A stretch of 64,000 nucleotides of DNA from Wenyingzhuangia aestuarii. GTDB lineage: Bacteria; Bacteroidota; Bacteroidia; Flavobacteriales; Flavobacteriaceae. Under the pieces are notes generated by a model, which did no database searches, had not been told where the DNA came from, and saw only the letters and a program-made list of their open reading frames with translations. The translations under genes were made by a program, and so were the position numbers. Below are positions 1-64,000 of the stretch, in pieces; position 1 is the first letter of the stretch; each line of letters opens with the position of its first letter. The DNA lies in the NCBI RefSeq assembly GCF_011927765.1, contig NZ_JAATJG010000002.1, positions 248,001 to 312,000 on the forward strand. The letters run 5' to 3'.

Positions 1-93
1 GGTTGCTTGGAATTCTACTGTTGGAATTTCGGTTTTAAAAATTTCTACAAATGCTTTTTTAACAGCTATTTCTAAATGGTTTTGGATACTCAT
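1..93 (-). CDS. argS: Arginyl-tRNA synthetase, N-terminal fragment (cut by window edge)
   Basis: The first 31 codons are visible, starting from ATG at 93 and running off the left edge. The peptide begins MSIQNHLEIAVKKAF and continues through TEIPTVEFQAT. This resembles the N-terminal additional domain of bacteroidetal ArgS, where a 'VEFQATRKEFEGD'-type segment is typical. ArgS charges tRNA-Arg in the cytoplasm. The match rests on recall of the family and a short stretch, so the call is probable rather than certain. No catalytic motif is inside the window. Confidence 0.7.
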   Translation of the reverse strand, partial: MSIQNHLEIAVKKAFVEIFKTEIPTVEFQAT

Positions 94-199
94 TTTTGTT
101 TATTTCTATTGAACTGCGAAAGTACGGAAATAATTAATTTTGGACTACTTGTTAAATTTAAAATTATTGATGGTTTGTTTGGATCCTAAAATGGAACGT

Positions 200-1057
200 T
201 TAATCACACTCAAACTTAGATGTTTCAAGGTATTTTAAATTTTCATCAGTAAATTGGTCGCCAGAACTACTATTTGTATCGGGTAAGTTTTCACGAGATG
301 TAATAGTTTCTGTAGTGTATTTTGTATAATTATTTTCAGATTCTGAAATTCCTCTTACATTAATAAAAGGTAAGTTTTTTAAGGGATTTTTATAAGTGTC
401 GTAATTTTTAAATTTTTGAATCTTATGAATTTTAGTTGTAGGGTTTTCTTCTGTATCTATTACAGATTGAATTGTTTCAATTTCAACCAAATTATGATTT
501 TGGTATTTATATTCAGTTTCTGTTTTAGATATAAAGTAACTGCTGTTTTTAGTAGGAGTATAGTTAATTTTTACTGTCTTAATACGGTTTAGATCATCAT
601 AAGTAATATTCTCTGTGCTAGAAAGTTTTTTATCCAATCCATAGTAATGGTAAATTTTATTAGGTTTATTACTAGAGTTTAAATATTCATAAGAATAATA
701 GTGAGTGTTTTTTGAATATAATTTGTCAATTCTACCTTGATGATCGTAACTCAAACTATCAGTTGAGTCGTAGTCTAGAATTGTAACTCCATAATTTGTA
801 GTTAGTGTATAGTTAACTCTTTTTTCTAGCTGATTGTGTTTGTTATAAAAATAATGACTTTTATATACAATTGTATCTTGTTTAGTGTTTGCAGGAGTAA
901 GACCTAGAGAAGTTGTTGGTTTTATAGAAACAGATCCGTTTACAAAAACTCCATCACTAAAAATTAATCTACATCCTCCATTTTGATTGAAGTCATCGTT
1001 TTTAGAACAGCTAAATAGAACTAAAGCTATAATTGTAATATAAATTTTCATTTTCAC
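200..1057 (-). CDS. Putative lipoprotein with YD-repeat-like text, function unknown
   Basis: This 285-residue protein starts with a lipoprotein signal peptide: hydrophobic residues 5-15 followed by the lipobox LFSC, with Cys17 as the likely lipidated residue. The rest is rich in Tyr, Asn, Lys and Thr. It has repeated patterns such as YDHQGRIDKLYS, TYDDLNRIKTVK and YNKHNQLEKRV, about 20-40 residues apart, which resemble the degenerate YD/RHS-type beta-strand repeats of many bacteroidetal lipoproteins. No catalytic motif is visible. It is monocistronic and separated from argS by about 100 bp. It probably sits in the periplasm or on the outer membrane. A specific function cannot be assigned. Confidence 0.75.
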   Translation of the reverse strand: MKMKIYITIIALVLFSCSKNDDFNQNGGCRLIFSDGVFVNGSVSIKPTTSLGLTPANTKQDTIVYKSHYFYNKHNQLEKRVNYTLTTNYGVTILDYDSTDSLSYDHQGRIDKLYSKNTHYYSYEYLNSSNKPNKIYHYYGLDKKLSSTENITYDDLNRIKTVKINYTPTKNSSYFISKTETEYKYQNHNLVEIETIQSVIDTEENPTTKIHKIQKFKNYDTYKNPLKNLPFINVRGISESENNYTKYTTETITSRENLPDTNSSSGDQFTDENLKYLETSKFECD

Positions 1058-1252
1058 ATTATTTTTACTTCTTAGAGTAGCTTTTTTTTAATAGATAATT
1101 CTTGAAGTCAATTTTTACATAAATCTACGTAGATAAATGTAAGATTTTATATAAAACCTAAATTTTATTGATAAATGACAGTATTGTTTATCGATAAAAT
1201 AAACACATTCTCTATACAGTTTTTGTGTCTCAAAACTAAAAAATAAATAAAC

Positions 1253-1283
1253 AAAAAAAGAGCTATCAAATTAATGATAGCTC
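1253..1283 (-). terminator. Intrinsic terminator after the small lipoprotein gene
   Basis: Inverted repeat GAGCTATCA (1260-1268) / TGATAGCTC (1275-1283) with a six-base loop. On the minus strand it is followed by a run of T (plus-strand A at 1253-1259). It lies just 3' of the stop codon at 1305, so it terminates the gene at 1305-1514. Confidence 0.8.
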
Positions 1284-1304
1284 CATATGTGGACAAAGCT
1301 GGGG

Positions 1305-1514
1305 TTACTTTGCATCTGTAGCATCGTCTACTTCATCCTTCACTTCTTCATATCCTTCTTTAATGTGATCTCCAGCTTCGTTAGCTCCGTCTTTAATTCC
1401 GTCTCCAACTTCTTCAAATCCATCTTCTACTTTTTCTTTTGGCGATTTTTTACAGCTTACTGTTAAGGCAACTACTGCTAATACTATGGTACTTATTGTA
1501 AATAACTTTTTCAT
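1305..1514 (-). CDS. Small highly charged lipoprotein
   Basis: A 69-residue protein with a signal peptide (residues 1-20) ending in VSC, so Cys21 is the probable lipidation site. The mature part is almost entirely acidic and lysine-rich, with imperfect heptad-like repeats built from 'KEGYEEVKDEV' and 'EEVGDGIKDG'. It is predicted to be an extended amphipathic helix, similar in texture to YtxH- or LEA-like stress proteins. It is followed closely by two outer-membrane barrel genes on the same strand, and has its own terminator. Function unknown; an envelope-stress role is only a guess. Confidence 0.75.
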   Translation of the reverse strand: MKKLFTISTIVLAVVALTVSCKKSPKEKVEDGFEEVGDGIKDGANEAGDHIKEGYEEVKDEVDDATDAK

Positions 1515-1561
1515 TTTGATTTATTTTTATGGTTACTATTCTTTTTTAATGTGTGTTTATT

Positions 1562-2146
1562 TTAAAAGTCGAATCCTAAAGATACTTGTAAGACTCTATT
1601 TTTTTGATTTTCTTCATCATACACTTTGTTCAGTCCAAAGTAATATCTAACTCCTAGGTTTAAACCAGAATCTGTTTTAAAACCTGTACCTACGTTGGCT
1701 CCATAATCAAAATCGTTGGGAGTTACTTCGTTAGTTGTGTCAAAAACATCAAAGTTGGCATCTAATTCTTCGGTGTGGTTTACAGATACTCCAAACTGGG
1801 GTCCAGCTTCCACGTAAAAATTGTCTGTTAAGTATCCTTTAAACAAAATTGGCAGATTTATATAATCTAATTTTTGAGTAAAGGTTCCGCTATCGTTGTT
1901 AATCTCGTATCCTTGCTGAGAGTACAATAGCTCCGTTTGTATGGCAAAATGTTGATGTAAAAAGACCTCGTTGTAAAATCCTACATGAAAACCATGCCTT
2001 TGATCTACACTGTTGTCTCCATTAATTTGTGCACTTGCTAAATTGTATCCCCCTTTAATACCCACACTAGATTTTTTATACAAGCTTTCTTGTCCTAACA
2101 TTAGTGTAGTAGTAAGTAGAGATAGTATTAAAATTGACTTTTTCAT
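1562..2146 (-). CDS. Outer-membrane beta-barrel protein (PorT-like family)
   Basis: This 194-residue protein has a cleavable signal peptide (residues 1-18, ending LGQ). The mature part is made of alternating beta-strands such as VGIKGGYNLASAQ, HVGFYNEVFLH, FAIQTELLYSQQGY and FYVEAGPQFGVSV, ending in a barrel-closing aromatic strand (QVSLGFDF). This is the typical pattern of the small eight-stranded 'outer membrane protein beta-barrel' family of Bacteroidota. The C-terminal Phe supports BAM insertion. It sits between a charged lipoprotein and another small barrel on the same strand. No substrate can be inferred. Confidence 0.85.
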   Translation of the reverse strand: MKKSILILSLLTTTLMLGQESLYKKSSVGIKGGYNLASAQINGDNSVDQRHGFHVGFYNEVFLHQHFAIQTELLYSQQGYEINNDSGTFTQKLDYINLPILFKGYLTDNFYVEAGPQFGVSVNHTEELDANFDVFDTTNEVTPNDFDYGANVGTGFKTDSGLNLGVRYYFGLNKVYDEENQKNRVLQVSLGFDF

Positions 2147-2182
2147 TTCTATTCAGTTTTGGGTTTATAAATAAGGTTTTTT

Positions 2183-2683
2183 CTAAAATTGGTATCTTAA
2201 TCCTAAGGCAGCATCTAAGTCTAATCCGTCAGAATAGTTGTTGTTAAAACTTACCTCTGGTCTTAAGTCTAATGATATTAACAATGGAATTTTAAAGTTG
2301 TATTCAATACCAATATCACCACTTGCTACTACAAAAACCTCATCATCGTTGTTGCTATTGTTATTGTCAAAAAATCCAATACCCCCACCGGCACCTACAT
2401 ACCAATTAAATCTGTTTTCTATAGGATATACCCATTGGTGTAAAGCAGATACTTTCATGGCATCAAAATTATTAGTGTCTCTCCATCCTAAATCCAATTC
2501 TAAACGTGTAGCGTTTCCTAATGCTCTTTGATAAGAAATTTCTGAACCAAATCCGTCATTATCACCAGCTCTAATACCAATGGCATTGTTGGCTATAATT
2601 TGTGCGTTTGCGCTAAAAACTCCTAATCCTAATACACATACAAGTGTTAAGAATTGTTTTTTGTTGGGGATTAATTTTTTCAT
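2183..2683 (-). CDS. Small outer-membrane beta-barrel protein
   Basis: This 166-residue protein has a signal peptide ending around ANA-QI (residue 28). It continues with amphipathic strands (IGIRAGDNDGFGSEISYQ, TRLELDLGWRD, FNWYVGAGGGIGFF, LLISLDLRPEVSF) and ends in the barrel-closing strand ALGLRYQF. It is too short for a porin and fits an eight-stranded barrel. The gene is the first of the minus-strand set 2683-1305. It faces the histidine kinase gene across a 168-bp divergent region that contains an Fnr-type operator, so that operator might also affect this gene. Function unknown. Confidence 0.8.
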   Translation of the reverse strand: MKKLIPNKKQFLTLVCVLGLGVFSANAQIIANNAIGIRAGDNDGFGSEISYQRALGNATRLELDLGWRDTNNFDAMKVSALHQWVYPIENRFNWYVGAGGGIGFFDNNNSNNDDEVFVVASGDIGIEYNFKIPLLISLDLRPEVSFNNNYSDGLDLDAALGLRYQF

Positions 2684-2763
2684 GATATTTTGTTTTTACG
2701 TTTGTATACTGCAAAGTTAGAGCAGAAGTGTCTTGTTTAAATTGATGAAGGTTGATGTCTAAA

Positions 2764-2777
2764 TTGATCTTCATCAA
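2764..2777. promoter_or_regulatory. Fnr-type operator, TTGAT class, upstream of the kinase/regulator pair
   Basis: TTGATCTTCATCAA is a perfect TTGAT-N4-ATCAA palindrome, the classical Fnr/Anr consensus. Its centre (2770.5) is 53.5 nt before the end of a Bacteroidota-type -7 element TATATTTG (2817-2824), a class I-like position for the gene starting at 2852. A related half-site (TTGATGAAG) lies about 25 bp upstream. Which protein binds here is inferred, not shown. Confidence 0.7.
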
Positions 2778-2816
2778 TTTTAATTTTTTAGTAGATAAAC
2801 CTTAGTGTTTATTAGC

Positions 2817-2824
2817 TATATTTG
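2817..2824 (+). promoter_or_regulatory. Bacteroidota -7 promoter element for the kinase gene
   Basis: TATATTTG matches TAnnTTTG. It predicts transcription starting around 2830, leaving a leader of about 20 nt before the ATG at 2852. No clear -33 TTTG is seen, which fits an activator-dependent promoter. Confidence 0.55.
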
Positions 2825-2851
2825 GATAAACAAGATTAATAAACCTATTAT

Positions 2852-4051
2852 ATGAGTGAGAATCATATTTACAGTGAAAAGTTTACCTCTATACTAAACA
2901 ACCTTTTTCATGGGGTTATATTAATGACTCAAGAAGGAGAGGTGCTAGAGTTTAATAAAGCCAGTTTAAATCTTTTGCAAAAAGAGCCTAAGGAACTAGA
3001 AGGAGTTTTGTTAAGTGATTTACTTCCTAAAAACAATAAAGATGATTTTGAAATATATTTTAAGAACTGCTTAAATCAGCAAACAAAAAACTACGGAAAA
3101 TTTGAGATGGTCTTTTTTTTAGAAGACAATCAGCTAGTAACTTTAGAAATAGATTGCAATCAGAATTTTATATCTGATGAAGACAACAGTGTGTATACTA
3201 TATGTCTTATAAATGATGTAACCAAACGTAAAAAACTAGAAAAAGAATTAGAACATCAGAAAAAAACCAAAGAGGTTATTTTAGAAAAACTAGAGCGTGA
3301 ACAAGAATTAAACGATATGAAATCTAGATTTATATCTATAGCTTCTCACGAATTTAGAACTCCTTTGGCGGGAATTTTATCGTCTGTAGATTTAGTAGAA
3401 CGCTATTTAAAAACAGATGAAAAATTATGGAGTCAGTTTATTCATCAAACAAAAGTAGAGTCACATGTTTCTAAAATTAAGACTTCTATAAAAACATTAA
3501 CCTCTACTTTAAATCAGTTTTTATCACTTGGACAATTAGAAGAAGGAAAAATTGAATATCACGAAGAGCGTTTTAATTTAAAAAAGACGTTGTTAAAGTT
3601 TAAAGAAGAATTTAGTTCTTTAAAAAAAGAAAATCAAACCATTCATTTTGCATTTAAATCGGAAGAAGAAGAGGCTTATTTAGATAAAAATATTTTAAGA
3701 CATATTATTACCAACCTACTTTCCAATGCTGTAAAATATACCCCACCTGGGAAAAATATATACATTATTGCTTTTTTAGATGATGAAAATATTCACATAT
3801 CTGTAAGAGATGAGGGAATGGGAATTCCAGATGAAGATCAAGACAACCTTTTTAGACGTTTTTTTAGAGCCAAAAACGTAACCAATTTACAAGGAACAGG
3901 TTTAGGCCTAAATATTGTTAAGAAATATGTGTTGTTAATGAACGGGACTATAGATTTTGAAAGTAAAGAAAATGTAGGTACTGTATTTAAAATTTTATTT
4001 CCTAGAAAGAAAAATAATCAAGAGCGTAGAGATATTAAAAATTTGGTATAA
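2852..4051 (+). CDS. PAS-domain sensor histidine kinase
   Basis: This 399-residue soluble kinase has no membrane segment. It has an N-terminal PAS domain (about residues 10-125, starting GVILMTQEGEVLEFN and ending with the PAC-like ICLINDVTKRKKLE). A coiled-coil linker follows (125-155), then a HisKA domain with the phospho-acceptor His166 in SHEFRTPLAG. The HATPase domain has an N-box (NLLSNAVKYTPPG), G1 (DEGMGIP) and G2 (GTGLGLNIVKKY). A cytoplasmic PAS sensor suggests that it reads an internal cue such as redox state, oxygen or a ligand. The regulator gene starts 9 nt downstream, so the two form a two-component system. An Fnr-type box upstream points to redox control or autoregulation. Confidence 0.92.
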   Translation: MSENHIYSEKFTSILNNLFHGVILMTQEGEVLEFNKASLNLLQKEPKELEGVLLSDLLPKNNKDDFEIYFKNCLNQQTKNYGKFEMVFFLEDNQLVTLEIDCNQNFISDEDNSVYTICLINDVTKRKKLEKELEHQKKTKEVILEKLEREQELNDMKSRFISIASHEFRTPLAGILSSVDLVERYLKTDEKLWSQFIHQTKVESHVSKIKTSIKTLTSTLNQFLSLGQLEEGKIEYHEERFNLKKTLLKFKEEFSSLKKENQTIHFAFKSEEEEAYLDKNILRHIITNLLSNAVKYTPPGKNIYIIAFLDDENIHISVRDEGMGIPDEDQDNLFRRFFRAKNVTNLQGTGLGLNIVKKYVLLMNGTIDFESKENVGTVFKILFPRKKNNQERRDIKNLV

Positions 4052-4060
4052 AATAAGGTT

Positions 4061-5104
4061 ATGAAAAAAATACTATTGATAGAGGATGATTTAATTATGA
4101 GAGAAAATATCTCAGAATTAATAGAATTGACAGGTTATGAGGTTGAGGTTGCAGAAAATGGAATGGTAGGAGTAGAAAAAACAAAAACGTTTGCTCCAGA
4201 CCTTATTATTTGTGATGTAATGATGCCGGAATTGGATGGTTACGGAGTTTTATACATTTTAAGTCAGAACCCAGAAACAGCTACCATTCCTTTTATTTTT
4301 TTAACGGCAAAATCTGAAAAAGAAGATTTGCGTAAAGGAATGAACTTAGGGGCAGATGATTATTTGTTTAAACCTTTTGAAAGTACCGAATTAATTACTG
4401 CTATAGAAAGTCGTTTAAAAAAGAACGATTTATTAAAAAAGCAATACAGTGCAGGTAGCGATGGAGTTCACGAATTTTTAGAAGAAGCTAAAAAAGTAGT
4501 TTCTTTAAAAGATGTAAAAGAAAAATCGTACGTGTTTAGTTTTTCACCTAAAGAATATATTTATAAAGAAGGAGAACATGTGCACTTTGTTTATTATATA
4601 GAAAAAGGGAGCGTAAAAACCTACCGATATAGTGATGATGGTAAAGAATACATTACCTCTGTATATAACGAAGGTCAGTTTTTTGGTTTTCAACCCATTT
4701 TTGAAGAAAGAACCTACGATGAAATTGCAGAATCTTTAGAAGCTACAGAGTTGACTAAAATTTCTAAGGAAGATTTTTTAACACTGGTGTACGAAAACAG
4801 AGAAGTGGCTCAACAATTTATGAAAATGATTTCTGAAACCTTAAGCTCTAAAGAACAAGACCTAATGTTAATGGCTTATAGTTCTGTTAGAAAAAGAGTT
4901 TCTAAAAAATTACAAGAGTTGTTGGCAGAAGAAGATGAAATTACTTTGTTAAGAACCGACTTAGCCAAATTAACCGGAACAACTAAAGAAAGTTTAACAA
5001 GAACGTTAACCGAATTTAAAAATAGTAAGATTATTAAAACCGAAGGAAAAAAGATTATTCTAATAGATAGAAAAAAACTTCAGAAAATGGATTTAATATG
5101 GTAG
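4061..5104 (+). CDS. Response regulator fused to a Crp/Fnr-type cNMP-binding and HTH module
   Basis: This 347-residue protein combines a receiver with a Crp/Fnr transcription factor. The receiver (1-122) has acidic residues E8, D9 and D10, phospho-acceptor Asp52 (CDVMMPELDG), Thr82 and Lys104. A cyclic-nucleotide-binding-like beta-roll follows (about 150-250, YKEGEHVHFVYYIEKGSVK), then a Crp-type winged helix (about 270-340) with the recognition helix TTKESLTRTLTEF. The E-S-L-T-R pattern lines up with the E-x-x-S-R DNA-contact residues of Fnr rather than the R-E-x-x-x-R of Crp, consistent with reading a TTGAT-like half-site. It is co-transcribed with the kinase at 2852. I infer that phosphorylation controls DNA binding and that it may autoregulate through 2764-2777. 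Confidence 0.9.
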   Translation: MKKILLIEDDLIMRENISELIELTGYEVEVAENGMVGVEKTKTFAPDLIICDVMMPELDGYGVLYILSQNPETATIPFIFLTAKSEKEDLRKGMNLGADDYLFKPFESTELITAIESRLKKNDLLKKQYSAGSDGVHEFLEEAKKVVSLKDVKEKSYVFSFSPKEYIYKEGEHVHFVYYIEKGSVKTYRYSDDGKEYITSVYNEGQFFGFQPIFEERTYDEIAESLEATELTKISKEDFLTLVYENREVAQQFMKMISETLSSKEQDLMLMAYSSVRKRVSKKLQELLAEEDEITLLRTDLAKLTGTTKESLTRTLTEFKNSKIIKTEGKKIILIDRKKLQKMDLIW

Positions 5105-5121
5105 CTTAAATAGCTTATTAT

Positions 5122-5159
5122 AAACAACAAAGCCCGCTAATTAGCGGGCTTTGTTGTTT
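5122..5159. terminator. Strong bidirectional-looking terminator after the response regulator
   Basis: A near-perfect 38-bp palindrome: AAACAACAAAGCCCGCTAA followed directly by its inverse TTAGCGGGCTTTGTTGTTT. It has a GC-rich core and flanking A/T tracts. It separates the two-component operon from the baeRF-MscS operon. Confidence 0.85.
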
Positions 5160-5175
5160 TGTGTATTTTTAAAAG

Positions 5176-5189
5176 TTGATTAAAATCAA
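5176..5189. promoter_or_regulatory. Fnr-type operator, TTGAT class, upstream of the baeRF-MscS operon
   Basis: TTGATTAAAATCAA is a perfect TTGAT-N4-ATCAA palindrome, embedded in GTTGATTAAAATCAAC. It is identical base for base to the box upstream of dps (19017-19030). Its centre is 59.5 nt before the end of a degenerate -7 element GAGATTTG (5235-5242), again a class I-like position. That promoter would start transcription near 5249 and favours the ATG at 5275 as the real start of the first gene. Confidence 0.7.
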
Positions 5190-5274
5190 CTAGCCTAATC
5201 AATGCCAATCAATAGAATAAAGGTAATATGTGTCGAGATTTGTAATAACAAAATTAAAGATACTATTAAAGGCA

Positions 5275-5985
5275 ATGATTAAATTTAAAACGCACTTATC
5301 TAAAGAAGACTTTAAAGCTTTGGCTAACACCACAGACTTTAATTGTGTTTCTATTTACTGTCCTATTCATACAGGGGTAAACGTTTCAAAAAATAATTTA
5401 AATCTTTTAATTACTAGGGTAGAGCAAAAATTAATAGCAAAGGGAATAAATCATTCCGAAGCTCAGAATGTAATAGGAAGATTAGAACAAATATTAAATG
5501 ATGATTGTTTGTGGGATTTTGATGAATTTGAGAATCCTAAAACCTTAATTATTTTTTCTAATGACAATAATTTAGAAATCTTTTTAATTCAAACAGGTTT
5601 AGATGCTTGTGTGCACATTACTTCTAATTATTATTTGTTACCGCTTTTTAACAAAGCAACCAACGCTCAGTTAATAGAAGATTCTCTTAAGATTAAACAA
5701 GTTGTTTTTGATGAGGATTTAACGACCAATAGGTTAGAGCAAATTATTCCTTTGGCTTTTGAAAGTAAAATTTCAAGATTGTATGTTTCTTCTAAAAATG
5801 GAGTGTACGGAGTGTACGATACAGTAAACAAAACCACTATGATTGATAGTGAAAAAAACAATCAGAATATGTCTTTAATCAATTTAGCGGCCATTATTAC
5901 TTATGTGTACGGAGGTCAGGTCTTTTTAGTAGATCCAATGCATATGCCTACCAAAGGAACCACTATACAAGCAATATTAAAATAA
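5275..5985 (+). CDS. baeRF-like (archaeo-eukaryotic release factor superfamily) stress protein
   Basis: I chose the ATG at 5275 (236 residues). A GTG 45 nt upstream would lie before the predicted transcription start. The protein resembles the bacterial baeRF domain family: an N-terminal strand CVSIYCPIHTG, a predicted helix-rich segment, LIIFSNDNNLEIFLIQTG (the usual 'lalFv..g....y.lp' strand), SNYYLLPLF (matching the 'dRfhlkPLl' motif) and a C-terminal segment LINLAAIITYVYGGQVFLVD. These proteins are related to eRF1/pelota and are suspected to act on ribosomes under stress, but no enzyme reaction is established. It is the first gene of a seven-gene operon with MscS and YtxH proteins, under an Fnr-type box. 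Confidence 0.65.
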   Translation: MIKFKTHLSKEDFKALANTTDFNCVSIYCPIHTGVNVSKNNLNLLITRVEQKLIAKGINHSEAQNVIGRLEQILNDDCLWDFDEFENPKTLIIFSNDNNLEIFLIQTGLDACVHITSNYYLLPLFNKATNAQLIEDSLKIKQVVFDEDLTTNRLEQIIPLAFESKISRLYVSSKNGVYGVYDTVNKTTMIDSEKNNQNMSLINLAAIITYVYGGQVFLVDPMHMPTKGTTIQAILK

Positions 5986-5995
5986 AATAATCAAC

Positions 5996-6886
5996 ATGGA
6001 ATATTTTAACATTAACAAATCGTACGAAATAGTCAAAGAAAAATTAATTGGCTGGGCAGAAGCACTTATAGCAATGTTACCCAATATTGTACTGTGTATA
6101 GTACTTGTGATAGGATTTTATTTTCTATCTAGATTGGTTAGGATGTTGGCAGAAAAAGGAACTAAAAAGTTTACCAACAATCAAGCATTAACCAAGCTGT
6201 TGGGAACCATCTCTTTTTTAATTGTAATGTCTTTAGGTTTTTTTGTAGCCCTTAGTGTGTTAAAATTAGACAAAGCTGTAACCTCTTTATTAGCAGGTGC
6301 TGGGGTAATTGGTTTGGCATTAAGTTTTGCCTTTCAAGATTCTGCAACCAATTTTATATCGGGAGTTTTTATGGCGGTTAGAAAACCTTTTAGAATAGGT
6401 GATGTTATAGAAACAGCTGATGAAATGGGAGTAGTACAACATATTAATTTAAGAAACATTGTTATGCATTCCTTTAATGGTCAGGAAGTAATTATTCCTA
6501 ATAAAGATGTGTTTCAAAACAAAATTAGAAACTATACATCTTTACCTAAAAGAAGGGTAGAAATTAATTGTGGTGTAGGCTATGGTTCGGACCTAGAGTT
6601 TGTAAAAAAAATAGGAGAAGAAGCCATTAGCACACTAAGCTTTGTAAGTAAGTCTAAAGAGGTAAACGTATTTTTTAATGAATACGGAGGAAGTTCTATC
6701 AACTTTACGTTGTATTTCTGGATAGATGCTAACGATCAGCCAGGATTTTTAAAAGCTAGAAACGATGCAATTATTGCTTTAAAACAAGCTTTTGATAAAA
6801 ACGATATTGGAATTCCATTCCCAATTAGAACTTTGGATTTTGATGCCCAAAAAATAAAAGAAATAATCACAAATATTAATCAATAA
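5996..6886 (+). CDS. mscS: Small-conductance mechanosensitive channel (MscS family)
   Basis: This 296-residue protein has three N-terminal membrane segments (about residues 25-45, 65-88 and 93-115). The third is the glycine/alanine-rich pore helix AGAGVIGLALSFAFQDSATNFISG. The cytosolic MscS beta domain follows (KPFRIGDVIE...GVVQHINLRNIVM...GQEVIIPNKDVFQNKIRNYT), then a C-terminal alpha/beta vestibule ending in IPFPIRTLDF. Length and topology match canonical MscS. The channel opens under membrane tension to release osmolytes. It lies 10 nt after the baeRF gene and is probably co-transcribed with it. Fnr-type control would link it to oxygen or energy stress. Confidence 0.93.
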   Translation: MEYFNINKSYEIVKEKLIGWAEALIAMLPNIVLCIVLVIGFYFLSRLVRMLAEKGTKKFTNNQALTKLLGTISFLIVMSLGFFVALSVLKLDKAVTSLLAGAGVIGLALSFAFQDSATNFISGVFMAVRKPFRIGDVIETADEMGVVQHINLRNIVMHSFNGQEVIIPNKDVFQNKIRNYTSLPKRRVEINCGVGYGSDLEFVKKIGEEAISTLSFVSKSKEVNVFFNEYGGSSINFTLYFWIDANDQPGFLKARNDAIIALKQAFDKNDIGIPFPIRTLDFDAQKIKEIITNINQ

Positions 6887-6897
6887 AAATTAAAAAC

Positions 6898-7149
6898 ATG
6901 AACACAACAGGAAAAGTAGTATTATCATTATTTGCTGGAGCCGTAGTAGGTGCAGCCGCAGGAGTTTTATTTGCTCCCAAAAAAGGAGAAGAAACTAGAG
7001 AAGATATTAAAAATAAAATTTTAGAGCTTAAAGGCGAAGTAATGGATTTAATAGAAAAAGGAGAAGATATTGCTTCTGAAAAAATTAAAGAAATTAAAGC
7101 CAAAATTACAAGCTTAGAAAAAGATTTAAAAAAGGCAATGCCTTGTTAA
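6898..7149 (+). CDS. YtxH-domain small protein
   Basis: An 83-residue protein with an N-terminal membrane/glycine-zipper segment (VVLSLFAGAVVGAAAGVLFAPKKG), the hallmark of the YtxH family. A long charged helix (EETREDIKNKILELKGEVM...) ends near Lys/Cys residues. YtxH proteins are stress-associated and membrane-anchored, with unknown biochemistry. The start 12 nt after the MscS stop, together with the following small genes, indicates a single transcript. A Cys at the penultimate position is unusual but has no clear meaning. Confidence 0.85.
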   Translation: MNTTGKVVLSLFAGAVVGAAAGVLFAPKKGEETREDIKNKILELKGEVMDLIEKGEDIASEKIKEIKAKITSLEKDLKKAMPC

Positions 7150-7170
7150 ACCACTAAAAAAAATACAACT

Positions 7171-7482
7171 ATGAAAGATGATTTAATAAAATACCTAGAG
7201 TTACAAAAAAAGTTATACCATTTTGAAGCTATTGAAAAAATAGGAGAAATAAGAGCTAAAATATTATTTAGAATTTTTGCAACCCTTTTTCTTTTTACAT
7301 TCTTAATGTTTATGGGTATAGGTACGTCGTTGTACTTAAATCATCTTTTTAATAGTATTTATTTAGGTTTTACCATTGTTTCTTCTTTGTTTTTGATCAT
7401 TTTAATTTTGGCCTATACGTTTAAAACAGCTATTAAAAACTGGATGTTTAAAAACTATATCAACAATCATGTTCCATCTTAA
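7171..7482 (+). CDS. Small two-span membrane protein of the stress operon
   Basis: A 103-residue protein with an amphipathic N-terminus and two hydrophobic helices (about residues 33-55, FATLFLFTFLMFMGIGTSLYL, and 62-85, YLGFTIVSSLFLIILILAY). It looks like the small phage-holin-superfamily/'competence'-type membrane proteins that often accompany YtxH genes, though I cannot name a family firmly. It begins 21 nt after the YtxH gene. A scaffold or structural role at the inner membrane is possible. Confidence 0.7.
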   Translation: MKDDLIKYLELQKKLYHFEAIEKIGEIRAKILFRIFATLFLFTFLMFMGIGTSLYLNHLFNSIYLGFTIVSSLFLIILILAYTFKTAIKNWMFKNYINNHVPS

Positions 7483-7495
7483 AAACCAAAATAGT

Positions 7496-7765
7496 ATGAA
7501 GAATTCAAACTTTTACCTACACAAGCAGTTACTCTTAAGAGAGATTGAACTGCAAGAAAAAATAGTAGCTCATCATTTACAAAAACCTTTTAACATAGCA
7601 GAAGTTGTTTTGTCCGAAGGAGTTTTAAATAGACTAGGTTTTACCAAACCTTTTGTAGCTATACTTAGTCAAAAATTTAATCAGTTACACAGTTCCTTAC
7701 ACAAACTAAAAAGTTTTGCATCCATTTTTAAAGAAGTCCAAAAAATAATTCAAAAAATAAGGTAA
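7496..7765 (+). CDS. Small conserved hypothetical protein of the stress operon
   Basis: I prefer the ATG at 7496 (89 residues) because an upstream ATG at 7469 lies inside the preceding coding region. The protein is basic and helical, with no signal peptide or clear membrane span. It begins MKNSNFYLHKQLLLREIELQEK and ends in a Lys/Ile-rich tail. The stop codon overlaps the ATG of the next gene (TAATG at 7763-7767), so translation is probably coupled to the AI-2E family gene. I do not recognise a family. Its constant company in the operon (YtxH, MscS, AI-2E) is the only clue to function. Confidence 0.65.
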   Translation: MKNSNFYLHKQLLLREIELQEKIVAHHLQKPFNIAEVVLSEGVLNRLGFTKPFVAILSQKFNQLHSSLHKLKSFASIFKEVQKIIQKIR

Positions 7766-8799
7766 TGAAAATCTTAAAACTTACATATCTGCAATACGTT
7801 ACTTATTCGTTACTAGCTATTACCTTATTAGTATTTGCAGTTGTAAAGTGTAAGTTTATTTTAGCCCCGCTGTCTATAGCTATTTTAATTAGCTTGGCCT
7901 TATGCTCTGTATTAACCAGAGTTAAAAGAGTTGTAAAATCTAACTTTGCTGCGGTTACTATTGTTACAGGAGTGCTTTTTACACTTGTTTATCTTATTAT
8001 TTATTTAATTACTTCTCAGGTATCAGATTTTTATAATAGCTATCCAGATATAGGCGATAAAATTGTATTGCTAATTTCTAAATTAGAAAAATTCTTAGAA
8101 AAAGTACTAGGAGTAGGAAATATAGATTTTATAGAAGCAACGGAAGATCATAAAGAACAACTAATCTCTTCAGCTTCGTCTCTAGTAGCATCGGTTTTTG
8201 GAAATTTAGGAACCTTAATTGCTTATGTAACCTTTATTCCTCTGTATATTTTTTTAATCTTACTGTATAAAGATACCATTAAAGATTCTGTAAGAGGTTT
8301 TTTAAAACCTATGCAAATAAAACCAAAACCTTTGTTTAAAGAAACCACCATTTTAATTCAGAACTATTTAAAAGGTTTGTTTTTAGTAATGCTTATTTTG
8401 GGAGTAGCCAATTCGGTAGGGTTATTTTTTATTAAAGTGCCATATGCTATTGCGTTAGGATTCTTAGTTGCTTTTTTAACCATTATTCCCTACATAGGAA
8501 TTACCATTGGAGCTGTTTTAGTAATGTTTGTTTCTTTCGTTATCAATCAATCGGTTCCACAATTAATATCCATATCCATTTTATTTGGAGTTATTCAGTT
8601 TGTAGAAGGAAATTTTATCACTCCAAAGATTATAGGGAATAAAATAAATTTAAATCCTTTGTTAGCTATTATTGTATTGATTATTGGAGAACGATTATGG
8701 GGAATTACAGGAATGATTGTGGTGTTGCCTATTGCCGCTATTATATCTATTGCAGTTAAAAACCTTAAAAAAGAAACCTTTTTACAACCCAAAGAGTAA
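7765..8799 (+). CDS. AI-2E family transporter (PerM/TqsA-like)
   Basis: This 344-residue polytopic protein has two N-terminal spans, a soluble middle region (about residues 85-140) and five or so C-terminal spans. The C-terminal block contains the family-typical GFLVAFLTIIPYIGITIGAVL and EGNFITPKIIGNKINLNPL. These proteins belong to the AI-2E/UPF0118 family, whose members export autoinducer-2 or act as cation antiporters. Substrate cannot be assigned here. Its start overlaps the stop of the previous gene by one base, placing it in the baeRF-MscS operon. An envelope or ion-homeostasis role would suit that context. Confidence 0.88.
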   Translation: MKILKLTYLQYVTYSLLAITLLVFAVVKCKFILAPLSIAILISLALCSVLTRVKRVVKSNFAAVTIVTGVLFTLVYLIIYLITSQVSDFYNSYPDIGDKIVLLISKLEKFLEKVLGVGNIDFIEATEDHKEQLISSASSLVASVFGNLGTLIAYVTFIPLYIFLILLYKDTIKDSVRGFLKPMQIKPKPLFKETTILIQNYLKGLFLVMLILGVANSVGLFFIKVPYAIALGFLVAFLTIIPYIGITIGAVLVMFVSFVINQSVPQLISISILFGVIQFVEGNFITPKIIGNKINLNPLLAIIVLIIGERLWGITGMIVVLPIAAIISIAVKNLKKETFLQPKE

Positions 8800-8810
8800 G
8801 TTTTACGTAT

Positions 8811-9509
8811 ATGAGAATAGCAATGCATTACAAAAGAGCCTTACTAGCAATGGTATTAATGCTAATTGTTTTTACGGTTTGTTTGCTAACAACTACTGCA
8901 TATAGTCAAAACGAAAAGGAAAATAAAATGAATGTACAATTTATCAATATCACAGAAGATCATGTTAAGAATAGCTTTTTAGAAGTTTATAAAAAGTACG
9001 ATGATTTACATGCTTACAAAATAACGGTCATTCAGAAAAGAATAGGAGCTACCACCATGAAAGCACAACCTATTATTACTTTTAAGAATTTATGTAAAGG
9101 AACAAAAGAATACAGAATTGTAATAGGAGAATTTTTAAAGGATACAGATATTAAGTTAAGTGAGGTGCCTAAAGATGTATTAAAAGGATGGTTTGCACAT
9201 GAATTGGGACATGTAGTAGATTATGAGCAACATTCTAATTTTGGAATGCTTTGGTATGGTTTACGATATGTAACAAGTGGTTCTTTTAAAAAGAAAGTAG
9301 AGCATAAGGCAGATTATATAGCCTTAAAAAAGGGGTTTAAAAACTCCCTGCTTAAAACCAAACGTTATATTCTTTTAAGTGATGTGTTTTCTAGCAAATA
9401 CTTAATCAACATGAATAAATATTACTTGCCTTTAGATTCTGTTAAAAATTATTTGGATGAAAAAGTGGAGAAAGATGATGAAGCCCTGTCTAAAATGTAT
9501 CATGATTAA
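8811..9509 (+). CDS. Secreted HELGH zinc metallopeptidase-like protein
   Basis: This 232-residue protein has an N-terminal hydrophobic segment (about 8-31, then AYSQ), read as a signal peptide or anchor. A gluzincin-like active site follows: H130-E-L-G-H134, then the third-ligand helix V-E164-HKAD starting about 30 residues later. The spacing and the E-x-x-A-D form match zinc peptidases of the M48/M56-like or SprT-like type, but no named family is recognised. It is the last gene of the operon, 11 nt after the AI-2E gene. I infer a periplasmic protease. The start could also be the ATG at 8823. Confidence 0.65.
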   Translation: MRIAMHYKRALLAMVLMLIVFTVCLLTTTAYSQNEKENKMNVQFINITEDHVKNSFLEVYKKYDDLHAYKITVIQKRIGATTMKAQPIITFKNLCKGTKEYRIVIGEFLKDTDIKLSEVPKDVLKGWFAHELGHVVDYEQHSNFGMLWYGLRYVTSGSFKKKVEHKADYIALKKGFKNSLLKTKRYILLSDVFSSKYLINMNKYYLPLDSVKNYLDEKVEKDDEALSKMYHD

Positions 9510-9520
9510 ATTTATAGCTA

Positions 9521-10693
9521 TTAACTAGCTATAATAGATCCAAAAGTATTCCATACATCAGAAGTTTTATAAACCTCTAAACTATGTTCTGGAACCTCTA
9601 ATACACATGATGCGGTATTTGTTTCTCCGCAAAACACATTTGTGGGTAGTGTTAATGGAGTTTTAATATGGCAAATTATGGTTTTTAGTTTTGGACACTG
9701 AGCAAAAGAAAAATCTTCTATATGTGTAATAGAACTAGGAATTGTAAAAAAGATTAAATCTTCGCATCTATAAAATAAAGCATATTTAATGGTTGTTATT
9801 GCTTTTGGAAATCTAAAATAGGTTAACCCAGAACCTGCAAAAGCAGACTCTCCAATAGCGGTAACAGAATTAGGAATAGATATATAAGTTAAACTACTAC
9901 AGTCTTCAAAAGCAGATTCTCCAATAGTGGTAACAGAACTAGGAATAATTACAGAAGCTAGGTTAGAACAACTATCAAAAACGGAACTTACAAGAGTTGT
10001 AATATTACTACCAATAAGAATAGATGTTAATTTTTCGTTGTAAGAAAATGCTCTGTCACTAATTTCTGTAACCCTATAACTTACATTATTGTAAGCCACG
10101 GTTGCCGGAATAGTAACTGTTCCAGAATAACCATTTGTTATGTTTAAAATAACCTTTACTGTTGTTTCTGATGTTATTTCATAAGTAATACCTGCTACAG
10201 TAAAAGGAAATGTATCGGTTATAGAACTAAAAGTTTTCCATATATGTGCAGTTTTATAAGCAGCTAAATTTGCTGTAGGTACAATTAATTTACAGTTTTC
10301 TGTAGCATAACCAAAAACAGTTTTATTAATAGCTAGTGGTGTTGTAGTGTTAGAAACTACCTGAACCAAACTATAATTGTTGGCAAAAGCTTTTTCTTCT
10401 ATAGCACATACAGAATTAGGAATGGTCACACTATTTAAATTGTAATTATTTGCAAAAGCAAAAGCTCCAATTTTATTGACAATATAGTTGGTTCCTTTAT
10501 AGGTTACTGTTGATGGGATTGCTATTGCACCAGCGTAAGCCCCTTTTTTATTTGCAATTACTTTTACAGCAGATGATGAGGTTTTTTGATAAGTGATACC
10601 TTCAATATAAAAAGAGTTAGATTTTACATGTCTCTTGGAAGATGCTGTGTTTATATTCATAAAAATGAATTTCAAGAATGAATTTTTAATCAT
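9521..10693 (-). CDS. BspA-like leucine-rich-repeat (LRR_5) protein, short paralogue
   Basis: This 390-residue protein has two modules. Each starts with a GITY...VKVI beta-domain and is followed by BspA/LRR_5 repeats such as VTTIGESAFEDCSSLTYISI. Each module ends with a conserved 'YKTADVW-F' segment. No Sec signal peptide is convincing. The ATG at 10660 (MNINTASS...) aligns with the start of the longer paralogue upstream (MNTATTSS...) and may be the true start. There is no T9SS sorting domain. It lies 54 bp downstream of the 830-residue paralogue on the same strand. BspA-type proteins usually act in adhesion, but localisation here is unclear. Confidence 0.8.
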   Translation of the reverse strand: MIKNSFLKFIFMNINTASSKRHVKSNSFYIEGITYQKTSSSAVKVIANKKGAYAGAIAIPSTVTYKGTNYIVNKIGAFAFANNYNLNSVTIPNSVCAIEEKAFANNYSLVQVVSNTTTPLAINKTVFGYATENCKLIVPTANLAAYKTAHIWKTFSSITDTFPFTVAGITYEITSETTVKVILNITNGYSGTVTIPATVAYNNVSYRVTEISDRAFSYNEKLTSILIGSNITTLVSSVFDSCSNLASVIIPSSVTTIGESAFEDCSSLTYISIPNSVTAIGESAFAGSGLTYFRFPKAITTIKYALFYRCEDLIFFTIPSSITHIEDFSFAQCPKLKTIICHIKTPLTLPTNVFCGETNTASCVLEVPEHSLEVYKTSDVWNTFGSIIAS

Positions 10694-10747
10694 AGTTTCT
10701 CTTTTTTTAGCGTTATTTATATGTAAAACCTTTTGAATGAATGGTGA

Positions 10748-13240
10748 TTACTTTTTTATAATTTTCTTAGTAATTATTCCTTTGTTAGATGTAAGTTTAA
10801 CCCAATACATTCCTATTGGTAAATTACTCGTATTGATACTATTCTCTGAACAAGTCTTGGTTTTTTGAAACAATACTTGCCCGTTGGCATTAAAGATTTC
10901 TACAGTAGCTTCATTAGAGTCGTTAAAGTCTATAAATAAATTGTCTTGTATAAAATCTGGATAGACAGACATGTTGTTTTTAGTTACAAATTTGGGTGTA
11001 TAAACTTGTGTACTAGGTGCTATGTGACTAAAATTTTTCCATACATCAGCTTTTTTATATTTATCTAAGCTCTCAGCAGGTACTTTTAAGGCACAAGAAT
11101 CTGTATTTGTCCCAGAGAACACGTTAGAATTAAGGGGTAAAGGCACTTCAACATCACAAAATAGAGTTGTTAACTTTGGACACCAACCAAAAGAATACTC
11201 TTTTATTGCAGTAATATTACTAGGAATAGTAACCCTGCATAATTTCTCACAACTAATAAATAAATAAGTTTCAATTGTAGTAACAGCACTAGGGAATGTA
11301 AAACTTGTTAAACCAGAAGCACTAAAAGCCGATTTACCAATGGTAGTAACCGAATTAGACATGGTTATAAATGACAAGTTTTTACAGTTATAAAATGTAA
11401 ATGCTTTAATACTTGTAATATTGTCACCAAGACTAATTGCTGTAATATTTTTATTGTTTTTAAAAGCAGTTTCACTAATTTCTGTAACACTATAAATTGT
11501 ATTGTTATATGTAACGGTTTCAGGAATAGTTATAGAACCTTTATAGTAATTTTCTGTGTTTTTAATAACCTGTACAGTTGTAGCAGAGGTTGGTTCATAA
11601 GCTATGTTTGCTATAGTAAAAGGAAATAAATCAGTTATTGTGTTAAAGTTTTTCCAAATGCTTACTGTATTATATAAAGCTAAACTTGTACTAGGAACCA
11701 CTAATTTGCAAGATGATAAAATAGTACCATTAAAAATAGAAGTATCAAGAACCAAGGGTGTTTTGATGTTACAAATAAGTTGAGATAAATTACTGTTGTT
11801 AGAAAAAGCATGTTCTTCAATAAAAGTAATAGACTCTGGAATTGTAATTTTTTCCAAACCATTGTTATTGGCAAAAGCAGAGGTTCCTATTACGGTAACA
11901 CTATATGTTATGTTATTATAAATAACTGTTTTAGGAATGCTAACAAAACCCACATAATTATTAGTTAGGTTTTTAACCACTTTTACAGCTGTATCAGAAA
12001 TAGGTTCATAAGTTATACCTGCTACTGTAAACGGTAAAACATTGGTTACAATACCAAATTTGTTCCAAACTTTTGCTGTTTTATAGTGGTTTAAACTTGT
12101 TTTAGGTACTTTTAAAGCACAAGAGTTAGTATCTGTTCCAGAAAACACATTGGTATCTAGAACTAATGGAGATTTAATATTACAAATTACTGAGGTTAAA
12201 TTTGGGCACCATGCTAAAGAATAATCTTTTATAGTAGTAATAGTGCTTGGTATGGTTACAGTGGCTAATTTTTCACATGTATTTAGCAAAGCAATATTGA
12301 TGGTAGTCATAGAACTAGGAAATCTAAAACTAGTTAATCCAGATTTGCTAAAAGCATAATCACCAATAGAGGTTACAGAATTAGGTATTATTATAGATGA
12401 TAAATTTGTGCAATTTTCAAATGCAGAGTTTCCTATGGAAATTATAGATTTTGGTAATGTTACTGTGGTTAAGCTAGTACAGTTTTGAAAAGCATAATCA
12501 CCAATGGTTGTTACAGAATTAGCTATGCTTACTGATGTTAAACTTTTGTTTTCACTAAAAGTAAATGCTTCAATAGCAGTAATGTTACTGCCAATATAAA
12601 TTGCTGTTATCTCTTTATTACGTAGAAAGGCTGTTGCACTAACTTCGGTAACATTATAGTTTGTGTTGTTGTAATGTACAGTTGCTGGAATTGTTATAGA
12701 TCCAGTATAATTACTTTGTAAATTTTTAATAACCTTTACTGTTGTTTCTGATGTTTTTTCATAGCTAATACCCGCTACTGTAAACGGTAGAACATTCGTA
12801 ATGTATTGAAAACTATTCCAAATATCAGCAGTTTTATAAACAGATAAACTTGCTGTAGGCACTATTAATTTGCAGTTTTTTGAAATGTTCTCAAAAACAG
12901 TTTTTGTAATAAGTAATGGTGTTGTACTATTACAAATAACCTCAACTAAATTAAAGTTATTAGCAAATGCATTTTCTTCTATAGACGTTATGGTGCTTGG
13001 AATGGTAATGCTGTTAAGATCGTAGTTATTTGCAAAAGCAGAGACTCCAATTTTGGTAACAATATAATCAATGCCTTTATATGTAACAGTTGTAGGAATT
13101 ATTACAGCACCAGTATAGAATCTGTTTTTGTTTGGAATTATTTTTACGGTTGATGCTGAAGTTACTAAATATGTAATTCCATCACTATTAAAAATTGTAA
13201 GATGTACATAGGTTACGGAAGAAGTTGTAGCTGTATTCAT
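10748..13240 (-). CDS. BspA-like leucine-rich-repeat protein with T9SS sorting domain
   Basis: This 830-residue protein is built of four modules. Each pairs a GITYE...TVKVI beta-unit, usually preceded by [LF]PFT[VI]A, with LRR_5 repeats (for example SVTSIGDYAFSKSGLTSFRFP). The last 80 residues form a type A T9SS C-terminal domain (MSVYPDFIQDNLFIDF ... LPIGMYWVKLTSNKG ... KKIIKK). An in-frame stop lies just upstream of the ATG (TAG, five codons before), so no N-terminal signal peptide can be added. That is odd for a T9SS client, which must cross the inner membrane by Sec. Probably a surface adhesin, if it is exported. Confidence 0.85.
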   Translation of the reverse strand: MNTATTSSVTYVHLTIFNSDGITYLVTSASTVKIIPNKNRFYTGAVIIPTTVTYKGIDYIVTKIGVSAFANNYDLNSITIPSTITSIEENAFANNFNLVEVICNSTTPLLITKTVFENISKNCKLIVPTASLSVYKTADIWNSFQYITNVLPFTVAGISYEKTSETTVKVIKNLQSNYTGSITIPATVHYNNTNYNVTEVSATAFLRNKEITAIYIGSNITAIEAFTFSENKSLTSVSIANSVTTIGDYAFQNCTSLTTVTLPKSIISIGNSAFENCTNLSSIIIPNSVTSIGDYAFSKSGLTSFRFPSSMTTINIALLNTCEKLATVTIPSTITTIKDYSLAWCPNLTSVICNIKSPLVLDTNVFSGTDTNSCALKVPKTSLNHYKTAKVWNKFGIVTNVLPFTVAGITYEPISDTAVKVVKNLTNNYVGFVSIPKTVIYNNITYSVTVIGTSAFANNNGLEKITIPESITFIEEHAFSNNSNLSQLICNIKTPLVLDTSIFNGTILSSCKLVVPSTSLALYNTVSIWKNFNTITDLFPFTIANIAYEPTSATTVQVIKNTENYYKGSITIPETVTYNNTIYSVTEISETAFKNNKNITAISLGDNITSIKAFTFYNCKNLSFITMSNSVTTIGKSAFSASGLTSFTFPSAVTTIETYLFISCEKLCRVTIPSNITAIKEYSFGWCPKLTTLFCDVEVPLPLNSNVFSGTNTDSCALKVPAESLDKYKKADVWKNFSHIAPSTQVYTPKFVTKNNMSVYPDFIQDNLFIDFNDSNEATVEIFNANGQVLFQKTKTCSENSINTSNLPIGMYWVKLTSNKGIITKKIIKK

Positions 13241-13535
13241 AAAATAATTTGTCTATTTAAAAAGTTGTTTTATAAATAGTCTAATTAGATAAGTTACATT
13301 GAGTTTATTATTTTGTCTTTTAGGGGAAGAATAAATGATTCTTTTTTATTTTCAGAATCAATTATATAAAGACTAGAATGTTTAATGTATGTTAACTCAA
13401 CTACTTATCTATAACCATTTGTTCTTAACAAATTTATTATACAGAAAAGTATTTGAGTAGCCTGTTAAGACAAATCAATAGCCCAATCGGGTATTTTTTA
13501 GTTTTTCTTTTGGAGTAAAAACTAGAAGTATTCAG

Positions 13536-14612
13536 TTAATCTATAGAGCTGTTAACACGTATTTCAGACGGAAGTTTTCCGTGTTTGTTTTTAAAAGCAA
13601 TACTAAATTTACTTTGGCTTTCGTAACCTACTTCTTGAGCTATGTATTTAATTTGTAAATCAGTATTAAGTATTAATTGCATGGCCAATTCCATTTTTTT
13701 TTGGATATGGTATTGCAATATAGAAGTTCCGTAAACGGATTTAAAATCGGTTTTTAATTTAGAAGGTGATAAGTTTAATTTTTTGGCAATGGTTTCTATA
13801 CCTACAAAAGGAGCGCTTAAGTTGGTTGAAATGATACGCTCACATTCAGAAATTTTCTTATAATCTGCTTTTCCTTTTTCTTGATAATTTTCTTTTCGTA
13901 CATCTCTAAAAACATTTTTTAAAAATGAAGAAATCAAACTAAAAGCCTGGGATTTTAAAAGTGTTTCGTTAAAAACATCTTCATTAAAAGTTTTAACGGT
14001 GTGCAAAATTTCGTAAGATAATCCTTCTGCATTAGGAACAATATCTTGATAAGAAATAAAACCTTTATTAGAATCTAGAAATTTTTTAAAAGGAATACTA
14101 TCATCTAACTTATCTAAAGGCACGTTTTTTTTAATCCACTCTGGGCTTATGTAGTAAATAAAAAATTTAGATTTAGTTCCTTTGTAAAAACAAGCACCTA
14201 CATCTGTACCAGGTTTTTTAAACCCCCAAAATTTATTTTGAAAAGGTGCTTTATCTATAAATGTGTTCTGTAGTTTTACTTCACTTTCAAAAAGAGTAAA
14301 AGTAATTGTGTAATGATTACTAGGTATATTTTTATCGTAAACAGATTTTATAACCGTGTTATGCTTAAATTTTACATTGGTAATTGTTAGCCATAAACCT
14401 TCTTCAATCTTTCTATAAAAAAACTCTCCTTTTGTAAATGGGTTGTTTCTAAAAACAGCTTGATCCTTTTTTATATGTCTACTTCCCGGAGTATTTATGG
14501 TACTCTCTATCATAAGTTCGGGGGTATTTGCTAAAAAAGGAAACTCAAAAAAACCACCTTGGTAAAGTTTAAGGTTAGGCTTAATAAGTTGAAACCATTT
14601 GGCTAAGTTCAT
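13536..14612 (-). CDS. AraC-family transcriptional regulator
   Basis: This 358-residue protein has a C-terminal AraC/XylS double HTH (about residues 255-352). The first HTH is FVGIETIAKKLNLSPSKLKTDFKSVYG. The second has the family signature LQIKYIAQEVGYESQSKFSIAFKNKHGKLPSEIR. The N-terminal 240 residues form a sensor/effector domain without a signal or membrane segment. The gene is divergent from the secreted GH16 enzyme at 15173 across a 560-bp regulatory region, a common arrangement for a local activator of a polysaccharide-degrading gene. The inducer is not predictable. Confidence 0.88.
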   Translation of the reverse strand: MNLAKWFQLIKPNLKLYQGGFFEFPFLANTPELMIESTINTPGSRHIKKDQAVFRNNPFTKGEFFYRKIEEGLWLTITNVKFKHNTVIKSVYDKNIPSNHYTITFTLFESEVKLQNTFIDKAPFQNKFWGFKKPGTDVGACFYKGTKSKFFIYYISPEWIKKNVPLDKLDDSIPFKKFLDSNKGFISYQDIVPNAEGLSYEILHTVKTFNEDVFNETLLKSQAFSLISSFLKNVFRDVRKENYQEKGKADYKKISECERIISTNLSAPFVGIETIAKKLNLSPSKLKTDFKSVYGTSILQYHIQKKMELAMQLILNTDLQIKYIAQEVGYESQSKFSIAFKNKHGKLPSEIRVNSSID

Positions 14613-15172
14613 TCTTGTTGATTAGTTACTAATACTATTTATTATAAAGTAAACCTCTAAAGGAGGATTGAAGATTATAAATCTGAAGTTATAAAAATAC
14701 TAAAATTAATCACAAACCTAACAAAAGATACGCTTGTGATTAAACAGCTGTTAATTAACATATCACCTAAGAATACGCATGTTTATTTTATGTTTTTTGG
14801 GCAATCAAAGGCTGTTCACAATCATTTTAGTCAAAAAATATCAATTTGTTTTAGAATTAATTTAAAAACACATTTGGTAACAAGTATTACATATGGTTAA
14901 AATGCAAAAATCCTTTTTTAAGTTGATTGGTATTGAGTAGATAGTTATTGTTCTGTATTTTTATAAGACTAACTTTTGTTAAGTAGACAAGGTAGGTTTT
15001 TAGGGATTATAGCCTTTAGTATAGTTTTAGACTAGTAGTTAAATAATTGTATTACTACTACATATCGTTTGTTAAACATATATGGTATTGATTAGGTTGT
15101 AACATAATAATTTAAGTAGCTTTTAGTTGCAATTTTGAGAGGTAACTTAATACTAATCAAAAACAATTTTAA
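14613..15172. other. 560-bp divergent regulatory region between araC-type gene and GH16 gene
   Basis: No ORF of useful length, tRNA or stable hairpin is seen here. The region is AT-rich and carries several short direct repeats of TTGATTNG and TTGTTA type, plausible operator material for the AraC regulator. A weak -7-like element (CAATTTTG) sits about 35 nt before the GH16 start. Nothing more specific can be supported by eye. Confidence 0.4.
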
Positions 15173-16792
15173 ATGAAAAATTTTACGTTTAAGGCAAACA
15201 ACGTTCTGTTGTTGCTAATTTTATTTTGTTCGTTTGTAGTAAATGCTCAAAATGCCCCTACATTTAATAATGACCCTAAGCCAGTTGGTAAAGCTTGGCA
15301 AAAGGTAGAAAACATGTCCGATGAATTTAACAATGGAACTGTGTTTGATACGAACAAATGGCATAAAAACCCAACAGGTAATGGATGGTCTTGGATAGGA
15401 AGAGAACCAGGATTGTTTGAAGAAGATGCTGTTGTTGTGTCTGGAGGAAATTTAAGATGTACCGTTCTTAAGTACAATACTCCTAAAGTAGTAAATGGGA
15501 AAACATGGTTGTATCGTGGAGGTATTATCCGTTCTTTAAATTCTGCAGGAGCAGGGCATTATTTTGAAGCCAAAATGAAAGCCAACGCTACAGAAATGTC
15601 ATCAACATTTTGGTTAAAGCCTAGAATAACTTGTGGTAAAAACTTAGAATTAGATATACAAGAATGTATTGGACAAACAGGGCCTTTAACTCAGTCTTAT
15701 GCTCAAGGTTGGGATAGTATTATGCATAGTAATATGTTTAATTTTAAAACAGATTGTGGGCCTGATGAAACAGTGCAGATACAAGGATCTGTAATTACGG
15801 CAGAAAAAAACCACAGCCGTTATTTTATTTATGGATGTTATGTAGAATCTCCAACCAAAGTACATTTTTACTTAGATGGGGTATATCAATATTCTATTAC
15901 ACCACCAAGACCTTATGATTTAGATATGTTTATTACCATGGCTATGGAAACGTACGATTGGAATCCTGTGCCAGCAGGAGGAGGTAAAGTAGCAAGTGGT
16001 ACTTGGGCAGAAAGAACTACACAATATGATTGGGTACGTACTTGGAAATTGGTAGATGCTCCTAGCACAACATTTCACATTCAGAACAGAGGATCAGGAA
16101 AAATTATTAGACCACAAACAGATGTAGCTAATGGAATTGTTGCACAAGCTCCTACAAGTTGGACTGGAAATTGGACTCAATGGGAAGCTATTGATGTAGA
16201 TGGAACTTACTTTCATTTAAAAAATAAACAAACAGGAAAATTTTTAAGACCTGCTACTACAGATTTAAATGCAAGTGTTATTCAATCTACCACAGGAATA
16301 AATGCACAATGGCAAACACAGTGGAAAAAAGTAACAGCTTCTGATGGTTATTTTTATTTACAAAATAGATGGACGGCTAGATATATTAGACCTATAGGAG
16401 ACGATGATTTAGATGCAAGCACAGGAAATGATTTTGGACTGCAACAAGTTGAGACTAGTTTAACTTGGCACTACACTCAATGGAGGTTTGTTAATGTAGG
16501 TTCTAGTTTAGCTCAGGCTGTATCAACGGATTTAAAAACATTAGATCCATCAATTAATTTTGATGTGTTACAAAGTCCTTTACAGGCCGGATATTTACAT
16601 TTAGAGGTACCGGCATCAGAAAATGGAGCAACATTAGTTACATTGTATACATCTCAAGGAAATGCTGTTTTTACAGAGGAAACTAATAAAACATCAACGG
16701 TAATTAATACAAGTACCTTTGCTAAGGGAATTTATTTAGTTGAAATAATTGCTAATGGAGATAGAAAGGTGAAAAAAGTAATTGTAGAGTAA
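15173..16792 (+). CDS. Secreted GH16 agarase/porphyranase-like enzyme with lectin module and T9SS domain
   Basis: This 539-residue protein has a signal peptide (1-25, cleaved near VNA-Q). The GH16 domain (about 38-295) carries the catalytic signature E159-L-D161-I-Q-E164, with Glu159 as nucleophile and Glu164 as acid/base. A ricin-like beta-trefoil module follows (about 297-445), with three repeats built on 'FHIQNRGSGKIIRP', 'FHLKNKQTGKFLRP' and 'FYLQNRWTARYIRP'. The T9SS C-terminal domain is 465-539. The N-terminal pattern (W-K, DEFN, Y-W-R-GG-I-R) matches marine agarases/porphyranases rather than laminarinases. It probably cuts a sulfated or plain galactan of red algae at the cell surface. 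It is divergent from an AraC regulator; substrate is inferred. Confidence 0.85.
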   Translation: MKNFTFKANNVLLLLILFCSFVVNAQNAPTFNNDPKPVGKAWQKVENMSDEFNNGTVFDTNKWHKNPTGNGWSWIGREPGLFEEDAVVVSGGNLRCTVLKYNTPKVVNGKTWLYRGGIIRSLNSAGAGHYFEAKMKANATEMSSTFWLKPRITCGKNLELDIQECIGQTGPLTQSYAQGWDSIMHSNMFNFKTDCGPDETVQIQGSVITAEKNHSRYFIYGCYVESPTKVHFYLDGVYQYSITPPRPYDLDMFITMAMETYDWNPVPAGGGKVASGTWAERTTQYDWVRTWKLVDAPSTTFHIQNRGSGKIIRPQTDVANGIVAQAPTSWTGNWTQWEAIDVDGTYFHLKNKQTGKFLRPATTDLNASVIQSTTGINAQWQTQWKKVTASDGYFYLQNRWTARYIRPIGDDDLDASTGNDFGLQQVETSLTWHYTQWRFVNVGSSLAQAVSTDLKTLDPSINFDVLQSPLQAGYLHLEVPASENGATLVTLYTSQGNAVFTEETNKTSTVINTSTFAKGIYLVEIIANGDRKVKKVIVE

Positions 16793-16806
16793 ATTTACAA
16801 ACATAG

Positions 16807-16847
16807 AAAAAGAGCAAAGTTGTAGTTGTACAGCTTTGCTCTTTTTT
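16807..16847 (+). terminator. Terminator after the GH16 gene
   Basis: Stem AAAAGAGCAAAG / CTTTGCTCTTTT with a loop of about 14 bases and a T-run. It sits between the convergent GH16 and GH3-like genes and can serve both strands. Confidence 0.8.
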
Positions 16848-16865
16848 ATTTTAGAGGGTGTTGTT

Positions 16866-18386
16866 TTATTGATCTAGAAATTCTAAATAAGTCACTATTT
16901 TTTCCTCTTTCATAACTTTTGGAGTTTTTATTTGTCCTCCATTTTTCTTTTGAGCCTTTAAATAGTCGTGGTATTTTTCTTTGGTAATTACTCGTACCTC
17001 AATTCCTTTTAAGGCTTTACTTCTGGCTACTTTGTAGTTTTTATTGGCTTGTTGTAAAGCATCATCTAAAAAGTCTTTACAAGCTGTAGCATCTAATTGC
17101 TGATTGGTAACTAAAATCCATTGATGGTAATAGTCTTCTTCTTTTTTAAGAGCTCCAACAGTATATTCATTTATTTCCACATCAAAGTTTTTAGAAGCTT
17201 CTAAAATAGCTTTGTCTAATTTTTCTTCGCTTAATTGAGAACCTACTACATTTAAAAAGAACTTGGTTCTTCCTGTAATTTTTATTTCCTGATGCTCAAG
17301 GTCTGTAAATTCAATGGTATCACCTACCATATATCTCCATGTACCTGCACAAGTACTAACTAGTAAAGCATATTCCTTCCCTTTTTCTATCTGTCCAATA
17401 TGTACAACTTTTGGTTTTTTTAACAAATTTCCGGTTTCATCAAATCCGTCCTTATCAAAAGGGATAAATTCAAAAAACAAATCATGATGCAATGCCAATT
17501 TCATACTCATGGTATTGGGTCTGGCGGTGTAGGCAAAAAAACCTTCGGAAGCTAAATAGGTATCTAGTACAAAAATTTCTTTTCCACAAATTTTTTCAAA
17601 AGAAGCTCTGTAGGTTTCAAAGGCAACTCCACCGGTAGAATACACACTAAAGTTTGGCCAAATATCGTGAATGGTATTTAGATTGTTTTTTTCTATAATA
17701 GCCTTTAATACTTCTAATATCCAAGAGGGAATTCCAGCAATGGCACCAATATCCCAATTGGGTGCTTCTATAGCAATTCTCTCTTTACGCATTTCCCAAT
17801 CATCAATGGTAGCAATTTCTTTTCCCGGTCTGTAAAAAACATCATACCATTCAGGAAAGTTACTAACGTTAATACCGCTAATTTCTCCCTCTTTAAATCC
17901 GTTTTTATGAGTTTTTAGTTTGGCAGAACTACTCAACATAAAAATTTCTTTTTCAAAAACATCTGTAGGTAAATCAAAATTAGCCAAATCTTTAATCATA
18001 GAAGTTCCTACACTTCTTACAGAAGCTATATAGTCATTAGTAACCGGTATACGTTTACTTTTTTTACCTGTTGTACCGCTACTTTTTGCAAAAAAATTAG
18101 GTTTTCCTGGCCAAGTAATACTTGGGTTTATTTGTTGTTGTTTCCACCATTGTTGATTGATGGTTTTGTAATCAAAAATAGGAACGGTTTGTTGGTAGGT
18201 TTCTATAATATTGTCACTATCCAAAATTTTTAAAAAGTTGTAATACTTTCCAAAAGAAGTGTCTTGTGCGTTGGTTAATAACTTTCTAAGTTGTTCTTCT
18301 TGATGTTCATAGGCATTCTTAGTGTCAAAACTTAAAGTGTCTAAGGTATCAATAGTTGTTTTTATAATGCTTCCGAGAATTGCCAT
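16866..18386 (-). CDS. GH3-type acyl-adenylating enzyme (auxin-responsive GH3 family protein)
   Basis: This 506-residue cytoplasmic protein belongs to the GH3 family of the ANL acyl-adenylate enzymes. It has an ATP-binding loop SSGTTGKKSKRIPVT (about residue 105), a second nucleotide motif around VYSTGGVAFE, and YMVGDTIEFTD with KITGRTKFFLNVVG near residues 350-375. The C-terminal domain closes the active site. Plant members conjugate amino acids to hormones. Bacteroidetal members are common but their substrates are unknown. The gene is followed on the same strand by nothing, and preceded by dps 35 bp upstream, with which it may be co-transcribed. Confidence 0.85.
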   Translation of the reverse strand: MAILGSIIKTTIDTLDTLSFDTKNAYEHQEEQLRKLLTNAQDTSFGKYYNFLKILDSDNIIETYQQTVPIFDYKTINQQWWKQQQINPSITWPGKPNFFAKSSGTTGKKSKRIPVTNDYIASVRSVGTSMIKDLANFDLPTDVFEKEIFMLSSSAKLKTHKNGFKEGEISGINVSNFPEWYDVFYRPGKEIATIDDWEMRKERIAIEAPNWDIGAIAGIPSWILEVLKAIIEKNNLNTIHDIWPNFSVYSTGGVAFETYRASFEKICGKEIFVLDTYLASEGFFAYTARPNTMSMKLALHHDLFFEFIPFDKDGFDETGNLLKKPKVVHIGQIEKGKEYALLVSTCAGTWRYMVGDTIEFTDLEHQEIKITGRTKFFLNVVGSQLSEEKLDKAILEASKNFDVEINEYTVGALKKEEDYYHQWILVTNQQLDATACKDFLDDALQQANKNYKVARSKALKGIEVRVITKEKYHDYLKAQKKNGGQIKTPKVMKEEKIVTYLEFLDQ

Positions 18387-18420
18387 GCTGATTGGTTTTT
18401 AGATTAGTACATAAAAGTGT

Positions 18421-18933
18421 TTACGATAAAACACTTTTTTCATCTTTAAGAAAAGAAGTTAACATCCAGTGTGTTTTTTCCATGTTAAAAATAAATCCAC
18501 TAATCATATCATCTGTACCTCTGTCATTAATGTTTTCGGCAGCATCAATTACTTGGTTCATTTGGTTTAATAAAATTTCAAAATCATTTAAAATTTCTCT
18601 AACCATTTCAGTGCCAGTTTGTGGAACTAAAACTTCTTTAATTTCAGATTCTTCTAAATATTCTTTTAATGTACCTGTTGGTTTTTTTCCAAACACTCTA
18701 ATACGTTCTGCAACTTCATCAATATTTAATTTTACCACATTGTATTGTTCTTCAAATTTTTCGTGAATGTCAAAAAAATCTGGACCTACAACACTCCAGT
18801 GGAAGTTTCTTAATTTTTGATAATGTACGTGATAAGAGGCTAGTAATTTGTTAAGACTAGAAACAATTTCAGCTGTTTCTAAATGTGTGTATCCTAACTT
18901 TGCAAATGGTTTTGTTTTGTCTATTGAGTTCAT
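18421..18933 (-). CDS. dps: Dps/ferritin-like DNA-protection protein
   Basis: This 170-residue protein is of normal Dps size. It has the ferroxidase-site signature HYQKLRNFHWSVVGPDFFDIHEKFEE (around residues 36-60), with the His and Asp/Glu ligands at the dimer interface. Later helices include DEVAERIRVFGKKPTG, the second conserved Dps motif. Dps oxidises ferrous iron with peroxide and stores it, shielding DNA. A perfect Fnr-type palindrome sits 84 bp upstream of the ATG, next to a -7 box, so expression is probably tied to redox or oxygen status. The Fnr-like regulator gene lies immediately upstream on the same strand. Confidence 0.93.
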   Translation of the reverse strand: MNSIDKTKPFAKLGYTHLETAEIVSSLNKLLASYHVHYQKLRNFHWSVVGPDFFDIHEKFEEQYNVVKLNIDEVAERIRVFGKKPTGTLKEYLEESEIKEVLVPQTGTEMVREILNDFEILLNQMNQVIDAAENINDRGTDDMISGFIFNMEKTHWMLTSFLKDEKSVLS

Positions 18934-18964
18934 CTTTTATGAGTTTTTACGATTAATAATTACT

Positions 18965-18972
18965 CAAAATTA
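18965..18972 (-). promoter_or_regulatory. Bacteroidota -7 promoter element for dps
   Basis: On the minus strand TAATTTTG matches TAnnTTTG. It lies 31 nt upstream of the dps ATG, and its 3' end is 58.5 nt from the centre of the Fnr-type box. Confidence 0.55.
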
Positions 18973-19016
18973 AGACTTCAATAAGGTAATTGGGTTGAGC
19001 CAATCGACAAGGGATA

Positions 19017-19030
19017 TTGATTAAAATCAA
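19017..19030. promoter_or_regulatory. Fnr-type operator, TTGAT class, upstream of dps
   Basis: TTGATTAAAATCAA is a perfect TTGAT-N4-ATCAA palindrome, identical to the one at 5176-5189. It sits between the end of the Fnr-like gene and dps. It could also weakly terminate the upstream gene, but it lacks a T-tract and its core is AT-only, so an operator is the better reading. Confidence 0.7.
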
Positions 19031-19062
19031 TACAAGAAAAACAATAAAAATAGAAGCCGTTT

Positions 19063-19752
19063 TTATAGACCTTCTGCCAATCTTTTAAGTTCAATTTCGT
19101 TAAGAATGGTAATAGATTTTCCTGTTAAATCAATCAATCCATCTTTTTTAAATCCTGATAGAATTCGAATAGCAGATTCTGTAGCAGTTCCTACAGCACT
19201 TGCAATTTCTTTTCTACTTAACTGAATTTTAATAACTCCAGCTTCGGTACTTCCATAAGTATCTTTTAAGAAAATAATTAAGTCTGCCATACGTTGGTGT
19301 ACAGTATTGGTAGATATGTTGGTAATTGCATTGTTGGCTTCTTTTAAATCGCTACAAACGGTTTTAAACATAGCTGTAGAAAACTTAGCGTTTTCGTCCA
19401 ACGGTTTTTTAATTAATTCTTGAGGAATAAAACAAGCAGAAACATCGTTTAAAGCTGTAACTGTAATAGTGTTTGCTTCGTTGGTAATAGCAGAATGGTA
19501 TCCTATTAAATCTCCCTTTTTGGTAAACTTTACAATTTGCTCTTTACCGTTTGCGTTTAGTTGAGAAGATTTACAAACTCCTTCTTTAATACAGTAAACA
19601 CCTGTAACAAATTTACCTTCGCTAAAGATTACTTCTCCTTTTTTAAAAGTGTGTATATCTTTTGAGTCAGATATTTTTTTTAGTTCTTCTTTAGATAAAG
19701 CGTTTAAGTTGTTAAATTCTTTAATAAGGCATTGTTCACATCTACTCATCAT
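19063..19752 (-). CDS. Crp/Fnr-family redox regulator (Fnr-like)
   Basis: This 229-residue protein has an N-terminal CxxC (C5-E-Q-C8), a cNMP-like beta-roll (about 25-120), a dimerisation helix (about 122-155) and a winged HTH. The HTH contains LSRKEIASAVGTATESAIRILSGFKKDGLI; recognition-helix residues E-S-A-I-R align with Fnr E-x-x-S-R. Other cysteines are C54, C60, C107 and C133. Classical Fnr uses three N-terminal cysteines plus one central one. Here the third N-terminal cysteine is missing, so the Fe-S chemistry is uncertain. It is divergent from ccoI and adjacent to the cbb3 cluster, hence a likely controller of microaerobic genes and perhaps of the ATGAT-type boxes. Confidence 0.85.
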   Translation of the reverse strand: MMSRCEQCLIKEFNNLNALSKEELKKISDSKDIHTFKKGEVIFSEGKFVTGVYCIKEGVCKSSQLNANGKEQIVKFTKKGDLIGYHSAITNEANTITVTALNDVSACFIPQELIKKPLDENAKFSTAMFKTVCSDLKEANNAITNISTNTVHQRMADLIIFLKDTYGSTEAGVIKIQLSRKEIASAVGTATESAIRILSGFKKDGLIDLTGKSITILNEIELKRLAEGL

Positions 19753-19824
19753 AACAAAGGGGAATTAATACTAACAAATGTACTAAAATTAAGATAATAA
19801 ACGAAGGTGTTAGATTTGTTTAAT

Positions 19825-19838
19825 ATGATATTAATCAT
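19825..19838. promoter_or_regulatory. Fnr-type operator, ATGAT class, upstream of ccoI
   Basis: ATGATATTAATCAT has perfect arms ATGAT/ATCAT with the TGA-N6-TCA spacing of Fnr sites. Its centre (19831.5) is 36.5 nt before the end of a -7-like GAAGTTTG (19861-19868). The same 36.5-nt distance occurs at ccoS and at the hemN operon, a class II position. Confidence 0.65.
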
Positions 19839-19889
19839 TTAAAAAAACAGGATATTTGTAGAAGTTTGCAAAGATTAAAAAACAAAGAA

Positions 19890-22250
19890 TTGAAGGAAGA
19901 AAATACATGTTATCACTGTGGTGATGAAGCCATAGAAGCTATTGTTTTGTTTGATGATAAAACCTTTTGTTGTAATGGTTGTAAAACGGTGTATCAAATT
20001 TTTAGTGATCACGACCTTTCTGATTATTACCATTTAGAAACATCTCCAGGAATTTCTCCGGATGCTATTAAAGGCAAGTATAGTTTTTTAAGCAATCCAA
20101 CTATTGTAGATAAGCTTTTAGATTTTAAAGAAGAGGGTATAGAAATAGTTACCTTGTACATTCCACAAATACATTGTAGTTCTTGTGTTTGGGTTTTAGA
20201 AAATTTACAGAAACTACATGGTGGAATTGTAAATTCTAGAGTACACTTTTCTAAAAAAACAGTGCAGGTAACTTATAATAATCAACTCAACTTACAGCAA
20301 TTGGTAGAGTTGTTAGCTACTATTGGTTACGATCCTTATATAAGTTTAGAAGATGGAGAAAAAAATAAACAAAGCAGTAAAACAAGTACTTATAAATTAG
20401 CTGTAGCAGGTTTTGCCTTTGGAAATACTATGTTTTTATCGTTTCCAGATTATTTTGGAAAACCCGATGCTTGGTTAACACATTACCAACCTTTGTTTTC
20501 TTTTTTAATGTTGTTATTTTCTTTGCCTGTAGTTTTTTATGCAGGAAACGATTATTTTATATCGGCCTACAAAGGATTGCGAAAAAAAATATTAAATATT
20601 GATGTACCTATTAGTATAGGAATTGTGGTGTTGTTTGGTAGAAGCTGTTATGAATATTTTACCCAAACAGGGCAGGGGTATTTTGATAGCTTGGCAGGAT
20701 TGATTTTCTTTTTGTTATTAGGAAAGTTATTTCAGAAAAAGACCTACGATTTTTTATCTTTTGAAAGAGATTTTAAATCGTATTTCCCAATTGCCATTAC
20801 CACTTTAGTAAATGGTGATGAGATAGTAGTTCCTGTAAACGAAATTAAAGTAAATGATATTTTATTAATTAGAAACGAAGAAATTATTCCTACCGATGGG
20901 ATTATTTTAAAGGGGAAACCTTTGTTGGATTATAGTTTTGTAACTGGGGAGTCTAATTTAATTTCAAAACAATCAGGAGATAAAGTATTTGCAGGAGGTA
21001 AGCAACAAGGGGAATCCATTACGTTAGAAGTAACCAAAACAGTAGACCAGAGTTATTTAACCAAGTTGTGGAGTCAAAATTCTTATCATTCCTCTTCTAC
21101 CTTAACCAATATAACAGACAAAGTAAGTCAGTATTTTACATGGGGTTTGCTGTTGGTTACTTTTGCTTCTGCACTTTTTTGGTTTTTTGTAGATGCTTCA
21201 CAAATCATCAATGTAGTTTCGTCTATATTAATTGTAGCTTGTCCGTGTGCCTTGGCTTTGTCGGCACCCTTTGCAATGGGAAATATTTTACGTATTCTAG
21301 GAAAGCAAGGCTTCTATTTAAAAGATGCTTCGGTTATAGAAAGCATAGCGCATGTACAAACCTTGTTTTTTGATAAAACAGGAACATTAACTACAAGAAA
21401 TAAACAAGATTTCACCTATAGTGGAGAGGAGTTATCTTGTGCTGAATTGTCTATGGTTAAATCGTTGGTTAGAAATTCAAACCATCCGCTAAGTAGGACC
21501 TTATTCAAAAAATTAAAAGCAGAAATTGTACCGCTACATAATTTTAAAGAACTAGAAGGAAATGGACTACAAGCTACTTTTGATGAGCTGCTTGTAAAAA
21601 TAGGATCTGCCAATTATATTGGATCTACCTTGGCAGATCATGAAACCGAAAGCAGGGTATATGTGTCTATAAACAATAATGTAAAAGGATATTTTAAGTT
21701 TGGTAACCAGTACCGTACGAATATTTTAGACATGTTAACCATACTTTCTAAAAAGTATCAAATAAATATATTATCTGGAGATAATGATGCTGCTTTGCCT
21801 TATTTAAAAGAACAATTACCTACAGAAACTCAATATTATTTTCATCAATCTCCACATGATAAGTTAGCACATGTAAAACAATGTCAACAACAAGGAGAAT
21901 CAGTATTAATGGTGGGTGATGGGTTAAACGATGCAGGAGCCTTACTACAAGCGCAAGTAGGTATTGCAGTAGCAGAAGATGTAAATGTATTTTCTCCTGC
22001 TAGTGATGCTATTATTGATGCTAAAAAACTCTCTCAACTACCTAATTTTATGAAACTGTGTAAGCAAAGTTTACAAGTTGTAAGAGTTAGTTTTTTATTA
22101 TCAATACTTTACAATGTTGTTGGTTTGTATTTTGCCATTTCTGGAGTGTTAACACCGTTAATAGCAGCCATATTAATGCCTTTAAGTTCTATAACAATTG
22201 TAGTTTTTGTTACGGTTGCTACCAATGTAATGGGTAGAAAGGTATCTTAA
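19890..22250 (+). CDS. ccoI: Cu+-translocating P-type ATPase for cbb3 oxidase assembly (CcoI/FixI)
   Basis: I chose the TTG at 19890 (786 residues). It follows the predicted -7 element and gives MKEENTCYHCG, the usual CcoI N-terminus. A TTG at 19866 (794 residues) is the longer alternative. The N-terminus has the Cys-rich domain CYHCG...CCNGC, then an HMA-like domain with IHCSSCVWVLENL. Next come about eight membrane helices with the ion-binding CPC motif (VACPCALALSAP), the phosphorylation loop DKTGTLT and the hinge GDGLNDAGAL. CcoI exports copper for the CuB centre of cbb3 oxidase. It is divergent from the Fnr-like gene and lies upstream of the cco operon. Confidence 0.93.
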   Translation: MKEENTCYHCGDEAIEAIVLFDDKTFCCNGCKTVYQIFSDHDLSDYYHLETSPGISPDAIKGKYSFLSNPTIVDKLLDFKEEGIEIVTLYIPQIHCSSCVWVLENLQKLHGGIVNSRVHFSKKTVQVTYNNQLNLQQLVELLATIGYDPYISLEDGEKNKQSSKTSTYKLAVAGFAFGNTMFLSFPDYFGKPDAWLTHYQPLFSFLMLLFSLPVVFYAGNDYFISAYKGLRKKILNIDVPISIGIVVLFGRSCYEYFTQTGQGYFDSLAGLIFFLLLGKLFQKKTYDFLSFERDFKSYFPIAITTLVNGDEIVVPVNEIKVNDILLIRNEEIIPTDGIILKGKPLLDYSFVTGESNLISKQSGDKVFAGGKQQGESITLEVTKTVDQSYLTKLWSQNSYHSSSTLTNITDKVSQYFTWGLLLVTFASALFWFFVDASQIINVVSSILIVACPCALALSAPFAMGNILRILGKQGFYLKDASVIESIAHVQTLFFDKTGTLTTRNKQDFTYSGEELSCAELSMVKSLVRNSNHPLSRTLFKKLKAEIVPLHNFKELEGNGLQATFDELLVKIGSANYIGSTLADHETESRVYVSINNNVKGYFKFGNQYRTNILDMLTILSKKYQINILSGDNDAALPYLKEQLPTETQYYFHQSPHDKLAHVKQCQQQGESVLMVGDGLNDAGALLQAQVGIAVAEDVNVFSPASDAIIDAKKLSQLPNFMKLCKQSLQVVRVSFLLSILYNVVGLYFAISGVLTPLIAAILMPLSSITIVVFVTVATNVMGRKVS

Positions 22251-22251
22251 A

Positions 22252-22857
22252 TTACTGCTTTTTCTTTTTTTTAGGATCAGAAAAAATAATTATTTGGATT
22301 AAAATAGCCATTACAATTAAGAATATAATTTCAACTTGTGTAAACAAATTAATAGATTTCATAGTAGCATTACTCATAAAAACTTGCTGCTTTCCTTCGT
22401 TAAGTTGAATTTTAGATAAATGCTGCAATTTTAGCGTAATAACTTTAACACTCTTTAGTAACTCGTCTTTTTTAGAAACTTGAGAAGAAGCCTGTTGTTC
22501 TTCTAATTTTTGCAGATGCAGATATTCATCCTTAAAATTATTAAATATAGTATGTTCTTTATCTGTTAGTTTGGTTAACTCGTAGTTTAAAATGTACTCT
22601 TTTATTTTAAGATTTACTTCTTGATTTCTAGTATCAAAAAAAAGAGAATCAGCAGCAACCAATGCTACTTCTTTTTCATGAATTAACATTGCTATTTCAA
22701 AAAGTAAATCACTAGCAACAATTCTATCTTCATAAATTGTGGTTACTGATTTTTTAAGTTTGTTAAAGTTTTCTTTATCAACAAGATTTGTACTTAAAAC
22801 AATTAAAAAAATCAACAGAATACTAGCAACTCTTTTTATTTTATGAATGATCATCAT
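22252..22857 (-). CDS. Membrane-anchored hypothetical protein (four-helix-sensor-like)
   Basis: This 201-residue protein has an N-terminal membrane helix (about 8-24) and a C-terminal one (about 172-192). A helical extracytoplasmic region of about 145 residues lies between them, rich in E, K and L (EKEVALVAADSLFF, EEQQASSQVSKKDELLKSV). The layout resembles the four-helix-bundle sensor domain of chemoreceptors (4HB_MCP) without any output domain. It is convergent with ccoI, with stop codons separated by two bases. It may be a stand-alone ligand-binding membrane protein; function unknown. Confidence 0.65.
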   Translation of the reverse strand: MMIIHKIKRVASILLIFLIVLSTNLVDKENFNKLKKSVTTIYEDRIVASDLLFEIAMLIHEKEVALVAADSLFFDTRNQEVNLKIKEYILNYELTKLTDKEHTIFNNFKDEYLHLQKLEEQQASSQVSKKDELLKSVKVITLKLQHLSKIQLNEGKQQVFMSNATMKSINLFTQVEIIFLIVMAILIQIIIFSDPKKKKKQ

Positions 22858-23059
22858 GCAGCTTATTTTTTATTTTAAAAATGTTAAAATTAGCCTAAAT
22901 ATATGTATTTAATATTTTTCTTAGGAATAATTTAATGAATATTTATAGTAGCTAGTTTTCTTTTGTTAGATACTCATAATTGTTGTGTTTTTAGGTGTTA
23001 AAGACTACTGTTTTAGATAAAGAAATAAAGTTAAACACTCTGTTAAAAATTCTTAAACC

Positions 23060-23073
23060 ATGATAATAGTCAT
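23060..23073. promoter_or_regulatory. Fnr-type operator, ATGAT class, upstream of the cco operon
   Basis: ATGATAATAGTCAT keeps the TGA-N6-TCA core. Its centre (23066.5) is 36.5 nt before the end of TACTTTTG (23096-23103), a perfect Bacteroidota -7 element. This places the site at about -41.5, the class II activator position. Operator and spacing match those of the hemN operon and ccoI. Confidence 0.7.
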
Positions 23074-23095
23074 TTTTTGCTGAAACCTATCGCGA

Positions 23096-23103
23096 TACTT
23101 TTG
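23096..23103 (+). promoter_or_regulatory. Bacteroidota -7 promoter element for the cco operon
   Basis: TACTTTTG matches TAnnTTTG. It predicts transcription from about 23108, just before ccoS at 23121. A -33-like TTTTTTG precedes it at 23073-23079. Confidence 0.6.
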
Positions 23104-23120
23104 CTCTAAACTTAAGTATT

Positions 23121-23279
23121 ATGGGAGTCATATACATTTTAATCATTGTTAGTCTTTTTGTTGCCATTGTTTTTTTAGGAGTTTTTTTCTTGGCTGTTAA
23201 AAACGGACAGTTTGAAGATAGCGAAACACCTGCAATGAGAATTTTGTTTAATGACGTTGTTGCTCGTAAGAAAGAGTAG
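23121..23279 (+). CDS. ccoS: cbb3 oxidase assembly protein CcoS
   Basis: A 52-residue protein with one membrane helix (residues 3-26, MGVIYILIIVSLFVAIVFLG) followed by a short cytosolic tail with the family-typical NGQFEDSETPAMRIL segment. CcoS is needed to insert haem and copper cofactors into cbb3 oxidase. The gene is the first of the cco operon: ccoNO starts 35 bp downstream, and the Fnr-type box plus -7 element lie directly upstream. Confidence 0.92.
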   Translation: MGVIYILIIVSLFVAIVFLGVFFLAVKNGQFEDSETPAMRILFNDVVARKKE

Positions 23280-23314
23280 AATTCCAACTAAAACAATAAT
23301 TGAATAACTAATTT

Positions 23315-25486
23315 ATGGAAAAAGAGCAATTTTATTATGACAACAAAGTCGTAAAGAAATTTATTTACGCAACAATGTTTTGGGGGCTCATAGGAATGTC
23401 TGTGGGACTTTTATTAGCTTTTATGTTTATTTTTCCAGAGCTTACACAAGGAATCTCTTGGTTAAGTTTTGGTAGATTAAGACCCTTACACACAAATGCT
23501 GTAATTTTTGCCTTTGTAGGAAATGCCATTTTTGCAGGGGTGTATTACTCGTTACAACGTTTGTTAAAAGCTAGAATGTATAGCGATTTACTAAGTAAGA
23601 TTAACTTTTGGGGATGGCAAGCTATTATTGTAGCAGCAGCTATTACTTTACCTTTAGGTTTATCTACAAGTAAAGAGTATGCAGAACTAGAGTGGCCAAT
23701 AGATATTGCTATTGCATTAATTTGGGTAGTATTTGGTATTAACATGATTGGTACCATTTTAAAAAGAAGAGAACGTCACTTATATGTAGCAATTTGGTTC
23801 TATTTAGGAACGTTTGTTACTGTAGCAGTATTACATATTTTTAATAGTTTGGCATTGCCTGTTACTTTTACTAAAAGTTATTCTGTATACGCTGGTGTAC
23901 AAGATGCATTAGTACAATGGTGGTATGGTCACAATGCGGTTGCCTTTTTCTTAACAACTCCATTTTTAGGGTTAATGTATTATTTTGTACCTAAAGCAGC
24001 TAACAGACCTGTATACTCATACAGATTGTCTATTGTTCACTTTTGGTCTTTAATATTTATTTACATCTGGGCAGGACCTCACCACTTATTATATACAGCC
24101 TTACCAGATTGGGCTCAGAATTTAGGAGTTGCTTTTTCTGTAATGTTATTAGCTCCATCTTGGGGAGGTATGATCAACGGATTGTTAACCTTAAGAGGTG
24201 CTTGGGATAAAGTAAGAACAGATCCTGTTTTAAAATTTATGGTAGTTGCTATTACTGGATATGGTATGGCAACCTTTGAAGGGCCTATGCTATCTTTAAA
24301 AAGTATTAATGCCATAGCTCACTTTTCTGACTGGATTATTGCTCACGTACACGTTGGAGCTTTAGCTTGGAACGGGTTCTTAACTTTTGGGATGATTTAC
24401 TGGTTAGTTCCCGTATTATTTAAAACAAAATTACATTCTATTAAAATGGCCAACCTACACTTTTGGTTGGGTACTTTAGGAATTATATTATATGCTTTCC
24501 CTATGTATGTTGCAGGATTTGTACAAGCATCTATGTGGAAACAATTTAATCCTGATGGAACTTTATTATATGGTAACTTTTTAGAAACAGTTACTCAAAT
24601 TATTCCAATGTATTGGATGCGTGCTATTGGAGGTACCATGTATATTGTTGGAGCTATAGTAATGTTATTTAACTTAATTGCAACTATCAAAAAAGGATCT
24701 GAAGTAGAAGATGACTTTACAGAGGCTGCTCCATTACAAAGAATTACCAAAGGAAGATTGCTAGGAGAAACTTGGCACCAAAAATTAGAAAGAAAACCTG
24801 TACAGTTAACCATTTTAGCCACTGTAGCTATTTTAATTGGAGGTATTGTACAAATTATACCAACATTAATGGTAGAGTCTAACATTCCAACCATTAGTAG
24901 TGTAAAACCTTATACTCCTTTAGAATTAGAAGGTAGAGATTTATATATACGTGAAGGTTGTGTAGGATGTCACTCACAAATGGTTCGTCCGTTCCGTTCA
25001 GAAGTAGAACGTTATGGTGAATATTCTAAAGCAGGAGAATTTGTTTATGATCATCCATTCTTATGGGGATCTAAAAGAACAGGTCCAGATTTACATAGAG
25101 TAGGTATGAAATATTCTGACAGTTGGCACTTTAACCATATGTTAGATCCTCAAAGTACTTCGCCAGGTTCTATAATGCCACCTTATGCTTGGTTGTTAAA
25201 AAACAAGTTAGATAAGAGTGATACTGAGAAAAAGTTAAAAGTAATGGTAACACTAGGAGTGCCTTATTCTGAATACGAAATTGCCAATGCGCAAAAAAGT
25301 ATGGATGCACAAGCAGATATAATTGCAGAGAACTTAACACAAGATCCATCTTTTGTAGATAGTTACGAAAGCGCTAAAGCTGATGCAAAAGCGGCAGGAA
25401 AAGAATTTGTGCCAATTCAGGAAAGAGAAATAGTAGCGTTAATTGCATACTTACAAAGATTAGGAACTGATATAAAAACAAAATAA
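23315..25486 (+). CDS. ccoN: cbb3-type cytochrome c oxidase, fused subunits I and II (CcoNO)
   Basis: This 723-residue fusion has an N-terminal CcoN (about 1-480) with a dozen membrane helices. It carries the haem/CuB ligands in WWYGHNAVAFF, AGPHHLLYTALPDWAQ and IIAHVHVGALAWNG. The C-terminal CcoO (about 500-723) has one transmembrane helix and a cytochrome c haem site C549-V-G-C552-H553 (EGCVGCHSQMVRPF), with an axial Met further on (IMPPYAWL). The enzyme reduces oxygen with high affinity at low oxygen and pumps protons. The CcoN-CcoO fusion is usual in Bacteroidota. The operon continues with ccoQ and ccoP. Confidence 0.96.
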   Translation: MEKEQFYYDNKVVKKFIYATMFWGLIGMSVGLLLAFMFIFPELTQGISWLSFGRLRPLHTNAVIFAFVGNAIFAGVYYSLQRLLKARMYSDLLSKINFWGWQAIIVAAAITLPLGLSTSKEYAELEWPIDIAIALIWVVFGINMIGTILKRRERHLYVAIWFYLGTFVTVAVLHIFNSLALPVTFTKSYSVYAGVQDALVQWWYGHNAVAFFLTTPFLGLMYYFVPKAANRPVYSYRLSIVHFWSLIFIYIWAGPHHLLYTALPDWAQNLGVAFSVMLLAPSWGGMINGLLTLRGAWDKVRTDPVLKFMVVAITGYGMATFEGPMLSLKSINAIAHFSDWIIAHVHVGALAWNGFLTFGMIYWLVPVLFKTKLHSIKMANLHFWLGTLGIILYAFPMYVAGFVQASMWKQFNPDGTLLYGNFLETVTQIIPMYWMRAIGGTMYIVGAIVMLFNLIATIKKGSEVEDDFTEAAPLQRITKGRLLGETWHQKLERKPVQLTILATVAILIGGIVQIIPTLMVESNIPTISSVKPYTPLELEGRDLYIREGCVGCHSQMVRPFRSEVERYGEYSKAGEFVYDHPFLWGSKRTGPDLHRVGMKYSDSWHFNHMLDPQSTSPGSIMPPYAWLLKNKLDKSDTEKKLKVMVTLGVPYSEYEIANAQKSMDAQADIIAENLTQDPSFVDSYESAKADAKAAGKEFVPIQEREIVALIAYLQRLGTDIKTK

Positions 25487-25487
25487 G

Positions 25488-25652
25488 ATGTTAAAATTTA
25501 TCAAAAATCACATGGTAACCATTGATGGTATAGAAATATATCCAATGATTTCATTATCTATCTTTTTTGTATTCTTTACCCTTTTGTTTTTCTGGGTATT
25601 TAAAGCCAAAAAAGAGTATTTAAAAAAAGTTAGCAACTTACCATTTGAATAA
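25488..25652 (+). CDS. ccoQ: cbb3 oxidase small subunit CcoQ-like
   Basis: A 54-residue protein with one membrane helix (about 20-40, MISLSIFFVFFTLLFFWVF) and a basic tail (KAKKEYLKKVSN). It starts two bases after the ccoNO stop and lies 11 nt before ccoP, the usual position of CcoQ. Sequence conservation of this subunit is low, so the name rests mainly on position, size and topology. Confidence 0.8.
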   Translation: MLKFIKNHMVTIDGIEIYPMISLSIFFVFFTLLFFWVFKAKKEYLKKVSNLPFE

Positions 25653-25663
25653 AAGACAGCACT

Positions 25664-26524
25664 ATGAACAAAAATAAACAAATAATAGGCTTTGTCATCC
25701 TGAGTCTTATTGTACTACTAGGATTAGAATGGATGATGCCCTCAGGAAACGGTTATTACTCGTTATTAGCACTAAAAATAACCTTATACTTACTTTTTGT
25801 AGGAGTGTTATTTAGTGTAAAATATGTAATCACTAAAATGAACAATCTGTATTTGTCTTTATCATCAGAAGAAGAGAAAAAACAGTTTTTTGAAGCACAG
25901 GAAGCTAATAAAATAGATTGGACAAGCTGGAAAAGTATTGTAAAAAACTTAGGAGGTGCTAAACCAATTGAAGAAGAAAGTACTATTGTGTTAGATCATG
26001 ATTATGATGGTATTAAAGAATTAGATAACAATTTACCACCATGGTGGCTGTATGGTTTTTACATGAGTATTGTATTTGCTATTGGGTATTTAACTTATTA
26101 CCATGTGTTAGATGGAGATACTCAAACAGATGAGTATTTACAAGAAGTTGCCATGGCAAAAAAACAAATTGCTGCTTATGAAGCTACTCAAGAAAAAGTA
26201 GATTTATCTGCACTAGCCACTGGAGGAGACAATGCAGAAGGTAAAAAGTTGTTTAAAAAGAACTGTGCTGTTTGTCACGCTGTAGATGGTGGTGGTAAAA
26301 TTGGACCGAACTTAACAGATGAATATTGGATTTTAGGTGGAGGTATAGAAAATGTATACAATACAATTGCAGAAGGTGGTAGACCGGGGAAAGGTATGAT
26401 TGCGTGGAAAAATAGTTTTAGTCCACAAAAATTACAACAGTTGGCAGCTTATGTAATTAACTTACAAGGTACTACTCCAGAGGCTCCAAAAGAGGCACAA
26501 GGAGATTTATATAAAGAAAAATAA
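25664..26524 (+). CDS. ccoP: cbb3 oxidase cytochrome c subunit CcoP (mono-haem type)
   Basis: This 286-residue protein has two N-terminal helices (about 8-25 and 30-52), the CcoP N-terminal signature DHDYDGIKELDNNLPPWWLYGF, another helix (about 128-148) and one C-type haem domain with C201-A-V-C204-H205. The axial Met is probably in GRPGKGMIAWK. Proteobacterial CcoP has two haems; only one CxxCH exists here, as in related flavobacteria. It takes electrons from soluble cytochromes to CcoO. The next gene, ccoG, begins 13 nt downstream. Confidence 0.94.
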   Translation: MNKNKQIIGFVILSLIVLLGLEWMMPSGNGYYSLLALKITLYLLFVGVLFSVKYVITKMNNLYLSLSSEEEKKQFFEAQEANKIDWTSWKSIVKNLGGAKPIEEESTIVLDHDYDGIKELDNNLPPWWLYGFYMSIVFAIGYLTYYHVLDGDTQTDEYLQEVAMAKKQIAAYEATQEKVDLSALATGGDNAEGKKLFKKNCAVCHAVDGGGKIGPNLTDEYWILGGGIENVYNTIAEGGRPGKGMIAWKNSFSPQKLQQLAAYVINLQGTTPEAPKEAQGDLYKEK

Positions 26525-26537
26525 TAGTTGTTTTAGT

Positions 26538-27962
26538 ATGGGAGTAGATAACAAAGAAGTTTTTAGAGATTCCATTTCTACGATTGATGAACAAGGAAAA
26601 CGTTCATGGATCTATCCGAAGAAGCCAAAGGGGAAGTTTTATAATTATAGAACTTGGCTTAGTGTATTTCTGTTGACTATTTTGTTATCGGCTCCCTTTA
26701 TAAAAATTAATGGAAATCAATTATTTCTGTTTAATGTAATAGAAAGAAAATTCAATATTTTAGGTTTTCCTTTCTGGCCACAAGATTTTTATCTGTTGGT
26801 AATTTCTATGTTAATAGGAGTGGTATTTATTACTCTTTTTACCGTAATCTATGGACGGGTGTTTTGTGGATGGGTTTGTCCGCAAACCATTTTTTTAGAA
26901 ATGGTTTTTAGAAAAATAGATTATTGGATAGAAGGAGATAAGGGAGCTCAAAAACGATTGGCAAAACAAGAATGGAATGCTGATAAAATTAGAAAAAGAG
27001 TTAGTAAACACATTTTGTACTTACTAATTTCTTTTATTATTTCAAATGTGTTTTTAGCCTATGTTATAAGCAGTGATAAATTATTAAAAATTATAACAGA
27101 ACCTATATCAGAACACATAGGAGGATTTATAAGTATTTGGATTTTTACAGGTGTTTTCTACTTTATATTTTCTTGGTTTAGAGAGCAGGTTTGTATTATA
27201 GCTTGTCCTTACGGAAGATTACAAGGGGTATTGTTAGATAACAAATCTATTATTGTTGCTTATGATTATATTAGAGGAGAGGCAACAAAAGGAAGAGCTA
27301 AATTTAGAAAAAATGAAAACAGAGCTGAAGAAGGAAAAGGAGATTGTATAGATTGCGATCAATGTGTTGAGGTTTGTCCTACAGGTATAGATATTAGAAA
27401 TGGTACACAGTTAGAATGTGTAAACTGTACTGCTTGTATGGATGCCTGTGATTTTATGATGGTAAAAACCAATCAGCCTAAAGGATTAATTCGTTATGCT
27501 TCTGAGGAAAATATAGAAAAAAACGAACCTTTTGTTTTTAATTTAAGAATGAAAGCCTATACGGCTATTTTAACCATTTTAGTAATTGTGTTAATTAGTT
27601 TGTTAACTGTAAGAAGTAGTGTGCAGGCTAACTTTTTTAGAGTTCCTGGGGAATTGTATCAGGTTAAAGAAAACAAATCAATTAGTAATGTTTATACCTA
27701 TAAATTGGTTAATAAAACTAGTTTAGATGTAGATTCATTATCCTTTAAATTACTATCACATCCTAAAGGGAAAATAGAATTGGTAGGTACCGATCATATT
27801 CTATTAAAAACACAAGCTATTTTTGAAGGGACTGTGTTTGTAGAAATTCCTAAAGCTGATTTAGAAGATAGTAACGAGACGATTAAAATTGGTATTTATA
27901 AAAATGGTGAAGAAATTACCTCTACCAAAACACATTTTTTAAGTCCTAAAAATGGTTGGTAA
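26538..27962 (+). CDS. ccoG: cbb3 oxidase accessory ferredoxin-like protein CcoG (RdxA/FixG)
   Basis: This 474-residue membrane protein has several helices in the first 220 residues, a conserved VFCGWVCPQTIFLE motif, and a 2x[4Fe-4S] region: CIDCDQCVEVCPTGID and CVNCTACMDACD (about 272-305). A further helix (about 340-360) and a C-terminal Ig-like periplasmic domain follow. CcoG reduces Cu2+ to Cu+ for oxidase assembly. The position between ccoP and ccoH is standard for the operon. Confidence 0.95.
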   Translation: MGVDNKEVFRDSISTIDEQGKRSWIYPKKPKGKFYNYRTWLSVFLLTILLSAPFIKINGNQLFLFNVIERKFNILGFPFWPQDFYLLVISMLIGVVFITLFTVIYGRVFCGWVCPQTIFLEMVFRKIDYWIEGDKGAQKRLAKQEWNADKIRKRVSKHILYLLISFIISNVFLAYVISSDKLLKIITEPISEHIGGFISIWIFTGVFYFIFSWFREQVCIIACPYGRLQGVLLDNKSIIVAYDYIRGEATKGRAKFRKNENRAEEGKGDCIDCDQCVEVCPTGIDIRNGTQLECVNCTACMDACDFMMVKTNQPKGLIRYASEENIEKNEPFVFNLRMKAYTAILTILVIVLISLLTVRSSVQANFFRVPGELYQVKENKSISNVYTYKLVNKTSLDVDSLSFKLLSHPKGKIELVGTDHILLKTQAIFEGTVFVEIPKADLEDSNETIKIGIYKNGEEITSTKTHFLSPKNGW

Positions 27963-28002
27963 AGTAAAACCAACGTATTACAAATAACTAAAGAATTTAA
28001 AA

Positions 28003-28455
28003 ATGAAAATAAATTGGGGAACAAGTATTGTACTAGCTTTTGTAGCTTTTATAGTCTTTATATTGTTTTTTGTGGTGAAGACTTTTACAGAACCCGCTTA
28101 CGGTTTTGATTTGGTGTCTGATGCATATTATCAAGACGAGTTAGAGTTCCAGAAAACGATTGATAATTCTAAAAATGCAGATGAACTGGAGGGAAAAGTT
28201 CAGTTTGATAAAATTGAAGATGAATTTGTGATTACTATTCCCAATCAGAATAAGGATGTAATATATGGAAAAATTCAGTTTTACAGACCTTCTAATGAAA
28301 AATTAGACTTTAGTAAAACGATTGACTCTAAAGATAATCGTATTGTGTTTACAGCTAAAGAGTTGGTAAAAGGAAGATGGAATGTAATGATGACTTGGTC
28401 TTATGCTCAAAATCCATCAGAAGTATTTTATAAAAAAGAATCTATTTATTATTAA
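28003..28455 (+). CDS. ccoH: cbb3 oxidase assembly protein CcoH (FixH)
   Basis: This 150-residue protein has one N-terminal membrane helix (about 6-25) and a periplasmic FixH domain with the conserved strand pattern GKIQFYRPSNEKLDF and KGRWNVMMTWSY. FixH/CcoH stabilises the oxidase during assembly, with CcoI delivering copper. It lies 40 nt after ccoG. Its stop codon overlaps the ATG of the next gene by one base (TAATG). Confidence 0.88.
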   Translation: MKINWGTSIVLAFVAFIVFILFFVVKTFTEPAYGFDLVSDAYYQDELEFQKTIDNSKNADELEGKVQFDKIEDEFVITIPNQNKDVIYGKIQFYRPSNEKLDFSKTIDSKDNRIVFTAKELVKGRWNVMMTWSYAQNPSEVFYKKESIYY

Positions 28456-29156
28456 TGTTTATATCTGCCTTTATATTTGGTTTGTTAAGTAGTCTGCACT
28501 GTGTTGGTATGTGCGGACCTATTGCGTTTGCATTACCTGTACATAAAGGGAGTACTAGTCAGAAATGGCAAAAAATACTAGCGTATCACTTAGGTAGGCT
28601 AGTTACGTATGCTGTTATAGGAGCTATTTTTGGTTTGTTTGGTAGAGCTTTTGTTCTAGCAGGTTTACAGCAGTTTTTATCTGTGTTAGCAGGTGCTGTA
28701 TTAATTATAATAGCTTTATTTCAGAAAAGAATTTTAAATGCATTAGAACAAAAAACATCTTCAAAAGTTGTTGGGCTGATTAGAGAAGGGTATCAAAAAA
28801 TAGCAAAATCTAGCAGTGTAGCTAATTTTTTTAGTTTAGGAGCTTTAAACGGATTGTTACCTTGTGGTACGGTGTATATAGCCTTAATAGGTGCTATTGC
28901 TACTCAAAATTTATGGTCTGGAAGCATTTATATGCTTGTGTTTGGGTTGGGAACGGTCCCGTTAATGATGGTTTTAATGGGAGCAAAAATATTAAGCACG
29001 GCTAAGTTTAGAACTGTTTTTAGAAAAGCAGTTCCGGTTATGTTACTAGTGGTAGGAGGATTGTTTATTTTAAGAGGTTTAGGTTTGGGAATAGCATTTG
29101 TATCTCCATCAGATTTAAGCTTGCATATACATTTAGTACCTGTCGGGTGTCATTAA
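28455..29156 (+). CDS. SafE/TauE-like membrane protein of the cco cluster
   Basis: This 233-residue protein has about six membrane helices. The first carries the conserved SSLHCVGMCGPIAFALP motif, and later ones have GALNGLLPCGTVYIALIGAI, with paired Cys-Gly motifs as in the DsbD/SafE-type family often found next to ccoGH. These proteins are thought to help thiol or copper handling in cbb3 assembly, but the transported species is unknown. It is translationally coupled to ccoH and ends the operon before a bidirectional terminator. Confidence 0.88.
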   Translation: MFISAFIFGLLSSLHCVGMCGPIAFALPVHKGSTSQKWQKILAYHLGRLVTYAVIGAIFGLFGRAFVLAGLQQFLSVLAGAVLIIIALFQKRILNALEQKTSSKVVGLIREGYQKIAKSSSVANFFSLGALNGLLPCGTVYIALIGAIATQNLWSGSIYMLVFGLGTVPLMMVLMGAKILSTAKFRTVFRKAVPVMLLVVGGLFILRGLGLGIAFVSPSDLSLHIHLVPVGCH

Positions 29157-29256
29157 ATAGGTATTGGTTAAAAAAAGCTAGATTCTATTTCAATAGTAAA
29201 AAGAGTTAAGCTCTAGATCCGTTACTCCTTTTACATAAAACTACTTAACTTATCAT

Positions 29257-29292
29257 AAAAAAGCCTTTCTAAGAAATTAGAAAGGCTTTTTT
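29257..29292. terminator. Bidirectional terminator between the cco and hemN operons
   Basis: Palindrome AAAAAAGCCTTTCTAA-GAAA-TTAGAAAGGCTTTTTT with T-runs on both strands. It serves the convergent cco operon and the hemN operon. Confidence 0.9.
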
Positions 29293-29302
29293 GTGAATTT
29301 GA

Positions 29303-30661
29303 TTATACCGTTTTAGAAAACTGCATTTGTGCGTTAGGATTTAGATATTGATCTATAGCCATGCATATATTTCTTATAAAAGGTTTTCCTTTGGCAGTTA
29401 CTTTTATTTGTGACTCGGAAACGGTAACTAAGCCGTCTTTTACTAACGGAAACATTTTTAAAGGAGCTTTTTCTAAGGCCTTACTGTGTAAAGTTTCATC
29501 ATCCCATTTGGTTTCGTAATGGCACATTAAATTTAAAATATGCTGTCTAATAATTAAATCTTCATTGGTTAAAATATGACCTTTAGATATTGGAAATATT
29601 TGGTTGTTTACCAAAGATTGATATTCTTCTATGTTTTTTACATTCTGATAAAATGCATTCCAACTATCTCCAATAGAGGAGGTTCCTAAACCAATCATTA
29701 CATCGGTTTTAGCATGGGTATAACCCATAAAGTTTCTATGTAGAGTTTTGTTTTCTAGTGCTTGATACAATGTGTCACCTGCCAAAGAAAAATGATCCAT
29801 TCCAATGTTGTTGTATCCAAAATCTAACAATCTAGATTTTCCAATTTCATACATCATTAGTTTGTCTTTACCATCGGGTAAGTTTTCTTCAGAATATCCT
29901 CTTTGACCATTTCCTTTTAACCATGGCACATGTGCATAGCTGTAAAATGCAATTCTATCAGGAGCTAATTCTTTTGTTTTTTCAATGGTATACTCCACAT
30001 TATCTATAGTTTGAAAAGGCAATCCGTAAATAATATCATGACCAATAGATGTATATCCAATTTCTCTAGCCAACTCAGTTACCTTTTTAACTTTTTCAAA
30101 AGGCTGAATTCTGTGAATGGCTTTCTGGATGGTTTCATTATAATCTTGCACTCCAAAAGAAACTCTTCTAAAACCTAAATTATACAATGTTTGTAAATGT
30201 TCTTTAGTGGTGTTGTTAGGATGTCCTTCAAAACTAAATTCGTAGTCTTCTGCTAAATGAGAAGTATTGATGATACAAGTTAACAAGTAATCTAAATTTT
30301 CTGGACTAAAAAAAGTTGGTGTTCCTCCACCAATATGTAGTTGTTTGATGATTGGTTTTTCATCAAACAAATTTAAGTACAAAGACCATTCTTTAAGTAC
30401 TGCTTTTATGTATGGAGATTCTACATCGTGTCTTTTGGTAATACGCTTGTTGCAACCACAAAAAGTACACATACTTTCGCAAAACGGAAGGTGAATGTAT
30501 AAACTGATTCCTTCTGTTTTGTTTGTTTTATTAAAAGTCTCCACAAGTTTACTTTTCCAAGTGCTTAATCTAAAATCTTCTACATTCCAATGCGGAACGG
30601 TAGGATAACTAGTATATCTAGGTCCAGGAACGTTGTATTTGTTTATAAGGTTAATGTCCAT
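29303..30661 (-). CDS. hemN: Oxygen-independent coproporphyrinogen III oxidase
   Basis: This 452-residue radical SAM enzyme has the HemN signature HLPFCESMCTFCGCNK: three cysteines bind the [4Fe-4S] cluster, and the fourth Cys (CGC) is the family-specific one. The start MDINLINKYNVPGPRYTSYPTVP is typical. Later motifs include GGGTPTF and the C-terminal HemN domain. It converts coproporphyrinogen III to protoporphyrinogen IX without oxygen, supplying haem for the cbb3 oxidase. It overlaps the upstream 603-residue gene by 19 bp (shared transcript), with an Fnr-type box at the operon promoter. Confidence 0.95.
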   Translation of the reverse strand: MDINLINKYNVPGPRYTSYPTVPHWNVEDFRLSTWKSKLVETFNKTNKTEGISLYIHLPFCESMCTFCGCNKRITKRHDVESPYIKAVLKEWSLYLNLFDEKPIIKQLHIGGGTPTFFSPENLDYLLTCIINTSHLAEDYEFSFEGHPNNTTKEHLQTLYNLGFRRVSFGVQDYNETIQKAIHRIQPFEKVKKVTELAREIGYTSIGHDIIYGLPFQTIDNVEYTIEKTKELAPDRIAFYSYAHVPWLKGNGQRGYSEENLPDGKDKLMMYEIGKSRLLDFGYNNIGMDHFSLAGDTLYQALENKTLHRNFMGYTHAKTDVMIGLGTSSIGDSWNAFYQNVKNIEEYQSLVNNQIFPISKGHILTNEDLIIRQHILNLMCHYETKWDDETLHSKALEKAPLKMFPLVKDGLVTVSESQIKVTAKGKPFIRNICMAIDQYLNPNAQMQFSKTV

Positions 30662-32454
30662 AGTTCTTTATTTTTTTCTTGTAGTTTTGTTTGTAATTGT
30701 AAAACTTGATGATGTTTTAACGTCAATTCATCTAAAATGGCTTGATTTTGTTCTACAACAATATTCCACTTAGTTTTAAATAGATTTTGGTAATAAGTAA
30801 TTCCTTGTAATAAATTGTTAGAGAATCGGTTTAATGATTTTTCTTGTTGCTTGGTGATAGTTTCTGATATATCGGTTATTTGTTCTTTTAAATAGTCTAC
30901 ATACATACCTAACTCTTTCACAAACATGTGAGGTCTGTGATTGTTTTTTAGAATGTTTATTTTACCATAAATATGATCCATCATGCTAGATAAACTAACT
31001 TTTTCATCAAAATAAGCTAGGTTAGGACCAGGGCAAACAGATACTCCTGTACCTTCTGTTTTGGTGTTGATGTTGTATTTTAAAAGAGCGGTAGTTCCTA
31101 ATCCTACACAAATACACGATTTTTCTGTAACCTTGTTTATTTCTTTAGAACGTTGGGTATCTGTTAAGGATTCGTTTTCTTCTAATTGCTGAATTTTTAA
31201 ATATTGATATTCTCTAGAAGCAATACACAATCCTTCTTTTTTAAACTCGGTATTTAGTGCTACATGTCTTTTAGGACATGCACTACCAGGCCTCTTTTTT
31301 TGAATATTTTCTATTTTTTTATCGTCCTTAGTATTTCCTCTTAAGTTGTTAAAACGAATTCCCAAAGGAGAAATATTACTTAGGTATAAATCTTTTTCTT
31401 TAGCATTTGCTAGTTGCGATAGCGTATGTTCATCAACAGTAGTAGCTTCTGGAACTAATAAAAATGGAGTTCCCCAACCTACAGAGTCTAATTGATAATG
31501 TTCTAATAAAAATTGATGTTCTTCTGAAGTACCTACACCACCTTGTGCCGTAATTTTAAGTTTTGGTTTTGTATTGGCTACAATTCTTTCTTTAGCAATA
31601 ATAGCTTTAGAGAATAATTCGTAAGTAGTGTTGTAAAGGTCTTCTTTGTTAGTTTTAAACTCTTCTAACACAGGTCCCATTAAAAAACCATCGGTAGCAA
31701 ACGCATGCCCTCCACAGTTTAAACCAGATTCTATTCTGTATTCTGAAACCCATAAGCCTTTTTTAGCTAAGTATTTTCCTTGAATAATGGCAGAACGATA
31801 ATCACTTACTTTTAAAATAATTTTCTTTTTAATGATTCCATTTTCATTTGGATAAAAATCATCAAAAGATTCTAGATAATTGTACAATCTAGGATTCATA
31901 CCTGCAGAAAATACTATAGAAGATGCTAAGTCTGATTTTGCGTAACCTCTTAAAGCAGCGTGTGCATCGTTATACTCAACAGGTAATGCTTCTTTGTTGT
32001 AGTAATTTGTTTTGTCAACCTTCGTCATAATATTTACATCGATGGTTCCTTGAACTAAATTTTGTTGAATTAGTTCTCTTACTTCGTTAAGATCTGTACT
32101 GTTTTGTAATCTAAATTTAAGTTCTGAATTATAAGGTAAGTGTTTAATATAATCTCTTAGAGAATGACATTTTAAGGTACTAGTGCTTTTAAGCTTATGT
32201 ATTTTTTCTTGAATTAAACTATTCATCATATTTAAATAAGCCGTAACTCTTAAAGCTCTATAATCAATAGTTTTGTCACTAATTTCTATGTATTTAATAT
32301 TATTTAAGTCTGAATAGTATTTTCTAAGTTTCTCTAATAAAATATCATCTACTAAAGAAATTACTGAGTTTATTCCGTAAGCAGCAACTTTTAAAGGACT
32401 GTCTACTGTATAACCTATTCCCATTACAGGGATGTGAAAGGTGTGCTTTTCCAT
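30643..32454 (-). CDS. Uncharacterised TIM-barrel-like protein with Cys motifs, co-operonic with hemN
   Basis: This 603-residue soluble protein is of unrecognised function. The first 370 residues look like a flavin-type TIM barrel of the nitronate-monooxygenase/2-nitropropane-dioxygenase kind, from VDSPLKVAAYGINS through ESGLNCGGHAFATDG (E242...H250) and TAQGGVGTSEEHQFLL followed by VGWGTPFLLVPEAT. These match the E..GGH and GG...G..mGT-F motifs of that fold. A conserved-looking Cys-rich part follows (C393 GSACPKRH, C410, C447/C449 CICVGLG, C474 SVCPGPN), then a coiled-coil C-terminus (about 510-603). It overlaps hemN and shares its Fnr-type promoter, suggesting a role in anaerobic haem or metal metabolism. 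The function is inferred only. Confidence 0.6.
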   Translation of the reverse strand: MEKHTFHIPVMGIGYTVDSPLKVAAYGINSVISLVDDILLEKLRKYYSDLNNIKYIEISDKTIDYRALRVTAYLNMMNSLIQEKIHKLKSTSTLKCHSLRDYIKHLPYNSELKFRLQNSTDLNEVRELIQQNLVQGTIDVNIMTKVDKTNYYNKEALPVEYNDAHAALRGYAKSDLASSIVFSAGMNPRLYNYLESFDDFYPNENGIIKKKIILKVSDYRSAIIQGKYLAKKGLWVSEYRIESGLNCGGHAFATDGFLMGPVLEEFKTNKEDLYNTTYELFSKAIIAKERIVANTKPKLKITAQGGVGTSEEHQFLLEHYQLDSVGWGTPFLLVPEATTVDEHTLSQLANAKEKDLYLSNISPLGIRFNNLRGNTKDDKKIENIQKKRPGSACPKRHVALNTEFKKEGLCIASREYQYLKIQQLEENESLTDTQRSKEINKVTEKSCICVGLGTTALLKYNINTKTEGTGVSVCPGPNLAYFDEKVSLSSMMDHIYGKINILKNNHRPHMFVKELGMYVDYLKEQITDISETITKQQEKSLNRFSNNLLQGITYYQNLFKTKWNIVVEQNQAILDELTLKHHQVLQLQTKLQEKNKELWTLTL

Positions 32455-32480
32455 TATTTAAAAAATTGGATGTTATCTTA

Positions 32481-32488
32481 CAAATGTA
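32481..32488 (-). promoter_or_regulatory. Bacteroidota -7 promoter element for the hemN operon
   Basis: On the minus strand TACATTTG matches TAnnTTTG. It lies 26 nt upstream of the ATG of the 603-residue gene, and its 3' end is exactly 36.5 nt from the centre of the Fnr-type box. Confidence 0.6.
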
Positions 32489-32510
32489 GAAGCAATCCAA
32501 GTAGCTAAAA

Positions 32511-32524
32511 ATGATAATTGTCAT
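32511..32524. promoter_or_regulatory. Fnr-type operator, ATGAT class, upstream of the hemN operon
   Basis: ATGATAATTGTCAT is palindromic except for one base pair and has the TGA-N6-TCA core. It is nearly identical to the box at ccoS (ATGATAATAGTCAT) and lies at the same 36.5-nt distance from its -7 element. Confidence 0.7.
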
Positions 32525-32540
32525 TTGGGTATGAAAACAA

Positions 32541-32572
32541 AACAGCCGTTAAAAATGAATTTAACGGCTGTT
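32541..32572. terminator. Terminator hairpin downstream of the 268-residue T9SS gene
   Basis: Palindrome AACAGCCGTTAAA-AATGAA-TTTAACGGCTGTT. A second weaker hairpin (AAATAAGT/ACTTATTT) lies between it and the stop codon at 32596. An identical copy of both lies at 33509-33540. Confidence 0.8.
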
Positions 32573-32822
32573 GTAAATAAGTTAAAAAAGAGCACTTATT
32601 TTTTAATTACTTTTTTGATTAATTGATTTCCTGTTTGTAAGAAATAAATTCCTTGTGGTAAGTCAGAAATAGTAATGGTGTTAGCTGCTTTTACTGTTTT
32701 AACAACTTGTCCTAAAACATTAGAAATAGAAATATCTCCTGGTATATTACTGATATCAGAAATATTAATAATTCCTGTTGTAGGGTTTGGGTAAACTCCT
32801 ACATTTTTAAAAGATGGAGAAG
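32541..32822. repeat. Duplicated gene 3' end plus terminator, copy 1
   Basis: About 280 bp comprising a terminator and the coding region of a T9SS C-terminal domain. It is repeated with only scattered substitutions at 33509-33790. It covers the last 75 or so codons of the gene at 32596-33402. Confidence 0.85.
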
Positions 32823-33402
32823 CGCTAGATAATGTTTCTGCAACACCTTGTTCAATATCATCAATGTAATAAACATCACCATCATAAGTACCTGTTGCGT
32901 TAAATTTAAAGTCAAGTCTTCCCATATAACCTGGTTCAGCTCCTGCTAGGGTTGTTCCATCCGATTTTGCTACTGCATTTGATAAGTCAAACTCTACTTC
33001 ATACCAAGTGTTTAAAGTTAATCCAGTAAACGTTTGTTCTTCAGTAAGGTAGTTAGTACCTCCTAACCAAGGTTCTAATTGTATAGTTACAGAAGTCTCA
33101 TTTACGGATAAAAATTTAAATTTGATAAAAGTTCCAGCAGCAGACCCATAAGTTCCTCCTGGATTATTTGCAGCAAGCCATCTCCATGATGGTGCTGTAT
33201 CTGTTAGTGTAATTTCAAATGAGTTATCACTTGTGTTTAATCCTGCTTTTACTGGATTTGCTGTTTTTACACCTGTTGCTTGTGCAGCATCCCCAGTTCT
33301 TGTAGTAGGAGTTAATGTGGTTGTTTCAAAGTCCTGTGAGTATTGTCCATATGTAAATACTGTAGAAACAAGGGTTACGGCTAAAAGTAAATTTTTAATC
33401 AT
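32596..33402 (-). CDS. Secreted T9SS protein with a jelly-roll-like domain
   Basis: This 268-residue protein has a signal peptide (1-19, TYGQ) and one beta-rich domain (about 22-185) of the carbohydrate-binding jelly-roll kind (QDFETT..., APSWRWLAANNPGG, FIKFKFLSVNETSVTIQLEPW, GDVYYIDDIE). A type A T9SS sorting domain follows (about 195-268, VGVYPNPTTGIINI ... LPQGIYFLQTG ... KKVIKK). It is probably displayed on the cell surface and may bind glycan; no catalytic residues are evident. It lies in tandem with the larger paralogue at 33564, with which it shares nearly identical C-terminal DNA. Confidence 0.75.
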   Translation of the reverse strand: MIKNLLLAVTLVSTVFTYGQYSQDFETTTLTPTTRTGDAAQATGVKTANPVKAGLNTSDNSFEITLTDTAPSWRWLAANNPGGTYGSAAGTFIKFKFLSVNETSVTIQLEPWLGGTNYLTEEQTFTGLTLNTWYEVEFDLSNAVAKSDGTTLAGAEPGYMGRLDFKFNATGTYDGDVYYIDDIEQGVAETLSSASPSFKNVGVYPNPTTGIINISDISNIPGDISISNVLGQVVKTVKAANTITISDLPQGIYFLQTGNQLIKKVIKK

Positions 33403-33508
33403 ACTGTATGTTTTTATAATTAGTTAATTCTGTAAAATTATAATGTTGATGTATGATTTAGGGGGGTAAATCGCGAAACATTAGTAACAAATCGTTAATA
33501 CATATAAA

Positions 33509-33540
33509 AACAGCCGTTAAAAATGAATTTAACGGCTGTT
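33509..33540. terminator. Terminator hairpin downstream of the 429-residue T9SS gene
   Basis: The same palindrome as at 32541-32572 (AACAGCCGTTAAA-AATGAA-TTTAACGGCTGTT), at the same distance from its stop codon. Confidence 0.8.
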
Positions 33541-33790
33541 GTAAATAAGTTAAAAAAGAGTACTTATTTTTTAATTATTTTTTTAATTAATTGATTTCCT
33601 GTTTGTAAGAAATAAATTCCTTGTGGTAAGTCAGAAATAGTAATGGTGTTAGCTGCTTTTACTGTTTTTACAATTTGTCCTAAAACATTTACTATATAAA
33701 TATTTCCTTGAATGTTACTAATATCAGAAATATTAATAATTCCAGTTGTAGGGTTTGGATACACTCCTACGTTTTTAAAAGATGGAGATG
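33509..33790. repeat. Duplicated gene 3' end plus terminator, copy 2
   Basis: Homologous to 32541-32822 over about 280 bp, including both hairpins. It covers the T9SS domain of the gene at 33564-34853. Confidence 0.85.
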
Positions 33791-34853
33791 AACTATTTAA
33801 AGTAAGTAATGTTGGAGCAACTGTTTGCTTTATTTCATCAATATATCTTACTAATGGGCTAGCCTTACTTCTTCCTCCGTTATCGTACCAAAAATCAATA
33901 CGGTTTATGTTATTTGTACTAATGTAACTAGATAAATCCCATTCTGCTGCAACCCAGGTTGTGGTATCTGTAGTTTCGTAGTTATAATCTATATTTGCAA
34001 CAACAGTGCTTCCTGCTCTAAGTCTAAGTGTAAATGTTCCTGCTCCTGTTTCTCCAGGTAAAAATAATAAGGAAATATAATTACCGTTAGAAGGGTTTAA
34101 AGCTGTTCCTAAAGATAAGATAGGGTAATGGTAGTTTTCTGTAGTTCCACTTTCTGTTACTTTTAACACATTACTAGTTGAATTTCCAGTTGTACCTCCT
34201 GGTATTGCAACAACTTCAACCAATAAATTAGCATCATTTGCATTGTTTTGAGCAGCTAGTCCAGAGGGAGTTCCAGATTCAAAATCTTCTGCAAATGCAG
34301 GACCAGGTAAAGGAGTAGGAGTAGCGCTATCACTAAACTCTATTCTAGTGATTTGAATTTCATCTAAATCTGAACCTGAATTGCTTCTTCTTGGATATAA
34401 ATGAAAAGCACCAATGGTACCTTGCCACCAATTAGAAGTAGTAAGATTCACCGTTTTAATTTCAAAGTCACTAGAGTTTAGATTGATAGCATTGTTGTTT
34501 CCACCAAAAGTCTGACCCTCAACACCACTATCATTACTAGCTTCAAATCTTAACTGGTCATTTCCATCATCAATACTATTGTCTCCTGCACCAGAGGTGG
34601 TTGATAAGTTTTTGTAGAAAAAATGAATGTATTTTTTTGTGTTTGCATCAACACCAAGAGTAGGGTTAGTAACTTTAGCTATACTAGTTCCATCTCCTGT
34701 AGGAGTAATAGATAAGTAACCATTAGCTACAACAGCAGTACAATTTACAGTTCCTGTAAATCCTTCAAAGTCACCATCAGTGTTAAAATCAAAAATTTGT
34801 GCAGCACATATGTTTGTAACAAGTGTAGCTGCTAAAAGTATTCTTTTTATCAT
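33564..34853 (-). CDS. Secreted T9SS protein with two beta-sandwich domains
   Basis: This 429-residue protein has a signal peptide (1-18, ICAAQ). Two beta-sandwich segments follow: about 20-175 (FDFNTDGDFEGFTG..., KYIHFFYKN..., DLDEIQITRIEFSD) and about 185-345 (FAEDFESGTPSG..., GNYISLLFLPGETGAGTFTLRLRAG, NRIDFWYDNGG). Both resemble carbohydrate-binding or concanavalin-like modules. The end is a T9SS sorting domain almost identical to that of the neighbouring 268-residue protein. No catalytic residues are visible. It is likely a surface glycan-binding protein, possibly linked to the polysaccharide-degrading enzymes in the window, though no operon connects them. Confidence 0.75.
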   Translation of the reverse strand: MIKRILLAATLVTNICAAQIFDFNTDGDFEGFTGTVNCTAVVANGYLSITPTGDGTSIAKVTNPTLGVDANTKKYIHFFYKNLSTTSGAGDNSIDDGNDQLRFEASNDSGVEGQTFGGNNNAINLNSSDFEIKTVNLTTSNWWQGTIGAFHLYPRRSNSGSDLDEIQITRIEFSDSATPTPLPGPAFAEDFESGTPSGLAAQNNANDANLLVEVVAIPGGTTGNSTSNVLKVTESGTTENYHYPILSLGTALNPSNGNYISLLFLPGETGAGTFTLRLRAGSTVVANIDYNYETTDTTTWVAAEWDLSSYISTNNINRIDFWYDNGGRSKASPLVRYIDEIKQTVAPTLLTLNSSSPSFKNVGVYPNPTTGIINISDISNIQGNIYIVNVLGQIVKTVKAANTITISDLPQGIYFLQTGNQLIKKIIKK

Positions 34854-34997
34854 AATATATTAATTTAGTTACTGTCAAAACTAGCTTAAGAGCGTTCTTG
34901 CTAAAGACACATATGTTTAATAGCATGTAACAAATGATTTTTTTATAGGTAGCTACTAATATTTGGGTTTTAAGCTAGTTTGTGTTTTTCAAAAATG

Positions 34998-35005
34998 TAT
35001 TTTTG
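34998..35005 (+). promoter_or_regulatory. Bacteroidota promoter for the YkgJ-type gene
   Basis: TATTTTTG matches TAnnTTTG, with TTTG 15 nt upstream at 34979-34982 as a -33 element. It predicts a very short leader and rules out the TTG start at 34980. Confidence 0.55.
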
Positions 35006-35009
35006 CGCT

Positions 35010-35558
35010 ATGAGTAATAAGATGGAAGAAATAATTAAGGGCTTAGCAAATAAGGCTTTTAAAGCTAAAAAGGAAAACACGGCTTATTTTAAGCGCTTAA
35101 AAAAAAGAGCTCCTAAGAATATAGATTACATTGTTCAAGATTTGCACGACAAAGAATTTGAAAAAACAGATTGTTTAACATGTGCTAATTGTTGTAAAAC
35201 TACAAGTCCTATGTTTTTTCATAAAGACATAGAAAGAGCAGCAAAGTTTTTAAGAATAAAAGAGCAAAAGTTTATGGACACGTATTTAGAGCGTGACGAA
35301 GACGATTGCTACGTATTAAAATCTGCTCCTTGTACTTTTTTAGATGAGAATGATAATACATGTATGATTTATGAAGCTAGACCTAAAGCTTGCGCAGAAT
35401 ATCCTCATACCAATAGAAAAAAGTTTACACAGCTTACAGATTTAACAATGAAGAATGCAGAAATATGTCCTGCAGCTTCTAATATTATTGATGCTTTAAA
35501 GTTAGCTGTTCCTATGAATAATGAGTCTACTAGTGAAAAGTTCAGAAAATACAGATAA
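35010..35558 (+). CDS. YkgJ-family cysteine-cluster protein
   Basis: I start at the ATG at 35010 (MSNKMEEIIKG, 182 residues). The ATG at 35022 is also possible. An earlier TTG lies within the promoter. The protein has the YkgJ/CxxCxxCC zinc- or iron-binding signature CLTCANCCKTTSPMFF, then CTFLDENDNTCMIYEARPKACAEYPHT and ICPA. All eight expected cysteines are present. The family is assumed to bind a metal cluster, with no established reaction. The next gene overlaps its end by 38 bp, indicating a two-gene operon. Confidence 0.88.
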   Translation: MSNKMEEIIKGLANKAFKAKKENTAYFKRLKKRAPKNIDYIVQDLHDKEFEKTDCLTCANCCKTTSPMFFHKDIERAAKFLRIKEQKFMDTYLERDEDDCYVLKSAPCTFLDENDNTCMIYEARPKACAEYPHTNRKKFTQLTDLTMKNAEICPAASNIIDALKLAVPMNNESTSEKFRKYR

Positions 35559-35898
35559 AAAACGAATCCTTAGAGCTTCTAAGTTTTTTGGCTTTTGTTA
35601 TGCTGATGAAGTGGCAGAAAAAGAATTTTTTGCCAAGAATTTTAGTGTGAGTTGTAAAGATACAGTTGCCGAGTTTTCTTTTGATTTGATGAGAGGTTTA
35701 GACATAGAACTGATAAAGTCAAATTTAAAAGACATTACTTTTTTTGAAATAGAAGATGTTTATCTAAAAAATAAAATCATTTCTTTTTTAACAGATTTTC
35801 CTCAGATAAAAAAACTAAACCTTAAAGTAGAAGGTAAACTTCAGGTGATTAAACACTTAAAGCTAACGCATAAAGGTTTTGTTATTAAGTTGGTTTAG
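35521..35898 (+). CDS. Conserved hypothetical protein overlapping the YkgJ gene
   Basis: This 125-residue protein begins with an ATG inside the end of the YkgJ gene (38-bp overlap in another frame). It is a mixed alpha/beta protein without signal peptide (FFGFCYADEVAEKEFFAKNF..., IELIKSNLKDITFFEIEDVYLK, LKLTHKGFVIKLV). No family is recognised. The overlap suggests translational coupling to the YkgJ protein. It converges with the namZ-like gene, their ends overlapping by 4 bp (35895-35898). Confidence 0.65.
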   Translation: MSLLVKSSENTDKKRILRASKFFGFCYADEVAEKEFFAKNFSVSCKDTVAEFSFDLMRGLDIELIKSNLKDITFFEIEDVYLKNKIISFLTDFPQIKKLNLKVEGKLQVIKHLKLTHKGFVIKLV

Positions 35899-37097
35899 TT
35901 ATACATTAAATATTTTTGTCTAATTAGCTTAAAAGCTTCAAGATCTTTTTTCCAACTGTTTTCTATTTCTTTAGCAGTTAGTCCGTTTTTTAACTGTTGC
36001 TCTAAAAGAGTATCTCCTGCGTGAATGGTGAATGTTTTACCAAAAAAATCTTCTTTTTTAGGGTATTTGTTATATGCATCTACCAACCACTTTATATTTA
36101 CTTTGTTTTGATGGAATTCTAAACTTAAATCTACACCATAACAAGTTTTATTTTGATCTTTAGGATATTTACTTCCAAAATTGGCTTTAGGAATATAAGT
36201 AAAATCAGCTTTTGGAAATAGAGAACTCCCATATCTCTGAAATTGAAATTCGGTTCCTCTACCAGCATTAATAGGAGTTCCCTCAAAAAAACCTAAACTA
36301 GGATATAAATTAATGGCTTGGTCATTAGGTAAGTTAGGAGAGGGTCTAATCGCTAAATGATACTTGCTTTGATGTGTATAGTTTTTTAACGGAATTACGG
36401 TTAAATCACATTGAATTCCATTTTTTAACCATTGTTCTCCATTAATCATTTTTGCATACTCTCCAATGGTCATTCCGTAGACCAAAGGAACAGGGTGTTT
36501 TCCTACAAAAGAACTGTGTTTTGGATTTAACATAGGACCATCAATATAATGGGCATTAGGATTCGGTCTGTCTAAAACGAATACAGGAATGTTATTTTCT
36601 GCACAAGCTTCTAATACGTAATGTAGTGTTGATATATAGGTGTAAAAACGAACTCCTACATCTTGAATATCAAAAATTACGATATCAATATTTTTTAAAT
36701 CTGCAGCTGTTGGTTTTTTATGATTTCCGTACAAAGAAATAATAGGCAAGTTTGTTTTGGTGTCTATTCCGTTAGCAACATGCTCTGCAGCATCTGCTTT
36801 TCCTCTAAATCCATGTTCTGGAGAAAATACTTTCTGAATATTAATATTTCTTTTTAACAAAGAATCTACCAAATGGGTGTGTCCATTTTTATGAAAAATA
36901 ACCGAAGTTTGATTGGCAACAATTCCAATTTTTTTCCCTTTTAAACTTGGCAAGTAACTTTCTGTATGGTTCGCAGCTTCAACAATAGGGGCAATGCTAG
37001 TTTTATTTTGAGCACTACAAGAGGATAAAAGTGTAAATGAGAAAAATACAAGAATTAAAAATGTATTTTTGACTACCAATTTAAAGGGCATAAGCAT
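35895..37097 (-). CDS. namZ: Exo-beta-N-acetylmuramidase-like lipoprotein (NamZ, DUF1343)
   Basis: This 400-residue protein has a lipoprotein signal (FFSFTLLSSC, Cys near residue 28). The DUF1343 domain contains GKKIGIVANQTSV, KVFSPEHGFRG, IVIFDIQDVGVRFYTYISTL, VFVLDRPNPN and GRGTEFQFQRYG. NamZ enzymes release N-acetylmuramic acid from the non-reducing ends of peptidoglycan glycans and take part in cell-wall recycling. Alternative ATGs exist at 37097 and 37091. The first coincides with the start nucleotide of the divergent LolC-type gene, so the two genes share no intergenic spacer. Confidence 0.88.
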   Translation of the reverse strand: MLMPFKLVVKNTFLILVFFSFTLLSSCSAQNKTSIAPIVEAANHTESYLPSLKGKKIGIVANQTSVIFHKNGHTHLVDSLLKRNINIQKVFSPEHGFRGKADAAEHVANGIDTKTNLPIISLYGNHKKPTAADLKNIDIVIFDIQDVGVRFYTYISTLHYVLEACAENNIPVFVLDRPNPNAHYIDGPMLNPKHSSFVGKHPVPLVYGMTIGEYAKMINGEQWLKNGIQCDLTVIPLKNYTHQSKYHLAIRPSPNLPNDQAINLYPSLGFFEGTPINAGRGTEFQFQRYGSSLFPKADFTYIPKANFGSKYPKDQNKTCYGVDLSLEFHQNKVNIKWLVDAYNKYPKKEDFFGKTFTIHAGDTLLEQQLKNGLTAKEIENSWKKDLEAFKLIRQKYLMYN

Positions 37098-38332
37098 TGA
37101 ATTTCGAATTATTTATAGCTACAAGATTAACCAAATCTAAAGAATATAAAAATAGTATATCCTCTCCAATCATAAAAATTGCCATATCAGCAATTGCGTT
37201 AGGTTTGGTAATGATGTTGGTATCTATTGCTACAGGTATTGGTTTGCAAAGAAAAATTAGAGAAAAGGTAGCTGGATTCAACGGTCATGTGGTGATTAGT
37301 AATTTTGACAACAATCAATCTAAAACTACCCAGCAACCTATTTCTAGTGTTCAAGATTTTTATCCAGAATTTACAGCAGTTAATGGAGTAAAACACATTC
37401 AGGTATTTGCAACACGACCTGGAATTATTAGAACAGAATCTGATTTTGAGGGAATTGTATTAAAAGGAGTAGGAACAGATTACGATTGGTCTTTTTTTAA
37501 AGAATATTTGGTATCGGGTACGGTTCCTGTTTATAATGATAAAACCTCTAGTGATGTTTTAATTTCTCAGTTAATATCTGACAGAATGCAATTAAAGGTA
37601 GGAGATACTTTTGATACTTTTTTTGTGAAAGAAAATTCCAATACACTACCTAGTAGAAGAGTTTTTAATGTGGTAGGTGTTTACGATTCTGGTTTTGAAG
37701 AATTTGACAAAAGCTTATTAATAGGAGATATTAAACAAGTACAACGATTAAATAAATGGAATGCCAATCAGGTAGGTGGTTTTGAAGTTTTTATTGATGA
37801 TTTTAATCAAATTGATACTACTTCTAAAGAAATATATCAAACCATTGATGCTACGCTAGATAGTAGAAATTTATTTGAACAGTATCCTCAAATCTTTGAA
37901 TGGTTACAGCTGTTTGACGGAAATATAGCCATCATTATTATTATTATGGTTGTGGTTGCGGGAATTAATATGATAACTGCCTTGTTGGTCTTAATTTTAG
38001 AAAGAACACAGCTAATAGGGGTCTTAAAAACACTAGGAGCTAACAGTTGGTCTGTAAGAAAAATATTTTTATACAATGCTTCTTACATTATAGGTAGGGG
38101 CTTGTTAATAGGAAACGTAATTGGTTTGTTGTTATTGTTTTTACAATATCAGTTTGAATGGATTACACTAGACCCTCAAAACTATTATGTACATGTAGCA
38201 CCTGTTTATATTACGGTTTATCAAATAGTATTGCTAAATGTAGGTACGTTGTTGCTCTGTTTGTTAATGATGTTGATTCCATCCATTATTATCACAAAAA
38301 TAAATCCATCAAAATCAGTAAAATTTTCATAA
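37097..38332 (+). CDS. LolC/LolE-type ABC transporter permease (FtsX family)
   Basis: This 411-residue permease starts with TTG. The N-terminus MNFELFIATRLTKSKEYKN and the first helix (about 26-48, IKIAISAIALGLVMMLVSIATGIG) fit the LolC/E family. A large periplasmic domain of the MacB type follows (about 50-265). The C-terminal FtsX domain has three helices (about 275-300, 322-350 and 370-400). The flavobacterial proteins are thought to release lipoproteins from the inner membrane with a LolD ATPase encoded elsewhere. The start codon lies back to back with namZ at the same base. The tandem hairpin array begins right after the stop. Confidence 0.9.
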   Translation: MNFELFIATRLTKSKEYKNSISSPIIKIAISAIALGLVMMLVSIATGIGLQRKIREKVAGFNGHVVISNFDNNQSKTTQQPISSVQDFYPEFTAVNGVKHIQVFATRPGIIRTESDFEGIVLKGVGTDYDWSFFKEYLVSGTVPVYNDKTSSDVLISQLISDRMQLKVGDTFDTFFVKENSNTLPSRRVFNVVGVYDSGFEEFDKSLLIGDIKQVQRLNKWNANQVGGFEVFIDDFNQIDTTSKEIYQTIDATLDSRNLFEQYPQIFEWLQLFDGNIAIIIIIMVVVAGINMITALLVLILERTQLIGVLKTLGANSWSVRKIFLYNASYIIGRGLLIGNVIGLLLLFLQYQFEWITLDPQNYYVHVAPVYITVYQIVLLNVGTLLLCLLMMLIPSIIITKINPSKSVKFS

Positions 38333-38417
38333 AAAAAAACGCTTCAGGTAACTACTCCTGAAGCGTTTTTTTAACTAACTAAACTATACTAAATCGAAAA
38401 ATTTTATTTCTAACTTA
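38331..38417 (-). ncRNA. Candidate small RNA, copy 1 (sigma54-like promoter plus terminator)
   Basis: On the minus strand the promoter TTTGGCACAGTACTTGT (38445-38429) has the GG and the -12 dinucleotide exactly 10 nt apart, as in sigma54 promoters, with GT replacing GC. The predicted start is near 38417. A body of about 50 nt runs to a hairpin CGCTTCAGG-AGTAGTTA-CCTGAAGCG and a run of nine T. The hairpin can also terminate the convergent LolC-type gene. Promoter type and transcription are inferred. Confidence 0.5.
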
Positions 38418-38532
38418 TAGTATTAAGTACAAGTACTGTGCCAAACGTATAAATTAGATGTTTTTTATTGAGAAAAAAGAAATAATATTTTTCTTGTTAT
38501 GATCACTTTTAAGATGTGGAAACAAACTGCAT

Positions 38533-38624
38533 AAAAAAACACTTTAGGTAACTACTCCTAAAGTGTTTTTTCAAACTAACTAAACTAAACTATACTAAAT
38601 CGAAAAATTTTATTTTCTAACTTA
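38533..38624 (-). ncRNA. Candidate small RNA, copy 2
   Basis: The minus-strand promoter is TTTGGCACAGAACTTGT (38652-38636), with predicted start near 38624. The body is nearly identical to copy 1. The terminator stem is CACTTTAGG/CCTAAAGTG with the same AGTAGTTA loop. Compared with copy 1, two base pairs of the stem changed on both sides, keeping pairing. Confidence 0.5.
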
Positions 38625-38738
38625 TAATAGTAATTACAAGTTCTGTGCCAAACATATAAAATAGATGTTTTTTATTGAGAAAAAAGAAATAATATTTTTC
38701 TAGTTATCATCACTTTTAAAATGTGAAACAAATTGCAT

Positions 38739-38829
38739 AAAAAAACACTTTAGGTAACTACTCCTAAAGTGTTTTTTCAAACTAACTAAACTAAACTATA
38801 CTAAATCGAAAAATTTATTTTCTAACTTA
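38739..38829 (-). ncRNA. Candidate small RNA, copy 3
   Basis: The minus-strand promoter is TTTGGCACAGTACTTGT (38857-38841), with predicted start near 38829. The body and terminator (CACTTTAGG-AGTAGTTA-CCTAAAGTG plus T-run) match copies 2 and 4. The upstream region of this unit has lost about 25 bp relative to copies 1 and 2. Confidence 0.5.
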
Positions 38830-38918
38830 TAATAGTAATTACAAGTACTGTGCCAAACGCATAAATTAGATATTTTTTCGGGTTTATCATCACTTTTAAA
38901 ATGTGAAACAAACTGCAT

Positions 38919-39010
38919 AAAAAAACACTTTAGGTAACTACTCCTAAAGTGTTTTTTCAAACTAACTAAACTAAACTATACTAAATCGAAAAATTTTATT
39001 TTCTAACTTA
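38919..39010 (-). ncRNA. Candidate small RNA, copy 4 (next to lipA)
   Basis: The promoter, directly 3' of the lipA stop, reads TTTTGGCATAGAACTTGT (39039-39022), with one change (CAC to CAT) from the other copies. Predicted start is near 39010. Body and terminator are the same as copies 2 and 3. Because lipA points the same way, read-through from lipA is an alternative source of this RNA. Confidence 0.45.
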
Positions 39011-39042
39011 TAATAGTAATTACAAGTTCTATGCCAAAAGAT

Positions 39043-39966
39043 TTAATTTACGTGTTTTTTTGCATGATAAGATGATCTTACCAAAGCAGAGCTTTCTACA
39101 TGAATAAAACCTAATGATTTTGCATATACCTCGTACTCTTTAAATAATTCAGGAGTTATAAATTCTTTTACAGGTAAGTGTTTTTTACTAGGCTGTAAGT
39201 ATTGCCCTAAAGTAACAACATCTACATTTGCATTGGCTAAGTCTCTTAAGCTTTCAAAGACTTCTTCTTTAGTTTCTCCTAAACCAAGCATAATACCAGA
39301 TTTGGTTCTACGTTGTCCTTGTGCTTTAATATATCTTAATACTTCTAAACTTCTATCGTATTGAGCTTGTATACGCACTTCACGAGTTAAACGTCTAACG
39401 GTTTCTAAGTTGTGAGAAATAACTTCTGGACCTGCTTTAATCAATCGATCAATATTGGTTGTGTTTCCTTGAAAATCTGGAATTAAAGTTTCCATAGTTG
39501 TGTTAGGATTTGCTCTACGTACAGCAGCAATAGTTTCTGCCCAAATAATAGAACCTCCATCTTTTAAATCATCTCTATCTACAGATGTTAAAACTGCGTG
39601 TTCAATTTTCATAATTTTAATAGAACGAGCTACTTTTTCAGGTTCATCCCATTCAACCGTTTCTGGCTTTCCGGTTTTTACACCACAAAAACCACAAGAA
39701 CGAGTACAAATGTTTCCTAAAATCATAAAGGTTGCAGTACCGTCTCCCCAACATTCTCCCATGTTAGGACAACTTCCACTAGCACAAATGGTGTTTAACT
39801 TGTATTTGTCTACCAAACCTCTTAATTCTGTGTATTTTTTACCCACGGGTAATTTTACACGTAACCAATCTGGTTTTTTCTTTCCAACAGGAATAGTACC
39901 AGGGTTTGTAGTTGTATTTTCTTTGCTTGGTAATACAGATTTAAATGTAGATGTTTCCGTACTCAT
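39043..39966 (-). CDS. lipA: Lipoyl synthase
   Basis: This 307-residue radical SAM enzyme carries both cluster motifs of LipA: the auxiliary [12 protein letters not shown] (C-x4-C-x5-C) and the SAM-binding CTRSCGFC (C-x3-C-x2-C). The C-terminal serine motif is in [11 protein letters not shown]. It inserts two sulfurs into octanoyl groups on E2 and GcvH proteins. It looks monocistronic, and its 3' end abuts the candidate small-RNA array. Confidence 0.97.
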
Positions 39967-40033
39967 ATGCTTTCTATTTAGGCTAGCAAAGATACAAAAC
40001 GCATTTGGGATTGAATGACGGACTATTTAATTA

Positions 40034-41266
40034 TTACATAAAAAGTGTAGATACATACCAGATACTAAAACCTGTTAAAAATGCAATTCCAATCCATGAA
40101 AGAATTTTTAAGCCTAAACTAGGTTGATGTGTCTTAGGTGTATGTTTGCTAGTGATTAGTGTGTAGTTTAAAACAGCAAAAAAGGGAGTGGTTAAAAAAC
40201 CAATAACGGTAGCTACTTTAATTAAGGTTAACATTTGGTCTGTAAAAAAAGAAATAATCAATATAGTTCCTATAGCCAAAGCTATTAACCAATACAAATA
40301 TGTTTTTTTTGATGGATTGTCTTGTAACAAGTTTAGCGTTGTTTCCATGGTTCTAGAAGAGGCATCTAAAGCCGTTAAAGTTGTGCTAAACATGGTTGTA
40401 AATGCGGCAACAGCAATAAATATAAAAGAAGCCCCACCAATATTCTGAGTGTACATTTCTATTAACTGTTTGCTAAAGCCTAAAGCTCCGTTCTGAAAAA
40501 CGGTTCCACTGTTGTACATCACTAAGGCACCCATAGATAAAAAACAAATTCCCAAAAGTAACGTAAAAAAGTAGCCTACATTAAAATCAAATAGGACAGA
40601 TTTTAGGTTGCTTTTAGTAGTAATATCTTTTTGTTTTTCTTGCGACCAAAGGGATTGCCAAATAGAAACATCTAAAGGTGCAGGCATCCATCCTAAAAAG
40701 GCAATTAAAAAGACAACTTCTGTAGGTTCAAAATGATGTTTTTGAAGAAAAGAAACAGGTTCTACATTTTTTTGAATAGCAATACACAAAGCCGCAATGG
40801 TAGTAATGGTTAAAGTAAGTACAATGTATTTCATAACCTTATCTAACAACTGATACCTACCTACCAATAAAATAACAGCACAAATAGCTGTGATGATGAT
40901 ACTTACAATAGCAGGATTTATGTGAATGTTTAAAATATTCATTACAATTCCAGCAGTAACAAGTGTTAAGGCTGCCTGTATGGTAAAAATAGAAGCTAAA
41001 TTGATGATAAAATATCCTATTAAGGTTCCTTTATGTATACGGTTATAGCCCTGTAGTAAATTTTCTCCTGTAGCATTGGCATATCTAGTACCAAACTGAA
41101 AAAAGGGATATTTTACAATGTGAATAATTACTAAAGCCCATAACAAACTAAAACCATAATCTGCACCAGCTCTTGTAGACTGTACTAAGTGCGATACTCC
41201 AATAGCTGCTCCAGCAAATAATAAACCAGGTCCTAAGGCTTTTAACTTGTCTTTAATCTTGTTCAT
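40034..41266 (-). CDS. Nramp-family divalent metal transporter
   Basis: This 410-residue protein has about eleven membrane helices and the N-terminal Nramp pattern LGPGLLFAGAAIGVSHLVQSTRAGADYG. In the first helix the usual metal-binding DPGN motif reads AAIGVSH, so Asp-Pro-Gly is absent. In helix 6 the 'MPH' position is LGWMPAPLDVS. This makes it an Nramp-related (NRMT/unusual-type) transporter rather than a canonical Mn/Fe importer, and its substrate is open. Its start overlaps the stop of the sigma-factor gene by 14 bp. Confidence 0.82.
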   Translation of the reverse strand: MNKIKDKLKALGPGLLFAGAAIGVSHLVQSTRAGADYGFSLLWALVIIHIVKYPFFQFGTRYANATGENLLQGYNRIHKGTLIGYFIINLASIFTIQAALTLVTAGIVMNILNIHINPAIVSIIITAICAVILLVGRYQLLDKVMKYIVLTLTITTIAALCIAIQKNVEPVSFLQKHHFEPTEVVFLIAFLGWMPAPLDVSIWQSLWSQEKQKDITTKSNLKSVLFDFNVGYFFTLLLGICFLSMGALVMYNSGTVFQNGALGFSKQLIEMYTQNIGGASFIFIAVAAFTTMFSTTLTALDASSRTMETTLNLLQDNPSKKTYLYWLIALAIGTILIISFFTDQMLTLIKVATVIGFLTTPFFAVLNYTLITSKHTPKTHQPSLGLKILSWIGIAFLTGFSIWYVSTLFM

Positions 41267-41828
41267 TATTGTGTAGAATAATTTCTGCCAATAATTTTTT
41301 GGCTCTTAACAGTTTTACCTTAACATTGTTAATAGGTTCCTTTAACTCTGCTGCAATTTCTATATAAGATAGTTCTTGGAAATAACGGTAATTAATAACT
41401 TCTTGATACTTTGGTTTTAATTGCTTGATGTTTCTTTTTAATTGGGCTAAGTTTTGCTCAATAATAATTTTATCTTCTGGTGATGGATTTTCATCAAACA
41501 ATTGATAAACTTCTTTATGATCGCTACCTATAGAAATGGTTTTGTTCTTTTTTTTACGCAATTCATCTATCAATAAATTTTTAGCAATGGTAAATAACCA
41601 AGTTTTAAATCCATAGTGATCATCATAAGAATCAATCTTGTCAAAAGCTTTAGAAAAAGTGATAATAGTAATGTCTTCAGCATCTATACTATCGTCACTA
41701 ATTTTAGATTGTAAAAATACGTGAACATCGTTCCAGTATAAATTTAATAAGTAATTATAAGCAGTTTGATCTCCTTTTTGAGCTGCTTTAATATGGGTAA
41801 AAAGAATATCCTTAGAGGTCATGACCAC
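41253..41828 (-). CDS. ECF-type RNA polymerase sigma factor
   Basis: This 191-residue protein has sigma70 region 2 (about 15-95, with SIDAEDITIITFSKAFDKIDSYD and FKTWLFTIAKNLLIDELRKKK) and region 4 (about 125-180, LKPKYQEVINYRYFQELSYIEIAAELKEPINNVKVKLLRAK). No anti-sigma factor is encoded next to it. Instead it is sandwiched between, and overlaps, a glycosyltransferase gene upstream (10 bp) and an Nramp-type gene downstream (14 bp). Its control must be transcriptional or involve a distant partner. Targets cannot be inferred. Confidence 0.9.
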   Translation of the reverse strand: MVMTSKDILFTHIKAAQKGDQTAYNYLLNLYWNDVHVFLQSKISDDSIDAEDITIITFSKAFDKIDSYDDHYGFKTWLFTIAKNLLIDELRKKKNKTISIGSDHKEVYQLFDENPSPEDKIIIEQNLAQLKRNIKQLKPKYQEVINYRYFQELSYIEIAAELKEPINNVKVKLLRAKKLLAEIILHNNEQD

Positions 41829-42931
41829 TTTTTGGGTTTAGAAACAGAATTACAAATAAATATATAGATTTGAAACATGAGTAAAAGCAAATCTAAAAAA
41901 GGAATAAAAGCAATAATTTTTTTTTCTTTTAGTTTGTGTGTTGCAATTCCAACAACAATATATTCACTTATCAATTTAAAAGCAATTAAAGAAGCTATAA
42001 ATATTTGATTTTTAGTAGTATCTACATAAAATAAAGAAAAAGGTAGAATCAACCAAAATAGCAACCTATTCAAAGCATAAGTTCCTAAAATAAATTTATG
42101 ATGCTTTTTATAATAATCAGAAGTACTAATATGCCTTCTTTTTTGAGTAACCAATTCTTTAAAAGTGGTTTTTGGAGCAGAAACCATATGGCTTTGCTCT
42201 TCAAAACAAATAGCGGTGTTTTCTGCATTTGCAATCTGGTTAATTAACAAATCATCATCACCAGACATAATTTTTACATACTGATTAAATCCTTTGTTTT
42301 TTAAAAACACCTCTTTGCTGTAAAGCAAATTTCTACCCACTCCCATATAAGGCATTCCTAATTTGGCAAAAGAAAAATATTGCAATGCAGTTAAAATGGT
42401 TTCGTATCTAATTAGTTTATTAAGTAAACTGTTTGCTGTTGTTTGGTAGGGTCCGTAACCTAAAACAATTTTAGTTTCTCCGTTGTATTGACTAGCCATT
42501 TCCTGAATCCAAAATTCACTTTTAGGCAAGCAATCAGCATCTGTAAACAACAAACAATCGTTTGTAGCAGCTTTAATTCCTAAGGTTAGTGCGTATTTTT
42601 TGTTTCCGTAAAAATGATCAGATTCTTGTACGTTTACAAGTTTTATAAAACTGTATTTTTCTGCGTATTCACTGTAGATGTCTTCAGTCTCATCATAAGA
42701 CCGATCATTAATCAATACAAGTTCAAAATCAGGATACTGTTGTTTTACAAGTTCTGGAAGTAATTTTTTTAAATTTTGAGCTTCGTTTTTTGCACAAACA
42801 ACTACAGAAACTGGAGGAGTATTGGTTTGTTCCTTTTTCTTAGAAAAATTAAAAAAGTTAAATGCAAATACATAGTAGACAATATGTATAGCAATAATGA
42901 TACAACAAATTGTCAATATTAATAATGTCAT
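41819..42931 (-). CDS. Family 2 glycosyltransferase, membrane-bound
   Basis: This 370-residue protein has an N-terminal helix (3-24), a GT2 domain with VSVVVCAKNEAQNLKKLLPEL, the DxD-like LLFTDADCLP and a QxxRR-like motif (TQKRRHIST). C-terminal helices follow (about 285-365). It is similar in layout to cellulose synthase-like or hyaluronan-type processive enzymes. The product is unknown. It is the first gene of a three-gene operon with the sigma factor and the Nramp-type transporter. Confidence 0.88.
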   Translation of the reverse strand: MTLLILTICCIIIAIHIVYYVFAFNFFNFSKKKEQTNTPPVSVVVCAKNEAQNLKKLLPELVKQQYPDFELVLINDRSYDETEDIYSEYAEKYSFIKLVNVQESDHFYGNKKYALTLGIKAATNDCLLFTDADCLPKSEFWIQEMASQYNGETKIVLGYGPYQTTANSLLNKLIRYETILTALQYFSFAKLGMPYMGVGRNLLYSKEVFLKNKGFNQYVKIMSGDDDLLINQIANAENTAICFEEQSHMVSAPKTTFKELVTQKRRHISTSDYYKKHHKFILGTYALNRLLFWLILPFSLFYVDTTKNQIFIASLIAFKLISEYIVVGIATHKLKEKKIIAFIPFLDLLLLMFQIYIFICNSVSKPKKWS

Positions 42932-42955
42932 AAAAAGGAAAGGAGAGTAGGTGTG

Positions 42956-43141
42956 TTATTTGTTTTCGCAGTCTTCTGGCATTTTACCACAAAATCCACA
43001 TGGTTCACCAGATTCGTTAAAGTTGCTGTTTTGACTAGCACAAGTACCAGAAAATTCACCCCCTTTTTTTCCCCATATTTTAATGGCAATTCCTGCAAAA
43101 GCCAACGCTAATAAACCTAATGAAATAAGAAATAGTTTCAT
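42956..43141 (-). CDS. Small membrane protein with a Cys-rich tail
   Basis: I start at the ATG at 43141 (61 residues, MKLFLISLGLLALAFAGIAIKIWGKKG). An ATG 27 nt upstream gives a longer N-terminus that is less likely. One membrane helix (2-20) is followed by a tail with four cysteines (GTCASQ..., PCGFCGK, EDCEN), a possible metal- or cofactor-binding site. It lies 24 bp from the glycosyltransferase gene, same strand. Conserved small proteins of this type are common in flavobacteria; function unknown. Confidence 0.72.
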   Translation of the reverse strand: MKLFLISLGLLALAFAGIAIKIWGKKGGEFSGTCASQNSNFNESGEPCGFCGKMPEDCENK

Positions 43142-43249
43142 ATAAAAATATTTTAAACAAAGATACAATTTTTTAGAACCACAAATAAATTTTAGAGGAC
43201 TAAGTAGGGTATCTTTTTAGTATCTTGTTTTAGTAGTAACAATATTAAA

Positions 43250-44083
43250 ATGTTTACAAAAATGAGAGTAATTACTTTATCTAAATTAACATTATTGCTA
43301 TTACTAATTTTTAGCATTGTGGCTTGTACAACAGAAGCGGCCAATACAATTAATGATACAGTAGCTGTTGAAGATCCTACAGATGAAACAGAAGATGATA
43401 ATGAGGGGTTAACCCCCAAAACAACCTACGATATTACGAGCATTATAGGGAAGTTAACGGCAGAGGAGAATGTAAGTTATGAGATTGATGGTGAATACGT
43501 GCGTATTTTTTCAACGGGAATTCCTAACCATAAATCTCCCTATTTTATTGATACTGATTGGGAAAACGAAAAATATGAAGCCTATAGTTCTAGTACATTT
43601 CGTTTAAACCCTAATAGAATAGATACACAAGACTATGAATTTAGAATTCCATTACACCCAACAGTAGCTAGCAACAAAACTACAACACCTATGGGACCTA
43701 TGGGAGTTGCCATTAATGGAGTTCCTCTTTTTAACCAGTATGCAGCAGGTGGGGTAGATTTAACAAACGAAATTTTTTCTTTTGATCAATATTCTGGACA
43801 TCCTACTTTAAGAGGGATGTATCATTATCATATAGAACCTATATATTTAACAGAGCAAAATGGTGCTGATGCATTGTTAGGTGTTTTGTTAGATGGTTTT
43901 CCTGTGTACGGACCTTTAGAAAATGGAGAAACACTTAGTAGTGATGATTTAGATGATTATCACGGTCATTTTTCTGCAACTAAAGAATTTCCAGAAGGAA
44001 TTTATCACTACCATATTTCTGCAGATGCTCCTTATATTAATGGTGATGGATTTTATGGTGTAGCAGGAACAGTTTCTAATTAA
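43250..44083 (+). CDS. YHYH-domain lipoprotein
   Basis: This 277-residue protein has a lipoprotein signal peptide (LLLLLIFSIVAC, Cys near residue 26). The YHYH domain carries the signature motif twice: GMYHYHIEP and IYHYHISADAP. The family is secreted and often linked to copper- or metal-related oxidase clusters, but no activity is established. An alternative start is the ATG at 43262. The next gene begins at the base after its stop codon, so the set 43250-45275 is an operon ending in an SCO copper chaperone. A role in copper handling fits. Confidence 0.85.
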   Translation: MFTKMRVITLSKLTLLLLLIFSIVACTTEAANTINDTVAVEDPTDETEDDNEGLTPKTTYDITSIIGKLTAEENVSYEIDGEYVRIFSTGIPNHKSPYFIDTDWENEKYEAYSSSTFRLNPNRIDTQDYEFRIPLHPTVASNKTTTPMGPMGVAINGVPLFNQYAAGGVDLTNEIFSFDQYSGHPTLRGMYHYHIEPIYLTEQNGADALLGVLLDGFPVYGPLENGETLSSDDLDDYHGHFSATKEFPEGIYHYHISADAPYINGDGFYGVAGTVSN

Positions 44084-44617
44084 ATGAAAAAAGTACTTTA
44101 CATATGGCTAGTGTTTGTTTGTTCTTGTAATTACAATTCTAAAGTAATAGACTGGTCTTCGGATTTTCATAAAGAAAATAGATTGGTGTATTATAAAGGT
44201 AACTTGTTTTCGGGAGGAGTAAAAACATATACTGATGATGGAAAATTAGAGACCGAAGTTTTTTATAAAAATGGAAAACTAAATGGTTCTTTTAAAAGAT
44301 GGTATCCAAACGGTATATTGGCAGATCATAGATCTTATTCAAACGGAATTAAACAGGGAGTGCATAAAGGTTGGTGGCCCAACGGAGTTAAAAAATATCA
44401 ATTTCAGTTTAATAACAAGGGTTTGTTAACAGGAGAGTTAAAAGAATGGTTTTCTAACGGATTGTTGTTTAAAGAATTTCATTATACAGATGGAATGGAA
44501 AACGGAAGTCAGAAAATGTGGACAAGTAAAGGAACTTACAGAGCTAATTATGTGATAAAAAATGGAGAAAAATATGGACTTATAGGTTCTAAACAATGTG
44601 ATAAAGTAGATGAATAA
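44084..44617 (+). CDS. MORN-repeat lipoprotein (YwqK-like)
   Basis: This 177-residue protein has a lipoprotein signal (LVFVCSC, Cys near residue 13) and about five MORN/YwqK repeats of the form 'NGKLNGSFKRWYPNGILADHRSY' (about residues 45-165). Such repeats often serve as protein- or membrane-binding modules. In some genomes they are annotated as YwqK antitoxin-like, which is not supported here since no toxin is nearby. It lies between the YHYH protein and the SCO protein and overlaps the latter by 8 bp. Confidence 0.85.
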   Translation: MKKVLYIWLVFVCSCNYNSKVIDWSSDFHKENRLVYYKGNLFSGGVKTYTDDGKLETEVFYKNGKLNGSFKRWYPNGILADHRSYSNGIKQGVHKGWWPNGVKKYQFQFNNKGLLTGELKEWFSNGLLFKEFHYTDGMENGSQKMWTSKGTYRANYVIKNGEKYGLIGSKQCDKVDE

Positions 44618-45275
44618 TATGAAAAATTCCCAATATGTAGTTTTTCTAATCTTTTTAGCGTTACTATCTTGTCAGCAAGAAAACAAAAAGAAAGAGACTC
44701 AAACTTTGCCCTATTTTAATTCGTATGATTTTACCCCACAATGGGGAAAAGATTTTAAAATACATAAAATAGCTCCGTTTCAACTGATCAATCAAAAGGG
44801 AAAAATTATTTCTGATAAACAGTATAAAGGTAAAATTTATGTAGCTAATTTCTTTTTTACGAGTTGTACTGGTATATGCAATACGTTAACTAAGAATATG
44901 GCATTGCTGCAACAAAAACTAGAAAAAGATACGCTAGTGCAATTTATTTCCCATTCAGTAACTCCAAAAATAGATTCAGTAGCAACATTGAGCAATTATG
45001 TTGATTTTAAAGGCTTAAAGACTCATAATTGGAATTTGGTTACTGGAAATAAAGAAGAAATATACAAACTAGCTAGAGAGTCTTATTTTGCAGATGCCGA
45101 TTATAAAGAAACAAATAAACCTAGTTCTTTTATTCACAGTGAAAATTTTTTATTGATAGATTCAGAAGGATATATAAGAGGAGTGTATAATGGAACTTTA
45201 CAGTTAGAAATGACAAGAATTGCTAAGCATGTAGCCGTTTTAGAAAAAGAATTTTATCCAAAAAAAACTAACTAA
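44610..45275 (+). CDS. SCO1/SenC-family copper chaperone lipoprotein
   Basis: This 221-residue protein has a lipoprotein signal (FLALLSC). The thioredoxin-fold SCO domain carries the copper-binding FTSCTGICNTLTKNM (CxxxC) and a downstream His in FIHSENFLLID. SCO proteins load Cu into the CuA site of aa3-type oxidase or act as thiol reductants. The window's cbb3 oxidase lacks CuA, so the partner is probably another oxidase or reductase elsewhere. It is the last gene of the YHYH/MORN/SCO operon, whose 3' end overlaps the preceding gene. Confidence 0.9.
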   Translation: MNNMKNSQYVVFLIFLALLSCQQENKKKETQTLPYFNSYDFTPQWGKDFKIHKIAPFQLINQKGKIISDKQYKGKIYVANFFFTSCTGICNTLTKNMALLQQKLEKDTLVQFISHSVTPKIDSVATLSNYVDFKGLKTHNWNLVTGNKEEIYKLARESYFADADYKETNKPSSFIHSENFLLIDSEGYIRGVYNGTLQLEMTRIAKHVAVLEKEFYPKKTN

Positions 45276-45414
45276 TAAATGAAGAAATTATTGTGTTTAT
45301 AAGTTGCTATAAAAATTGTTTTTCATCAACTTTTGTTAAGTTTTCTCATATAGAGCTCTTTAAAGCTCAATGTTTTTGTATTTTTGTTTAAAATTTAAAT
45401 AAAAATAGAATTTT

Positions 45415-46194
45415 ATGTACGATCAATTAATAGTTGTAAAAGTTGGAACTAATGTAATGAAGAATAAGAACAATAGAATAGTTCGACCAGTCCTTCAAAA
45501 CTTAGTCTCTCAAATAGCTACCTTATATGAGCGTAACATCATGACGATTCTTGTTTCTTCAGGTTCTGCAATTGCTGGGAAAGAAGTTATAGGACCTTCA
45601 AAAATTAAAGATAAGTCAGTTAGGAGACAAGTATATTCTTCTATTGGTCAACCTAGAATGATGCGTTTGTATTATAATATTTTTCATGATTATGGAATTA
45701 ATTGTGCTCAAGTATTACCCACAAAAAGAGATTTTCAGCCCGGTGTACACCGAGACAACATGGTAAACTGTTACAAAGGATTATTAGAAGAAGGAGTAAT
45801 TCCTGTAGCAAATGAAGATGATACGGTTTCGTTAACATCAACCATGTTTACAGATAACGATGAAATGGCAAGTTTAATTGCTGAATTAGTAGAAGCTGAT
45901 AAACTAATTATTTTAACAGATATTGATGGAGTTTTTACAGGAAATCCAGATGATGAAAAGTCTGAATTGATTGAAGAAGTTACCTCTATAGAAAATTTAG
46001 ACAAATACATTCAAGAAAACACCAAAGGAGAAGGTGAAGGTAGAGGAGGTATGAAATCTAAGATTAACGTAGCTCAAAAATCAGCTAAAAACAACATTCC
46101 TACTTATATTGCCAACGGTAAAACAGAAAACATTATTATAGATATTATAGATGATGAATATGTAGGTACCAGAATATCAAACGATAACGAGTAG
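45415..46194 (+). CDS. proB: Glutamate 5-kinase (no PUA domain)
   Basis: This 259-residue amino-acid kinase has VVKVGTNVM, LVSSGSAIAGK, VANEDDTVSL and LTDIDGVFTGNP, with GRGGMKSKINVAQ near the end. It matches ProB without the C-terminal PUA domain, as in many Bacteroidota. It phosphorylates glutamate for proline synthesis. ProA is usually adjacent but is not seen here; the downstream neighbour is the convergent murB, with a four-base gap. Codon choice looks like its neighbours. Confidence 0.92.
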   Translation: MYDQLIVVKVGTNVMKNKNNRIVRPVLQNLVSQIATLYERNIMTILVSSGSAIAGKEVIGPSKIKDKSVRRQVYSSIGQPRMMRLYYNIFHDYGINCAQVLPTKRDFQPGVHRDNMVNCYKGLLEEGVIPVANEDDTVSLTSTMFTDNDEMASLIAELVEADKLIILTDIDGVFTGNPDDEKSELIEEVTSIENLDKYIQENTKGEGEGRGGMKSKINVAQKSAKNNIPTYIANGKTENIIIDIIDDEYVGTRISNDNE

Positions 46195-46198
46195 TTTT

Positions 46199-47200
46199 TT
46201 AGTAAACATTTACTTCAATTTCCAAAGAAATATCAAAGTCCGCTTTGATTTTTCTTTGGATTTTTTTTGCAATATCATGTACTTCTTTACCCGTAGCATT
46301 TCCATAGTTTACCAAAACCAATGCTTGTTTATTATGTACACCTGCATTTCCAAAAGATTTACCTTTAAATCCAGCTTTTTCTATAAGCCAACCTGCTGGT
46401 ACTTTAACTGTGGTATCTGAAACAGGATAAGAAGGAATGGTAGAATATTTGGTTTTAAGTCTATCAAACAATTCAATCGTAATTACAGGATTTTTAAAAA
46501 AACTACCACTGTTTCCAATTTCTTTAGGATTGGGTAACTTACTGTTTCTAATAGCTATAATTGCGTTACTAATATCTTTAATAGTAGGATTGCTAATGTC
46601 TTTTAATTCCTCTTGAATAGCTCCGTAAGATGTGTTTGTTTGATGGTCTTTTGTGGTTAATTTAAAGGTAACATTCGTAATAATGTATTTTCCTTTTACT
46701 TTATTTTTAAAAATGGAATTTCTATAACCAAACTCACACTCTTCATTTGTGAATTTTTCTATTTCTAAGGTTTCTATATTTAAAGCTTCTAAAGAAATAA
46801 TAGTGTCTTTAACCTCAAATCCATAGGCTCCAATATTCTGAATGGGGCAAGTACCCACGTTTCCAGGTATTAAAGATAAATTCTCTATTCCTCCATAATT
46901 CTGATCAATACACCAAAGTACAAACTCATGCCAGTTTTCTCCTGCCATGGCAGTAACTTCAACATGTGTGTCTGTTTCATTGTTTACAATTACTCCATGT
47001 AAATTTACATGTACTACCGTTTTATAAATATCTTTAGTTAATAGCATATTGCTACCGCCACCCAATAAAAAAATATTCTTATTTTCTTTTAAAACTTCTT
47101 TTAGTTGAGAAAGTGTAGCAACAGAAATAAATTTTTGAGCTTTTACATCAATACCAAATGTATTGTAGTCTTTAAGAGAGAAATTTGAAAAATAAGGCAT
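46199..47200 (-). CDS. murB: UDP-N-acetylenolpyruvoylglucosamine reductase
   Basis: This 333-residue FAD enzyme has the PP-loop LLGGGSNMLLT, the substrate-binding FGYRNSIFK, and the catalytic GSGSFFKNPVI and AGVHNKQALVLVN motifs. Length fits type I MurB. It reduces the enolpyruvyl ether in peptidoglycan precursor synthesis. It is the last gene of a minus-strand set with the CBM9-like and DUF3817 genes, though those look functionally unrelated. Confidence 0.95.
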   Translation of the reverse strand: MPYFSNFSLKDYNTFGIDVKAQKFISVATLSQLKEVLKENKNIFLLGGGSNMLLTKDIYKTVVHVNLHGVIVNNETDTHVEVTAMAGENWHEFVLWCIDQNYGGIENLSLIPGNVGTCPIQNIGAYGFEVKDTIISLEALNIETLEIEKFTNEECEFGYRNSIFKNKVKGKYIITNVTFKLTTKDHQTNTSYGAIQEELKDISNPTIKDISNAIIAIRNSKLPNPKEIGNSGSFFKNPVITIELFDRLKTKYSTIPSYPVSDTTVKVPAGWLIEKAGFKGKSFGNAGVHNKQALVLVNYGNATGKEVHDIAKKIQRKIKADFDISLEIEVNVY

Positions 47201-47252
47201 TGATTATAGGGAGTTTCTTGAGTGTAAAATTAACTGATTTTGTTAGATGGGT

Positions 47253-48020
47253 TTAATCCACAAATTCTAACAATCCAAACATAGCTGGTTGATGTACATC
47301 TTTTTCTTTAACATCATCAACGGGAAAAATAGTAGACATCATTCTTCTACCAATATTGTTATCATCTCTTAATTGTCTAAGGGCTAAAAAAGCCCATTGA
47401 CTTCCTTTCTGAATAGGGAATTGATTAGCTACAGCATTAAATGTATTATGTGGAATAGCCATTTCTAAAGTCCAACCTTTGTCAATATCTGTATTGTTAT
47501 TTAAGGTTCCATTAATGGTAACTTCTACTTGTATTGCAGGATCAAAAGATCTAATAGCTACATTTTCTCCGTTGTAAAAATCATTTACATATACCAAATC
47601 GTTTACGGCTTTGTTTGGGTTAATTTCAAAACAATAATGGATGTTTTCTCCATTAGGAGCAGGTATTAAGAAAATTTCACCACAGTCATCTAAGTAAGGA
47701 GCACCATCTCTTTTTGTTTCGGCAGCGTTGATGTATTTATCTTCAAAATCATAATGAATGTAAATATTTTTTTCGTCCCAAAGCATTCTAAAAGTACTCT
47801 TTTGTTTTTCCTCTTCTTTTTCAGTTAAGTAATAATAATCAAAAGTTTTAGCTTCTGCTTTTTCCCAAGATAGGTCTTCTAATTTACCATCAATATTAAT
47901 GTTAGAACTAGCTTTGTGTACTTTGTAAATAGGTCTATTTGTTAAAGATATTTTACCTTTATGAGTTGAGTTACAACTAGCAAAAAGAACGATTAAGGGA
48001 AGTAATAAATATTTTATCAT
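47253..48020 (-). CDS. CBM9-like carbohydrate-binding lipoprotein
   Basis: This 255-residue protein has a lipobox LFASC (Cys16). The single domain resembles the CBM9/DOMON-type fold: NINIDGKLEDLSWEKAEAKTFDYYY, RMLWDEKNIYIHYDFEDKYI, DDCGEIFLIPAPNG, and the final strand GWTLEMAIPHNTF. Such stand-alone CBM9-like proteins are frequent in Bacteroidota and may bind sugar reducing ends or act as surface lectins. It is 9 bp downstream of the DUF3817 gene. Substrate unknown. Confidence 0.82.
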   Translation of the reverse strand: MIKYLLLPLIVLFASCNSTHKGKISLTNRPIYKVHKASSNINIDGKLEDLSWEKAEAKTFDYYYLTEKEEEKQKSTFRMLWDEKNIYIHYDFEDKYINAAETKRDGAPYLDDCGEIFLIPAPNGENIHYCFEINPNKAVNDLVYVNDFYNGENVAIRSFDPAIQVEVTINGTLNNNTDIDKGWTLEMAIPHNTFNAVANQFPIQKGSQWAFLALRQLRDDNNIGRRMMSTIFPVDDVKEKDVHQPAMFGLLEFVD

Positions 48021-48029
48021 AAGAATGAT

Positions 48030-48314
48030 TTATTTTGTTTGTAAGTACTTTTTATCCGCATAAAAAGTTCCAAAAGGTAAAATTGAACAAACTAAAATAA
48101 TAGCAAATTCTTTGGTTGTCCATTTTTGTTCACTTTTAAGTAAAAAAGCAAATAACACATAGGTTACAAATAACAAACCATGAGGCATTCCAAGGGTTCT
48201 AACTATAATGTCGTTCCCTGTAAAGTGTTTTAAAGGAGTTCCTATTCCTAAAAGGAGTAAGTAAGAAATTCCTTCTAATAATGCTATAATCTTAAAGTTT
48301 TTTAAAGTAATCAT
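48030..48314 (-). CDS. DUF3817 family membrane protein
   Basis: A 94-residue protein with three helices (about 8-28, 42-60 and 68-86). The family start LEGISYLLLLGIGTPLKHF and the middle GMPHGLLFVTYVLFAFLL are typical of DUF3817, a membrane family seen fused to transporters in other bacteria. No function is known. It lies 9 bp upstream of the CBM9-like gene on the same strand. Confidence 0.85.
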   Translation of the reverse strand: MITLKNFKIIALLEGISYLLLLGIGTPLKHFTGNDIIVRTLGMPHGLLFVTYVLFAFLLKSEQKWTTKEFAIILVCSILPFGTFYADKKYLQTK

Positions 48315-48353
48315 AAGTCTGTGAATTGATGCTTTAAAAGTACTATTAAAACT

Positions 48354-48384
48354 AAAAAACTCAATCAGAATGATTGAGTTTTTT
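48354..48384. terminator. Terminator between the DUF3817 operon and the gene at 48395
   Basis: Palindrome AAAAAACTCAATCA-GAA-TGATTGAGTTTTTT with T-runs on both strands. It ends the minus-strand gene at 48395-48841. Confidence 0.85.
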
Positions 48385-48394
48385 ATGGATTTGT

Positions 48395-48841
48395 TTATGC
48401 GTAGGAATTAATTTTGTATTTCTTCCAATATTGCATTAAAGTAAAGGTACTTATGGCACAAGATGCCATGGCTTCTATAGTCATAGAAAATACAATTTTA
48501 GGTAAAGTTAAATGATTTCCCCAGTAGGATGTTTTTTGTAATAGTAACAATAAAGAATCATCTATAAAACTAACGTATAAAGTCATAGAAACAATAACGG
48601 CCATAATAGCTAAAAGTCCTGTAGAAAAACCAAGAAACATATTACTTATATAATTGTTATTGTCTTGTTCTTTAATACTTGTTTTAATAGCTGTGTTTAT
48701 TCCCCATAAAACAAATAGTATATTTAAAAAACGCAGTTCCACAATGTGTGTGAGTCCTATTAGTTTTATCAAGAAATAAAAACCTACAATAGCTGCATAA
48801 ATTTTAGCAGCATTTTGAAAAATAATTTTTCTAGTGTTCAT
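48395..48841 (-). CDS. Four-span membrane protein, unknown function
   Basis: This 148-residue protein has four predicted helices (about 12-30, 35-52, 65-88 and 112-135) separated by short loops, with a mildly basic end. No signature motif or family is recognised. It has its own terminator and stands apart from its neighbours by 80 bp on each side. Probably an inner-membrane protein of unknown role. Confidence 0.65.
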   Translation of the reverse strand: MNTRKIIFQNAAKIYAAIVGFYFLIKLIGLTHIVELRFLNILFVLWGINTAIKTSIKEQDNNNYISNMFLGFSTGLLAIMAVIVSMTLYVSFIDDSLLLLLQKTSYWGNHLTLPKIVFSMTIEAMASCAISTFTLMQYWKKYKINSYA

Positions 48842-48921
48842 AAATAAAAGGTTTTTGGGTTTGTATTCCTTTTAAGTTACTGAAAACTAATGGTTTTTCA
48901 AAAATAAATAGGGAAAGAAGC

Positions 48922-49275
48922 TTATTTGGATTTACTCTTAAAGTTAGAAGGTATTAAATCTATCTTTCTTTTTTCTGCCGCTCTAATTACAAAAGGAATA
49001 ATAACACTAGCCCCAGGAAGTAATACAAACGGAATTCCTATTCCTGCTATTTTTAGCATATCTACAATGTAAAATTTTAAGAATTTTTCTTCTTCTTTAG
49101 AAATTTCACCTTTGCTAACGTAGGTCTGTATAATCAATCTAGTTTTTTTAGTGTCGCTAGCACCACTCTTTAATCCGTTAAAAAAAATGTCTAAGGCATC
49201 TGTAACCATTATACGATTTCTGTGTATAAAATGCCTAAAAAGTCTATAAGACCTAGATGTTTTTTTCTCACTCAT
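48922..49275 (-). CDS. LETM1-like small membrane protein
   Basis: This 117-residue protein has an amphipathic N-terminal half (YRLFRHFIHRNRIMVTDALDIF). The LETM1-type hairpin IGIPFVLLPGASVIIPFVIRAAEK is followed by the basic RKIDLIPSNF signature. Mitochondrial LETM1 acts in cation exchange; the bacterial short form is of unknown role. It begins three bases after the DUF423 gene and is part of an operon with DUF4494 and DUF423. Confidence 0.78.
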   Translation of the reverse strand: MSEKKTSRSYRLFRHFIHRNRIMVTDALDIFFNGLKSGASDTKKTRLIIQTYVSKGEISKEEEKFLKFYIVDMLKIAGIGIPFVLLPGASVIIPFVIRAAEKRKIDLIPSNFKSKSK

Positions 49276-49278
49276 GAT

Positions 49279-49653
49279 TTATGTCAAAGCCACTATAAAA
49301 AATAACCAAGATAAAAGTAAACATAATCCTCCTAATGGAGTAATAGGTCCAATAAATTTAACAGGAAGTTTACGACTTTTTAAAATACAGATTCCATAAA
49401 TACTTCCTGAAAATAAAAACACTCCTACAATAGCCATAATAACAGCTATAGTGCTGCTTGTGTTGTTAAAAGGAAGAGACACTTCTAGTAGAATTAAAAA
49501 CAAGGCATGGTACATTTGGTATTTTATTCCAATTTCGTAACTATCCAATATTTCTTTAGACCATTTGTTTTTTAACAAATGACTTCCAAAAGCTCCCAAA
49601 ATAATAGCTGTACAGCCAAAAATCCCTCCGAATATTAATGCTAAGTTTTGCAT
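49279..49653 (-). CDS. DUF423 family membrane protein
   Basis: This 124-residue protein has four helices and the DUF423 signature: GGIFGCTAIILGAFGSHLLK, DSYEIGIKYQMYHALFLIL, and GSIYGICIL...FIGPITPLGGLCLLLSW. The family has no assigned function, though it is present in most bacteria. Its start overlaps the stop of the DUF4494 gene by one base and its stop lies three bases before the LETM1-like gene, so all three are probably co-translated. Confidence 0.9.
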   Translation of the reverse strand: MQNLALIFGGIFGCTAIILGAFGSHLLKNKWSKEILDSYEIGIKYQMYHALFLILLEVSLPFNNTSSTIAVIMAIVGVFLFSGSIYGICILKSRKLPVKFIGPITPLGGLCLLLSWLFFIVALT

Positions 49654-50234
49654 TAGTCTTCTAGAACCTCTTCTGTTTCATCAACAATTTCGTCTTCTGT
49701 AACTTCTTCACTTTCTTCTTCTTCAGAAAAAGAAGCTTCAGTATATACGTTTTCTGTATTAACAGGCTCTTCTAAAGGAGCTTCGTCACCATCAAAAAAC
49801 GGAAAAATATCTATAATTGGAGATTCAGTAATACTTGGAATAGAAAAGTCTGAAACTGTATCTGCAAATTGCTCTAATAAGTATTCGTAAGCATCTTTAA
49901 CATCATTAGCTTGTACTAAAACATAAGTATTTGTTCTACGCTCTAATCCTTTGTCCTCATCTAAAGTAACTAAAGATACTTTACATTTAAACCAACGATC
50001 TCCGTGCTCACTAGGAAAAATTTCAGAAAAGTTAGCCACCTTAATGTTGGTAATTTTAAATCCTTCTGAAAGGTATTTACCCATTTCTTCTGTAGCACGA
50101 GCTTCAGCTTCGGTAAAGGTTAATGCATCAAATAAATAAGGTTGATTAAAAGTTTTAATCTTTTCATTATCGTCTATTTTACTGTATTTTACTTTTACTT
50201 CGTACCACATAATAGTTGTTTTTTTAAGAGTCAC
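49653..50234 (-). CDS. DUF4494 family protein
   Basis: This 193-residue soluble protein has two similar halves: MWYEVKVKYSKIDDNEK...DALTFTEAEARATEEM and WFKCKVSLVTLDEDKG...YVLVQANDVKDAYEYLLEQ. An acidic tail (EEESEEVTEDEIVDETEEVLED) follows. This matches the Bacteroidota DUF4494 family, of unknown function. It is the first gene of a three-gene operon. Two starts are possible; the second Met (MWYE, 50210) aligns with the family. Confidence 0.85.
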   Translation of the reverse strand: MTLKKTTIMWYEVKVKYSKIDDNEKIKTFNQPYLFDALTFTEAEARATEEMGKYLSEGFKITNIKVANFSEIFPSEHGDRWFKCKVSLVTLDEDKGLERRTNTYVLVQANDVKDAYEYLLEQFADTVSDFSIPSITESPIIDIFPFFDGDEAPLEEPVNTENVYTEASFSEEEESEEVTEDEIVDETEEVLED

Positions 50235-50281
50235 AAATGTAAAAACAAATCTGAGTTTTGAAGAAACAAAAGTAAATTAAT

Positions 50282-52267
50282 TTATAATTTACTTTTTAAG
50301 GTTTTAATCTCATCTCTAAATTTAGCAGCAGTCATAAAATCTAAGTTTTTGGCTGCTTTTTCCATAGCACGTTGTTTTTCTCTAATACGTTCTTCAATAG
50401 CTGTTTTTGATAAGTAATCTAAATCTTCTTCAGCAGCTAAATTGTGTTGAATTTCTTCGTAATTGGTTCCAGAATTATCTGTTAAATTGTTTCCAAAATC
50501 CTTTTTAATTTGAGTAGGAGTAATGCCGTTAGCTTCGTTATAAGCAATTTGTTTTTCACGTCTTCTAGCGGTTTCATCAATAGTTAACTGCATGCTTTTG
50601 GTAATTTTATCAGCATACATAATGGCCATACCATTTACGTTTCTTGCGGCTCTACCTACGGTTTGTGTAATAGATCTGTGAGAACGTAAAAAACCTTCTT
50701 TATCAGCATCAATAATTGCTACTAAAGAAACTTCGGGTAAATCCAATCCTTCACGAAGTAGGTTGACTCCAATCAATACATCAAACAAACCTTTACGTAA
50801 ATCTTGCATAATTTCTACACGTTCTAAAGTATCTACATCAGAATGTATGTAACGACAACGTACTTGAATTCGGGTTAAATATTTTGCCAATTCCTCGGCC
50901 ATACGTTTGGTTAAGGTAGTGACTAAAACACGTTCATCTACCTCAATACGTTTGTGAATTTCTTCTATCAAATCATCAATCTGATTTTTACTAGGACGAA
51001 CTTCTATAATAGGATCTAACAATCCTGTGGGACGAATCACTTGTTCTACCACTACACCTCCAGATTTTTCTAATTCATAATCGGCAGGAGTTGCCGTTAC
51101 ATAAATTACTTGGTTCTGAATGGCTTCAAATTCCTCAAACTTTAACGGACGGTTGTCCATGGCAGCAGGCAAACGGAATCCGTATTCTACCAAGTTTTCT
51201 TTACGAGAACGGTCTCCACCATACATAGCATGGGTTTGTGGAATGGTTACATGACTTTCATCAATCACCATTAAAAAATCATCAGGAAAATAATCTAACA
51301 AACAATAAGGTCTTGTTCCGGGCTCTCTACCATCTAAATATCTAGAATAGTTTTCAATTCCGCTACAATATCCTAGTTCACGAATCATTTCCAAATCAAA
51401 TTCAGTACGTTCTTTTAATCTTTTGGCTTCTAGTGTTTTTCCAATTTCATTAAAATAATCGTACTGTTTCATCATATCATCTTGAATTTGATGAATGGCA
51501 CCTTGTAAGGTTTCAGGAGAAGTCACAAACAAATTGGCAGGATAAATATCTAGCTTTTCAAAACGTTCAATTACTTGTTTGTTTTCTAAATCGTAAGATT
51601 CTATTTCTTCAATTTCATCACCAAAAAAATGAACTCTGTAAGCATATTCTCCATAAGAAGGAAAAATAGTTACCGTATCTCCTTTTACTTTAAAGTTTCC
51701 GCTTTTCATTTCTTCCTCAGTACGCGCATATAAACTTTGCACCAATTGATGTAAGAATTTGGTTCTACTAATGGCCTGATCTACCTCAATAGTAACCACG
51801 TTGTTTTTAAATTCCACAGGGTTTCCCATACCGTACAAACAAGAAACAGAGGCAACCACTAATACATCTTGCCTACCACATAATAAAGAAGAAGAGGTGC
51901 TTAAACGCAAACGTTCAATTTCTTCGTTAATAGACAAATCTTTTTCTATGTAAACACCTGTAGAGGGAATAAAAGCTTCTGGCTGATAATAATCGTAATA
52001 AGAAACAAAATACTCTACCGCATTGTTGGGAAAAAAGTTTTTAAACTCAGAATACAACTGAGCAGCCAAGGTTTTGTTATGAGCCAATACCAAGGTGGGT
52101 TTTTTAACTTCTTGTATAACATTGGCAACCGTAAAGGTTTTACCAGAACCAGTAACACCCAATAATGTTTGGTATTGATCTCCATTATTAACTCCTGCTA
52201 CTAATTCTTTAATAGCATTAGGTTGATCACCCGTAGGTTGGTACTTAGAAACAACTTTAAAATCCAT
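50282..52267 (-). CDS. uvrB: Excinuclease ABC subunit B
   Basis: This 661-residue helicase-like protein has Walker A GVTGSGKT, the beta-hairpin YYDYYQPEAF, DEAD-like VIDESHVTIPQ, motif V/VI in GINLLREGLDLPEVSL and RSITQTVGRAARN, and the C-terminal UVR motif AEDLDYLSKTAIEERIRE...MEKAAKNLDFMTAAKFRDEI. It verifies damage after UvrA loading. Length and motif set are complete. It is monocistronic and divergent from the TonB receptor. Confidence 0.98.
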   Translation of the reverse strand: MDFKVVSKYQPTGDQPNAIKELVAGVNNGDQYQTLLGVTGSGKTFTVANVIQEVKKPTLVLAHNKTLAAQLYSEFKNFFPNNAVEYFVSYYDYYQPEAFIPSTGVYIEKDLSINEEIERLRLSTSSSLLCGRQDVLVVASVSCLYGMGNPVEFKNNVVTIEVDQAISRTKFLHQLVQSLYARTEEEMKSGNFKVKGDTVTIFPSYGEYAYRVHFFGDEIEEIESYDLENKQVIERFEKLDIYPANLFVTSPETLQGAIHQIQDDMMKQYDYFNEIGKTLEAKRLKERTEFDLEMIRELGYCSGIENYSRYLDGREPGTRPYCLLDYFPDDFLMVIDESHVTIPQTHAMYGGDRSRKENLVEYGFRLPAAMDNRPLKFEEFEAIQNQVIYVTATPADYELEKSGGVVVEQVIRPTGLLDPIIEVRPSKNQIDDLIEEIHKRIEVDERVLVTTLTKRMAEELAKYLTRIQVRCRYIHSDVDTLERVEIMQDLRKGLFDVLIGVNLLREGLDLPEVSLVAIIDADKEGFLRSHRSITQTVGRAARNVNGMAIMYADKITKSMQLTIDETARRREKQIAYNEANGITPTQIKKDFGNNLTDNSGTNYEEIQHNLAAEEDLDYLSKTAIEERIREKQRAMEKAAKNLDFMTAAKFRDEIKTLKSKL

Positions 52268-52460
52268 TGTGTAAAATTAAGCATTCCTGATAAGAATTCT
52301 AGCATGTTAACTATATGTTGTTCGTTGAAAATTTATATTAACAAAACGTTTTGTAGTTAACCTTTTTGTAACCTTCTCTTTTTAGTTTGATTACTTTCTG
52401 TTAACTAAGAGCTGTTAAGTGCTGTCTAGTTTTGTGCCTCAAACAAAACAAAACTTAAAA

Positions 52461-55208
52461 ATGAAAAAAATTAACTTATTACTAATTGCACTCCTAGTAG
52501 CTATTGCAGGATTTGCACAGAGTAAAGGAAACATTGTGGGGCACGTGGTAGATGCTAACAATTTACCCATTCCTGGAGTTGTGATTAAAATTGAATCGTT
52601 AAACAGAACAGCAATTACAGATTTTGATGGAAATTATGTGTTTGTGGGGGTGAACAATGGAACGTACAAATTGTCTTCAAACTGTTTAGGATGTGAAAAA
52701 ACAATTAAAACGATTGTGATTGATGGAAAATCTATAGATGTTGATTTTCTATTAAATCCTGCATTAAATGAGTTGGATGAAGTTGTGATTAAAGGGAGTA
52801 ATTCAAGAGGACAAGCAAAGGCCTTAAACAAGCAAAAAACAAACTTTAACGTAACCAATATTGTAGCAGCAGATCAAGTAGGAAAATTTCCAGATGCAAA
52901 CATAGGAGATGCAGTAAAGCGTATTCCTGGTATTACTGTTCAAAATGATCAAGGTGAGGCTAGAAACATTATTATTAGAGGTTTGGCTCCACAATTAAAT
53001 TCTGTAACCTTAAACGGAGAAAGAATTCCGTCTGCAGAAGGAGATAATAGAAATGTACAGTTAGATTTAATTCCATCGGACATGGTACAAGCAGTAGAAG
53101 TAAACAAAGTAATTACTCCAGACATGGAAGGAGATGCTATTGGTGGTTCTGTAAACTTGGTAACACGTGCGGCTAAAAAAGATAGAATTACTTTAACAGC
53201 AGGGTATGGTCATAACCCGGTTAGAAATACTCCAGTTTATAACTTTGCAGGAATTTTATCTACTCGTTTTTTAGATGATAAATTAGGAGCTTTGGTAAGT
53301 ACATCTATCCAAAGAAATGAATTTGGATCTGACAATGTAGAATTTGAATGGAATACAGAAGGAACAAAACCTGTATTAGTAGAGCACGACATTAGAAGAT
53401 ATGATGTTACAAGACAAAGACAAAGTGTTGCGTTAAATTTAGACTACAAGTTTAACGATAACAATAAAGTGTTTTTTAATACGGTTTTAAACAATAGAAA
53501 AGACTGGGAAAACAGATACAAATTAAGCTATAAAGATATAGAGGAAGTTGCTCCAGGAGTTTACGAAACTGAAATTAGAAGAGAAACCAAAGGTGGTTTA
53601 AATAATGATTCTCGTTTAGAAGAGCAAGAAATTCAGAAGTACGCATTAAACGGAGAGCACTTATTGTTTAATGAAATAAAAGTAGATTGGAAAGCTAACT
53701 ATTCTAAAGCATCTGAAACAAGACCTAATGAAAGATATATTACCTACAGAAATAAAGGTGTAGAAGTAACTCAAGATTTATCAGATGTAAGATTTCCATT
53801 AATTCGTGCAAATGGAACCGATGATAATGACCCTACAGCTTTTGAATTGAAAGAAATATCAGAAGAAAATCAATATACAGAAGAGGAAAATTTAGGATTT
53901 AAAATAGATGTTGAAATTCCTGTAATTAAAGGTGGAGAGTTTGAAAATACTATTAAAGTAGGATATAGATTCAAAGACAAAGAAAAGCTTAGAACAAACA
54001 ATTATACAGAATACGAACCAACTGCTGGTTTAGAAAATTTAAGTGATGTTTCTTATGGAGACAAAACGTTAAATGATTTTTTAGCAGGAGATAAGTACAA
54101 CTCAGGAAATTTTGTAAATAGAGAATTCTTAACATCTTTAAACTTAACAAATACAGCATTGTTTGATAGTGAAGCTATTTTAGAAGAGTTTGTTCCTGTA
54201 AACTACAATGCTAATGAAAAAGTGAGTGCAGCCTACGGAATGCTTACTCAAAAAGTAGGAGAACATTTTTCTGTATTAGCTGGTTTGCGTGTAGAAAAAA
54301 CAGACATAGATTATACAGGATATAGAATTGATACAGAAACAGCATCATCTGTGGCCGATGCTACAAAAATTAGAGCAAATAAAACGTATGCAAATTGGTT
54401 GCCTAACTTACAGTTAAAATATACATTTGGAAACAATAATATTTTACGTTTGGCTTATTCTAATGCCATTGCTCGTCCTAATTACTACGATTTGGTTCCT
54501 TATCAAAACTTAAATTCTGATGATTTTGAATTTGCAGAAGGAAACTCAAACCTAAAAGCAACAGAAGCTACCAATTTAGATCTTATGTTTGAGCATTATT
54601 TATCATCAGTAGGAATTTTATCATTGGGTGGTTTTTACAAAAACTTAGATAATTTTATTTTTACTTATAGAGAAGATGGCTATGTAGATGCAGGATATCC
54701 TGGAGAAACTTTTGAATACTCTCAACCAAGAAACGGAAGTCAAGCTATTGTATATGGAGTAGAGGCTTCTATACAATCTAAATTAGATTTTATGGAAACT
54801 GATTTTCTTAAAAATATTAATGTGTACTTAAACTATACTTATACAGCATCTGAGGCTGATGGAGTAGAAGGGAGAGGTACTGTAGATTTGGCAGGAGCTG
54901 TTAAAAATATGTTTAACACTTCTGTTGCTTATGAAAACGAAAAGTTAACGGTAAGAACTTCTTTAAACTATGCAGGTGATTATATTGATGAGTACGGAGG
55001 AGAAGCTTCAGAAGATAGTTATTATGACAATCAATTGTTTTTAGATGTAAACGGATCTTATGAAATTACTAAAGGATTAAGAATTTTTGCAGAGGCTAAA
55101 AACTTAACCAATCAAGAGTTAAGATATTACCAAGGATCTAAAGATTTAACAAAACAAGCTGAATTCTACGGAGTTAATTGGAACATAGGAGTAAAGTACA
55201 ATTTTTAA
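52461..55208 (+). CDS. TonB-dependent receptor with carboxypeptidase-like N-terminal domain, paired with phytase
   Basis: I start at the ATG at 52461 (915 residues); an earlier GTG at 52419 lies outside the signal peptide. The protein has a signal peptide (1-22, GFAQ), a CarboxypepD_reg-like domain (about 25-105), a plug domain (about 130-245, VGKFPDANIGDAVKRIPGITV) and a 22-strand barrel ending in VNWNIGVKYNF with C-terminal Phe. It is not SusC-type and has no SusD partner. The phytase gene 66 bp downstream suggests it imports phytate-derived or phosphate-rich compounds. Confidence 0.92.
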   Translation: MKKINLLLIALLVAIAGFAQSKGNIVGHVVDANNLPIPGVVIKIESLNRTAITDFDGNYVFVGVNNGTYKLSSNCLGCEKTIKTIVIDGKSIDVDFLLNPALNELDEVVIKGSNSRGQAKALNKQKTNFNVTNIVAADQVGKFPDANIGDAVKRIPGITVQNDQGEARNIIIRGLAPQLNSVTLNGERIPSAEGDNRNVQLDLIPSDMVQAVEVNKVITPDMEGDAIGGSVNLVTRAAKKDRITLTAGYGHNPVRNTPVYNFAGILSTRFLDDKLGALVSTSIQRNEFGSDNVEFEWNTEGTKPVLVEHDIRRYDVTRQRQSVALNLDYKFNDNNKVFFNTVLNNRKDWENRYKLSYKDIEEVAPGVYETEIRRETKGGLNNDSRLEEQEIQKYALNGEHLLFNEIKVDWKANYSKASETRPNERYITYRNKGVEVTQDLSDVRFPLIRANGTDDNDPTAFELKEISEENQYTEEENLGFKIDVEIPVIKGGEFENTIKVGYRFKDKEKLRTNNYTEYEPTAGLENLSDVSYGDKTLNDFLAGDKYNSGNFVNREFLTSLNLTNTALFDSEAILEEFVPVNYNANEKVSAAYGMLTQKVGEHFSVLAGLRVEKTDIDYTGYRIDTETASSVADATKIRANKTYANWLPNLQLKYTFGNNNILRLAYSNAIARPNYYDLVPYQNLNSDDFEFAEGNSNLKATEATNLDLMFEHYLSSVGILSLGGFYKNLDNFIFTYREDGYVDAGYPGETFEYSQPRNGSQAIVYGVEASIQSKLDFMETDFLKNINVYLNYTYTASEADGVEGRGTVDLAGAVKNMFNTSVAYENEKLTVRTSLNYAGDYIDEYGGEASEDSYYDNQLFLDVNGSYEITKGLRIFAEAKNLTNQELRYYQGSKDLTKQAEFYGVNWNIGVKYNF

Positions 55209-55227
55209 GGAAAATAGAAAATGAAAC

Positions 55228-55260
55228 TAAAAGCCTATAGTTTTAAATTATAGGCTTTTA
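55228..55260. terminator. Hairpin between the TonB receptor and phytase genes
   Basis: TAAAAGCCTATAG-TTTTAA-ATTATAGGCTTTTA, a stem of 12 bp or so with a T-run. It may be a partial terminator (attenuator) that lowers phytase expression, or it may mark separate transcripts. Confidence 0.65.
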
Positions 55261-55274
55261 CTATATTTATAAAT

Positions 55275-56309
55275 ATGAAAAAAGTTATTTTAATACTTAT
55301 TTGTTTAGGAGTTGTATCCTGCAATAAAAGACAAACAAATAAAGAACTTGTATTTACAGTAAATGCTGTCAGAGAAACAACTCCTGTAGTTACTGCAGAT
55401 GATGCTGCAGATGATGCTTGTATTTGGATTCATCCTGAAAACACAGATGCTTCTCTAATTATTGGAACTAATAAAAAAGAAGGATTGTGTGTCTATAATT
55501 TAAATGGAGACTTGTTACACAGCTATCCTGTAGGAAAAGTAAATAATGTAGATATTAGAGCTAATTTTAGTTATCAAGGAAATAACATTTCTGTAGTTAC
55601 AGCTTCTAACAGAACTAACAATACAATAAGCATTCACAAAGTAAATACAGATACTACTTTAGAGAATATTGCTTTAGAGCCATTAACTTCTAAGTTACAA
55701 GAAGTATATGGTTTGTGTATGTACCAAAATAAAAATAATACGTATGTTTTTGTTTCTGGAAAAAACGGAGATGTAGAAAAATGGAAGTTAATAGCTAAAG
55801 AAAATGGAGTTGTAGGGGAGTTAATAACAACCATTAGTTTAGGAACACAAGTAGAAGGAATGGTTGCCGATGATGAATTACAAGCTATTTATATTGCAGA
55901 AGAAGATGTGGCTTTATGGAAATACGATTCTGAAAATTTTGAGCAAGACAAACGTGTTTTAATTGCCAAAACAACCGATGTGAATATGAGAGATGATTTT
56001 GAAGGTGTTACTCTTTACAAACAAGAAAATAATACAGGTTATGTAATTTTATCCTCTCAAGGAAATAATTCTTATGCTGTTTTTGATAGAGTCACAAATA
56101 AGTACCTTAAAAGTTTTAAAATAGAAGATGGAGCTACTATTGATGGAACGTATGATACCGATGGAATTGATGTAACTTCTGTAAGTTTTACAGGTTTTTC
56201 TAAAGGTTTTTTTATAGCACAAGATGGAGATAACTCTAAAGGAAACATAAAAAGCAATCAGAATTTTAAATTGGTTGATTTTAATGATATTTTAAAAGGA
56301 TTAGAATAA
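55275..56309 (+). CDS. Beta-propeller phytase (3-phytase) lipoprotein
   Basis: This 344-residue protein has a lipobox VVSC (Cys16) and a six-bladed beta-propeller of the BPP phytase type. Diagnostic motifs are DDAADDACIWIHPENTD, IIGTNKKEGLCVYNLNG, VNNVDIR, VYGLCMY, QVEGMVADDE and DFEGVTLY. These acidic residues bind calcium and phosphate. It removes phosphates from phytate at the cell surface, and the TonB receptor just upstream would take up the product. No Pho-box is visible by eye. Confidence 0.92.
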   Translation: MKKVILILICLGVVSCNKRQTNKELVFTVNAVRETTPVVTADDAADDACIWIHPENTDASLIIGTNKKEGLCVYNLNGDLLHSYPVGKVNNVDIRANFSYQGNNISVVTASNRTNNTISIHKVNTDTTLENIALEPLTSKLQEVYGLCMYQNKNNTYVFVSGKNGDVEKWKLIAKENGVVGELITTISLGTQVEGMVADDELQAIYIAEEDVALWKYDSENFEQDKRVLIAKTTDVNMRDDFEGVTLYKQENNTGYVILSSQGNNSYAVFDRVTNKYLKSFKIEDGATIDGTYDTDGIDVTSVSFTGFSKGFFIAQDGDNSKGNIKSNQNFKLVDFNDILKGLE

Positions 56310-56329
56310 CCTTTTGATAAGATCAAACA

Positions 56330-56357
56330 AAAACCGCTCAAGTAATTGAGCGGTTTT
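56330..56357 (+). terminator. Terminator after phytase, identical to 58063-58092
   Basis: AAAACCGCTCAA-GTAA-TTGAGCGGTTTT plus T-run. The same hairpin with the same flanks (AAACAAAAACC... and ...TTTTTTTAGTTATC) follows the glycoside hydrolase gene at 58063. Confidence 0.88.
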
Positions 56358-56629
56358 TTTAGTTATCAACTATTGTGATTTTTTTACTTTAATGATTTTG
56401 TGTAAAGTACTTGCAATACAACAGTACTGAGACATTGTTTCATTTTTAGAATCTCATCTATTAGATTTTTTATTACCTATTTGTCTCTTAATCTCTTTAT
56501 GGGGGTATAAATGTTGAAAATTAAGGAATTGAGATGTGGGGATATTTAATTATCTGTATTTCTGTATTCTGAAATTAACAGATAAAAGTTTGTTGATATT
56601 ATAATTTATAACATTAAAATTAAAAAATC
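56358..56629. other. Spacer between phytase terminator and glycoside hydrolase gene
   Basis: About 270 bp of AT-rich DNA with no ORF, hairpin or recognisable operator. Several TTTATT/ATTTTT runs and a weak TATTATAA element near 56597-56604 could support a promoter for the gene at 56630. Nothing stronger is visible. Confidence 0.35.
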
Positions 56630-58048
56630 ATGTTAAAAATAAATCGATTATTGAGTGTTTTTAAAGTATTAAGCTTGTTGTTTTTTACAATTTCTTGTTC
56701 AACAGAAAATGAATTAAAAATAAGTAATTCAGATATTGATGCTTCTTTTCAAATTACCAAAAACTTTGAAAATGCAACTTATTATTCTCCATCTTCAACA
56801 TCAGGACACCATTATGTTGGTAATTTAGAATATGTGTTAGGAGATGTTAAACAAGCACAAATTACAAATGCATTAACAACAAACAGTCATGTAAACAATA
56901 TGTTAGATGGTTTTGAAGAGATGGGAGTTAACGGTATACGTATTGCTATTTTTGCTGATGGAGTAAATCCTAATGAAACTATGTATAATTATTTTTATAC
57001 TGAAGCAAAAGCAAGAGGTTTTAAGATTTTTGCCAATCCGGCACAAGGTCATGGAGGAGCTAGAATTGCTTTAGGAATGTTAAATGGTACAGTTACAAGT
57101 GTGAAAACTACAGCACATACAAATGCACTTATTGACCGTATAAAGGCTTTTGCACAAGAGTATCCATGTGACTGGATAAGCCCTTTTAATGAAGATGATA
57201 AAACTGGTGATACTTGGTATACAGGTCAAATGAATAATATTTATGCAGGTTTGCATGGTCAAGTAAATGGAGCAGATTTGGTAGGTCCTTGTACTTGGGG
57301 TGTGCCAGCAGGAGTAGATGTTCTTCAAAAAACAACTATTAAAAATTACATAGCTGTAGCTACCACTCATAATTTAGGTTTTAATCATGACTCATGGAGT
57401 GATTTTATTACAGAAGCTGGGGCGTTACCAGTTTGGGATTCCGAAACCAACAACAATGTAAAGTTTACAGGAGTGGCAACAAGAATAGATGCGGCTATAG
57501 ATGCAGGAGTCAATGGACTGGTTTTATACAATAGTTGGAATACAATTAATAAAACTACAGGGGTTTTGTCAGCATCTGGACAAACAGTAAAAGATAAATT
57601 CACTCAGTATTATTTTATTCAGAATAGAGAAAGTGGAAAAAGAATTAAACCTTATGATAATGTAAATGATAATTCATCAATAATTCAAGTGCCAACAACT
57701 TGGATAGGAAATTTTACACAATGGGAGTTAAGACCTACTAGCAGTGGATATGTTAGGTTTAGAAACAAAGGTTCAAAAATGTATTTAGAACCAGAAACAA
57801 ATAATAATTATGCAGATATTATTTCTAACTTATCATTTTCTACTACTACATTGGGTACAGAATGGATATTAAGTAATGCTTCTGACGGATATTCTTTTGT
57901 GGTAAATAGAGAATCAGGAAAGAAATTAAAATCTAAAAATGACAACGATATTGAAACACATACAAATCCTGCAGATTGTAATATAAATCAAGCACCCGCA
58001 AGTTGGACAGGAACTAGAACTCAATGGGAATTAATTCCTGCAAATTAA
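56630..58048 (+). CDS. Lipoprotein glycoside hydrolase (TIM-barrel, clan A-like) with ricin-like lectin module
   Basis: This 472-residue protein has a lipobox TISC (Cys23) and a catalytic TIM-barrel-like domain (about 45-325). Candidate catalytic acids are Glu in WISPFNEDD, typical of clan GH-A acid/base 'NE', and Glu in VWDSETNNN, typical of the nucleophile on strand 7. The family number is not certain; GH128-like or a related clan-A family is possible. A beta-trefoil follows (about 328-472) with FIQNRESGKRIKP, VRFRNKGSKMYLEP and FVVNRESGKKLKS, close in text to the lectin part of the GH16 enzyme at 15173. It has no T9SS domain. Substrate unknown. Confidence 0.7.
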   Translation: MLKINRLLSVFKVLSLLFFTISCSTENELKISNSDIDASFQITKNFENATYYSPSSTSGHHYVGNLEYVLGDVKQAQITNALTTNSHVNNMLDGFEEMGVNGIRIAIFADGVNPNETMYNYFYTEAKARGFKIFANPAQGHGGARIALGMLNGTVTSVKTTAHTNALIDRIKAFAQEYPCDWISPFNEDDKTGDTWYTGQMNNIYAGLHGQVNGADLVGPCTWGVPAGVDVLQKTTIKNYIAVATTHNLGFNHDSWSDFITEAGALPVWDSETNNNVKFTGVATRIDAAIDAGVNGLVLYNSWNTINKTTGVLSASGQTVKDKFTQYYFIQNRESGKRIKPYDNVNDNSSIIQVPTTWIGNFTQWELRPTSSGYVRFRNKGSKMYLEPETNNNYADIISNLSFSTTTLGTEWILSNASDGYSFVVNRESGKKLKSKNDNDIETHTNPADCNINQAPASWTGTRTQWELIPAN

Positions 58049-58062
58049 AATAAATACCAAAC

Positions 58063-58092
58063 AAAAACCGCTCAAGTAATTGAGCGGTTTTT
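58063..58092 (+). terminator. Terminator after the glycoside hydrolase, copy of 56330-56357
   Basis: AAAACCGCTCAA-GTAA-TTGAGCGGTTTT plus T-run, identical including about 8 bp flanks to the hairpin after the phytase gene. Confidence 0.88.
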
Positions 58093-58096
58093 TTAG

Positions 58097-58339
58097 TTAT
58101 CCAAAAATTCTATTGATGAGTTTGTTACTTGCGTTTTTAATTTTCCATTCTCCACTGTATCGGTTAATGTAAAGTACTGCGTTTTCTTTGTTTATTTTAT
58201 CTATAATATTAGAATCTCGGTTTCTTAGAAATCGTAATACTTTATTTACAATGGCTTTAGATCTGTCAAACTTATCTAAATCTGGGTTGGGTAATTCTAG
58301 ACTACCGTCAAAAATTACAATATTTTTAATAGTATCCAT
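58097..58339 (-). CDS. Small hypothetical protein (80 residues)
   Basis: This is an 80-residue protein without signal peptide or membrane span. The sequence is basic and helical with an internal VLRFLRNRDSNIIDKIN segment and a C-terminal aromatic/basic end. No family is recognised. It converges with the glycoside hydrolase terminator and is alone on its strand. Whether it is expressed is uncertain; it is supported mainly by clean coding texture and codon use like its neighbours. Confidence 0.5.
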   Translation of the reverse strand: MDTIKNIVIFDGSLELPNPDLDKFDRSKAIVNKVLRFLRNRDSNIIDKINKENAVLYINRYSGEWKIKNASNKLINRIFG

Positions 58340-58398
58340 GTTTATTATATTTTTGATTCTTAGTTAATTTACAAAAAAATCAAAAGCAATTCAAGTCC

Positions 58399-59790
58399 CT
58401 ATTCTTTAATTAATTTAATTGAAATTGGGTTCTCTCCATTTTCTAATAATAAAATATACAATCCAGGTTTTAAAGTAGATACATTAATAGTCGTTCCATC
58501 TGCAGTACCTTGTAAAACAATTGTACTGTTATAGTCAGCTATTTGGAATTTAAAATTTTGATAAGGGTAGTTTACCACTTCTGTATAATTAACCACCGGG
58601 TTTGGGGCTAAGCTAGGTAAATCTTTAAGTGCTACATAGTTGTTTTCCACTTCAAAACAAGCCTGATCTATAAAATATTGTAAATCATCTCTATCGTGTT
58701 TTTTTTCGTAACCAGATTCTTTGGCTTTGGTTAATAAATCACAAGCTTTTTCGTAATTTTCTAAATCATAATAAACTTCTCCTAAATATCTCATAGCAAA
58801 AGAATTGTCTGAATTGATATCCAAAGCTTCGTTTAAATTTTGAATTCCTAGTTCAGAATCTCCTAATTTGTGTTGTAAGTAACCTTTCATAGTTATTAAA
58901 TCACGCTCAGCAGTTCCTATGCTTAGTTTGTTGATGCTTTTTTCGTTTAAATAAGCTGTGTTAATATGTGTTAGAGCCAATTCGTAATTTTCTAAATCCG
59001 CATGTGCAATTCCTAATGCCCAATTGGCAAAAGGGTGTTTGGGAGCTTTTTGTATAACCTTGTTTAAGTAGTGAATTCCTAATTTATAAGATTTCATCAT
59101 GATTAAATAACTTCCTAAATTATAAACAAGTCTACCTTCTGTTGGATTGGTTTTTAAGGCTAAATATTTAAAATGTATGGCTCTATCTTCATCTTCGTAT
59201 CTAGCATATTGACTTGCTATAACATCGTAAACAGAAGCCATTTTTTTAGCTGTAATATACTTTGCTGTTTTAGGGTTTTCTTTATATTTTTCAAATCTAT
59301 TTTTAATGATAAAGAAATCTCTTTCAGCTAAAACCGAGTTTCCTAAAAAAGACCTGGCATAGGCTCTAGAAATCATAGCACTAAAATAAAATTTATCTTT
59401 TAGTCTTAGATTGCTTTTTTCAATGATTTGGTAACGCTTTAGTCTTTGTTCTTTATTTTTGCTGTTGTAAACTTTTTCATGATCTATACGTTCTTTTAAT
59501 TTTCCGTGTTCAAATTTCCAACTAGTTAATTGTTTTCCTTTTTTGTCTTGTTGCGTACATAAGCCGTGAAATTTCCCTTTTTCATCATAATAAAAAGATT
59601 CATTTAATTCGCCTGTTTTGTAATAGGTTTTAAGACTGTCAATTTTATCTTCTATGTTGTACCATTTGTTTTTAGCAATAATGCCATCATCATAGGTTAA
59701 GGTAACTGTTTTTCCAATTCCAGATGTTTGTGCATACACAATTGTATTACATACACATAGTAGTAAGTAGTTTAGGTATTTCTTTTTCAT
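58399..59790 (-). CDS. Secreted TPR protein with MORN-like start and T9SS domain
   Basis: This 463-residue protein has a signal peptide (1-21, VYAQ). A MORN/YwqK-type segment (about 50-85, YKTGELNESFYYDEKGKFHGLC) is followed by TPR repeats (about 185-395, for example AIHFKYLALKTNPTEGRLVYNLGSYL, AIQKAPKHPFANWALGIAHAD). It ends in a short type A T9SS sorting domain (VTNPVVNYTEVVNYPYQNF... KPGLYILLLENG... KLIKE). It is probably outer-membrane associated and involved in protein complexes. The gene stands alone. Confidence 0.82.
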   Translation of the reverse strand: MKKKYLNYLLLCVCNTIVYAQTSGIGKTVTLTYDDGIIAKNKWYNIEDKIDSLKTYYKTGELNESFYYDEKGKFHGLCTQQDKKGKQLTSWKFEHGKLKERIDHEKVYNSKNKEQRLKRYQIIEKSNLRLKDKFYFSAMISRAYARSFLGNSVLAERDFFIIKNRFEKYKENPKTAKYITAKKMASVYDVIASQYARYEDEDRAIHFKYLALKTNPTEGRLVYNLGSYLIMMKSYKLGIHYLNKVIQKAPKHPFANWALGIAHADLENYELALTHINTAYLNEKSINKLSIGTAERDLITMKGYLQHKLGDSELGIQNLNEALDINSDNSFAMRYLGEVYYDLENYEKACDLLTKAKESGYEKKHDRDDLQYFIDQACFEVENNYVALKDLPSLAPNPVVNYTEVVNYPYQNFKFQIADYNSTIVLQGTADGTTINVSTLKPGLYILLLENGENPISIKLIKE

Positions 59791-59941
59791 GTTTACTAAA
59801 GTAATAAAATCATCTTTAATACTTTTTAGAAAAATTAAGAAGAGTTTTTGTGGGGAAATTTAGATGTACTAAGCGCTTTTTTAGAGAGGGGAAAGTTTAA
59901 AAAAGAGAAGTATGAAGATATGAATATTAGGAACAAAAGGT

Positions 59942-61195
59942 TTAGTAATTACGGATCGGTAAAGTAATTGTAAATGTACTTCCATTTCCGCTTTCGCTTG
60001 TAACTTGTATTTTTCCGTTTAATTTTTCTACAAATTCTTTGCAAATAATAAGGCCTAAGCCCGTGCCTCTTTCGTTTTGAGTTCCGCAAGTAGATATGGA
60101 CTCACTAATTTTAAATAATTTGTTTAAATTTTCATTCTTTATTCCAACACCATTGTCGGTTACTGTTATAATGTGTTCGTTTTGGTTTTTAGAAGCAGAT
60201 ATTACAATTTTTCCATTTTTGTAGGTGTATTTAATTGCATTGGAAACTAGGTTTCTAATAATGGTTTCTATAATAGTTTTATCTGTGTAAATAGGAGTTT
60301 TAGTAGCTATATTAACTGTAATGGAAATAGACTTTTGTTGTGCTGCATATTTGGCTAAAGCAACGGTATTGTTTATTAGTTCTTTAAGATCTAAAACTTC
60401 TAAATTAAGTGTTAGTTTGTTGGTTTGAGATTTTGCCCATTCAAATAGATTAGAGAGTAGTTCTAAGGTTTTTAAGGAAGCTTCTTGAATAATTTGAGCA
60501 TAATTTTCTATATCTGAATAGTCTTTGTTTTTAAGGTCTTCTGCTATAAGATTGCTAAAGCCAAGAATGCTATTAAAAGGAGATTTTAAATCGTGGGCAA
60601 TAAGGGTAAAGAACTTGTCTTTTGTGTTGTTAAGCTGGGTTAAGTAGGCTTTGTTTTTTTGTAAAGATTCTTCTAAAAGTTTATATTCTGTAATGTCATG
60701 AAAAATAACAATGGCCGCAATAATTTTTTTATCATCATCATATATAGGAGCAGACGATGCAGCAATCCATTTTTGAGTACCATCTTCTAGTTCTACAATT
60801 AATTGTTCATTTTTTACAATTTCTCCATGTAGTAAAGATCTTGCAATAGGCATTTCTTTTCCTGTGTATTGTTTGCCATCCGGATAATACTCTGTCCAAC
60901 TATTTACATATTCTTCTACAGTAATACCAGTTAGTCTTTGATTGGTATTTCCTCTAAAACTCCAAACAGCATCATTAATATACGAAACACGACCATCTGG
61001 GGCTTCACAAATAATCATGGCTGCAGGAGAGTTGTTTAAAACAGACATTAAAAACTTTTCTGATTTTTTTAAAAGTTTAGAGTTGTTAACTTCTCTTTCT
61101 AAATATTTAAGACGTTGTTTTAGTTGATTATTTTCAGCTAACAATCTTTCTAGTGTCATTCTTTCATCACTCATAATAATTGGCTTTAAAATCAA
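59942..61195 (-). CDS. PAS-domain sensor histidine kinase
   Basis: This 417-residue soluble kinase has an N-terminal coiled coil (MSDERMTLERLLAENNQLKQRLKYLE), one PAS domain with PAC (about 50-175, with ELEDGTQKWIAASSAPIYDDDKK), and HisKA with the phospho-acceptor in LIAHDLKSPFNSILGFSNLI. The HATPase has NLVSNAIKYT and GTGLGLIICKEFVEKLNG. The preferred start may be the ATG at 61174 (MSDERM). No response regulator gene lies adjacent, so it is an orphan. The input signal is unknown. Confidence 0.9.
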   Translation of the reverse strand: MILKPIIMSDERMTLERLLAENNQLKQRLKYLEREVNNSKLLKKSEKFLMSVLNNSPAAMIICEAPDGRVSYINDAVWSFRGNTNQRLTGITVEEYVNSWTEYYPDGKQYTGKEMPIARSLLHGEIVKNEQLIVELEDGTQKWIAASSAPIYDDDKKIIAAIVIFHDITEYKLLEESLQKNKAYLTQLNNTKDKFFTLIAHDLKSPFNSILGFSNLIAEDLKNKDYSDIENYAQIIQEASLKTLELLSNLFEWAKSQTNKLTLNLEVLDLKELINNTVALAKYAAQQKSISITVNIATKTPIYTDKTIIETIIRNLVSNAIKYTYKNGKIVISASKNQNEHIITVTDNGVGIKNENLNKLFKISESISTCGTQNERGTGLGLIICKEFVEKLNGKIQVTSESGNGSTFTITLPIRNY

Positions 61196-61365
61196 GTAAA
61201 TAAAAAAGAGTTTTTTAGCATGCTATTTATTACAGATGTAGATACTGTTTAGGGTGTATTAGCAACGCATGTATACAAGATACTAAAATTATTAATATAG
61301 AACATGACTTTTTTAGCGGTCTAACCTAGGAGTGCTGTAGGGATGATCGTAAAATTGCAACAAAA

Positions 61366-61392
61366 AAACCCTCTAGAATTTCTAGAGGGTTT
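61366..61392. terminator. Terminator between kinase and sulfatase genes
   Basis: AAACCCTCTAGAA/TTTCTAGAGGGTTT, a perfect stem with T-run. It ends the minus-strand sulfatase gene at 61415. Confidence 0.85.
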
Positions 61393-61414
61393 TAAATATA
61401 AAATAAGGATTCCT

Positions 61415-62812
61415 TTAGATTGCTTTTACATATTCAGGATTTAATGCTGTAGGAATTGGAGCGTTGGTGCTGATCCACCATTTTTTTAGAAGTTTTTTCA
61501 TTTCCTCTGTTTTTTTAGGTTCTTTTAGAGCAAGATTGTTTCTTTCTCCAATATCGGTAGATAAGTTGTATAGTTCTACTTCGTTATTTTCAAAATAGTA
61601 ATGTAGTTTCCAATTGCCAAGTCTTATTACAGATCCTGGACGAGTTCTAAATAAGGCATCTCTGTTCTCATTATCGCGTACTCTATATGCTTGCAAGTAA
61701 ATAGGGAAATGCCAAAATAAAGGACGATCTAACGTTGTTGAGGTTTCTTCTAAAATAGAAGATAAGTTGTCTCCATCTGTTTGTACTGTTTTATTATGAA
61801 TACCTGCATATTTTAAAATGGTAGGAAATATATCTAAATGGGTGATAGGTACATCACTTTTAGTATTCGATTTAATTTTGTTCTGCATTACAAACACAAA
61901 AGGTTCACGAATTCCACCTTCGTAATAACTTCCTTTCCCAGCTCTTAAAGGATGTTGTTTGGTAATTCCATACAATCCACCATTGTCTGATGTAAATACG
62001 ATTAATGTATTCTTGTAAACTCCTTTTTCTTTTAGTTTATCAATTAACAATCCAATATTTCTATCTAAATTTTCTACCATGCTAGCATATTTGGCATTGT
62101 TTTGACCATTCCATGCAGGTTTGTTGTTGTATTTATCTAATAGACTTTTTACGGGGTTTATGGGAGTGTGTACTGCATAAGGAGCATAGTATAAAAAAAA
62201 AGGTTTTTTTGTGTGGTCTACAAATTCCAATGTTTTTTCCATAATAGCATCTGTTAAATACTGACCTTGTTTTGCATTGATGTTTACATTTTTATAAGGA
62301 GGGTAATAACTTTTAGGATGTCCGTTGTGACTCCCTCCAATATTAAATTGAAAACCATATTCTAAAGGATTTTTACTAATATGCCATTTTCCTGCATGGC
62401 AGGTAATGTATCCGTTTTTACTTAGTAGTTTAGGTATAACATTAAACTTAGGATGTAAAACCGTTGTGTTTTTTGTAGGAATAATTTTTCTGTTTTTAGA
62501 TTTTCCTCTTTCAGAAGAATCTACGGTATATATTCCATGACGAGTTGTCCATTTACCTGTCATTAAACAAGCTCTACTAGGTGCACAATTTGCAGATGCT
62601 GCATAACCGTTGGTAAAAATCATTCCAGATGCAGCTAATTGGTTGATGTTAGGAGTTTCATAATATTTACTTCCCATAAAACCAACATCCATCCAACCCA
62701 TATCATCAACATTAATAATTAGAATATTGGGTTTGCTTTCTTTAGAACTAGTTGTTGCAAAAGAGCTAAAAAGGTTAAATACTAAGGCTAAAATTAGAAA
62801 GTAAAATTTCAT
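61415..62812 (-). CDS. S1-family sulfatase (Cys-type, formylglycine-dependent)
   Basis: This 465-residue protein has a signal peptide (1-20). The S1 sulfatase domain starts with PNILIINVDDMGWMD (D36, D37 metal ligands) and carries the modification motif C76-A-P-S-R80, matching the CxPSR consensus for formylglycine conversion. Other conserved residues are GKWHIS and HTPINPVKSL. A C-terminal subdomain follows, ending in an ALNPEYVKAI-type stretch. It removes sulfate from an algal glycan, plausibly a sulfated galactan or fucan, and could work with the GH16 enzyme at 15 kb. The family subtype (S1_n) cannot be fixed by eye. Confidence 0.93.
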   Translation of the reverse strand: MKFYFLILALVFNLFSSFATTSSKESKPNILIINVDDMGWMDVGFMGSKYYETPNINQLAASGMIFTNGYAASANCAPSRACLMTGKWTTRHGIYTVDSSERGKSKNRKIIPTKNTTVLHPKFNVIPKLLSKNGYITCHAGKWHISKNPLEYGFQFNIGGSHNGHPKSYYPPYKNVNINAKQGQYLTDAIMEKTLEFVDHTKKPFFLYYAPYAVHTPINPVKSLLDKYNNKPAWNGQNNAKYASMVENLDRNIGLLIDKLKEKGVYKNTLIVFTSDNGGLYGITKQHPLRAGKGSYYEGGIREPFVFVMQNKIKSNTKSDVPITHLDIFPTILKYAGIHNKTVQTDGDNLSSILEETSTTLDRPLFWHFPIYLQAYRVRDNENRDALFRTRPGSVIRLGNWKLHYYFENNEVELYNLSTDIGERNNLALKEPKKTEEMKKLLKKWWISTNAPIPTALNPEYVKAI

Positions 62813-62914
62813 AATGTTGTATTAGATTTTGTCTTATACAAATCAACACAAAAAATAAAGGAGAAGAGTAGAGGTATGTCTCGCATTAAGGATACGAATG
62901 TCAAATTTTGCTAA

Positions 62915-62953
62915 TAAAAAAAGCCCTGTTAGAATTTCTAAAAGGGCTTTTTT
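62915..62953. terminator. Terminator between the sulfatase and DJ-1/PfpI-like genes
   Basis: Palindrome AAAAAAGCCCTGTTAGAA / TTTCTAAAAGGGCTTTTTT with one mismatch and T-runs on both sides. It ends the DJ-1/PfpI gene at 62981. Confidence 0.85.
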
Positions 62954-62980
62954 ATGTTTTAAATATAAGAAAGGATCTTC

Positions 62981-63769
62981 TTATTGTAATTTTTTAAATA
63001 ACAATTCTGCTACCAATTCCGATGAAGAAGGGTTTTGACCTGTAATTAACAAACCATCTTCTAAAGCATAAGAACTCCAGTCTGCACCTTTAGAATACAC
63101 TCCTCCGTTTTCTTTTAACATATCTTCTACTAAGAAAGGAACTACTTTTGTTAATTGTACAGCAGCTTCTTCTGTATTAGAAAAACCTGTTACTTTTTTT
63201 CCTTGTACCAAAGGGGTTCCATCTGCTTTTTTAGTGTGTCTAAAAATTGCTGGTGCATGACAAACAGCGGCTACAGGTTTGTTGTTTTTATAGAAAGACT
63301 CAATCATTGCAATAGAATTTTTATCTTCTGCTAAATCCCATAAAGGACCGTGTCCTCCTGGATAAAAAATAGCATCGTAATCCGATTCTTTTACCTCTTC
63401 TAGTTTTATTGTTTTTGCTAAAACCGCTTGTGTTTCTGCATCGTTATTAAATCTTACAGTTGCAGGAGTTTGAAAATCGGGTAAAGCACTTCTAGGATCA
63501 ATAGGGGGTTGTCCTCCTTTTGGAGATGCCAAAGTAATTTGTACCCCTTTGTCTTTTAGCGAATAGTAAGGAGCAGCAAATTCTTCAATCCAAAAACCTG
63601 TTTTTTCTCCCGTATTCCCTAGTTCATCATGACTAGTTAATACAAATAATATTTTTTTTGCTTGTACTGTTTCCGTGCTTGTTGTTTTGTTTTCCTGTTT
63701 CTTTTCTGCTTTGTTGTTACAAGAAGCAAGTCCAAAAAGAACTGCAATGGCTACGACTAAATTTTTCAT
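62981..63769 (-). CDS. DJ-1/PfpI-family lipoprotein (type 1 glutamine amidotransferase-like)
   Basis: This 262-residue protein has a lipobox GLASC (Cys17). The DJ-1/PfpI domain (about 40-262) has LFVLTSHDELG, ASPKGGQPPIDP, AIFYPGGHGPLWDL with the catalytic Glu-like residue region, and the nucleophile elbow AAVCHAPAIF. Members act as glyoxalases/deglycases (Hsp31 type) or chaperones. Export as a lipoprotein suggests a periplasmic detoxification role. It is alone between the sulfatase and a Crp/Fnr fragment. Confidence 0.88.
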   Translation of the reverse strand: MKNLVVAIAVLFGLASCNNKAEKKQENKTTSTETVQAKKILFVLTSHDELGNTGEKTGFWIEEFAAPYYSLKDKGVQITLASPKGGQPPIDPRSALPDFQTPATVRFNNDAETQAVLAKTIKLEEVKESDYDAIFYPGGHGPLWDLAEDKNSIAMIESFYKNNKPVAAVCHAPAIFRHTKKADGTPLVQGKKVTGFSNTEEAAVQLTKVVPFLVEDMLKENGGVYSKGADWSSYALEDGLLITGQNPSSSELVAELLFKKLQ

Positions 63770-63860
63770 AATGTTATGATTTAAATGATAATTTCTTATT
63801 GATTTAGAATCACAAAATTAGGGGGATGTTACTGTCAAAAAATTGATGTAGGGTAATAAA

Positions 63861-64000
63861 TTAGGTTTTAGCAATTCTTTTTCTAATTCTACTTAGACTT
63901 TCTGTAGTAATTCCTAAATAAGAGGCAATGTGATAGTTTTTTACATTTTGTTCTATATTAGGATAGGTCTGTATAAAGTCGTTATATCGTTCTTGTGCAG
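63861..64000 (-). CDS. Crp/Fnr-family regulator, C-terminal fragment (cut by window edge)
   Basis: The window ends inside the gene. Reading the minus strand, the last 45 or so codons end at the stop complement 63861-63863. They give QERYNDFIQTYP, then NYHIASYLGI and TTESLSRIRKRIAKT. This is the C-terminal HTH of the small Bacteroidota Crp/Fnr group ('...IASYLGITPESLSRIRK...'). It lacks the wing extension of the Fnr-like protein at 19063 and is of a different subgroup. Its N-terminus lies beyond 64000. Confidence 0.8.
   Translation of the reverse strand, partial: AQERYNDFIQTYPNIEQNVKNYHIASYLGITTESLSRIRKRIAKT

Follow-up and report, generated by a model that had tools for sequence, protein, structure and literature searches.

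The window analysed here is a 64-kb stretch of the Wenyingzhuangia aestuarii genome. Between lipA and a lolC-like gene it contains a gap in which four direct-repeat units (38333-39038) lie in tandem on the minus strand. The features of this region are as follows.

37097..38332, plus strand: lolC-like FtsX/MacB-type permease gene (FtsX and MacB_PCD domains, Pfam), the convergent neighbour, with its stop at 38332
38333..38417, minus strand: predicted sRNA of unit 4 (from the repeats; fold z-score -5.5)
38428..38445, minus strand: putative sigma54-type promoter of unit 4, TTTGGCACAGTACTTGTA (exact pattern match)
38533..38624, minus strand: predicted sRNA of unit 3 (from the repeats and a match to covariance model R1)
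38635..38652, minus strand: putative sigma54-type promoter of unit 3, TTTGGCACAGAACTTGTA (exact pattern match)
38739..38829, minus strand: predicted sRNA of unit 2 (from the repeats and a match to R1)
38840..38857, minus strand: putative sigma54-type promoter of unit 2, TTTGGCACAGTACTTGTA (exact pattern match)
38884..38912, minus strand: spacer block TTTGTTTCACATTTTAAAAGTGATGATAA, located 5' of the promoter of unit 2 (from the sequence)
38919..39010, minus strand: predicted sRNA of unit 1, about 92 nt, with a 5' hairpin, the UAGUUUAGUUUAGUUAGUUUG seed stretch and a terminator (from the -24/-12 geometry)
38969..39001, minus strand: conserved body/seed block of unit 1, the reverse complement of AACTAAACTATACTAAATCGAAAAATTTTATTT (repeat family D4)
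39021..39038, minus strand: putative sigma54-type promoter of unit 1, TTTGGCATAGAACTTGTA, with GG at -24 and GT at -12 (exact pattern match)
39043..39966, minus strand: lipA, lipoyl synthase (Radical_SAM and LIAS_N domains, Pfam), the upstream, co-directional neighbour, with its stop at 39043

The first promoter starts 4 nt past the lipA stop codon, and the promoter-to-promoter distances are 181, 205 and 207 nt, which bears out the four tandem promoter-to-terminator units that a preliminary description had placed in the gap. The body/seed block recurs at 38377-38409, 38583-38615 and 38789-38821 with an identity of 94-100% (repeat family D4). Spacer blocks resembling TTTGTTTCACATTTTAAAAGTGATGATAA were also observed near 38705-38733 and 38498-38526, each ahead of the next promoter, and it is possible that these blocks are activator (UAS) sites; the spacer repeats of congeners differ from them. 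Since the array runs into the convergent lolC-like gene and has no co-directional gene downstream, a role as leader or attenuator is excluded. A coding or leader-peptide reading was also rejected, because ATG is absent from all four predicted RNAs and the lolC-like gene is convergent.

The predicted transcripts are 85-92 nt long. Each folds into a weak hairpin at the 5' end, a stretch of some 20 unpaired nucleotides (within UAGUAUAGUUUAGUUUAGUUAGUU) and, last, a long terminator. Their fold z-scores are near -5; the RNA of unit 1 has a z-score of -5.1 and scores 74.5 bits with R1. As originally described, an AT-rich body, here lacking a start codon, is followed in every unit by a hairpin with a T-run: the 3' ends form perfect inverted repeats of 15-16 bp with an 8-nt spacer. 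The terminator stem of unit 4 (CGCTTCAGG/CCTGAAGCG) carries two compensated pair changes relative to units 1-3. A T-run is present on the plus strand of the hairpins too, so that they could terminate transcription in both directions. Covariation in the terminator stem amounted to 163 double-change cells against 50 in shuffled alignments and was abolished by sliding the partner, in an alignment that was fitted to the structure and is therefore biased towards it.

The promoter box and sigma54

The box TTTGGCAYAGNNCTTGTA was found exactly at four minus-strand sites, where 0.09 were expected, and none of 100 shuffles contained four copies. It occurs nowhere else in the window, even with up to 2 mismatches. 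All four units keep GG-N10-G, the sigma54 spacing, with GT at -12, the final T replacing C; in many members of the family described below the -12 dinucleotide is likewise GT or GA rather than GC. The -24/-12 box with exact spacing and GT for GC had been noted before, and placing its GG at -25/-24 gives the same predicted +1 positions (39010, 38829, 38624 and 38417). The preliminary description had made its reading depend on rpoN, which is present in this genome as well as in 20/20 relatives (21/21 genomes). Strong Sigma54_activat domains were identified in four proteins of the genome, and both of the Pfam-typed ones also bear a receiver domain.

In order to score the association of the box with the rest of the unit, the seed core and terminator were searched for in the 80 loci selected by LipA, with the promoter left out of the element search. 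The box was scored as GG(C/T)(A/G)(C/T)-N5-T(T/A)G, 25-100 nt upstream of a seed-terminator element. It accompanied 11 of the 12 elements found, as against 1.6% of random windows, in a test that is partly non-blind because the core pattern was learnt from units first spotted through the box. Across the whole genome TTGGCAYN5TTG was barely above its control (25 vs 19), and the box alone is therefore not diagnostic.

In Flavobacterium psychrophilum, a -24/-12 motif (SM4) has been mapped at the starts of chaperone and envelope genes and of the putative sRNA Rfp36, and the SM4 motif at remF has been confirmed by mutation (PMC9723704). The box in the array could instead be read by the main sigma factor, through TTTG at -33 and an AT-rich -7 region. 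The flavobacterial sigmaA -7 box is TAnnTTTG (PMC9723704), and an AT-rich region and a GT at -12 would suit such a promoter. TAnnTTTG is, however, absent downstream of the box, and GGCAY-N5-TTG is constant across genera whereas the -7 region varies, so that we regard reading by the main sigma factor as improbable. The four units are, very probably, sigma54-type sRNA genes, and the earlier sRNA/sigma54 interpretation of the array is supported. For the array itself we infer transcription, the use of sigma54, an inducing signal and repression.

Distribution of the family

The arrangement in the lipA gap is kept in 7/7 sampled genomes of the genus, with 1-5 copies. A LipA scan of named genomes yielded the 80 loci used above. 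Among these, a clearly related unit was observed 3' of lipA in Tenacibaculum, Lutibacter, Polaribacter and several other Flavobacteriaceae, and no such box was seen at the Flavobacterium, Chryseobacterium, Winogradskyella and Algibacter lipA loci examined. Promoter, body and terminator are conserved in this gap throughout the genus and in other genera, GGCAY-N5-TTG included; the preliminary description had held that without promoter and hairpin pairing in relatives only decayed tandem terminators would be left.

We built one covariance model, R1, from the lipA-linked units and a second, R2; a model without the promoter was set aside because the terminators aligned poorly. The covariance-model search proposed at the outset gave R2 matches in 112/395 Flavobacteriaceae genomes and 72/203 genera. 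A fifth, dispersed unit was found in the organism's own genome (R1 E-value 0.004-0.006), outside the training set:

1498-1622 of locus L103 (G000:C1:159539), plus strand: promoter TTGGCACGTACTTTG, body TTTTTCATAGTTTTAGTTTA and terminator

When 60 matches were fetched, 20 lay directly 3' of lipA in the same direction; other contexts were a gene for an SPFH protein (7), uvrA (7), a hybrid kinase gene (5) and an apparent HPPD gene (3). All but one (59/60) overlap no long ORF. Searches of Rfam at gathering and relaxed thresholds gave sub-threshold matches only, for example SpF11 on the opposite strand. Judged by these sequence comparisons, the array is the lipA-linked branch of a previously uncatalogued, predicted sRNA family that extends across the Flavobacteriaceae.

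The array might also be a functionless plain DNA repeat or a set of decayed tandem terminators. Tandem duplication is evident, and terminators between convergent genes may be bidirectional; yet conservation or covariation over many genera is seen in the promoter, in the seed and in the stem alike, which makes a functionless repeat very hard to credit.

Among other members, units of type B recur in several genera with an SPFH/Band_7 gene on one side and a second conserved gene on the other (L240, L183, L184, L186, L251). Closely similar elements made up of TTGGTTAGTT plus a terminator were also seen in 3'UTRs without a -24/-12 box, some of them behind heat-shock genes. They lie 3' of clpB in L317, L323 and L326, 3' of hsp20 in L325 and L402, and 3' of a gene for a LuxE-domain protein in L316, L318 and L319; others are in L321, L322 and L412. 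It is possible that these box-less elements give rise to 3'UTR-derived sRNAs. In the organism's own genome a similar TTTGGTTAGTTT-terminator element is located about 130 nt past a radical SAM (DUF3362) gene (L343 1500; G000:C1:319999, plus strand).

Predicted pairing with susC start regions

The body of the lipA-type relatives, approximately 5'-ACUUUGUUUUCAUUGUAUAAAUUAUUUGAGUUAGUU, largely complements the leader of a SusC subfamily, CUAAUUCAAAUAA...AUGAAAACAAAG, including the start codon. Three lipA-type RNAs were compared with 16 SusC start regions, taken from three genomes without a demonstrated lipA-type sRNA. Their mean energies lay between -16.4 and -17.5 kcal/mol, and those for other genes between -11 and -12. 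This difference was reached by 0/60 dinucleotide shuffles, a control that removes only in part the confounding effect of leader composition, the leaders being A-rich and G-poor. The best single duplex with a SusC start region was formed by the RNA of L089 (-30.8 kcal/mol).

Within genomes the outcome varied. In G039, which has three lipA-type sRNAs, one susC ranked 1/298 sampled genes (-29.4; 0/2000 shuffles, minimum -22.1) and a second ranked 165/298. Three susC genes of G298 stood at ranks 5, 9 and 197 of 592 genes, and in the congener G004 two stood at ranks 9 and 56 of 314. The window's own sRNA showed a weaker preference for susC: its mean was -14.9 with the 21 susC start regions of its genome and -11.7 with signal-peptide genes (p=6e-4; 2/200 shuffles). 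The lipA-type RNA of G298 showed no preference for the SusC genes of its own genome (-12.4 vs -12.7). From this result we take it that pairing follows lineage, as it should where an RNA and its targets evolve in step. A leader resembling TTTTTGGC..GGCTAATTCAAATAAA..ATGAAAACAAAG was also observed to be shared, across several genera, by one susC subfamily, MKTK-SGILTL (L366, L367, L369, L368, L461).

Type-B RNAs (GGTTGGTTAG; UUGGUUGGUUAGUU) did not show a clear susC preference in the duplex comparison. Their perfect target was not enriched ahead of ATG in a pattern search (109 vs 95), and many of the extended matches turned out to be the antisense strand of additional seed-terminator elements. 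The pattern TCAT..TKRGTTAGTT was enriched in some genomes but not in the organism's own.

These results bear on what the RNAs bind. The units may be sigma54-driven sRNAs whose G/U-rich stretch is mainly bound by an RNA-binding protein, a chaperone resembling RbpB or Hfq, with targets elsewhere or with the RNA titrating the protein. Such a role would suit the GRTTAGTT core, which is kept while the remainder varies and recurs beside terminators in clpB, hsp20 and other 3'UTRs without a -24/-12 box, as well as the type-B members without susC pairing; moreover, the FopS sRNAs bind RbpB (PMC11697453). It leaves unexplained the match of at least 25 bp between the body of lipA-type members and the susC AUGAAAACAAAG start region, and we consider it rather unlikely. 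A further possibility, somewhat doubtful in our view, is that the main targets belong to a different class (other surface proteins, lipoproteins or Skp/OmpH-like periplasmic proteins), with susC one of many. The second-best of the 298 genes in G039 resembles, as judged by eye, a gene for an Skp/OmpH-type protein (-26.6), and the organism's own genome has perfect ACTAACTAA leaders ahead of some surface-type proteins. Among the groups tested, a consistent shift was seen in susC only. We put at about even the chances that the RNAs act chiefly on susC-type mRNAs. Repression of SusC is a prediction, well supported for the lipA-type family and moderately so for the genome of the window.

Proposed mechanism and related systems

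Taken as a whole, the explanation towards which we lean, with some reserve, is that the array consists of stand-alone, sigma54-driven sRNA genes whose RNAs of about 90 nt base-pair with susC-type mRNAs and block their translation. Each of the four paralogous non-coding genes would be its own transcription unit, with a -24/-12 promoter and an intrinsic terminator. An NtrC-type activator would sense a signal and lead Esigma54 to transcribe the sRNAs. The unpaired stretch beside the terminator would then pair with mRNAs for SusC-type transporters at their 5' leader and start codon; in other lineages it would be joined by the UUUUCAU arm, which is part of the 5' hairpin. The duplex would block ribosome binding and so turn off production of the outer-membrane SusC-type importer, and several gene copies would raise dose and speed. 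The array RNAs are likely to act as trans-acting antisense RNAs.

Qrr sRNA genes act in quorum sensing and are usually dispersed. The likeness to the Qrr RNAs of Vibrio drawn in the preliminary description stands for layout and promoter type. In both systems near-identical sRNA genes occur in several copies in a genome, and every copy has its own sigma54-type promoter and terminator. The likeness does not extend to sequence: there was no Rfam match at the gathering level, and no Qrr match even at E<=5.

That description also knew of no sRNA family with such a layout in this group, a statement now tempered by Rfp36 (PMC9723704) and the multicopy FopS RNAs (PMC11697453). Rfp36, also from the Flavobacteriaceae, is a putative RNA with an SM4 sigma54-type promoter and a mapped start (PMC9723704, Table 2); compared by description rather than sequence, it is a single listed RNA as against four tandem units, and the lipA gaps of Flavobacterium that were examined contain no such unit. 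FopS of Bacteroides thetaiotaomicron resembles the array in being a set of multicopy paralogous sRNAs in the Bacteroidota, and has been shown experimentally to repress susC at the start codon (PMC11697453), whereas for the array such pairing is a prediction. FopS is transcribed at 14 loci from a canonical sigma-ABfr promoter (PMC11697453), whereas the array has -24/-12 promoters in tandem at lipA, and no Rfam or sequence link between the two was found. Because it fails the sequence comparison with Qrr and the promoter comparison with FopS, we assign the array to neither. It represents a new family of predicted sRNAs whose proposed mode of action is a familiar one, and in predicted function it is closest to FopS.

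The enterobacterial sigmaE/Cpx sRNAs MicA, RybB and CpxQ are stress-induced, some are 3'UTR-derived, and they repress mRNAs of outer-membrane proteins. They differ from the array in sigma factor and phylum, and no sequence relation is known. More tentatively, and well short of even chances, a family-wide sigma54-to-sRNA circuit may join the lipA, SPFH, uvrA and hybrid-kinase loci and the clpB/hsp20 3'UTR relatives in one envelope/heat-stress network that shuts off SusC-type importers. If true, this circuit would be the Bacteroidota counterpart of the sigmaE/Cpx sRNAs and Qrr, masking the SusC leader and start codon.

Flavobacteriaceae are major polysaccharide degraders that depend on SusCD systems and, to our knowledge, almost nothing is known of their post-transcriptional control. 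The array, if our reading is true, would place the shut-off of nutrient importers under an alternative sigma factor, through pairing at the susC start codon, and would form part of an sRNA regulon spanning the Flavobacteriaceae.
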